Translations under genes and position numbers: made by a program
Notes under the pieces: generated by a model
Databases searched by the model: none
Seen by the model: only the letters and a program-made list of their open reading frames with translations
What the model was told of the DNA's origin: nothing
In this document: one piece after another, positions 1-27,929 of the stretch
Numbering within the stretch: position 1 is the first letter of the stretch
Layout of the letters: each line of letters opens with the position of its first letter
IMG/VR virus record: IMGVR_UViG_3300027861_001752
Span: 1 to 27,929 of that record
DNA length: 27,929 nucleotides
From: a virus
Strand: one strand, 5' to 3'

Positions 1-1
1 A

Positions 2-874
2 ATGAGGGACGAGCTCATGTCTCGTCTTTCACCAGAACTAAAAGAAGAGTTTAACATTATCCATTCACGAGTGCGTGAAATAAGTAACGACAAGAAAAAT
101 GTATTAGTTCTCCACGACCTTTGGAACGACCCAGAGGCCATGCACCTACGCGAAGAAGGTTCTATTGATAGATTCAATAAACTTGTTTTCGTTTCTAACT
201 ACCAGTTTCAGACTTATCATATGGGCCATGGTGTTCCTTATAATAAGTCTATTGTTCTTCGTAATGCGATTGAAGTGTTTGAAGAACATGAGAAACCAAA
301 AGATCAAATTCGTTTAATCTATCATACTACACCACATCGCGGCCTTGAACTCCTTGTTCCTGTATTTGAACATCTTTACCAGTCTTATGGCGATAGAATT
401 GTTCTTGATGTATACAGTAGTTTTGATATCTACGGATGGCCGCAACGAAACGAACCATACGAACCACTCTTTGAACAATGTCGTCAACACCCTGGTATTA
501 ACTATCATGGTACTGTTTCTAACGAAGAGGTAAGAGAAGCACTCAAGAAGTCTCACATCTTCGCATATCCGTCTATTTGGATGGAGACTTCTTGTATTGC
601 AGCGATTGAAGCTATGAGTGCTGGTTGTGCAGTGGTTTGTCCTAACTATGGTGCATTACCAGAAACAACAGGTGGTCTTGCGACTGTTTATCCATGGTCA
701 GAAGACACTAACTACCATGCAAATCAATTCGCAAATGTATTGAAGATCGTCATTGATAACTTCTGGCACGAAGGTCTGCAAGGTAAGTTGAAATTCACCA
801 AGACCTATGCAGATAATCTATATAATTGGGACACTCGTATCGAAGAGTGGAATGCTTTGTTGAGAAGTTTATAA
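2..874 (+). CDS. GT4-family glycosyltransferase, 5' end possibly outside the window
   Basis: The C-terminal half is a GT-B fold transferase of the GT4 type. Around residues 195-205 it has an E-x7-E motif (ETSCIAAIE) followed by a stretch ending in ALPE, the usual donor-sugar site of retaining GT4 enzymes, and near residue 105 a YHTTPHRGLE segment typical of the start of the second Rossmann domain. At 290 residues it is shorter than a typical 350-400 residue GT4 protein, and the Met codon lies one base from the window edge, so the true start is probably upstream. It transfers a sugar from a nucleotide-sugar to an unknown acceptor. It is the only plus-strand gene of the glycan cassette and meets the next gene tail to tail, the palindrome TTATAA at 869-874 giving Leu-stop on both strands. 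Confidence 0.85.
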   Translation: MRDELMSRLSPELKEEFNIIHSRVREISNDKKNVLVLHDLWNDPEAMHLREEGSIDRFNKLVFVSNYQFQTYHMGHGVPYNKSIVLRNAIEVFEEHEKPKDQIRLIYHTTPHRGLELLVPVFEHLYQSYGDRIVLDVYSSFDIYGWPQRNEPYEPLFEQCRQHPGINYHGTVSNEEVREALKKSHIFAYPSIWMETSCIAAIEAMSAGCAVVCPNYGALPETTGGLATVYPWSEDTNYHANQFANVLKIVIDNFWHEGLQGKLKFTKTYADNLYNWDTRIEEWNALLRSL

Positions 875-1492
875 AATATCTTTTAAATTTTCTGGAAGAG
901 AAAATTTATTTCTGGCCTTAATAAAATTTTCTTCAAGTGTTGTATGATCTATTTTTTTTGGTAATTGATCATCGTCCCATTGATAGAAAAACTCCTCTAT
1001 GAAATCTTCGCATAGAGGAGTTTTTCTAAAAATTATAGGCACTGATTTTACCATCATAGATTCTATAAATCGATATGTCCATAACGCATTTTTATCTCCC
1101 GGCCAATTTAATTGATGTGGACACAATGTGTATTTAGAACGTGACATATCTAAAAAATATTCATAATTCATTTTATTCTTATTTTCTACTATTCTTCCTT
1201 CCTGGTTGAATTTAATGACACTATTTTGTTTTCCAATAAAATTTTCTATTATCTGTTTTCTAGAATTATTATTACCAGGATGACCATTGAAATAAAAAGA
1301 TATTATTTTTTTGTTATTATGAAATTTTTTAGCCTCTATCCAAAATGAATCTGGATATATTATAGGTAACCGAATTTCATTTATTTTTGAATAACCTAAA
1401 TCATGATTAATTTCAATTCTATATTTCTTATAATTTAACCCGCGTTCTTTTAAGGCTTCATGTAAGAGAATTGTTTGTCTAAGATGATTCAT
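869..1492 (-). CDS. Exostosin-like glycosyltransferase (GT47-like), short
   Basis: The 207-residue protein has in its second half the pattern SRSKYTLCP, a short spacer, then WTYRFIESMMVKSVPII, which resembles the C-terminal donor-binding part of exostosin/GT47-type transferases (a conserved Arg-Phe/Tyr-Glu followed by a Gly/Val-x-x-Pro-Ile/Val strand). The family is usually longer, so this is a minimal or truncated member. The start is fixed by an ATGA overlap with the stop of the upstream dehydrase gene, pointing to translational coupling. The coding region contains a perfect 18-bp inverted repeat (984-1028) that could also act as a terminator. The base composition is very AT-rich, like the rest of the 0.9-5.9 kb block. 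The acceptor is unknown, and the family assignment is moderate. Confidence 0.6.
   Translation of the reverse strand: MNHLRQTILLHEALKERGLNYKKYRIEINHDLGYSKINEIRLPIIYPDSFWIEAKKFHNNKKIISFYFNGHPGNNNSRKQIIENFIGKQNSVIKFNQEGRIVENKNKMNYEYFLDMSRSKYTLCPHQLNWPGDKNALWTYRFIESMMVKSVPIIFRKTPLCEDFIEEFFYQWDDDQLPKKIDHTTLEENFIKARNKFSLPENLKDIL
984..1028. terminator. Perfect 18-bp inverted repeat, likely bidirectional terminator inside a coding region
   Basis: Bases 984-1001 are exactly complementary to 1011-1028, with a 9-base loop. The stem starts with an A-run and ends with a T-run, so on either strand it would form a stem followed by U residues. It lies about 110 bases after the stop of the plus-strand GT4 gene, a suitable place to end that transcript, yet it is inside the oppositely oriented exostosin-like gene. 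Function is inferred from shape only. Confidence 0.6.
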
Positions 1493-2682
1493 TTGTATTG
1501 ATCAATAAATTTTTCTATTGTTTTGTGTAATCTAATGAACATACTATTTGCCATACCGTGATGCACTGGAAGTAGAACACAATTTTTCATGACATTATCC
1601 GCATTCGAATATCCACTTTCATTAATCTTTTTATCAAATAACTGAGACATTGGTTGTCTTAAAATATTACCAGTAAAACACACTCTTGTTTGTATATCAT
1701 TTTTTTCTAAGTATATTTGAAACTCCTTTCTAGTAAAAGGAGCAAACGAAGACAATAGTATTGGAAATGCTAACCACGCGGTTTGAGTATTTTTAGTTTG
1801 CTCTGGGTTTACAAAAAAATCTAATCCCTCAAAGAAATTAATTTGTCGATCAAAGTTTTCTTGACGAAGTTTCATGTTATCGGATAATTTTTGTAATTGA
1901 ACTAATCCAAACGATGCACCAACTTCATTCCCTTCTAGGTTATATCCAGGTAAAGAAAAGATGAATTTTGCGTCATATTCCAAATTATCTACACTAATAT
2001 TAAATCTATTTTCTATTTTTTCACTTTCTTCAAAAAGACTTGAAGATCTTCCCCAGCTTCTCAATAGCAATGCGCGTTCTATTACTTCATCATCATTTAA
2101 ACAAAGAGCTCCACCATTTCCAGCACAATTTATGATATGAGAACCATAAAAACTTGTAATGCTCATATCAGAATATTGACCCGTAGATATTCCATTTATT
2201 TCAGATCCTAATGTATCTGCACTATCTTGTATAACTTTTAAATTATACTTATTTGCTATTCTTCTTATTTCAGGCCAATTACAAATGTTTCCTAAAAGAT
2301 CTGGTGCTAATATAGCAACAGTATTATCTGTTATCATATACTCTATTTGATTTTCATCTATACAAAAAGTTCTTTCTTTCACATCAACAAAAGCGGGAAT
2401 TAAATTATTTTTTACAATACTACTGACAGTCGTGCCAAATGTTAATGCTGGTGTAATCACTTCAGATCCTTTAGGAAAATCAAATGATTCTATTCCTAAA
2501 TGCAACGCACTAGATCCACTATTCACATATAAGCATTTTTTCTTTTTAAAAATTCTTGCTATTTTTTCTTCAAATAATTTACTGTATTTTCCCATCTGTG
2601 TAGATTCGTGTAAACATTTTACCACAGCATCAATTTCTTCTTGGCCATAAACGGTTTTGGCATAAGATATTTTTTCATTCAT
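1489..2682 (-). CDS. DegT/DnrJ-family PLP enzyme, RfbH/ColD-like sugar 3-dehydrase
   Basis: This 397-residue protein has the DegT/DnrJ/EryC1 fold: SGSSALHLG near residue 55, QDSADTLGS near 152 (Asp that contacts the PLP ring nitrogen), and SFYGSH at 177-182. In ordinary sugar aminotransferases the last residue of that block is the PLP-binding Lys; here it is His182. A Lys-to-His change is the hallmark of the 3-dehydrases E1/RfbH (CDP sugars) and ColD (GDP sugars), which remove the 3-hydroxyl. The cluster-binding Cys residues that RfbH/E1 carries after its WGRD motif are absent here (WGRSSSLF), so it looks more like the iron-sulfur-free ColD type. Next to rfbG and rfbF it would act on CDP-4-keto-6-deoxyglucose. 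It overlaps its upstream gene by 8 bases. Aminotransferase activity is the alternative reading. Confidence 0.8.
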   Translation of the reverse strand: MNEKISYAKTVYGQEEIDAVVKCLHESTQMGKYSKLFEEKIARIFKKKKCLYVNSGSSALHLGIESFDFPKGSEVITPALTFGTTVSSIVKNNLIPAFVDVKERTFCIDENQIEYMITDNTVAILAPDLLGNICNWPEIRRIANKYNLKVIQDSADTLGSEINGISTGQYSDMSITSFYGSHIINCAGNGGALCLNDDEVIERALLLRSWGRSSSLFEESEKIENRFNISVDNLEYDAKFIFSLPGYNLEGNEVGASFGLVQLQKLSDNMKLRQENFDRQINFFEGLDFFVNPEQTKNTQTAWLAFPILLSSFAPFTRKEFQIYLEKNDIQTRVCFTGNILRQPMSQLFDKKINESGYSNADNVMKNCVLLPVHHGMANSMFIRLHKTIEKFIDQYK

Positions 2683-3703
2683 ACATATATTCCTCTATTT
2701 GTTCGATTGAAAACTTTTTCATATCCTTTTTGTTTATATGAGAGATATACCAATCAAATGTTTTTTCTAAACATTTTTCTATAGACCATTTAGGAAACCA
2801 ATTCAAACTATTCTTAGCCTTATTGATGTCTAATTTTAAAAGTTTGTGTTCATGTAAAACACTATCTTTCTCATACGACCATGTAAAGTCGTTTAGTATA
2901 TTTTTTTTACAATAATCTAATATATATTTAACCGATTTAATATCATCGTCTTCGGGCCCAAAATTCCACGCATCGCAATATTTTTCAGATTTTTTATATA
3001 AATTTTCTGCTAAAATCATATAACCACATAGAGGTTCTAATACATGTTGCCATGGTCTTATTGCGTCAGGATATCTTATAATAAGTTTTTCTTTTTTTGT
3101 ATAGGATCTTATTATATCCGGTATAATTCTATTATCAGATAGATCTCCTCCTCCTATAACATTGCCTGCTCTTGTAGTAGCTAGGGGTATATTATAACTT
3201 TTTCTAAAAGAATTACTTAATAGTTCACTGCATCCTTTACTACTACTGTAGGGATCATGGCCGCCCATTCTTTCATTTTCTCTATATGGCCAAATTATTT
3301 CTTTATTTTCATAACATTTGTCTGAAGTTACGTTAACGATACTTTTAATACTAGAATTTTTTTTACATGCTTCTAAAACATTCAATGTACCTATTACATT
3401 TGTCATGTATGTATCGTAAGGATTCTTATAAGATTCTATAACAAGAGGTTGGGCTGCTAAATGAAAAACTATTTCGGGTTGAAATTTTTCTATAGTTTTA
3501 AAAAGATTTTTTCTGTCTGTTATGCAAAAATTATTATGTTGAATATCATTATTAATCAAATGTATTGAATTTTTAGATATATTTAAACCGTAACCACAGA
3601 CATTTGCTCCTAAATAATTTAACCATAAAGATAACCAACTACCTTTGAATCCTCTATCACCAGTAATAAAAACTTTTCTATTTTTCCAAAAATCTCTATT
3701 CAC
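2675..3703 (-). CDS. rfbG: CDP-glucose 4,6-dehydratase
   Basis: An extended short-chain dehydrogenase of 342 residues. Near the N terminus it has the subfamily signature VFITGDRGFKGSWLSLWL (NAD-binding Rossmann loop), at about residue 80 the segment FHLAAQPLV, and later YSSSKGCSEL with the catalytic Tyr-x3-Lys. These match CDP-glucose 4,6-dehydratase rather than the dTDP or GDP enzymes. It converts CDP-glucose to CDP-4-keto-6-deoxyglucose in the cytoplasm. The start is GTG, one base after the TAA of the cytidylyltransferase gene (TAA-A-GTG), and its 3' end overlaps the dehydrase by 8 bases, so the three are one translational unit. Length is normal for the family (about 350-360). Confidence 0.9.
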   Translation of the reverse strand: MNRDFWKNRKVFITGDRGFKGSWLSLWLNYLGANVCGYGLNISKNSIHLINNDIQHNNFCITDRKNLFKTIEKFQPEIVFHLAAQPLVIESYKNPYDTYMTNVIGTLNVLEACKKNSSIKSIVNVTSDKCYENKEIIWPYRENERMGGHDPYSSSKGCSELLSNSFRKSYNIPLATTRAGNVIGGGDLSDNRIIPDIIRSYTKKEKLIIRYPDAIRPWQHVLEPLCGYMILAENLYKKSEKYCDAWNFGPEDDDIKSVKYILDYCKKNILNDFTWSYEKDSVLHEHKLLKLDINKAKNSLNWFPKWSIEKCLEKTFDWYISHINKKDMKKFSIEQIEEYMYE

Positions 3704-3704
3704 T

Positions 3705-4475
3705 TTACCAATTTTTCCAAGGTGCGTTTGTTTGCCATAGAGATTCTAATATATTTTTATCTGGTAGTGTGTCCATTGGTCTCCAAAATCCTTCATGTTT
3801 AAAAGCTTTCAGTTCTCCTCTTTTTGCTAAATTTCGTAAAGGAGTTTCTTCCCAAATAGTAGTATCGTTTTCAATATAACCAATCACTTTGGGAGACAAT
3901 ACAAAAAACCCAGCATTTATCATCGAACCGTCTCCGTCAGATTTTTCTTGAAATTTTTTTATAGTATCTCCTTCTAATTCTAGATTACCAAATCTTCCAG
4001 GAGGAAAGGCTGTTGTCATTGTTGCTAATTTTTTATGAGATTTATGATACTCTATAGATTTTTTTACATTTATATTTCCGATACCATCTCCATAAGTAAA
4101 ACAGAATAATTCATCTTCTGAAACATAATCTTTCACTCTTCTCAATCTTCCGCCGGTCATTGTATCTAATCCAGTATCAATTAAATTTATATTCCAATCT
4201 TCAATATCATTATTATAAAATTTAATATGATTGTTTTTTAAATTTAGATAGATATCGGAATTTTTTCTATGATAATTTAGAAAATAATCTTTTATATAAT
4301 CTCCTTTGTAACCACAACAAACGATAAAATCGTTTACACCATAAGAAGAATAAAGTTTCATTATGTGCCATAATATAGGTTTATTTCCTATTTCTACCAT
4401 GGGTTTTGGTTTATATACTGTTTCTTCGCTTAATCTAGTACCTAGACCTCCCGCAAGTATTACACATTTTATCAT
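3705..4475 (-). CDS. rfbF: Glucose-1-phosphate cytidylyltransferase
   Basis: The protein (256 residues from this start) begins MIKCVILAGGLGTRL, followed by KPKPMVEIGNKPILWHIM and CCGYKGDYIK, which is nearly diagnostic for glucose-1-phosphate cytidylyltransferase. It makes CDP-glucose from CTP and glucose-1-phosphate and so feeds the dehydratase encoded immediately downstream. A TTG start five codons earlier is possible, but the ATG at 4475 gives the normal family N terminus and has GGAAAG about seven bases ahead. This ATG overlaps the TGA of a small open frame in the remnant upstream. Length and motifs look intact. Confidence 0.92.
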   Translation of the reverse strand: MIKCVILAGGLGTRLSEETVYKPKPMVEIGNKPILWHIMKLYSSYGVNDFIVCCGYKGDYIKDYFLNYHRKNSDIYLNLKNNHIKFYNNDIEDWNINLIDTGLDTMTGGRLRRVKDYVSEDELFCFTYGDGIGNINVKKSIEYHKSHKKLATMTTAFPPGRFGNLELEGDTIKKFQEKSDGDGSMINAGFFVLSPKVIGYIENDTTIWEETPLRNLAKRGELKAFKHEGFWRPMDTLPDKNILESLWQTNAPWKNW

Positions 4476-4595
4476 AAGAAATCTTTCCAAATAAATGGTT
4501 TTTTATTATTATAATTTTTATACCAAATAAAGATGTTTAAAGAGGGTTGTTGAAAACTTTGCATTTTCAATTTTATCTAAAATATATTTAAACAT
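4472..4595 (-). pseudogene. Remnant of a small gene, two short frames
   Basis: Between the pyruvyl transferase and rfbF there is about 95 bases with no full gene. One frame (4595 to 4518, 25 codons) starts in an ATGTTTAA overlap with the upstream stop and reads MFKYILDKIENAKFSTTLFK-HLYLV. A second frame (4564 to 4472, 30 codons) ends KPFIWKDFL in an ATGA overlap with rfbF. The pattern K-I-x-x-A-x-F...FKH-hydrophobic resembles the first residues of small sugar-locus or dioxygenase-like proteins, which I cannot name with confidence. The simplest reading is a decayed or deleted gene; a functional microprotein is not excluded. Confidence 0.35.
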
Positions 4596-5298
4596 TATCT
4601 TTCACTATATCTATTAACTGTTTTTGATTATAGTGTGTGTAATCGAAAAAAATAGGTTTCTCATAAGATGAAGCTTTTTTTACTTCTAAGTTTATTGAAG
4701 AAAAATAATCTTTAAACTTTACATCATCTCCTGTAAGTTTATTTACGCTTTTTGCCCATGAGGAAGGAATTCCATAAGAATGAGCGACTATTATACCATG
4801 TAAAGAAGACGATATAATTTTTTCACATTCAGAAATTTCTTCAGCTACCCGCAAAGGATTATTATTAATCACATTAATAATCTTATATTCATTTTTATAT
4901 TTTTCGTTTATTAACTCATAATCAACATAATGAGGTACAATTCCTATTTTATGTTTTTTTATTTTCTCTGGACAAAATAATGGTAATATGGTTGCAGCAT
5001 CTCCATATATTTCTGGACATTTTCCACCAGATTCCAATATTTTTTTTCTAGTTAATGGTCCTCTGACAAATTTATAATCTGCATTGGGATTAATTTTGTC
5101 ATTAGCGTCTATGATACCAGAGCCAAAAACTTTCATATCATTTCTAGCAAATCTTATTATAGAACCAATCATCATAGCATCAGATATGTCTATGTTATTT
5201 GTCATATTAAATTTTTTTATTTTTAAAAAATTTAATATAAATGGTGTTAAAAAATCTCCAAAATTTGGTTTAGAATATACACCCCAAAAAAAATTCAT
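4588..5298 (-). CDS. Polysaccharide pyruvyl transferase-family protein
   Basis: The 236-residue protein has the marks of the polysaccharide pyruvyl transferase family (ExoV-like): NFGDFLTPFIL near residue 12, KVFGSGI near 60, a VRGPLTRKKILE segment near 80, YGDAATILP around 100 and SSSLHGIIVAHSYGIP around 165. Members add a pyruvate ketal or related group from phosphoenolpyruvate to a sugar of a surface polysaccharide. It is at the short end of the family. Its ATG shares one base with the stop of the short-chain dehydrogenase gene (TAATG), so the two are translationally coupled. The acceptor sugar cannot be told from the sequence. Confidence 0.8.
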   Translation of the reverse strand: MNFFWGVYSKPNFGDFLTPFILNFLKIKKFNMTNNIDISDAMMIGSIIRFARNDMKVFGSGIIDANDKINPNADYKFVRGPLTRKKILESGGKCPEIYGDAATILPLFCPEKIKKHKIGIVPHYVDYELINEKYKNEYKIINVINNNPLRVAEEISECEKIISSSLHGIIVAHSYGIPSSWAKSVNKLTGDDVKFKDYFSSINLEVKKASSYEKPIFFDYTHYNQKQLIDIVKDNV

Positions 5299-5924
5299 TA
5301 AACATTTCCTCCATGCATCTGAATAACTGTTCTGTTAATATAAGGTTGTTCATATAACAATGTGTATATCAATCTGGATACTTCATATGATTGTATAAGT
5401 CTTTTCATCGGATGATTTTTTCTTTTTTTATTAACATTTTCTAAATCTTTTCTTCTTTGGGTCATACCAGAATCTTCTATAGCCGAAGGAGCAATTCCCA
5501 CAAGCTGTTGTTTGGGAGTTCTTAACTCCTTTCTTTCAATATATTGATTGAGTAAAGCTTTACTCAATGCGTAAGTATTATCATATGATCCAACAAACGC
5601 ACTATAGGAACTTATTATACAAATTCTAGCTTTATCATTGTACTCTATTATCTTATCACACATTTCAACTACACTAATGAAATTTGTATACATGCTATTT
5701 TCTTTTTCCGCATCTGTTAATTCATATGATTTTTTTGGATACATTACTCCGTGACAAAAGACATATCTATCTGCATCTAGATGATTATCTATTTCTTCTG
5801 TTCTTATTTCGATTGGCGGTAGGCCAAAGTTCTTGTTATTCGGATTAACTCCTTTGAGTGAAATTATATATTTAAAATTTTTGGCTATAGTGGTTTTATG
5901 ACCTGTAATAACGACTTTATTCAT
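5298..5924 (-). CDS. Short-chain dehydrogenase/reductase-like protein
   Basis: A 208-residue Rossmann protein. It starts VVITGHKTTIAKNF, an atypical version of the dinucleotide-binding loop lacking the usual Gly spacing, and has CIISSYSAFVGSYDNTYALSKALL around residues 103-125, giving the Ser and Tyr-x3-Lys catalytic residues of the SDR family. It probably oxidises or reduces a sugar intermediate of the neighbouring pathway. A 3-reductase role analogous to the E3 partner of RfbH is not supported, since that is a ferredoxin-type flavoprotein. The start ATG at 5924 has no strong ribosome-binding site. Confidence 0.7.
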   Translation of the reverse strand: MNKVVITGHKTTIAKNFKYIISLKGVNPNNKNFGLPPIEIRTEEIDNHLDADRYVFCHGVMYPKKSYELTDAEKENSMYTNFISVVEMCDKIIEYNDKARICIISSYSAFVGSYDNTYALSKALLNQYIERKELRTPKQQLVGIAPSAIEDSGMTQRRKDLENVNKKRKNHPMKRLIQSYEVSRLIYTLLYEQPYINRTVIQMHGGNV

Positions 5925-5957
5925 AAGATTATGTATTTATTTTTTTACAATTATGTC

Positions 5958-6065
5958 TTACTGAATTGAATAAGGTGACTGATTTTTTTCTATGACTATT
6001 TTTTTGATTTGGAATTTATCTTCTGTGTGTAAGGTTTCATAATAACCCCAAGGTTTATTAATCAT
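5958..6065 (-). pseudogene. 35-codon relic of a type II mannose-6-phosphate isomerase cupin
   Basis: Reading from an ATG that overlaps the upstream stop by 8 bases (ATGATTAA), this frame encodes KPWGYYETL, a short acidic spacer, then FQIKKIVIEKNQ and a stop after PYSIQ. This matches the opening strands of the ManC/type II phosphomannose isomerase cupin (pattern RPWGYYE...FKVKxIxVxPGQxLSLQ). The His-containing core that would follow is absent, so no enzyme activity is expected. It is either a deletion relic or a leftover kept as a spacer between two coupled genes. It is too short to be found by length-based gene calling. Confidence 0.65.
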
Positions 6066-6762
6066 TATACCAATACTCCTTTACCCATTCACGAGGTTCA
6101 TATGTTACACCCCAAGGTTGAACTGTTGTACTTATAGCTTCTTCGATACTTGGTTGGCCATGGAAACAAACGATTGAAGTGTCTTTCGGTAATCCTTCTT
6201 CGTAACATTCATACTTATACGAACGAAGTTTTCCCGGATATAATCTTTGAAGTAAATCAGGTGATTTTATCAACGCATGTAGAAACTCACCATCACCTCT
6301 AAAATTTCTCATGATCTCATTTTTATGTTTTAAAAAGAAATCCCATATTTTAGAACACTCTAAACTATCCCAAGCCAAGACACCGGATTGTAAAACGCCA
6401 ACATATTGCCTAATGTCTTCATACTTCGAATTGTTTATTCCGAGATTTTCAATACCCATAAATTCACCATCGTAATCCAATAACCAATCTATGTTGCTTG
6501 TGATAATAGTATCTAAATCAAGAAACACATACTTCCCGATACCGTTTCTGATTGTGGTCTCGGGACTGAACAATTGCATCTTGTTCCACCAACCACCTAG
6601 ATCCATAGGAAGTTCTAGACACTTCACACCCGGGACTGGCTTATCAGTATAACAAAAGAATTTGTGATCTACTGTAACGTTTTTTGCAACACCTTCTTGA
6701 AGGTTGAGTACATAATCATCGCTAAACTTATCACCGGTTTTAACGCATACTACATTAATCAT
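6058..6762 (-). CDS. GT-A type glycosyltransferase-like protein
   Basis: This 234-residue protein opens INVVCVKTGDKFSDDYVLNL, has CYTDKPVPGVKCLELP and then YVFLDLDTII around residue 98, a DxD motif of the kind that binds a metal and nucleotide-sugar in GT-A fold transferases. A GGWWNKMQLF segment precedes it, and near the end there is VCFHGQPS, a His often found in GT8-like proteins. It should be soluble and cytoplasmic. Its start overlaps the methyltransferase stop by 8 bases through the sequence ATGATTAA, and its own stop repeats the same arrangement with the cupin relic. Donor and acceptor are unknown. Confidence 0.75.
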   Translation of the reverse strand: MINVVCVKTGDKFSDDYVLNLQEGVAKNVTVDHKFFCYTDKPVPGVKCLELPMDLGGWWNKMQLFSPETTIRNGIGKYVFLDLDTIITSNIDWLLDYDGEFMGIENLGINNSKYEDIRQYVGVLQSGVLAWDSLECSKIWDFFLKHKNEIMRNFRGDGEFLHALIKSPDLLQRLYPGKLRSYKYECYEEGLPKDTSIVCFHGQPSIEEAISTTVQPWGVTYEPREWVKEYWYND

Positions 6763-7396
6763 TAGGCACCAACTTAATTAAATTGTGATAGACATATTCA
6801 ATGCTGTAATCTTTTTCCCAAAGATCTAAAGCCCATTGATACCAGGATTCTCGACCGTCAATATCATGTAAAAATACAACAGCGTCCTTCTTAACTAAAA
6901 TTTTTATTGTAGCTAAACATGCACCACGCGCAAGACCATCCACTAAAAAGACATCAATATCAGATAAATCAATTTCTGGTGGGTTTATATATTCAGTTAG
7001 TCCTGCTGTCACTTCTTCGAATGGAGTAGATATTACATTAAACGGAATGTTACCATCTGGAGTAGTAAAGGCTATAGAAGCATATGATGCTTCTTTATGA
7101 AGATACAAGAATTGTTCATCTGTTGGCGCGAGATGATTATTTACGGCAGATTTTACTTTATTATACCAGTCTGTATGATGCTCAACACTAATGATTTGTG
7201 TATCGACTTTGTTTTTAATTATTTCATTAACATACCACAAAGTCGAACCACCAGAGCCCCACTCCAGATATTTTTTACCATCTCCGAAGTATGAATAGAT
7301 AGCTTCTCTTCCACTCAGAGACATTTGGTTGTTGTTCATTACTTCATCAAATATATCTTTTTCACTTTTATCTAAACCAACAATATCAAATTTCAT
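6755..7396 (-). CDS. SAM-dependent methyltransferase-like protein
   Basis: The 213-residue protein has YLEWGSGGSTLWY near residue 43, a motif I equivalent for S-adenosylmethionine binding with a Glu-x-Gly-x-Gly pattern, then ISVEHHTDWYNKV (acidic residue after strand 2) and DVFLVDGLARG around residue 150 (motif for strand 4). This is the pattern of class I methyltransferases of the Methyltransf_24 kind. Lying between IscA and glycosyltransferases, it may methylate a sugar or another small acceptor. AGGA lies just upstream of the ATG, four bases after the IscA stop. The substrate is not identifiable. Confidence 0.7.
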   Translation of the reverse strand: MKFDIVGLDKSEKDIFDEVMNNNQMSLSGREAIYSYFGDGKKYLEWGSGGSTLWYVNEIIKNKVDTQIISVEHHTDWYNKVKSAVNNHLAPTDEQFLYLHKEASYASIAFTTPDGNIPFNVISTPFEEVTAGLTEYINPPEIDLSDIDVFLVDGLARGACLATIKILVKKDAVVFLHDIDGRESWYQWALDLWEKDYSIEYVYHNLIKLVPND

Positions 7397-7399
7397 ATC

Positions 7400-7726
7400 C
7401 TAAAATCCTATACTTTCACCACACCCACACGTTGTTTTCACATTTGGATTATCTATCACAAATGATTGTGAGAAGATTGTGTCTTTAAAATCTAAAGTAG
7501 AACCTTCGAGATACATCATGCTCATTGGATCTACCACCACTCTTTCTCCTATGTATATATCATCTTCTTCAGGTTTAGATATGTCAAAGTTATACTTGAA
7601 TCCGGTACAGCCACCACCTTGTATTTCTATACGAAACACGTTATCGTTAGGTTTTGGCGCAAGTCCCATTCCATCTCCATATAAGACGAGTTCCACTCTT
7701 TTCTGTGCAGCTTCTGATATATTCAT
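7400..7726 (-). CDS. IscA/HesB-family iron-sulfur cluster assembly protein
   Basis: From the ATG at 7726 (chosen because it forms an ATGA overlap with the upstream stop) the protein is 108 residues, the normal A-type carrier length. All three conserved cysteines are present: Cys40 in IQGGGCTGFKY, and Cys100 and Cys102 in the C-terminal TTCGCGESIGF. A-type carriers hold or hand on [2Fe-2S]/[4Fe-4S] clusters. Such genes are known auxiliary genes of marine T4-like phages, where they are thought to support host iron-sulfur enzymes during infection. The window's own client is not evident: the dehydrase in the glycan cassette lacks cluster cysteines. Identification of the family is secure, the role in infection is inferred. 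Confidence 0.93.
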   Translation of the reverse strand: MNISEAAQKRVELVLYGDGMGLAPKPNDNVFRIEIQGGGCTGFKYNFDISKPEEDDIYIGERVVVDPMSMMYLEGSTLDFKDTIFSQSFVIDNPNVKTTCGCGESIGF

Positions 7727-7989
7727 TTTGTATTCCGCCAAATATCTTTCTCAATATTATTTCGTTTTTTCTGCGCATTTATCTTTTCTAAATGCTTTTT
7801 TGATATTTTGATTTGTCTGCGTTTCTCAAACCAAATATCAATATATTTCTTCATGGTGTATAGAACAGCCATTACTATAAGTGTAATAACTAACTCAACA
7901 AACCATGGATATCCAGTACCCAGTGATACACCCCAAAGATTCACTCCTTCATTTTGATGTGTTTCTATTGTTATTGTTTTCTGTTGCAT
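7723..7989 (-). CDS. Small single-pass membrane protein
   Basis: An 88-residue protein with one clear membrane segment (about residues 28-47, FVELVITLIVMAVLYTM) followed by a strongly basic, probably helical tail ending in KKHLEKINAQKKRNN. The layout suggests an N-out, C-in inner-membrane protein with a cytoplasmic basic domain. It shares one base with the stop of the upstream membrane protein gene (TAATG) and is coupled to iscA downstream by ATGA. I do not recognise a family. Confidence 0.75.
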   Translation of the reverse strand: MQQKTITIETHQNEGVNLWGVSLGTGYPWFVELVITLIVMAVLYTMKKYIDIWFEKRRQIKISKKHLEKINAQKKRNNIEKDIWRNTK

Positions 7990-8267
7990 TATTGTGCTAC
8001 CATATCTTTGAATTCGTTTACGAGTGTCATTGTATAGACTCCAAGCAAAAAGATATTCATTACAATTAGTGCTCTATCCTGCCACATCATACCAACAATT
8101 GACCAGCATATGAAACAAAACAATCCAGTAAACATATTATATGGAAATAAATTAGACGCGCTTAAAATGGCAGTAATGATGCCAGTAATACTACCTAACC
8201 ATTTTAACCACCAAGAAAATCCTTCTGATGGTGTTGTTTTTTCTACAGTGTTAATTTCTTCGTCCAT
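7989..8267 (-). CDS. Small membrane protein with several hydrophobic segments
   Basis: A 92-residue protein with an acidic N terminus (MDEEINTVEKTT) and two or three closely spaced hydrophobic stretches from about residue 20 to 80 (for example WLGSITGIITAILSASNLF and MFTGLFCFICWSIVGMMW). It ends VNEFKDMVAQ. No catalytic motif is visible. It overlaps the upstream GIY-YIG-like gene by 17 bases and precedes another small membrane protein, so the two may work together. Function unknown. Confidence 0.75.
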   Translation of the reverse strand: MDEEINTVEKTTPSEGFSWWLKWLGSITGIITAILSASNLFPYNMFTGLFCFICWSIVGMMWQDRALIVMNIFLLGVYTMTLVNEFKDMVAQ

Positions 8268-8694
8268 ATTGTCTATTCTCTACTATATGTTTCGGCTTTC
8301 GTCTATAATTACCGATGGTTTCATTGTACCATCCATCTTCTTCTAAGACATTGTTCAAAAACTGTTGTTTCACTTCTTCATAATTACAATCACCGCGAGT
8401 GATGTGTAGAGATAGTATTTCTCGTTTAAAGTCCATTATATCATATTTTTCTATGTCTGTCAATAGAACTTTAGAACTACCGTAGTATTCTTTCCAGTCG
8501 CTTTCAGAACGAACGCGTTTCTTTTTACCTTTTACTTTTCGAATGTTATAAAAGTATTTTCTACCAATATATTTTTTGTTATTTATTTTATTCGTGATAC
8601 AATAAACGAACCCTTCGAACTTTTCTATATTTTCAGTTTCGAAGGGTCCGTTGTTGAAGATCCAGGAATTTTCGTAGGAGGATTCTAATCCCAT
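8251..8694 (-). CDS. GIY-YIG-like phage protein, possible nuclease
   Basis: The 147-residue protein contains FVYCITNKINNKKYIGRKYF near residue 28, which follows the GIY-YIG core pattern (hydrophobic-Tyr-x-hydrophobic, about ten residues, Tyr-Ile-Gly-x-Lys/Arg). After it come a basic patch (KVKGKKKRVRSESDWKEYYGSS) and DFKREILSLHITRGDCNYEE, where a Glu could serve as the metal ligand. Similar small proteins occur in many T4-like phages. It could be a free-standing homing or host-DNA nuclease, but the catalytic Arg and Glu are not certain. It overlaps the zinc-ribbon gene by 10 bases. Confidence 0.65.
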   Translation of the reverse strand: MGLESSYENSWIFNNGPFETENIEKFEGFVYCITNKINNKKYIGRKYFYNIRKVKGKKKRVRSESDWKEYYGSSKVLLTDIEKYDIMDFKREILSLHITRGDCNYEEVKQQFLNNVLEEDGWYNETIGNYRRKPKHIVENRQYGRRN

Positions 8695-8882
8695 TCTTCA
8701 TCGTCAATGGAATCGTCAAAATCAGGTTCCCAAGGCATACTATCTTTATCAACTATTTCTAGTGTTTTTTCACCACAAAATGGACAATAGTTCGATTCTT
8801 GTATTTCGTTGTGATGTAGTTTAAACATAGCACCACATTCGGTACAATTATATGATTGTATTATGAGATCGTCATTCGACAT
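8685..8882 (-). CDS. Small zinc-ribbon protein
   Basis: A 65-residue protein with CTECGAMFKLHH (first Cys-x2-Cys knuckle, around residue 12) and YCPFCGEKTLE (second knuckle, around residue 32), spaced as in a zinc ribbon, followed by an acidic tail rich in Asp and Glu. Zinc ribbons of this size usually contact nucleic acid or a protein partner. AGGATAA precedes the ATG at a good distance. The gene lies just after nrdB. No more specific function can be given. Confidence 0.8.
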   Translation of the reverse strand: MSNDDLIIQSYNCTECGAMFKLHHNEIQESNYCPFCGEKTLEIVDKDSMPWEPDFDDSIDDEEWD

Positions 8883-8903
8883 AGGTTATCCTTTATTCTA
8901 GTT

Positions 8904-9857
8904 TTAAGTAGCCCATACTTCGTCCCAGTTTCCTGTCAGAGCACCTTTGGCATAATCTGTTGCACGATTTTCAAAGAAGTTTGTGTGAATAGGTGCGTTG
9001 ACCATTTCTTCTACCCAGGGTAATGGATTCTTTTTCACTTTAAATATACCTTTCATTCCCATTGAAATAAGTCTTCTGTCTGCTATATATCTAACATAAG
9101 TTTTTACTTCTTCTTCTGTCAGATTTTCCATTTGACCCATTGTAAACGCAAGGTCAATAAACTTATCTTCTAGTTCCACCATCTTTGTTGCAATTGTATA
9201 TATTTGACCTTTTGTTTCGTCGTTCCATACTTTACGATTTTCTTCAACGTATTCACGAAACAATCGAATCATTCCTTCAGCGTGCATTGTTTCATCTACA
9301 ATTGACCATGTGACAATCTGACCCATGCCTTTCATTTTACCATGACGTGGGAAGTTCAACAACATAATGAATGACGAAAACAATGCAAGACCTTCCGTAA
9401 AGGCACTTGTTGCAGCCACATTAATCGGAATCGAATCAGAGTTAAATGAGGTGAAGTACTCGTGTTTTTCTTTCATAGCATCATATTCATAGAACTCATT
9501 GTATGTAGACTCAGGCATACCCAAAGTTTCAATCAGATGCGAGTAAGCTGCGATGTGTAATGCTTCTCTTGCTGCAAAACCAAGAAGCATCATACGAACT
9601 TCCGGTTGCGGAAAATATGGAAGATAGTTATTTACATATCCAGATGCCACATCAATGTCAGACTGTGTAAAGAAACGGAAGATTTGTGTAAGAAAATACT
9701 TTTCTTCTTGTGACAATCGATTCTTCCAATCTTTTACATCTTCCATCATCGGTATTTCTGAGTGAAGCCAATGTGACTGTTCATGTTGGAGCCAATAATC
9801 ATAAGCCCACGGATAGTTAAAGGGTTTGAAATAAGGTCTTTCTTCTGTTAGATTCAT
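8904..9857 (-). CDS. nrdB: Ribonucleoside-diphosphate reductase, beta subunit (class I)
   Basis: This is the radical-generating subunit that pairs with NrdA to make deoxynucleotides. From the ATG at 9857 (317 residues) the di-metal ligands fall in place: Asp67, Glu98, His101, Glu155, Glu189 and His192 (DETMH). The radical Tyr is at 105, seven residues after Glu98 as in E. coli NrdB (Glu115/Tyr122). A TTG codon six codons upstream would also open the frame, but the ATG overlaps the TGA of the cupin gene as ATGA and is preferred. It is the last of a unit nrdA, microgene, cupin, nrdB. Confidence 0.95.
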   Translation of the reverse strand: MNLTEERPYFKPFNYPWAYDYWLQHEQSHWLHSEIPMMEDVKDWKNRLSQEEKYFLTQIFRFFTQSDIDVASGYVNNYLPYFPQPEVRMMLLGFAAREALHIAAYSHLIETLGMPESTYNEFYEYDAMKEKHEYFTSFNSDSIPINVAATSAFTEGLALFSSFIMLLNFPRHGKMKGMGQIVTWSIVDETMHAEGMIRLFREYVEENRKVWNDETKGQIYTIATKMVELEDKFIDLAFTMGQMENLTEEEVKTYVRYIADRRLISMGMKGIFKVKKNPLPWVEEMVNAPIHTNFFENRATDYAKGALTGNWDEVWAT

Positions 9858-10306
9858 AGTTTGTTCGGTGCCCAAGTTGGTTGTGTATCTGTTATAGATA
9901 TAGATGGTTTGACTGTAAGATTGTCAACAACATTATGATCGTCATCGATTGTTATATTTGAGGTGTATCCCACAGTTTCGCGTACAATATCATTAGCATT
10001 TAGTTCAGCCCAATATACCTCAAAAGCAACAGCATCCTCAAGACACTCAAACTGGTGCATCACACCGGGTCTAACCTTAGTCCAATCACCTGGACCAAGG
10101 ATGGTCTCGTCAACCAAGCCATAGTCATTCTGCCATACACGGATCAGAAGTTTACCTGATTCAACGAAAAAGCCATTCCATTTGAAAGAATGAAGATGTT
10201 TTGAACAGACACCTCCTCTTTTAGTTTCAATACGATGAAACTCTAGTGAGCCATTAGCTTCAACCAACTCAGTTTGGCCCCAGATTTTTCCAGATTTATT
10301 TGCCAT
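9854..10306 (-). CDS. Cupin-domain protein encoded between nrdA and nrdB
   Basis: A 150-residue single cupin. It has CSKHLHSFKWNGFFVESGKL around residues 34-53 (cupin motif 1, with the His-x-His pair) and GPGDWTKVRPGVMHQF around residues 72-87 (motif 2, with a Gly turn and a His). It starts KSGKIWGQTELVEANGSLEFHRI, which is similar to sugar isomerase/epimerase-type cupins. The metal-binding His residues are present, so it could be an enzyme or a small-molecule-binding protein. Its position between the two reductase genes, coupled on both sides by overlaps, is suggestive but gives no function. The C-terminal tail is hydrophilic. Confidence 0.8.
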   Translation of the reverse strand: MANKSGKIWGQTELVEANGSLEFHRIETKRGGVCSKHLHSFKWNGFFVESGKLLIRVWQNDYGLVDETILGPGDWTKVRPGVMHQFECLEDAVAFEVYWAELNANDIVRETVGYTSNITIDDDHNVVDNLTVKPSISITDTQPTWAPNKL

Positions 10307-10415
10307 TGTCTATTTTACTTCCTCTTTTGATGCCTTTCAATCGGCCTCTAATCCAGTCAGTTCCTGTGGGTGGTTCATTAGTACACATTTCAGTTATACC
10401 ATTGTTATATTTCAC
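10296..10415 (-). CDS. Possible 39-residue basic protein between nrdA and the cupin gene
   Basis: A short frame starts with GTG at 10415, with GAAGG nine bases upstream, and runs 39 codons. It ends 11 bases inside the cupin gene. An internal ATG at 10388 would give 30 residues. The product has the segment PPTGTDWIRGRLKGIKRGSKIDNG, which is basic and looks protein-like rather than random. It fills the gap between the nrdA stop and the cupin start. No family is recognised. Confidence 0.5.
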   Translation of the reverse strand: MKYNNGITEMCTNEPPTGTDWIRGRLKGIKRGSKIDNGK

Positions 10416-10432
10416 TCACATTAACCTTCGCA

Positions 10433-12076
10433 TCATCCTTCACATGCTAAGCATGAGGAATCTTCTACCATTGCGCTCATATCTAGCTCTTGAATGATTT
10501 GTCTTTCAATTTTTTTGGACACCTTATCTGCTTTACTAATCTTTTCACTACGACAGTAATACAACGTCTTGAGATTTTTTTTCCAAGCCAGGTAATGTAC
10601 TGCATGAAGATACTTTATGTCTGCATTTGGTCGAAAGAACAGATTAATTGATTGTGCTTGATCTATATATTCTTGTCGGTCAGCTGCATGTTCAATCAAC
10701 CATCTTTGATCTATTTCCAAACTTGTTTTAAACACATCCTTCTCGTAATCATTTAAAGATTTTAAATGTTGCACAGAACCATCGTTTGAAATAATAGATG
10801 ACCACATTCTATCAATATCTAAAGTTTCATTCTCTTTACATTTTTGTTCTAACAACGTATTAAGATACTTATTCTTGTTCATGTAAGAACCGCTTAAAGT
10901 ATCTTGTCGGTACGCATTGGCACGGAATGGTTCTACACTTGGTGATGTATTACCCATAATGATAGATGAAGATGCGTTTGGCGCAATGGCTCGCATATGC
11001 GAAAATCTTTTCTTATATCCTTTCGCGTCAGGTGCTTCACCTCGTTCAACAGCTAATCTTTCATTTGCATAATCTAGACCTTCTTTAATGTGTTTCGCAA
11101 TACGCATGTTCAACGACTTAGCCATTGCAGACTCCATTGGAATCATTTTCTTCTGCAACAAAGCATGCCAACCAAGTTCACCAATACCGATACTACGTTC
11201 ACGAGTTGCAGAGTACTTTGCACGAGCAATTTCGTTCGGTGCATGATCGATAAAGTATTGTAGAACATTATCTAACATTTCAGCCACATCAAAAAGGAAT
11301 CTTTTATCTTTTGACCACTCATCAAAATACTCAAGATTTACCGAAGACAAGCAACAAACAGCGGTGCGTTTTTCATCTGTAGGCAAAATGATTTCAGAAC
11401 ACAGATTGCTTTGTTTTACAGACAAACCTTTCTTCTTTAACCACTCGGGTAGTTTTTCGTTTGATCTATCAATGAAGTGAATGTAGGGTTCACCAGTCTG
11501 CATTCTTATTTCAAGAATACGTTGCCACAATTCTTTTGCCGATACAACTTCGCGAACTTCATTATTATGTGGATTAATTAGTTCCCATGAATCGTCAGCT
11601 GACGGGTCTGTCATTGAATTTTCAATCTTCTGCATAAACGCGTCGCTAATGTTAATACCGTGGTGTAGATTCAGACAACGCATATTCTGATCACCAGTTG
11701 GTTTACGCATTTCAAGAAATAACAAAACATCTGGGTGTGAAATGTCAAGATATGCTGCATAAGAACCACGCCGAGTTTTACCTTGACGATATGCTAATGA
11801 GGATGCATCATACATTTTCAGATGTGGCATTACACCAGTGGACTTTTCACCTGCACTGCGAATACCAAAACCAACACCGACACCACCACCAAGCATAGAC
11901 AACCAGTTTGTTTCTGATAGGTTTTCTACAAGACCTTCAGCTGTATCTTCAATATAGTTAAGATAACAGTTATGGACAATCATATGATTTTTACCAACTG
12001 TAAAGGTATGATCATTAGACACCTGTAAATCGTGTACCCTAATTTCCTTATCTATCTTTCTTATCTTGAAATTCAT
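10433..12076 (-). CDS. nrdA: C-terminal part of split NrdA: intein C-fragment plus catalytic extein
   Basis: The 547-residue product begins with a 36-residue intein C-fragment ending MIVHN, followed by Cys37, which is the first residue of the C-extein. The extein (511 residues) is the class Ia reductase large-subunit core. Cys37 in CYLNYIED corresponds to the first catalytic Cys (Cys225 of E. coli). Asn224, Cys226 and Glu228 (SNLCSEI) match Asn437, Cys439 and Glu441, and Cys241 matches Cys462. The radical-relay Tyr pair is in TLYYCR near residue 508, and the C-terminal shuttle Cys pair is CLAC just before the end. Spliced to the N part, NrdA would be 596 residues with no N-terminal ATP cone. 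GAGG lies about 11 bases before the ATG. Confidence 0.93.
   Translation of the reverse strand: MNFKIRKIDKEIRVHDLQVSNDHTFTVGKNHMIVHNCYLNYIEDTAEGLVENLSETNWLSMLGGGVGVGFGIRSAGEKSTGVMPHLKMYDASSLAYRQGKTRRGSYAAYLDISHPDVLLFLEMRKPTGDQNMRCLNLHHGINISDAFMQKIENSMTDPSADDSWELINPHNNEVREVVSAKELWQRILEIRMQTGEPYIHFIDRSNEKLPEWLKKKGLSVKQSNLCSEIILPTDEKRTAVCCLSSVNLEYFDEWSKDKRFLFDVAEMLDNVLQYFIDHAPNEIARAKYSATRERSIGIGELGWHALLQKKMIPMESAMAKSLNMRIAKHIKEGLDYANERLAVERGEAPDAKGYKKRFSHMRAIAPNASSSIIMGNTSPSVEPFRANAYRQDTLSGSYMNKNKYLNTLLEQKCKENETLDIDRMWSSIISNDGSVQHLKSLNDYEKDVFKTSLEIDQRWLIEHAADRQEYIDQAQSINLFFRPNADIKYLHAVHYLAWKKNLKTLYYCRSEKISKADKVSKKIERQIIQELDMSAMVEDSSCLACEG
11969..12076 (-). other. Split-intein C-fragment coding segment
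   Basis: Thirty-six codons with the intein block F pattern VHDLQVSNDHTFTVG and the block G ending HMIVHN, then Cys as the +1 extein residue. The penultimate His and terminal Asn needed for Asn cyclisation are present. The fragment has its own ATG, so it is translated separately from the N-fragment, as expected for trans-splicing. Confidence 0.92.
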
Positions 12077-12165
12077 TTCTATTATTACCTCTTTTATACT
12101 ACTTATTTAAATCTATAACCGGGTGTTTACCAATGTCTTCAATATACTTTAGAAAACAACATTTT

Positions 12166-12173
12166 TATAAATA
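12166..12173 (+). promoter_or_regulatory. T4-type late promoter for the HNH endonuclease gene
   Basis: TATAAATA matches the T4 late promoter -10 consensus exactly. The expected transcript would start a few bases before the AGGAAA ribosome-binding site and the ATG at 12204. It is on the strand opposite to the interrupted nrdA gene, so endonuclease expression would be late and independent of nrdA. Confidence 0.65.
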
Positions 12174-12203
12174 TAATAACATGATGCATAGGAAACCGCA
12201 ACT

Positions 12204-13130
12204 ATGGACAAAGAAAATCTATATGAAATATTATCAAAAATTCCTCATAATCGACATTATCTGCTTAAGTATGTGAATTTTATTTATTCTTGCCAACAGT
12301 TAGACTTTAGTTCGTGTATCTACGCTGAAAATCACCATATATGTCCTAAAGCTAAAGAAATGTTTCCTGAATTAACAAATGAAAAATGGAATATAGTTAG
12401 ATTACCATATCGCCATCATGTAATTGCCCATATTTTTCTTTATAAAGCTTTCAAAAATGATTCTATGACCACATCTTTACTATTCACAACAAAACAGAAA
12501 CATGCTAAAGATTTGAGCATTTCGAAAATTAATACTAAAATAATAGAAGAAGCTAAAATCAATTTATCAAAACTCCGCAAAGGAAAAAGAACTCATAATT
12601 TTAGCGAATCTTGTCGCAAAAAACTTTCAGAAAAAAAATCTGAATTTTATAAAAATCCTAAAAACCGCTTGATGCACTCAATAGCATGCACTGGATCAAA
12701 AAGAATCAATAAAAAGAACATAGAATTAGCATCCTTAAATAGATCCACCGAGCATCAAGAAAAACTTAACAAAAGCATCAAAAGTTCTTGGTCAAATAAG
12801 ATTCAAAATGGTTATAAAGTCATACCAAAATTCTTATATTTGACACCTTATGGTATCAGAAGCAATGTCGGTAAATATCGCGAATATTGTAAAAATCCCG
12901 ACAAACCCATTTCTATACATTCAACTAAAGGATCTAATCCTGCTTTTCCAAAATCATGTATAGGGAGAACACCTAGAGAACTAGGGTTCTCCCTAATTGA
13001 AAAATCTAATCCTGAATATGAGCGATTTCATGCATTGTTGGATCAAGTTCATCAACTCTCATCCAACCATGTTCTTTGGTCATTATTAGATGATTTCCCG
13101 TTACGAGAAAAACTTCATTCGCAAAGGTAA
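12204..13130 (+). CDS. HNH homing endonuclease inserted between the two nrdA/intein halves
   Basis: The 308-residue protein has an HNH core: ENHHICPKA (His44-His45), Asn63 in KWNIVRL, and RHHVIAHIFL with His71/72 and His76. Around residues 130-150 it has KRTHNFSESCRKKLSEKKSE, similar to the NUMOD3 DNA-binding helices found in phage HNH and GIY-YIG homing enzymes. It is basic throughout. It lies antisense to nrdA between the intein N- and C-coding segments, the position where a continuous intein would carry its endonuclease domain. The last 41 or so codons overlap the intein N-fragment on the other strand (13006-13130), so that tail is probably an accidental extension. AGGAAA is about 10 bases before the ATG. 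The likely target is an intein-free nrdA allele (inference). Confidence 0.88.
   Translation: MDKENLYEILSKIPHNRHYLLKYVNFIYSCQQLDFSSCIYAENHHICPKAKEMFPELTNEKWNIVRLPYRHHVIAHIFLYKAFKNDSMTTSLLFTTKQKHAKDLSISKINTKIIEEAKINLSKLRKGKRTHNFSESCRKKLSEKKSEFYKNPKNRLMHSIACTGSKRINKKNIELASLNRSTEHQEKLNKSIKSSWSNKIQNGYKVIPKFLYLTPYGIRSNVGKYREYCKNPDKPISIHSTKGSNPAFPKSCIGRTPRELGFSLIEKSNPEYERFHALLDQVHQLSSNHVLWSLLDDFPLREKLHSQR
12961..12995. terminator. Long hairpin just after the intein N-fragment stop
   Basis: A 10-bp perfect stem (12961-12970 with 12986-12995) continues, after one bulged A, into a 5-bp stem (12972-12976 with 12981-12985) with an AGAA loop. It begins 10 bases downstream of the NrdA N-part stop on the minus strand and lies within the HNH frame on the plus strand. 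There is no clean T-run right after it on either side, so it may be a transcript-stabilising 3' hairpin rather than a classical terminator. Confidence 0.5.
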
Positions 13131-13533
13131 GCTCGTAAATATCATTCGAAGTCGAGGCTCTTGTCTCTTCAACTTCTTGATATTCTCCAGTATGTGTTAA
13201 TACCTTATCTCCAACGCAAATATCTTCAATTTTCTTAAAACCGTTCTCGGTACGAACGAGAGTACCGTCGCCGAAGCACGAGATAGGTAAACCTTTTGAA
13301 CTACGACCAAACGATAGAATTGGAGTAGAATAACTCAACCAATGTTTTGAACTGTAATCGTATAATCTTTGTGCGTGTTCCGAATCACTTGCAAACTGTC
13401 TTGATACAAACGCAAATCGTTCTTGTGGTGAGATTTCTGTTTCCATCATGTATGATTCGCGAAGTCTGCGAATACCATACTCGTCAATAAGTTTATCTCT
13501 ATTTGGATCTATCGTGAGTCCGTGGTGTTCCAT
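13006..13533 (-). CDS. nrdA: N-terminal part of split NrdA fused to intein N-fragment
   Basis: Residues 1-85 are the start of the reductase large subunit (the segment ending SKHWLSYSTPILSFGRSSKGLPIS aligns with the region before the first catalytic Cys). Residues 86-175 are an intein N-fragment starting at Cys86, after which the frame stops with TAG. The product cannot be active alone: it lacks every catalytic residue of the reductase. Trans-splicing with the C-part would restore NrdA by joining Ser85 to the catalytic Cys. AGGAG is five bases before the ATG. The nuclease gene ends 9 bases upstream, so it is in the same transcript as primase, thyX and nuclease. Confidence 0.93.
   Translation of the reverse strand: MEHHGLTIDPNRDKLIDEYGIRRLRESYMMETEISPQERFAFVSRQFASDSEHAQRLYDYSSKHWLSYSTPILSFGRSSKGLPISCFGDGTLVRTENGFKKIEDICVGDKVLTHTGEYQEVEETRASTSNDIYELTFANEVFLVTGNHLIMTKEHGWMRVDELDPTMHEIAHIQD
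13009..13278 (-). other. Split-intein N-fragment coding segment
   Basis: Ninety codons with block A (CFGDGTLVRTENGFKKIEDI, including the nucleophile Cys1), the VGDKVLT strand, and block B (VTGNHLIMT, giving the Thr-x-x-His motif), then GWMRVDEL and a stop. With the 36-residue C-fragment it makes a 126-residue intein without an endonuclease domain, a normal mini-intein size. The split falls between blocks B and F, as in other natural split inteins. Confidence 0.92.
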
Positions 13534-13542
13534 GTTTTCTCC

Positions 13543-13992
13543 TTAAAGAAAGGTTATTATTTTTCTAAAATATTCAGTATCTGATACTATTTCTCGATTT
13601 TTTAAATGTTGTTCTTTTATCTCCTGTTTACTTTGACCTTCATATGCCACGCCAATATTATCACGCAACATCATTTCAACAAGCATATTTTCTCTTCGTT
13701 CAATCGGATCATATACTTTAAAATCGCCAAGTATACGACCAAACTTACCTCTATCATCTTTTCGTGTAACAATTACACTTTCAGTATTTTCTGGTATTAG
13801 ATTTTGAACATAGATTTTTGCGAACATACCAAACTTCTTTTCTTCGGAGTCTCGCGTTCTATTCTCTGGTGTATCTATACCCGCCATACGAATGCGCTGA
13901 TTTGTTAACCACATGTCAAAACCCAAATCAATGTCCACATCAACTGTGTCGCCGTCAACCACTCTTTTAATTATACATTTGTATTCAAACAT
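13543..13992 (-). CDS. Staphylococcal nuclease-like (thermonuclease) protein
   Basis: The 149-residue protein has the SNase fold signature: RVVDGDTVDVDIDLGF near residue 10, RIRMAGIDTPENR at 33-45 and DDRGKFGRILGDF near 80. Arg35, Glu43 and Arg86 correspond to the catalytic Arg35, Glu43 and Arg87 of staphylococcal nuclease, and the calcium-binding Asp residues are also present. No signal peptide is visible, so it should act in the cytoplasm on DNA or RNA, perhaps in host genome degradation. It overlaps thyX by 8 bases. Confidence 0.88.
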   Translation of the reverse strand: MFEYKCIIKRVVDGDTVDVDIDLGFDMWLTNQRIRMAGIDTPENRTRDSEEKKFGMFAKIYVQNLIPENTESVIVTRKDDRGKFGRILGDFKVYDPIERRENMLVEMMLRDNIGVAYEGQSKQEIKEQHLKNREIVSDTEYFRKIITFL

Positions 13993-14671
13993 AGTCTTTC
14001 AACACCTCTTCTTCGTATGACACAACAAACTCGTCAATTATTGGAAAAATAGGTTTGATTGTTTCTGCACATTTTCTTGCTAAGTCCATATGTTCTTGTT
14101 GTGTGCCATTTCCGGTACGCAATGTCACATAATGAATCCAACTGCGCAATGTGCCATTTACATACAATGTAGACCTTGTAAGACCTTCTGGTAAAAGAGC
14201 TCTTGCCTGTTCTTTTGCGATACCTCTTCCAAGTGCATTTTCATATAGTTGATATGCATTTTCCCAAGCTTCATCTTGTGCTGACCACCAAAATTCTGCT
14301 AAAGAACTATCTTCTACTGGAATACTATTCTGGCGATTCTTTTCATCTTGTACACGAGCTTTACGTATTACTGGTTTAGGATTATTCACTTTCGCATAAC
14401 GCTGGCTAAACTCTTGAAAACTAAAACTTCTATGTCGCAATAATTGCCTTGCAATATCCCTTGTTGTTTGAATTTCAAGTACCACATTGGCCATTTCAAA
14501 AATAGACCAATGTCCTTCACGCATACAATAACGCAACAAACCATCAGATGTGTTCGTATTCAATTGGTTTTCTGGATTACTTACACGGGCACAAAACGCG
14601 ACCAAATCATTTGCGCTTTTTAACTGTTCAATCACGGGCACAGTGTGAGCCACAAGAGAGACTTTATTCAT
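13985..14671 (-). CDS. thyX: Flavin-dependent thymidylate synthase
   Basis: The 228-residue protein contains RHRSFSFQEFSQRYAK (residues 79-94), the ThyX motif RHRxxSxxxxSxRY, which binds FAD and dUMP. A second conserved stretch, ARALLPEGLTRSTLYVNGTLRSWIHY, is in the C-terminal half, with the Arg that activates dUMP. It converts dUMP to dTMP with methylenetetrahydrofolate and reduced flavin, and works with NrdAB to feed DNA synthesis. Length is normal. AGGATC precedes the ATG. It replaces the ThyA-type enzyme (gene td) of T4 itself. Confidence 0.95.
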   Translation of the reverse strand: MNKVSLVAHTVPVIEQLKSANDLVAFCARVSNPENQLNTNTSDGLLRYCMREGHWSIFEMANVVLEIQTTRDIARQLLRHRSFSFQEFSQRYAKVNNPKPVIRKARVQDEKNRQNSIPVEDSSLAEFWWSAQDEAWENAYQLYENALGRGIAKEQARALLPEGLTRSTLYVNGTLRSWIHYVTLRTGNGTQQEHMDLARKCAETIKPIFPIIDEFVVSYEEEVLKDYV

Positions 14672-14727
14672 TTATGATCCTATTTTCACGTTATGTTTTA
14701 CGGTGAGTGTGTATATGATTTTAACCA

Positions 14728-14973
14728 CTAAAATACGTAAAGGTATGTGCATGTTGGCACGTAGATCATGGCAACAATGAAAATTCTCATAGAAAACTTA
14801 TGTGAATTTTCTTTTAAGAATTTATATTCTTCATCTGTTAATAAATCACCAAAAAGTAATTCATGCTTAGTTCCTTTATATATTTTATCACACCAACTAT
14901 CAACTGTTGAAATTATAAATAATGATAAACATAACAATACAACACCGACTGTAATTGAAAACCAACTAACCAC
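14728..14973 (-). CDS. Small two-pass membrane protein
   Basis: An 81-residue protein from a GTG start that overlaps the primase stop by 8 bases. It has a hydrophobic segment at about residues 5-25 (ITVGVVLLCLSLFIISTV), a hydrophilic loop with DLLTDEEYKFLKEN, and a second segment at about 63-80 (IFIVAMIYVPTCTYLY). No family is recognised. It is followed by a 56-base gap with no visible gene before thyX. Confidence 0.65.
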   Translation of the reverse strand: MVSWFSITVGVVLLCLSLFIISTVDSWCDKIYKGTKHELLFGDLLTDEEYKFLKENSHKFSMRIFIVAMIYVPTCTYLYVF

Positions 14974-15976
14974 ATTCTTTACTCCACTTACTGATCTCTA
15001 AAAACAATGATATACCACTATATGTATTCTCTTCAATTACTTTCGTTACATCATGTCCGTTCATTGTCATTTCATTTATATCCTTCTCGTTTATTTTCTT
15101 TGGCCAGACCACAACCGGAAAGTCTTTTTCCCAGGCTCTTATCATCTGTTGTCGTATCTCTTTATTTCTAGGTTGATTGTCATAAATCAACACACATTGT
15201 TCTGGTGTATACTGTTTCTCAATTCTAGTCAAATCAGCATTACCCACAGCAACCGCATTTTGAATAAACAAGCTATCGAGTGGACCTTCTACCACATATA
15301 TCGTTTCATTCTCATTTACTCTATCAATACCATAGAGTAATGGAAATGGGCTGAATTTTGCTGTGTAGTAACGAAAAGGACTTTCGTCTAAAGCACGACA
15401 AGTGATACCGGAAAGATTTTTGTATTTATCAAAAAACGGAATTCCAAGTCGGTCTTTCACCTTCCCCTTCATGTTCAATTCAAAATGTTTTTCAATTGGT
15501 GAGAAGTCGTCTATGTAATATAGCCTACCGTAATGCTTTCTAGGTATTTCTCTTTTCGCACAGTATATATAACAAGAGTGGTCATGATCCAATTTTGAAA
15601 CTTTCGTATAATATTCATCCAATATATTTTCTTGATGGAACTTCGGGGTAGAAAATTCAAAGTGGTTATTTTTATTTTCAAAACTTTTTTTAGGTGACTC
15701 TTTAAATTTCTCCAATTTGTATTGATCAAACAAATGTGGATTAATATCTTTTAAAAAGAAACTGAATGATTTAACTGATGAACAATTATGACATTTATAA
15801 GTAAGATTATCTTTGTTTTGATACAAATAACCTCTTGTTTTTCTCTTATTTGTCTTAGAGTCGCCACATATAGGACATCTAAAATTAGAAAGAAAAGGAT
15901 TGTTTTGTTTTAAACTATATCTATCTAAATGAATTGACAATAAATTTGCATACTTCACATCTAGCCAGAGCATCAT
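14966..15976 (-). CDS. DNA primase, T4 gp61-like
   Basis: The 336-residue protein has an N-terminal zinc finger (Cys34, Cys37, Cys62, Cys65, in CPICGDS and CHNCSS) and a Toprim domain in the C-terminal half: VYVVEGPLDSLFI (catalytic Glu) near residue 228 and VLIYDNQPRNKE near 262 (Asp-x-Asn in place of the usual Asp-x-Asp). This is the layout of T4 gp61, which makes RNA primers for lagging-strand synthesis with the gp41 helicase. Two consecutive ATG codons follow GAGGTATTT, and either may be used. It is the first gene of the minus-strand replication and nucleotide unit and diverges from the orphan gene at 16052. Confidence 0.88.
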   Translation of the reverse strand: MMLWLDVKYANLLSIHLDRYSLKQNNPFLSNFRCPICGDSKTNKRKTRGYLYQNKDNLTYKCHNCSSVKSFSFFLKDINPHLFDQYKLEKFKESPKKSFENKNNHFEFSTPKFHQENILDEYYTKVSKLDHDHSCYIYCAKREIPRKHYGRLYYIDDFSPIEKHFELNMKGKVKDRLGIPFFDKYKNLSGITCRALDESPFRYYTAKFSPFPLLYGIDRVNENETIYVVEGPLDSLFIQNAVAVGNADLTRIEKQYTPEQCVLIYDNQPRNKEIRQQMIRAWEKDFPVVVWPKKINEKDINEMTMNGHDVTKVIEENTYSGISLFLEISKWSKECG

Positions 15977-16051
15977 AAATACCTCTAATCACAAACTACA
16001 TGGCCATTATATCATATACAGAGGTGATTGTCAAGAACTAGGAGAAAATAG
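15977..16051. promoter_or_regulatory. Divergent 75-base promoter region between primase and the orphan gene
   Basis: Both genes are read outward from here. The primase side has AGAGG before its ATG, and the orphan side has AGGAG seven bases before its ATG. An AT-rich TATATCATATA stretch in the middle could serve as a -10 element in either direction. No exact T4 late consensus is present, which suggests early or middle expression. Confidence 0.45.
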
Positions 16052-17563
16052 ATGGGTTTTCAGAACGTAGATAAAAATAAATTATTAAAAGTGAAAACTG
16101 GTTCGGATTTATTTTCGTCTATAATATCTATGGGTGATATTTGGAGAATGGATGAGAATGTTGTATCTTCTTGGAACATGGTAAAATGGCCGATTTTGTC
16201 CAACAAACAGATAGAATTGAAAAGTAGAAAAGAAGTAGTGGAAAAAATTATAAATGAATTTAAAAATGTAGGAAAATATAAAATAGGAGAATATATAACC
16301 CTCGATATTGGAGTACAAAGGGTCAAATTTCAAGGAACTGGTCAAGTAACAGATAGTGCGGGAAGAAAAATATCCGAAGCAACTATGACTAGAATGCAAG
16401 AATTGGGCTCTGCTTGGATTTTTAAAAGATCTATACAAGATAATAAGTCTTGGAGTAATTGGGAAGATATAAGAAAAGATAAAAAGACAATGAATGAATT
16501 ATTTAAAATATGGAAAACAATTGGTAAATCAGATGATGTAGGAGACGATTGGTTACAGAATTTCTATAAACAAAATGAAGTTTTAATTAAAAAAATATCA
16601 AAATCCACTTTTACGGAATTCAATAGAGAAAGCGAATATACTTTACCCGGTTCGCGCAAGGGCCCAGAAACGTTTATGGATTGGGCGACAAAATTAGTTA
16701 AAGAATATTGCGGAGTTTCTAAAAAGGATAACTGGAATCCAGCAGATATATGGTTGATTCAAGATGAGGATAAACACAGAAAAAAAATACTGGACGTTTT
16801 GTCTGGTAATAAAAAGAACGGTAATGCAGAGGAACAGAAAAGAAATTTACTAGAAATAAATGCAATTTTCAGAACATTATTTAAAAGCAAACAAGTATTT
16901 GGAATCTCTTTGAAGAAGGTTTCTGGTAATAAGGCTCAGATTGTATATCAAAATCATAACGAGACTTTCTTTAAAAATTTAGACTCTCTAACATTTGTGG
17001 TGAGTGAAATAAAAAACAATTTTTCTACTAAAATAGAAAAGGGTTTATTATCTTTTGGAACACAAGATTCTAGAATAGTTATGAAAGATAAAAATGCTGA
17101 ATACAATTTTCAAATAAAGGCCAATGATTCCACAAAAATGTCTGGTTTAAAATATGAACCTACAGCAAAAGGTGCTGGAGCTGCCAGATTGGGCAAATCA
17201 ACTGTAGAATTGGTGTTGAAGGCCTTAGTAAATCATAATTTAAAATTTGATCCATCAAAAGATTCTTATCCTGTTGATTTAGAAAAATTCATTAATAAAA
17301 AGGCACATTATAAAAGAATTATTACCAGATTAAAAGGTAGAGGTGTAGATTTTGCAGAAAATAATGTCAACACAATTATTGAAAATATAATGGCAGTTTT
17401 TGATACTAAACCGTATCTTGCGAATTCTAAATTACAACAATTAACATTTTTAGATTTGTTTACATCTTTACCCAAAGATGAAATGGATGAGTTAGGCACA
17501 GATATGGTGTTTTTTGCGATGAAAGTTGGAAGAAATTACGGACCCTTTGCTAAAATTTACTAA
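16052..17563 (+). CDS. Orphan 503-residue protein, candidate PD-(D/E)XK-type nuclease
   Basis: The gene stands alone on the plus strand between the primase and the late cluster, with a strong AGGAG site. The protein is soluble and Lys-rich. Its middle has NWNPADIWLIQDED (about residue 227) and, some 60 residues on, IFRTLFKSKQVFGISLKKV (about residue 282). A Pro-Ala-Asp-Ile strand followed by Ile-Ser-Leu-Lys is the arrangement of metal-binding residues in PD-(D/E)XK nucleases with a Ser in place of the acidic residue. The N part has IGEYITLDIG and ELGSAWIFKR, and the C part KGAGAARLGKSTVELVL. I do not recognise a named family. A host-takeover, exclusion or anti-defence nuclease is plausible but unproven. 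Its base use is more purine- and AT-rich than its neighbours. Confidence 0.75.
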   Translation: MGFQNVDKNKLLKVKTGSDLFSSIISMGDIWRMDENVVSSWNMVKWPILSNKQIELKSRKEVVEKIINEFKNVGKYKIGEYITLDIGVQRVKFQGTGQVTDSAGRKISEATMTRMQELGSAWIFKRSIQDNKSWSNWEDIRKDKKTMNELFKIWKTIGKSDDVGDDWLQNFYKQNEVLIKKISKSTFTEFNRESEYTLPGSRKGPETFMDWATKLVKEYCGVSKKDNWNPADIWLIQDEDKHRKKILDVLSGNKKNGNAEEQKRNLLEINAIFRTLFKSKQVFGISLKKVSGNKAQIVYQNHNETFFKNLDSLTFVVSEIKNNFSTKIEKGLLSFGTQDSRIVMKDKNAEYNFQIKANDSTKMSGLKYEPTAKGAGAARLGKSTVELVLKALVNHNLKFDPSKDSYPVDLEKFINKKAHYKRIITRLKGRGVDFAENNVNTIIENIMAVFDTKPYLANSKLQQLTFLDLFTSLPKDEMDELGTDMVFFAMKVGRNYGPFAKIY

Positions 17564-17622
17564 GGATGTGCATCCAAATCAAGTAATTGTATAGGATGCC
17601 ACCTATCTTTAATCTTTTTCAT
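17560..17622 (-). CDS. Possible 20-residue microprotein at the end of the late unit
   Basis: The frame begins with an ATGA overlap with the stop of the membrane protein gene at 17619 and ends with TAG at 17560-17562, sharing bases with the stop of the convergent orphan gene. The product has RWHPIQLLDLDAHP, a composition that looks protein-like. It could be a coupled microprotein or the stump of a gene cut off when the orphan gene was inserted. The same bases contain a short stem ATAGG-CCTAT followed by T-rich DNA on the plus strand, possibly the orphan gene's terminator. Confidence 0.35.
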   Translation of the reverse strand: MKKIKDRWHPIQLLDLDAHP

Positions 17623-17804
17623 TTACGAAAATCAGTATTTTTTTCAATATCAGAACTCAATATTGTTAAAGAAGTGTCCATGGTACTAATTTTTTCCGTT
17701 ATTTCAAAATAAGCAGCCACCGCAACTGCTGTTGCAAATACCAGCGTGATTATATTTTTCAGAGGTACCTGTATTTCGGTATCTTCGTTTAGTTTCTTAG
17801 ACAT
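17619..17804 (-). CDS. Small membrane protein next to the cyclase gene
   Basis: A 61-residue protein with an acidic N terminus, one membrane segment at about residues 18-35 (ITLVFATAVAVAAYF) and a polar C-terminal tail (ISTMDTSLTILSSDIEKN). Its ATG overlaps the cyclase stop by 8 bases. Size and topology would fit a holin accessory or anti-holin-type protein, but there is no diagnostic motif. Confidence 0.7.
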   Translation of the reverse strand: MSKKLNEDTEIQVPLKNIITLVFATAVAVAAYFEITEKISTMDTSLTILSSDIEKNTDFRK

Positions 17805-18303
17805 TTAATTTATTTAATATTTCTGAATCAATTAAAATTTCACCATTATCGGCGGTGTTTTCTCCTAAACGAAAAGCTTTATTTACAGGATCACCAAAAA
17901 CATTCACGAGATTACCTTCATCATCCTTTACTTCTAAAAATTCGCCATACGATATTCCACATGACATTTCTATGTCTTCTTGATCGTCGCACCATTTTCT
18001 TATGTCAAGAGCACAATTTACAGCCTCGTCTATTGTGTCAAACTTAACAAAAATATCATCGGCCAATATTCTTATCGAAACTCCATTGTGCTTTTCAAAG
18101 ATATATTGACAGTTATTTTTCATTTTTTCGATCAGTGAAAGAAAGTATACAATACCCTTTTCTTGTGTTATTCGTGTGAAATCTGACATATCCCATATAG
18201 CAATTGCACCTTTTGTACCATACAATTCCCATATCTCGTTTTCTATATTTTTTCTTTCAGAATCTTTTGCTTGAGAATACTTTTCTAGAAGGTCCGAAAT
18301 CAT
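17797..18303 (-). CDS. Stand-alone class III nucleotide cyclase domain
   Basis: From the ATG at 18303 the protein is 168 residues and consists almost only of a class III (adenylate/guanylate) cyclase catalytic domain. Metal-binding Asp38 lies in AIWDMSDFT and Asp82 in RILADDIFVKF. The transition-state Asn141 and Arg145 are in VNKAFRL, after FGDP. Positions that choose the base differ from the common adenylate cyclase pattern: Arg78 or nearby replaces the Lys, and Asn134 replaces the Asp before the FG pair. The product nucleotide therefore cannot be named. Class III enzymes work as dimers. The longer frame starting at 18390 would add a hydrophobic N terminus, but it overlaps the upstream gene by 91 bases, whereas 18303 makes a clean ATGA overlap. 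The gene lies among late lysis genes. Confidence 0.82.
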   Translation of the reverse strand: MISDLLEKYSQAKDSERKNIENEIWELYGTKGAIAIWDMSDFTRITQEKGIVYFLSLIEKMKNNCQYIFEKHNGVSIRILADDIFVKFDTIDEAVNCALDIRKWCDDQEDIEMSCGISYGEFLEVKDDEGNLVNVFGDPVNKAFRLGENTADNGEILIDSEILNKLNV

Positions 18304-18653
18304 TTCAATATGCCTAGTATACCATCTATTTGTAATATGGAAATAAAGAACACAATAGATGCAACCACACCAGAAAATATAAGTTTCCATTTCTGAACAT
18401 CTTTCTCAAGTTTAGATAGTCTATCAGAAACTTCTGTACGAAACAATCTAAACTCATCCACAAATTCTCTTTTCATAGAATGAATCCTCTGATGTATGAC
18501 TTCAGTTTGTTCTTCTTGTGTAGTCAGTCTTTCGTTTTGGACCGCAGCCATCTTGTCTATATTTTGAACAAGTGATTGTAAATTATCAAGAGCTGTATCA
18601 AATCTATCCACAATTCTCGTAAGATATTCTACTTCTCTTTTAATTTCTTCCAT
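18300..18653 (-). CDS. Coiled-coil protein with C-terminal membrane anchor (XhlA-like layout)
   Basis: From ATG 18653, two bases after the previous stop, the protein has 117 residues. Residues 1-85 are heptad-like, with long charged helices (for example FVDEFRLFRTEVSDRLSKLE), and residues 88-110 are a membrane segment (LIFSGVVASIVFFISIL). A cytoplasmic coiled coil with a C-terminal tail anchor is the layout of XhlA-type lysis accessory proteins. It is coupled by ATGA to the cyclase gene downstream, so a link between lysis timing and the cyclase is conceivable. A longer TTG-type start at 18722 would overlap the upstream gene and is less likely. Confidence 0.7.
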   Translation of the reverse strand: MEEIKREVEYLTRIVDRFDTALDNLQSLVQNIDKMAAVQNERLTTQEEQTEVIHQRIHSMKREFVDEFRLFRTEVSDRLSKLEKDVQKWKLIFSGVVASIVFFISILQIDGILGILK

Positions 18654-18655
18654 TT

Positions 18656-19189
18656 TTAGTATCCTTTTATTGCTGACCAACCGAACCAGCGGACAGCTCT
18701 GTATGTTGCGTTGATTTTCCACATAGGAACTTTTGGTCTACTATCTAACATAGCATAATAAAATACTTTGTCACATAACTTCCGCAAATGTTGTTTTCTC
18801 CTTTTATCTAAATTTTTATTGCGATCAATATACAACTCAAATATAGTATAAAGAAAATCATGTATTACTGCTGCACGAGCTACATCAGTTGGAGCAATTA
18901 ACCACCATAAAGGTCTAGGAACAGATGCTAAATCTGTTTGAAATCCTGTCGGCACACGAATAATAAGAGTTTCATTTCCATTTGCTCCTATATCAATAAG
19001 CGTTTCATAAAACGAGTTTGTTGCCAATAATTCATGTATACTGTTATTATAATTTAATAAATCTATAGCTATACGCCACAAATCGATTTTATCTAAAATA
19101 TCGTTTGTGTAGTATGTTAAGGGTTTTGTTAAAGACCAAATTTTGGATGACTTAAATTCTGCTTTTAATGCACTATTAAATTTACCCAT
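18656..19189 (-). CDS. DUF1353-family protein
   Basis: The 177-residue protein has VPTGFQTDLASVPRPLWWL at about residues 79-97 and ARAAVIHDFLYT at about 105, the two conserved blocks of the DUF1353 family, found in many tailed phages. The conserved Asp and His residues suggest a metal-dependent or structural role, but the function is unknown. It is often near lysis or tail genes, which fits here. Its ATG directly follows the TAA of the EF-hand membrane protein gene. Confidence 0.85.
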   Translation of the reverse strand: MGKFNSALKAEFKSSKIWSLTKPLTYYTNDILDKIDLWRIAIDLLNYNNSIHELLATNSFYETLIDIGANGNETLIIRVPTGFQTDLASVPRPLWWLIAPTDVARAAVIHDFLYTIFELYIDRNKNLDKRRKQHLRKLCDKVFYYAMLDSRPKVPMWKINATYRAVRWFGWSAIKGY

Positions 19190-19483
19190 TTATTTTTTTC
19201 CTAATGAAGCATTTTTAGACATATACGCTGTGACGCCCATATAAGCGCCAACAATAGATGCGTTACTTAAATAGAATAATGTGATTAAATCACTTAATGC
19301 TTTAATACGAGTATCGGGAAATATCGGTAGGAATAGAAATATAGTTACAATAACCATCGACCAGATAGCAATGTATACTAATTTCGTTTGAGTTTCGTTT
19401 TTTAACAGCAGATTAACTGTTTCTGCTTCTTGTTCGGTGACTAGGCCGTCATCGTCAAGGTCCGCTTTTCTTCTCGGTGCCAT
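19190..19483 (-). CDS. Two-pass membrane protein with an N-terminal EF-hand-like loop, holin candidate
   Basis: Residues 8-19 read DLDDDGLVTEQE, a canonical calcium loop with Asp at positions 1, 3 and 5, Gly at 6, a hydrophobic residue at 8 and Glu at 12. Two membrane segments follow at about residues 35-54 (LVYIAIWSMVIVTIFLFLP) and 65-86 (LITLFYLSNASIVGAYMGVTA), and the protein ends in Lys. Size, two membrane passes and its place right after the spanins make it a holin candidate. The EF-hand loop would sit on the same side as both termini. The gene overlaps the outer spanin by 29 bases. Confidence 0.75.
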   Translation of the reverse strand: MAPRRKADLDDDGLVTEQEAETVNLLLKNETQTKLVYIAIWSMVIVTIFLFLPIFPDTRIKALSDLITLFYLSNASIVGAYMGVTAYMSKNASLGKK

Positions 19484-19826
19484 CTACATTATCCTCGTAA
19501 TATTTACGGTATTCGTTCAGAATATACTGATATTGAATAATGTAGTTGCGAATTTTATTCATGTTTAATGATAATCTTTCATAGTCATTATCAGTTAAAC
19601 CAATAAGAACTGGATCTATGTTTTTCTCTTTCAATTGTTCAAATATCTCTTTAGCATTTTGTTCTGTAACAACACGCCATTTTACATCATCTAATTCAAT
19701 CTTTTCAGGATTATTTAAGTTCAACGGCGTTTTTTCTATCGGTTTAGAAAAAACTTCTAACGGTTTGATTGTACTACATCCACTAAGGATTAGTACTAAC
19801 GCTGTCGCAATTATTGTTCGCTTCAT
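19455..19826 (-). CDS. Outer-membrane lipoprotein, o-spanin (Rz1-like)
   Basis: From the ATG at 19826 the protein has a lipoprotein signal peptide: KR, then TIIATALVLILSGC, with the lipobox Leu-Ser-Gly-Cys and lipidated Cys17. The mature part is about 107 residues, hydrophilic and helical at the end (YIIQYQYILNEYRKYYED), longer than lambda Rz1. The start lies inside the inner-spanin gene (44-base overlap in another frame), the typical Rz/Rz1 arrangement. Together they would fuse the inner and outer membranes at the end of lysis. An upstream TTG is possible but gives a poorer signal peptide. Confidence 0.75.
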   Translation of the reverse strand: MKRTIIATALVLILSGCSTIKPLEVFSKPIEKTPLNLNNPEKIELDDVKWRVVTEQNAKEIFEQLKEKNIDPVLIGLTDNDYERLSLNMNKIRNYIIQYQYILNEYRKYYEDNVDGTEKKSGP

Positions 19827-20232
19827 TTCTAGAAATACTTTCAAAACACTTGAATACCTTCTGTGTGCCTTTATTTATAATCTTTTCTATCAGTCCACCT
19901 TTTTTTAAAAGAAGTTCTCCAAAATCTCTTTTTGAACCATCTTCTTTAATCTTGTTGAACTTAGATTTCAAATTTATCATATTTTCTTCAAGTGTTTTAT
20001 TTATGTTTTGTTGTTTTTCGTATGATGCTGCAATTGCTTGCATTTCTATTTCTTTTTGTTCTAATGCAAGCTTTTGTTCTTGCTGAGCCATTAATAACTT
20101 TGTGTTATTTTCTTTGAGTGTGGCGATATCAGTCAATTTTGATTTGATATACATGCCACCGGTGAGGAGTGTGCCACCCAGAATGAGTGGCATCAAAAAT
20201 GGTTTTATTACTAATAAGATTCCGCTATACAT
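19783..20232 (-). CDS. Inner-membrane spanin (Rz-like)
   Basis: From the ATG at 20232, with GAGGT eight bases upstream, the protein is 149 residues. An N-terminal membrane anchor covers about residues 5-25 (LLVIKPFLMPLILGGTLL). A long periplasmic coiled coil follows (about 30-90, rich in Gln, Glu and Lys), then FGELLLKKGGLIEKIINKGTQKVF, a motif I associate with spanins of marine T4-like phages. Overlap with the lipoprotein gene, a canonical late promoter at 20265 and the upstream endolysin support the assignment. Confidence 0.8.
   Translation of the reverse strand: MYSGILLVIKPFLMPLILGGTLLTGGMYIKSKLTDIATLKENNTKLLMAQQEQKLALEQKEIEMQAIAASYEKQQNINKTLEENMINLKSKFNKIKEDGSKRDFGELLLKKGGLIEKIINKGTQKVFKCFESISRNEANNNCDSVSTNP
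19872..19879 (-). promoter_or_regulatory. T4-type late promoter inside the inner-spanin gene
   Basis: The minus strand reads TATAAATA here, an exact match to the T4 late consensus, about 45 bases before the o-spanin ATG. It could give the o-spanin and downstream lysis genes their own transcript. Because it lies in coding DNA it could also be a chance match. Confidence 0.45.
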
Positions 20233-20264
20233 TGGGTGCAACCTCGTGGTCGGGATCTTATATC

Positions 20265-20272
20265 TATTTATA
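20265..20272 (-). promoter_or_regulatory. T4-type late promoter for the spanin genes
   Basis: TATAAATA on the minus strand, in the 48-base gap between the small lipoprotein and the inner spanin, 32 bases before the spanin ATG with a GAGGT ribosome-binding site between. Placement and exact consensus make this one of the clearest promoters in the window. Confidence 0.75.
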
Positions 20273-20280
20273 AAACCACA

Positions 20281-20445
20281 TCAGAAATTAAAATGTATCC
20301 AGTAAGGTACGGTTGAAACAAAATCAGGAGAACTAGTGGCCCATGTATGTGTATTGTGTTTCACATCCGCGTGCCAAGTACAACCAGTCAGTGCAAAACA
20401 AAGGAAAAGAGGAACGATTTTTTTCATTTTATTTAACGTTTTCAT
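20281..20445 (-). CDS. Small lipoprotein of the lysis cassette
   Basis: A 54-residue protein from an ATG with GGAG six bases upstream. It has a Lys-containing N terminus, a hydrophobic stretch (IVPLFLCFALTG) and Cys22 in the lipobox Leu-Thr-Gly-Cys. The mature peptide is about 33 residues and ends with aromatic residues (VPYWIHFNF). A second ATG at 20427 would also keep the signal. A small outer-membrane lipoprotein beside an endolysin and spanins may be an extra o-spanin or a superinfection-exclusion lipoprotein. It is too short for length-based calling and is missing from simple gene lists. Confidence 0.8.
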   Translation of the reverse strand: MKTLNKMKKIVPLFLCFALTGCTWHADVKHNTHTWATSSPDFVSTVPYWIHFNF

Positions 20446-20448
20446 CTC

Positions 20449-20538
20449 TTACTCCATTAGTTCGAAGTGCTTCGATTTTATGTGTCTGTTTAAGTTAGCC
20501 CGCATTCCTTTTCCGCAGTGCGGGTAATTATGGACCAT
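20449..20538 (-). CDS. Possible 29-residue zinc-finger-like microprotein
   Basis: The frame starts one base after the endolysin stop (TAATATG) and ends three bases before the lipoprotein ATG, filling the gap exactly. Its product contains HCGKGMRANLNRHIKSKH, resembling the second half of a C2H2 finger (one Cys, then His-x4-His), but the first Cys position appears to be Tyr or His, so zinc binding is doubtful. It is very basic. Its last codons supply the GGAG ribosome-binding site of the lipoprotein gene, so translation through it may couple the two genes. Confidence 0.45.
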   Translation of the reverse strand: MVHNYPHCGKGMRANLNRHIKSKHFELME

Positions 20539-20539
20539 A

Positions 20540-20992
20540 TTAATCCATCAACTCAAAGTGCGGACCGTCCAGAAAAGGTCGTTTACCCTGTGAACGACGA
20601 AGCGCAATATATGAATCAGTAGCTTCTTGCATTGTGCCATCCCATTCAACAATGTTTGATACGTTCCATGCAGCACCCCACCGAATGTGCAAATCTTTTG
20701 CATCAGCCGCTGCTTTCATTGCATCGGCAATATCATCATACAATGACATTTCCCAACTCAAACGAGAACCAATATACGCCGCAAGATCAACCGCATTACC
20801 AGTAAGATGTTTACTTTTCATTGTTTGAGATGCTCGTGAAGCAACAAGCTCACGTTGTCTTTCGATAGTGCGTAGACCTTCAATCACACCAAAATCGACC
20901 TTTGTTAACATGATAGCATCATGCACACACTCTACTAGAGCAGGTTTAACACCTTCTAATCGACTCAAACTTCTCTTGCTTAATTTAAACAT
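20540..20992 (-). CDS. Endolysin, M15-type peptidoglycan peptidase
   Basis: The 150-residue protein has the D-Ala-D-Ala carboxypeptidase/L-alanyl-D-glutamate endopeptidase pattern: GLRTIERQ (Arg41), SKHLTGNAVDL (zinc ligands His62 and Asp69), IRWGAAW near 104, and GPHFEL (His145, the third zinc ligand) at the end. It cuts peptide cross-links in host peptidoglycan at lysis. It has no signal peptide or membrane segment, so it needs a holin. GAGG precedes the ATG. Downstream lie the lipoprotein, spanins and a holin candidate. Confidence 0.9.
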   Translation of the reverse strand: MFKLSKRSLSRLEGVKPALVECVHDAIMLTKVDFGVIEGLRTIERQRELVASRASQTMKSKHLTGNAVDLAAYIGSRLSWEMSLYDDIADAMKAAADAKDLHIRWGAAWNVSNIVEWDGTMQEATDSYIALRRSQGKRPFLDGPHFELMD

Positions 20993-21000
20993 AATTTACC

Positions 21001-21228
21001 TCAATTTCTAAATGGATTCAATCCCATGGCAACTCTTGCATATCTGTCAGCTGTTCTTTCTTTTCTGTCAACTTCCGAAGAGTTGCCTTTTAGATCAGCG
21101 CTTTGTGCTTTTGAGTATTCTCTATCTTCTCGATCCTTAGCGATTCCCTTTCCATAACCAGGAATTACCTTACGCTTAAGACCTTCAATACCTTTGGCTT
21201 CATTAACAAATTCTGTAAATGTTTTCAT
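21001..21228 (-). CDS. Basic protein with a capsid-targeting-like N terminus
   Basis: A 75-residue, highly charged protein beginning MKTFTEFVNEAK, close to the T4 internal-protein targeting peptide MKTYQEFIAEA. Val-Asn-Glu followed by Ala resembles the T4 prohead protease site (Leu/Ile-x-Glu, cut before Ala). The rest is rich in Lys, Arg, Glu and Asp, with RKVIPGYGKGIAKDREDREY and ADRYARVAMGLNPFRN. The start is set by an ATGA overlap with the upstream member of the same group. Predicted, not shown, to be packaged in the head. Confidence 0.75.
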   Translation of the reverse strand: MKTFTEFVNEAKGIEGLKRKVIPGYGKGIAKDREDREYSKAQSADLKGNSSEVDRKERTADRYARVAMGLNPFRN

Positions 21229-21395
21229 CTCATGCCTCGTTTTTTCATTAGTTCGATGGCTTTTCGATTTTGTTCCTTTTGATGTTCGTACTTGTCCTGT
21301 TTTGCTTTCTTTCGACTCTCGGGTGTTCCGCCAAAAATTCCAGCCATAGGATCTACTGGTTTCCAGTTTTCAACAAACTCTTTAAATGTTTTCAT
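21225..21395 (-). CDS. 56-residue basic protein with a capsid-targeting-like N terminus
   Basis: The frame begins MKTFKEFVENWKP and ends RKAIELMKKRGMR, with PMAGIFGGTPESRKKAKQ between. It is flanked tightly: six bases after the stop of the zinc-binding neighbour and an ATGA overlap with the next gene, which also starts MKTF. The N terminus matches the other four members, though a clean Leu/Ile-x-Glu cleavage site is not obvious. It falls below common length cut-offs but should be treated as a real gene. Confidence 0.8.
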   Translation of the reverse strand: MKTFKEFVENWKPVDPMAGIFGGTPESRKKAKQDKYEHQKEQNRKAIELMKKRGMR

Positions 21396-21401
21396 ATGTT
21401 T

Positions 21402-21605
21402 TTATCTTTGTGTTCCATTTGTACCACGAGTATAATCACGTGGTCCAGGTTTACATTTAGGATTAGTGCAATCTTTATCCATACCTTCATTAAAATCTAT
21501 ATCTTTACCGCATCGGGCACAAGGTATTACATTTTCTGGATCCCAGTTTGCTGGCTTTGATTTTGATTCTGAAAATTTTTCTAAATATTCTTTAAAAGAT
21601 TTCAT
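21402..21605 (-). CDS. Zinc-ribbon-like protein with a capsid-targeting-like N terminus
   Basis: A 67-residue protein starting MKSFKEYLEKFSESK, similar to the T4 internal-protein peptide, with Phe-Ser-Glu followed by Ser as a possible protease site. The middle has CARCGKDIDFN and DCTNPKCKPGP, two Cys pairs that could bind a zinc ion. The tail is basic. It overlaps the upstream member by 14 bases. If packaged, it would enter the cell with the DNA; its target is unknown. Confidence 0.75.
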   Translation of the reverse strand: MKSFKEYLEKFSESKSKPANWDPENVIPCARCGKDIDFNEGMDKDCTNPKCKPGPRDYTRGTNGTQR

Positions 21606-21942
21606 TGGCCATTGTTTTCTTTAGCATTTTTAAGTCTTGTTTATTCGCTTTACCAGATTTGGTAACTCTTGTAGGCTTTTTCTTTGCTAGTTTATCCTTG
21701 GGTGCCAGTGCCAGTTTTTCTTTAGCCTTGTCTTTCGCACTTCTTGAACCTACCTGACGACCGTATCCATCGACCCAAGAAATTCGACTAGCAAATTTTT
21801 TACCATGCTCTCTTTCAGCTCTTTTTATAATTTTACTGTCATCACCTGCCCTATCATCATCATACGTCATGTTTTTACTTTGCATCGCTCCAACATAAGT
21901 CTGTTTACTAATCTCTTCTAAATAGTCTTTAAATGTTTTCAT
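21592..21942 (-). CDS. Lys-rich protein with a capsid-targeting-like N terminus
   Basis: The 116-residue protein starts MKTFKDYLEEISK, in which Leu-Glu-Glu followed by Ile fits the Leu-x-Glu prohead protease rule. The body is strongly basic in its second half (KDKLAKKKPTRVTKSGKANK), suitable for binding DNA inside the head. It is the first of four neighbouring genes of this kind. A late promoter consensus lies about 57 bases upstream, inside the preceding gene. No enzymatic motif is visible. Confidence 0.78.
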   Translation of the reverse strand: MKTFKDYLEEISKQTYVGAMQSKNMTYDDDRAGDDSKIIKRAEREHGKKFASRISWVDGYGRQVGSRSAKDKAKEKLALAPKDKLAKKKPTRVTKSGKANKQDLKMLKKTMANEIF

Positions 21943-21945
21943 TGG

Positions 21946-22143
21946 TTATCTCCGTTTGTTCATTTTTTTGTAAAGTGAGAATACTTTATTGCTTGCAGTA
22001 TTTATAAAAAAGAAAGGTATAAAAGCATGAACGAAGGCCGCAAGTGTAAGTAGTAGAAAGGTAAAACTAAACCCTAATGCAACACCCATATGTTGCAGAT
22101 AAGTTTCACCGACTTCTTTAGGATGTTTTGTAAATGGGTTCAT
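21946..22143 (-). CDS. DUF6356-like membrane protein
   Basis: The 65-residue protein reads HPKEVGETYLQHMGVALGF near the start, then a long hydrophobic region containing FVHAFIPFFFINTAS. This is the pattern of DUF6356 proteins, which I know mainly from alphaproteobacteria. Their function is unknown. A host-type membrane gene inside a phage late unit suggests acquisition from the host lineage. It is coupled by ATGA to the structural gene upstream. Confidence 0.75.
   Translation of the reverse strand: MNPFTKHPKEVGETYLQHMGVALGFSFTFLLLTLAAFVHAFIPFFFINTASNKVFSLYKKMNKRR
21999..22006 (-). promoter_or_regulatory. T4-type late promoter before the MKTF gene array
   Basis: The minus strand reads TATAAATA within the DUF6356-like gene, about 57 bases before the first of four genes with capsid-targeting-like N termini. 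An exact consensus in this place fits late synthesis of head-packaged proteins, although a chance match in AT-rich coding DNA is possible. Confidence 0.5.
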
Positions 22144-22922
22144 TGTTCTTCTTTAATTAACAATATGTCAAAATGTGTAGTAACTGGTGGAGTGCCCGAA
22201 GTACTCTTTGCTCTTACTTCAAAGTCTAGCCCAGTACCGTTAAATTTGACCGGATATGTGTATTCAATAACAGAGGCTTGATCTTTCAATATAAGTTCGT
22301 CTGCTATTCTAAATCCTTTATTTTCATTTTCTCGGACTAACAAATATCCAGATCCATCGATATTGGTACCGGAAGGATTTGAGATAGAAAATCCCCAGGC
22401 ATGAATATAAGCACAATAACCTGCTGGAGGCGAGTACATCCCAAGTTGAGTTTGACCAAGATTGGCTTCTATTTGAGCCACAGTATAATTGTACTGATTA
22501 TGTACTGCTGTTATATCACCAACATTTGAATGTAAAAGATTCGTAACATTGTTTGCTGTAGAACCTAAGTCATCGACAAACATTCTATTGATTCTAAAAT
22601 AATCTTTTATTGTGGTTACTGAGTTTGTACCATTCAAGGATAGAGTTTCTTGAATGGGTTGTCTGGCTGCATCAAGTCCCTGTATTACGATATTTGAAGC
22701 GCCAAATGACGTACTAATATCATCGGAACTTGTAGAAGAAATTGTAAGTGTATTTGCTGCTTCTGGCCATTGATATTGTCCGCCAACAGGCCATACAGTC
22801 TCAAAAGATGTTCCTAACGCTGGATTCGCACCAAACTTATGGACATGTTGCGCACCGCGTTCTACACCACGAGACACATTTAAATGAAAATATTCCTTAT
22901 GAATAAAACGTTGATCACTCAT
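22140..22922 (-). CDS. Probable virion structural protein
   Basis: A 260-residue protein rich in Ser, Thr, Asn and Gly with alternating beta-strand character (for example NTLTISSTSSDDISTSFG and NIVIQGLDAARQPIQETLSL) and no catalytic motif. It starts FIHKEYFHLNVSRGVERGAQHVHKFG. Composition and position among late genes support a head or tail decoration protein. I do not recognise a named family. Its ATG directly follows the TAA of the upstream gene. Confidence 0.65.
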   Translation of the reverse strand: MSDQRFIHKEYFHLNVSRGVERGAQHVHKFGANPALGTSFETVWPVGGQYQWPEAANTLTISSTSSDDISTSFGASNIVIQGLDAARQPIQETLSLNGTNSVTTIKDYFRINRMFVDDLGSTANNVTNLLHSNVGDITAVHNQYNYTVAQIEANLGQTQLGMYSPPAGYCAYIHAWGFSISNPSGTNIDGSGYLLVRENENKGFRIADELILKDQASVIEYTYPVKFNGTGLDFEVRAKSTSGTPPVTTHFDILLIKEEQ

Positions 22923-23408
22923 TTATTTTCCTGATAAAGCTCTTCTTAATATTTCTTTGCGTTTCTTTCTGTCCTTAACAGGTTTCCAATGAGCCACATC
23001 ACTACCTGCACCTGGTACTTGGGGTGTTGCGTTTACTGGTGTTGCAACAGCAATTTCTTCCATCAAATGTTCATTTTGTTTAAGATATTCTATGTTTTCA
23101 AAGATAATATCAAGTAGTTCTTTATCAGAATACTCTTTGTTCTCTTCTTCTTTCAAAAGAAATAAAGCCGCTGCAAATGTAGCCATTTTACTCTGTAAAC
23201 CGACCTTTGCGAGCAATCTCTTTAAATTAAAAATAAATCTAAAAAAGTAACTATAGGCCTGTTTTTCCTTTTTCGTCTTTGGTCGCTTGAGTAACTTTCC
23301 TTTCTCATCAATAAGACCAAGCTCAAAGGCCTTAGTCTCTTTGAAAGGAGTTGAAAGTTCTCTTATAATTTTATAGAGAACGAAAAGATTGACTACTTGT
23401 TCAGCCAT
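22923..23408 (-). CDS. Conserved T4-like phage protein of unknown function
   Basis: The 161-residue protein is mostly helical: NLFVLYKIIRELSTPFKETKAFELGLID, then KTKKEKQAYSYFFRFIFNLKRL. Similar openings (a 'FxxYKFIRxLxTPF...D/AYxLGIID' pattern) occur in marine T4-like phages as I recall, without known function. A Pro/Val/Ala linker near residue 125 leads to a basic tail (DRKKRKEILRRAL). It follows a 17-codon micro-frame by one base. A head or tail assembly role is likely from its position only. Confidence 0.65.
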   Translation of the reverse strand: MAEQVVNLFVLYKIIRELSTPFKETKAFELGLIDEKGKLLKRPKTKKEKQAYSYFFRFIFNLKRLLAKVGLQSKMATFAAALFLLKEEENKEYSDKELLDIIFENIEYLKQNEHLMEEIAVATPVNATPQVPGAGSDVAHWKPVKDRKKRKEILRRALSGK

Positions 23409-23409
23409 T

Positions 23410-23463
23410 TTATGCTAAGTTCCTACCAATCGGTATCTGAGTAGTACCTTTTGTTGTTTTCAT
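23410..23463 (-). CDS. Possible 17-residue microprotein
   Basis: A micro-frame starts in a TAATG overlap with the upstream gene and stops one base before the next ATG (TAA-A-ATG), filling a 54-base gap exactly. It encodes MKTTKGTTQIPIGRNLA. Either it is a real microprotein or a translated spacer that keeps ribosomes coupled across the junction. Confidence 0.4.
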   Translation of the reverse strand: MKTTKGTTQIPIGRNLA

Positions 23464-23855
23464 TATAGTTTCCTTAGTTTATGAATGATGTACTCGTCCA
23501 TGGGCACATCACTCCCGATTATTGTTTCTTTTTCGTAACCAATCGGTTCTATTTTATCCTGCCAATACGACAGATACACCAAAAATGGTTTCAAATAATT
23601 TAGATGACCATTCAACTTATAACATAACATTCGTGTACAAGCTTCATGATAAAACACATTATACAACACGATCAAATGATTCATTATTAATCTTTCATTA
23701 ATATCATTTTTCTCTCTGTATCTAGCAAATAATCTTTTAATAGATTTCATTCTAGCCAAATCTTCAATAAACTCTATCTCGTCTGCTCCGTTAGGATTAT
23801 CATAATATTTTGCAGCATATAGAATAAAATTACTATCATCAAGTGTATCAAACAT
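23463..23855 (-). CDS. DUF7207-like marine phage protein
   Basis: The 130-residue protein contains NFILYAAKYYDNPNGADEIEF, then LARMKSIKRLFARYREKNDINERLIMNHLIVLYNVF, a pattern of a small helical protein conserved in marine T4-like phages (I recall it as DUF7207, not verified). It is soluble. No catalytic residues can be named. It sits between two structural-type genes. Confidence 0.7.
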   Translation of the reverse strand: MFDTLDDSNFILYAAKYYDNPNGADEIEFIEDLARMKSIKRLFARYREKNDINERLIMNHLIVLYNVFYHEACTRMLCYKLNGHLNYLKPFLVYLSYWQDKIEPIGYEKETIIGSDVPMDEYIIHKLRKL

Positions 23856-23867
23856 AAATTATTTTTC

Positions 23868-24236
23868 TTATGGTGTAAAGTCGGATAAAGCCACTCTTTT
23901 TAATGTTCCTTCCGCATCATTGTCTGATACAGCAACATAAAGATAATTTGCATCCCAAACAATTGTGCCCTTTGGATTCGCGCCAAACTGTGTGGTAGCA
24001 TTGTTAGATGATGGTGTAGTTGGACCACTGAGTTTTAAATTACCAGTAATACTTGTATTACCAGACACAGTTAGTGTCCCAGTAACAGAAGTGTTACTTG
24101 GAATATTACTAACTAGGTCAGATACACTTAAACTCTTTGTTGCTGTATTATTTGCATCAACAATGACAAATAAATCATCGGCAGCAAGATTACTGCCGAT
24201 GACTGCTGGTAGTTGCGATATTTTTAAATCAGCCAT
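23868..24236 (-). CDS. Short fibre-like structural protein
   Basis: A 122-residue protein beginning ADLKISQLPAVIGSNLAADDLFVIVD, an opening seen in many marine phage fibre or neck proteins, followed by repeated short beta segments (TSVTGTLTVSGNTSITGNLKL) typical of trimeric fibre shafts. It ends TLKRVALSDF. There is no enzymatic motif. It is probably a virion fibre, collar or adhesin piece. Confidence 0.7.
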   Translation of the reverse strand: MADLKISQLPAVIGSNLAADDLFVIVDANNTATKSLSVSDLVSNIPSNTSVTGTLTVSGNTSITGNLKLSGPTTPSSNNATTQFGANPKGTIVWDANYLYVAVSDNDAEGTLKRVALSDFTP

Positions 24237-24247
24237 TTAGTTGCTCC

Positions 24248-24895
24248 TTAAACGACTGTAAACTCGCCATTTGAAAGTACATTGCTCACAACGTCTAACA
24301 AAGTGTTTGAAGTAGTTGCACTAATTGTTAATGATGCTGCTTCTCCATCAAAGTTTGTGCTTGTTGGTGCAGCAAGAGATGTTAATAAATCTTCAGATTT
24401 TAATTTAAAGTTACCAGTACTGCCAGGTGTTCCAGTAAACACGAGTGTGTTGTTGGCTACATACTCATCATACTTTGCTTCTGATGTTGCATCGTTTGTT
24501 GTATTTGATGTGAAAGTGATTGTAGTGACACCATCTCTTTCTCTTGCAGTAAGAACAACATTTGCAGAAACAGCTAATGGTTCGTTCCATGTGACATAAA
24601 CAGTCATTGGATCAGATGTATTAAATGTAGCAATACCTGTTGCTGTGTTTGCACCAAGTTGAAGCAATGTGATATCTGGTTCACCCAGATTTGCTGAGTT
24701 AGCATAACCACCTGTTGTTCCACCAGGGTGTGCAGCGATGATTACTTCTTCTTTTACACGCTTAGTTCCATGAACGTCTGTATAAACTTGTTGACGTACC
24801 CAACCCTTATCGGTTGCAACTACGTTTCTTTTTGATGCGATTGAATCTGCTTCTGGAAGTGGTTGTTCTCCCGTTGTAAAGTCCCATGTAGACAT
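24248..24895 (-). CDS. Beta-rich virion structural protein
   Basis: The 215-residue protein starts STWDFTTGEQPLPEADSIASKRNVV and has DKGWVRQQVYTDVHGTKRVKEEVIIAAHPGG around residues 30-57. After that it is Thr, Ser and Asn rich with Ig-like beta character (MTVYVTWNEPLAVSANVVLTA). This suggests a head-surface or tail decoration protein. A CATAAATA late promoter candidate lies about 70 bases upstream. Family not recognised by name. Confidence 0.7.
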   Translation of the reverse strand: MSTWDFTTGEQPLPEADSIASKRNVVATDKGWVRQQVYTDVHGTKRVKEEVIIAAHPGGTTGGYANSANLGEPDITLLQLGANTATGIATFNTSDPMTVYVTWNEPLAVSANVVLTARERDGVTTITFTSNTTNDATSEAKYDEYVANNTLVFTGTPGSTGNFKLKSEDLLTSLAAPTSTNFDGEAASLTISATTSNTLLDVVSNVLSNGEFTVV

Positions 24896-24963
24896 TTTTG
24901 TTTCTCCTATTGTCTCTTTTCGTGATTAATTTATCGTAATCTTTACTCGGCATTATATAAGTT

Positions 24964-25560
24964 TTATTTATGTTCTCCGCGAGTCTTAGCCATTATTTCA
25001 TCCGCGTGTGGATGAAGTGCTGTCGGCAGACCCTTTTTAAACGATTCTTTATCGTTATTGTGTGCATGTTCTCTCATTTTAGTCCCAGATATACCAGATG
25101 TTCCTTCTGCATCCGGATCTCTATGACCTGCACTTTTCACTTTGATACTCTTATAGTTATAATGACCTTCTTTGCCATTATATTTATTTAATAGAGTACC
25201 CATTTCCTTTACTCTATCACTACCAACAACGACAGTCAGGTGTTCATGGCCGGCATCGTGTAGTCTTTTTGCGTGATGAAGTATAGTTGGTTCTTCTTTT
25301 GAAGATGCCGACACATTTACGCCCTTTGGTGCAATCTTTTTTACATATTTTGCTTTATGATCTGGATGTATCGGATTCTTTTTCGCGTCATGGCTGTGCG
25401 AAACCACCACATATGCTGATGCACCCTGCGACTCTGCTTCTTTATGAACTGCATGTATAAGTTTCTCATGACCAGTAGTAGGCGGATTCATTCTACCATA
25501 GGTCATTACGGCTCTTTTACCAGAAGTTGATTCGTAAATAAATTGCTTAAAAGTTTTCAT
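24964..25560 (-). CDS. Nucleotidyltransferase (cytidylyltransferase-like) with a capsid-targeting-like N terminus
   Basis: After MKTFKQFIYEST, which resembles the T4 internal-protein peptide and has an Ile-Tyr-Glu/Ser protease-like site, comes a nucleotidyltransferase domain. GRMNPPTTGHEKLI (residues about 22-35) contains the Thr-x-Gly-His form of the HxGH motif, VVVGSDRVKEM is near 110, and GISGTKMREHA near 157 is the ISSTxxR equivalent. Such domains transfer NMP groups, as in NMN or phosphopantetheine adenylyltransferases. The substrate is unknown. The ATG overlaps the stop of the DPCW gene as ATGA. An enzyme carrying a head-targeting peptide would be injected at infection, like T4 Alt (inference). 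Confidence 0.82.
   Translation of the reverse strand: MKTFKQFIYESTSGKRAVMTYGRMNPPTTGHEKLIHAVHKEAESQGASAYVVVSHSHDAKKNPIHPDHKAKYVKKIAPKGVNVSASSKEEPTILHHAKRLHDAGHEHLTVVVGSDRVKEMGTLLNKYNGKEGHYNYKSIKVKSAGHRDPDAEGTSGISGTKMREHAHNNDKESFKKGLPTALHPHADEIMAKTRGEHK
24965..24972 (-). promoter_or_regulatory. Near-consensus late promoter upstream of a structural gene
   Basis: The minus strand reads CATAAATA (one change from TATAAATA) at the very 3' end of the nucleotidyltransferase gene. A roughly 70-base leader with no gene follows before the ATG at 24895. Confidence 0.5.
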
Positions 25561-25688
25561 TCGTATGTTGACTTGTTGAGTTCATTGACCTCTTCAGTTT
25601 CTTCAGGTACGCAGTTAGGAACAGTTTTGCCATTCTTTTTCTTCGTGCCAACCATTTTATAGTTATCCCAGCAAGGATCATTTTTCAT
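25557..25688 (-). CDS. 43-residue DPCW-motif phage protein
   Basis: The protein reads MKNDPCWDNYKMVGTKKKNGKTVPNCVPEE and a short acidic tail. The pattern DPCWxxYxMVGxKKKxGKxVPNCVP is very common in T4-like and marine phages, often near head or core proteins, with no assigned function. Both ends are ATGA overlaps, with the Cys-rich gene before it and the nucleotidyltransferase gene after it, which makes it a secure gene despite its length. Confidence 0.87.
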   Translation of the reverse strand: MKNDPCWDNYKMVGTKKKNGKTVPNCVPEETEEVNELNKSTYE

Positions 25689-26341
25689 TTCTTTGTTTCA
25701 GTAAAAGTAACTGGCGTTTCGTTCTTATCTACTTTTGGATTGATAACGACTTTATCACCGTCTTTTAAAGAAACTTCTTTATCGCCCTTCAGTTTCTTAT
25801 GTTTGTTTTCGGAAACAGTTTTGTTTCGTTTAGGCTGAAAGTTCCATTTAGGACGACCATTTTTACCTCTAGTGACAGTAGCTATTCTTAGAGTTCTCTT
25901 CTCCACACGTTGTGTTTCTTCACTTACAGAAGAACAGCCAGCACAGTGACAGTCAGGTCCACATTCACCACCACATGAACAATCAGGACCACACATACAT
26001 TTTAGATTCAGATATTCTTCCGACTCTTTAACTTGTTTTTTTTTATTACGATGCTGTTTACCGATGGCTTTCTTAATTGCTTTTCTACGTTTTCTTAAAT
26101 ATCTATCAGTAACGTCTACTACGCCATCATTATTGATATCAGAGTCCTCTTGTCCAACTTTATCTAACGTAATTTGTTTATGAACCTTTCTTCTATGTCT
26201 TTTACCAGTTTCTGGATCTTTATAGAAAATAACTCTTCTATCAGCAGAATAAACTGAATCAGAACGACTACGTTCAGCAGCTTCAGTAATCTCTTTTACG
26301 GCTTCAACCAATTTATCTGGTTGACGAAAAATGTTGGTCAT
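25685..26341 (-). CDS. Basic protein with an EF-hand/dockerin-like loop and a metallothionein-like Cys cluster
   Basis: The 218-residue protein is very Lys/Arg-rich. Residues 68-79 (DINNDGVVDVTD) form a calcium-binding loop of the dockerin/EF-hand type. Residues 115-136 contain eight Cys in 22 residues, in the pattern Cys-x-Cys-Gly-Pro-Asp-Cys-x-Cys-Gly-Gly, repeated with a His among the ligands, which resembles metallothionein. The remainder, with KPKRNK-like stretches, suggests a nucleic-acid or head-core partner. AGGAG lies five bases before the ATG, and an exact late promoter is at 26369. I know of similar N-terminal parts in marine phages, but the Cys cluster is unusual to me. Function unknown. 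Confidence 0.75.
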   Translation of the reverse strand: MTNIFRQPDKLVEAVKEITEAAERSRSDSVYSADRRVIFYKDPETGKRHRRKVHKQITLDKVGQEDSDINNDGVVDVTDRYLRKRRKAIKKAIGKQHRNKKKQVKESEEYLNLKCMCGPDCSCGGECGPDCHCAGCSSVSEETQRVEKRTLRIATVTRGKNGRPKWNFQPKRNKTVSENKHKKLKGDKEVSLKDGDKVVINPKVDKNETPVTFTETKK

Positions 26342-26368
26342 ATGCTATCTCCTAAGAAATATTTAATA

Positions 26369-26376
26369 TATTTATA
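26369..26376 (-). promoter_or_regulatory. T4-type late promoter before the Cys-rich gene
   Basis: TATAAATA on the minus strand in the 38-base gap between the coiled-coil gene and the Cys-rich gene, 28 bases before the ATG, with AGGAG between. It is non-coding and exact, hence one of the strongest promoter calls here. Confidence 0.75.
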
Positions 26377-26379
26377 ATA

Positions 26380-26595
26380 TCAATCTTCTTCGTTTATATA
26401 ATTTAAACGTTGTTGTAATTGACCGTCTTTCTCATTATATATTGCATCTATGATAAAATTAGTCAGTTGTATTTCTTTTTTTAAAAAAAACATTTTTTTA
26501 TCTAATTTTTTTAATTCTTCTTCGTAATATGCTAACTCTTTTTCTTTACGAAGCTTTTGTTCTATAATGTCAACTAACGATAATATTTCAGTCAT
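26380..26595 (-). CDS. Small coiled-coil protein
   Basis: A 71-residue, highly charged helical protein (for example QKLRKEKELAYYEEELKKLDKKMFFLKKE) with clear heptad spacing and no membrane segment. It overlaps the upstream basic protein gene by 8 bases. A scaffold or assembly-chaperone role would fit such a protein in a late unit, but no family is recognised. Confidence 0.7.
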   Translation of the reverse strand: MTEILSLVDIIEQKLRKEKELAYYEEELKKLDKKMFFLKKEIQLTNFIIDAIYNEKDGQLQQRLNYINEED

Positions 26596-27148
26596 ACTTT
26601 TTTACAGATTGTCCCGGTGTTTTTTTCTGATAATTTTTGCGAAGTTTATCAGTACCATATTCACCAGCACCATGTTCTTCTGGTAATTCTTCGTCTTCAA
26701 GTACAGATGGATGATATGCAAATGCGCCTCGTGTTTTCATTTCTGGCAAATCAGAAGCATAAATTGTGTCTGGTATGCCAGCATAGAAAGATTCGTTCAC
26801 CGACTTCATTTTATTTGCGCGTCTTTTCATAAGTTCAACGCGGACTTTAGGTATCATTCTCTTTGTGATAGCTTGTGCAATTCTTTTATTCTTAGCAAGT
26901 CTATTAGCCATAATCGTGTCAACAGCGACTTTACCAGATATTGGTAAACTTTGATATTTTGCACCACGAGAAGAGGCAAATCTTTTCTTTAAAACTTTGA
27001 GTGCCTTTCTTGCTGCAAGTTTAGCCACACGTTCCTTTGAGGGTGGTCTTTTTTCTACAATATCTTTTCTACGTTTAAGACGTATTTTTCTCATTTTCAT
27101 ATTGCGAGCAAGTTTTCTTCTTTGAGAAGGACTTAATACTCTAGACAT
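26588..27148 (-). CDS. Highly basic protein, possible head-core or DNA-associated protein
   Basis: The 186-residue protein starts SRVLSPSQRRKLARNMKMRKIRLKRRKD, and its first 115 residues are dominated by Lys and Arg with helical character. The last 70 residues are acidic and different (YAGIPDTIYASDLPEMKTRGAFAYHPS), ending GQSVKKYD. The basic part would bind DNA or RNA. A perfect late promoter (27173) sits 25 bases upstream of the ATG, making it the first gene of the minus-strand late unit. No family is recognised with confidence. Confidence 0.7.
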   Translation of the reverse strand: MSRVLSPSQRRKLARNMKMRKIRLKRRKDIVEKRPPSKERVAKLAARKALKVLKKRFASSRGAKYQSLPISGKVAVDTIMANRLAKNKRIAQAITKRMIPKVRVELMKRRANKMKSVNESFYAGIPDTIYASDLPEMKTRGAFAYHPSVLEDEELPEEHGAGEYGTDKLRKNYQKKTPGQSVKKYD

Positions 27149-27172
27149 TTTTAAACCCCGTTGTTTTTCTTA

Positions 27173-27180
27173 TATTTATA
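27173..27180 (-). promoter_or_regulatory. T4-type late promoter, minus direction, of a divergent pair
   Basis: The minus strand reads TATAAATA, 25 bases before the ATG of the basic protein gene. It lies three bases from a plus-direction late-type element, so both late units start in the same 67-base gap. Confidence 0.75.
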
Positions 27181-27183
27181 TTT

Positions 27184-27191
27184 CATAAATA
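27184..27191 (+). promoter_or_regulatory. Late-type promoter, plus direction, for the fibre gene
   Basis: CATAAATA, one change from the T4 late consensus, 25 bases before the ATG of the fibre-like gene, with GGAG in between. Confidence 0.65.
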
Positions 27192-27215
27192 CAAGAAAAA
27201 ATCTTCGGAGACTTC

Positions 27216-27929
27216 ATGACCTTTATAATAGATGACGATCTAAAAGTTAATGCTATTATTGCAGCATCATCAAATAGTATAGGTACCGATGGTCAAATAC
27301 TAGCGTCAAACGGTTCAGTCATTTATTGGGCTGACACGGCTGGTGATGTGCCAGGCGCGAATGGCCAAATACTCTTTCATTATAATGAACAGTTGCAAGC
27401 CAACACAACACTTTATTGGCATTATGCGAATAATACACTTGAAGTTTCTGGTAATGTTGTTGTGTCAAATGTAGCTACATTTAATTCAAACAAATATCTC
27501 CTTCTACCTCGAGGTACTACTGATGAAAGAGATGGTTCTACTGTCAAGGGTCAATTTCGTTATAATACAACACTTGAAAATATAGAATGGTATAATGGAT
27601 CTTCATGGCAACAAGCAGGTACATCTGCTGGCGAAGAAAATCAGAATGCATATTCAAATTTAATTGGTGATTCCGGTAGTGCTGCAGCAGATGCAAAATT
27701 AGATACAATTATATTTACAGGTGCGAATGGTATCATAACCACTGTTTCTGATGTTACTGATGATGATACAGTCACTATCGATGCAGACGGCGCGAATGGC
27801 ATATTAGTCACTACAGATGGTATTAATGTTTTATCTGGTAATACACAATTAGTTTCTAATACATCTGGTCTTTGGTTAAATGCTGGTGCAGTTAAAATAT
27901 CAGAATTTGATAATGATGTCAACTTTAGT
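27216..27929 (+). CDS. Tail-fibre-like structural protein, 3' end outside the window
   Basis: An open frame of 238 codons runs from the ATG at 27216 (GGAG five bases upstream) to the window edge without a stop. It starts TFIIDDDLKVNAIIAASSN. Features typical of phage fibres are DGQILASNGSVIYWAD, LEVSGNVVVSNVATF, and LLLPRGTTDERDGSTVKGQFRYN followed by IEWYNGSSWQ, plus Ala/Gly/Asn/Thr-rich repeats such as GANGIITTVSDVTDDDTVTID. It likely forms part of a trimeric fibre or appendage that contacts the host. The C-terminal receptor-binding part is not in the window. Confidence 0.88.
   Translation, partial: MTFIIDDDLKVNAIIAASSNSIGTDGQILASNGSVIYWADTAGDVPGANGQILFHYNEQLQANTTLYWHYANNTLEVSGNVVVSNVATFNSNKYLLLPRGTTDERDGSTVKGQFRYNTTLENIEWYNGSSWQQAGTSAGEENQNAYSNLIGDSGSAAADAKLDTIIFTGANGIITTVSDVTDDDTVTIDADGANGILVTTDGINVLSGNTQLVSNTSGLWLNAGAVKISEFDNDVNFS

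Follow-up and report, generated by a model that had tools for sequence, protein, structure and literature searches.

T4 internal proteins and the five tagged genes

The internal proteins of T4 are injected into the host and block restriction enzymes, and in T-even coliphages such proteins are recognised by a short N-terminal capsid-targeting peptide. In the T4 genome (NC_000866) the motif was found in IPI, IPII and IPIII. The start MKTYQEFIAEA, which an earlier note on this DNA had ascribed to T4 internal proteins in general, was present in IPII and IPIII but not in IPI, where MKTFKEF forms the start and the Ile-x-Glu follows later (STITE/ATLTSEV, the slash marking the cut); as this example illustrates, the cut can lie further along than Glu10. 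Mutational data on IPIII assigned targeting to residues 4 and 7 and processing to residues 8 and 10 (PMC9026906). T4 Alt, a head-packaged ADP-ribosyltransferase with the propeptide MELITELFDE, is an enzyme behind a short N-terminal peptide. Polyvalent proteins, with their unrelated effector domains, are predicted to be injected along with DNA (PMC5512222).

The window, that is, the whole stretch of 27,929 nucleotides analysed here (IMG/VR record IMGVR_UViG_3300027861_001752), comes from the genome of a T4-like (Kyanoviridae-like) phage and shows T4-like primase, nrdA, nrdB synteny. None of gp21, gp22 and gp23 was found in the 28-kb window, so we only infer the packaging machinery; relatives encode gp21 and gp23. 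Five open reading frames, all on the minus strand and with N termini exactly as the earlier note had given them, carried the tag:

21001..21228, minus strand: gene 21001, tagged small basic protein, 75 aa; N terminus MKTFTEFVNEAK
21193..21228, minus strand: tag of gene 21001 (first 12 codons), MKTFTEFVNEAK; possible cut VNE/A
21225..21395, minus strand: gene 21225, tagged small basic protein, 56 aa; N terminus MKTFKEFVENWK
21360..21395, minus strand: tag of gene 21225, MKTFKEFVENWK; Glu9, without Glu10; first seven residues those of T4 IPI
21402..21605, minus strand: gene 21402, tagged small Cys-rich protein, 67 aa; N terminus MKSFKEYLEKFS
21570..21605, minus strand: tag of gene 21402, MKSFKEYLEKFS; Glu9, without Glu10
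21592..21942, minus strand: gene 21592, tagged basic protein, 116 aa, pI 10.0; N terminus MKTFKDYLEEIS
21907..21942, minus strand: tag of gene 21592, MKTFKDYLEEIS; possible cut LEE/I
24964..25560, minus strand: gene 24964, tagged HIGH-superfamily nucleotidyltransferase (predicted NMN/NaMN adenylyltransferase-like), 198 aa; N terminus MKTFKQFIYEST
25525..25560, minus strand: tag of gene 24964, MKTFKQFIYEST; possible cut IYE/S

The five probably make up a set of proteins that a T4-like phage of divergent lineage targets to its capsid in the T4 manner; the mechanism is already known, and the lineage and cargo are new. The tags shared the register of T4 IPI-III, with hydrophobic/aromatic residues kept at positions 4 and 7 and an aliphatic residue at position 8 in all five, and Glu10 in three. 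As with IPI-III, the bodies were small, basic and unrelated, there were several per genome, and the genes were clustered: four of the five made up a tight operon with ends overlapping or almost abutting. Unlike IPII and IPIII, the tags had Phe and not Tyr at position 4, as in IPI. Further differences from the T4 proteins were the divergent, marine-type phage, a similarity confined to the tag, a nucleotidyltransferase as one of the bodies, and two tags without Glu10. The Leu/Ile-x-Glu site said earlier to be present in most of the five was found in three (VNE/A, with Val; LEE/I; IYE/S) and was missing from genes 21225 and 21402, which have Glu9.

When the first 12 residues were removed, the bodies had no mutual similarity (best non-self E about 1), confirming that they are unrelated apart from the tag, and were basic (pI 8.4-10.0). 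The zinc-binding type named in the earlier note is only suspected, from the cysteine pattern of gene 21402 (CxxC...C....C). Residues 1-57 of gene 21001 weakly matched PHROG 2667 'internal head protein' (E = 0.009), and T4 IPII and IPIII matched the same family at E 0.006-0.009 via the tag alone. Pfam gave no recognisable enzymatic domain in the four small genes, and a back-translated search of IMG/VR with genes 21592 and 21001 gave no relatives. No relatives of the small genes were thus found where searched, so it is the tag that argues for their packaging; these four cargoes would be basic, fast-evolving IP-type proteins.

Excess of the tag over chance and its spread among phages

All five tags fitted MK(T/S)F-x-x-(F/Y)-(V/L/I). 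The DNA pattern ATGAARWSNTWYNNNNNNTWYNTN occurred five times in the window and not at all when read backwards. With positional residue frequencies from 3,757 called phage genes as the chance model, 0.004 such genes were expected among the window's ~46 (P(>=5) = 5e-15). Synonymous codons differed among the tags, indicating a peptide common to the five and not one recently copied DNA stretch.

The IMG/VR scan for MKTFK(Q/E)FIxE returned at least 120 stretches, compared with 0 for a codon-permuted motif of the same composition. Among the matches listed, 127 of 128 opened an ORF of at least 40 aa, with 62 unrelated bodies, and one contig had up to about ten candidate tags. The motif is modular, with cargo domains elsewhere including ADP-ribosyltransferase, zeta toxin, SAM lyase and sigma-70. 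All five large tagged contigs tested encoded a T4-like major capsid protein. The strict motif had few or no matches in whole-genome searches of KVP40, Melnitz, Syn9, DLP6 and phiM12, indicating that the exact MKTF form is clade-dependent and that looser forms are needed. A first set of relatives was dropped as a source of statistics since MKTFKQFI had been the search seed; the control scan and the S-CREM2 proteome were used instead.

Efficient translation initiation (AAA as second codon, A/T-rich sequence) or recent copying of 5' ends could produce a shared start with no targeting. Lys is common at position 2, the window is A/T-rich and four of the genes are adjacent, as such an origin would have it. 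It is nevertheless disfavoured, and we regard it as extremely unlikely: the control of equal composition gave no match, Phe/Tyr 4 and 7 and Glu10 were conserved while codons varied synonymously, and the motif predicted S-CREM2 virion proteins (below). Delivery into the particle with the tail or baseplate as destination, instead of the head interior, is also improbable, if slightly less so. Tail-fibre-like genes do occur among the tagged or virion genes of S-SCSM1 and the window; however, the match to the T4 register, together with the resemblance of the tag's end to the cleavage junctions of the relatives' major capsid protein, (F/L/I)(L/F)xE, is specific to prohead processing.

As in T4 Alt, gene 24964 places an enzyme behind a short N-terminal peptide; unlike Alt, it encodes a nucleotidyltransferase of the HIGH superfamily in place of an ADP-ribosyltransferase, and the tag sequence differs. 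Tagged ADP-ribosyltransferase proteins were present in related contigs. An ART-PolyVal domain on one tagged protein recalls the polyvalent proteins, but most of the tagged proteins are small, encoded by genes of their own and individually tagged, in contrast to large multidomain proteins. An exception among relatives is a protein of 1,617 aa (L002); two tag-like internal sites were seen in this polyprotein, an excess that was not significant (p = 0.07). S-SCSM1 ORF93 hinted that the tag might in general also exist in a C-terminal form, but a census showed no trend.

The tagged nucleotidyltransferase and virion proteomes

Gene 24964 matched PHROG 3041 (6.7e-59) and Pfam PF01467. Its model (pLDDT 89) had a nucleotidyltransferase fold, with tag residues 4-12 helical and ahead of the enzyme fold. 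The best matches in the fold search were NaMN adenylyltransferase (8aih) and FAD synthetase (2x0k), and phosphopantetheine adenylyltransferase was matched as well. The fold search did better than sequence searches of the PDB, in which the single sequence gave no match and a profile gave one weak match. A HIGH-like (T/H)xGH motif (NPPTTGH) and an SxTxxR-like motif (SGTKMR) were present, and G30, H31, S158 and R163 were invariant across 20 relatives. The enzyme is NMN/NaMN adenylyltransferase-like, and NMN or NaMN would be candidate substrates. In some cytidyltransferase relatives the tag was absent and the domain intact.

S-CREM2 ORF154 and S-SCSM1 ORF91 are homologous to gene 24964, carry the same kind of tag, lie in the same neighbourhood (before primase-nrdA-nrdB) and were detected in virions by mass spectrometry; in contrast to them, the protein of the window consists of just one domain, 198 aa long. 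Published cyanophage work did not link the virion presence of the cytidyltransferase/NMNAT to an N-terminal peptide. In cyanophage S-CREM2 the T4-register motif was found in 4 of 215 proteins, the homologue of gene 24964 among them, and all four were in the published virion proteome (Fisher p = 0.003). Most S-CREM2 virion proteins were without the motif, and the S-CREM2 authors pointed out that non-virion proteins may co-purify. The S-SCSM1 NMNAT starts MKSFLQFLKEAAE and is annotated as a virion protein; one of the two motif proteins of this phage was undetected in the virion. S-CBWM1, checked as a further proteome, had no match to the cytidyltransferase.

Probable packaging, possible roles and neighbouring genes

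The motif positions matched the IPIII data, picked out S-CREM2 virion proteins and marked gene starts with unrelated bodies, and the tag's end resembled the capsid-protein cleavage junctions of relatives; packaging of the tagged proteins into the head is therefore likely. The interpretation given in the earlier note was supported in part: head packaging was well supported (register, S-CREM2 proteome, dozens of unrelated bodies), and three of the five proteins could plausibly be cleaved after the Glu. By analogy with T4 IPIII, docking of each protein onto the prohead core would depend on its aromatic residues 4 and 7. In the three proteins that have Glu10, the prohead protease, gp21, would cleave behind this residue. 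As in T4, the bodies so released would remain in the head alongside the DNA until infection, when they would enter the next host. Injection and the blocking of host defences are both suggested by analogy with T4 IPI-III and Alt.

An alternative to injected anti-host effectors is packaged proteins that serve as structural components of the prohead core, or basic ones that condense DNA and help assembly. The small tagged proteins are basic, no enzymatic domain was recognisable in any of the four small genes, and T4 IPIII has a morphogenesis phenotype, with internal proteins co-purifying with the scaffold gp22 (PMC9026906). Each of T4 Ip1-3, on the other hand, blocks a different GmrSD enzyme (PMC12373910), and the cargo elsewhere is mostly unrelated and partly enzymatic, unlike conserved structural parts. 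We consider this alternative unlikely, although clearly less so than the two above.

On balance we lean towards a broader reading, in which the capsid-targeting peptide would be a portable loading code in use throughout the T4 superfamily, its marine and cyanobacterial members included, and uncultured phages would load many injected effectors, an arsenal readable from sequence alone. Cargo under this broader reading comprises NAD-type nucleotidyltransferase, ADP-ribosyltransferase, SAM lyase, kinases and sigma-factor domains. Because tagged relatives occur in purified virus particles, the tag can serve as a sequence-based flag for proteins likely delivered at the moment of infection. If the peptide works across marine T4-like phages, virion proteomics would become a sequence search, and for uncultured phages one could list which proteins are candidates for anti-defence or takeover. 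The kinases, SAM hydrolase and NAD-type nucleotidyltransferases of cyanophage virions, so far puzzling, would be simply explained. An NMN/NaMN-adenylyltransferase-like cargo could adjust host NAD+ at once; delivered from the head, an enzyme that makes NAD could plausibly counter NAD-depleting defences from the start.

Two neighbouring genes were also considered:

25685..26341, minus strand: basic 218-aa protein, with VKEITE/AAERS, similar to a gp21 site, close to its start
25557..25688, minus strand: untagged 43-aa ORF with a CWxxYKxxGTKKKxGKxVPNCVP module

Membership of the 218-aa protein in the tagged set is uncertain. The 43-aa ORF matched S-CREM2 virion protein ORF160 (E = 1e-6) and by this homology is probably a virion protein. 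The same module also occurred behind a T4 tag elsewhere (L387:6788, MKTYQEFISEAKKCWPGYKKKGT).

Five window genes with a common N-terminal peptide

A modular N-terminal peptide of the T4 capsid-targeting type occurred in excess in the window, and in relatives it was linked to virion proteins and T4-like capsids. The five open reading frames reported in the earlier note were present with the N-termini described, all on the minus strand:

21001 (minus), tagged gene, MKTFTEFVNEA
21225 (minus), tagged gene, MKTFKEFVEN
21402 (minus), tagged gene, MKSFKEYLEK
21592 (minus), tagged gene, MKTFKDYLEE
25560-24964 (minus), tagged gene, MKTFKQFIYES

The first four formed one tight operon (21942 down to 21001) in which gene ends overlapped or nearly abutted; the fifth lay 3 kb upstream with the same orientation. 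The position-specific residue frequencies of 3,757 called phage genes gave an expectation of 0.004 genes with the motif MK/R-T/S-F/Y-x-x-F/Y-LIVM among the window's 46, and the probability of at least five was about 5e-15. The DNA pattern for the tag gave five matches in the window versus none for the reversed control. Codons of the shared residues differed synonymously among the five genes, indicating that the shared element is the peptide. When the first 12 residues were removed, the proteins had no mutual similarity, confirming that the bodies are unrelated; all were basic (pI 8.4-10.0).

Gene 24964, with a nucleotidyltransferase-type body, was a member of PHROG 3041 (6.7e-59), with PPTTGH and SGTKMR kept. 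Its model (pLDDT 89) matched the folds of bacterial NaMN adenylyltransferase and FAD synthetase, and residues 4-12 formed a separate helix in the model. The tag was absent and the domain complete in the closest relative (stretch L002, 73-75% identical) and two others, and further relatives carried divergent tags (for example MLDFKSFLAEA, MSKEYKQFIKES and MTSFSSFKDYLVED), indicating that the tag is distinct from the domain and can move. L002:9992-14845 encoded a 1,617-residue polyprotein with the cytidyltransferase as its first part. By eye, a very basic stretch of this polyprotein resembled gene 26588, which is separate in the window, and FEEYITE and FEDFTNE lay between parts.

Distribution of the tag in viral contigs

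This peptide serves to recognise the internal proteins of T-even coliphages (Repoila et al. 1994, as cited in PMC12373910), and a review suggests that the targeting sequence may be the means by which T4-like phages add proteins to their capsids (PMC9026906). A search of mostly open-access literature, which does not prove absence, found no report of the tag for marine T4-like phages, cyanophages included.

When 2.9 million IMG/VR viral contigs were scanned for DNA encoding MKTFK(Q/E)FIxE, further tagged proteins were found in at least 120 stretches, versus none for a reordered-codon control. Among the matches listed, 127 of 128 marked the beginning of an ORF of 40 aa or longer; BLASTP grouped the bodies behind the tag into 62 clusters. 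The only invariant columns in an alignment of 55 tagged proteins were the eight residues fixed by the pattern; the remainder was unalignable. Cargo identified with Pfam included ART-PolyVal ADP-ribosyltransferase (9.7e-24), S-adenosylmethionine lyase (2.4e-17), zeta toxin (5.3e-15), glucosaminidase and sigma-70 region 4. At 95 of 118 tagged loci there were also genes for proteins homologous to those of T4 or to S-CREM2 core proteins, and all five large tagged contigs tested encoded a T4-like major capsid protein. Several records had multiple candidate tags (ten in one contig of 118 kb and five or six apiece in another four; 0-1 matches in reversed-pattern controls), and most of those read started plausible ORFs, frequently in runs. 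In the 118-kb contig (G013, loci L379-L382), five of the ten matches were consecutive at about 30.2-33.7 kb, with the capsid gene nearby at 41.8 kb.

Comparison with T4 and the cleavage site

The start MKTYQEFIAEA, given earlier for T4 internal proteins, was correct for IPIII and IPII in the T4 genome record and incorrect for IPI, which starts MKTFKEF and has its Ile-x-Glu/Ala site (slash, cut) further down. As IPI shows, the parts for targeting and for cleavage need not adjoin. T4 Alt begins MELITELFDED. The 54-residue uncharacterised product of T4 gene 61.1 (L353:1167-1331; NC_000866 18966-19130) starts MKTFKEFIKED and is therefore a candidate internal head protein; no published report of gp61.1 in T4 virions was found.

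In IPIII mutants, targeting depended chiefly on residues 4 and 7, and processing on residues 8 and 10 (summarised in PMC9026906). All five window tags were aromatic at 4 and 7 and aliphatic at 8. The claim that most of the five have a cleavage site held for the three with Glu10 (VNE/A, LEE/I, IYE/S); 21225 and 21402 had Glu9 in its place. The tags end F-(L/I/V)-x-E, in the same manner as the cleavage junctions of major capsid proteins. With cut positions inferred from the known T4 gp23 site (FLTE/AEIGG), the arms in related phages read FLSE/AAPTNS, LLGE/AAPTNQ, ALFE/TAPTNS, AIFE/AAPANS and FLGE/IANVTG. In tagged cluster L316 (MKTFKEFIQE/AAPTNSVTSGG), the post-cut residues equalled those of the capsid protein.

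By analogy with T4, tagged proteins would dock on the scaffold core, gp21 would cut the tag where Glu10 exists, and the bodies would be retained with DNA in the head and injected at infection. The simplest guess for the 24964 enzyme is a putative early adjustment of NAD. The small basic proteins might inhibit host nucleases, as T4 Ip1-3 do by blocking one GmrSD enzyme each, a different one in every case (PMC12373910), or have a role in the core.

Tagged proteins in virions of related phages

The virion proteome of the T4-like cyanophage S-CREM2 is published (PMC10665884, Table 3). A T4-register motif, set before inspection with the start residue alone freed to admit a GTG start, matched four of 215 annotated proteins, and all four were in the virion proteome (51 of 215; p = 0.003 by Fisher's test, and 0.0004 when the structural proteins were left out).

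Tagged S-CREM2 proteins
SAM hydrolase, MKDFDSFLEE
79-residue protein, MKDLHSFLTE
APH-like kinase, VKRFDAFLTE
Cytidylyltransferase, MKNFSSFLTE

Abundant non-virion proteins may co-purify, a caution raised by the S-CREM2 authors (PMC10665884); however, co-purification would not select proteins by their first ten residues. Two relaxed motif forms, picked after the data were seen, gave five of six and six of seven in the virion. Three of the six virion proteins designated non-structural by the authors had a T4-register tag, and a fourth, the Cas9-annotated ORF12, had LRFASFMAEA from residue 17. The S-SCSM1 NMNAT, an annotated virion protein, starts MKSFLQFLKEAAE; a second S-SCSM1 motif gene was without virion annotation.

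S-CREM2 ORF12 (L349, in the virion) and the S-CRM01 g128 region (L358) had a common (M)xSRWxxWSxG start, with a tag-like FASFMAEA or LDSFIKEA about 17 residues in, suggesting that the tag may not be needed at the very N-terminal end. The annotated virion protein S-SCSM1 ORF93 (L359:7627-7836) has the C-terminal end KRTFKEFLEYIE, as though a tag might also be C-terminal, and the cytidyltransferase of L077 ends SFKTFLGL. A census prompted by ORF93 revealed no general trend towards a C-terminal tag. Virion proteins S-CREM2 ORF160 (L347) and S-SCSM1 ORF97 (L359) open with a duplicate of the arm that follows the cut in the major capsid protein, GFTGAAAPEGPVAGYDPLMG, adjoining a CWPGYxKKGTK module also present in the window at 25557-25688.

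The window interval from the cytidyltransferase to primase-nrdA-nrdB corresponded to S-CREM2 ORF154-164 and S-SCSM1 ORF91-100.

Window genes matching virion proteins
24964, S-CREM2 ORF154 and S-SCSM1 ORF91
25557, S-CREM2 ORF160
24248, S-SCSM1 ORF95
22140, S-CREM2 ORF176, elsewhere in that genome

The window nrdA was in two pieces (10433-13533, minus) with an ORF between them (12204-13130, plus). Piece 13006-13533 had an intein N-half at its end (Hint_2, 1.4e-8), and piece 10433-12076 a likely C-half at its start (MNFKIRKI...VHNC). The arrangement resembles a split intein in which another gene, perhaps for a homing endonuclease, has been inserted.
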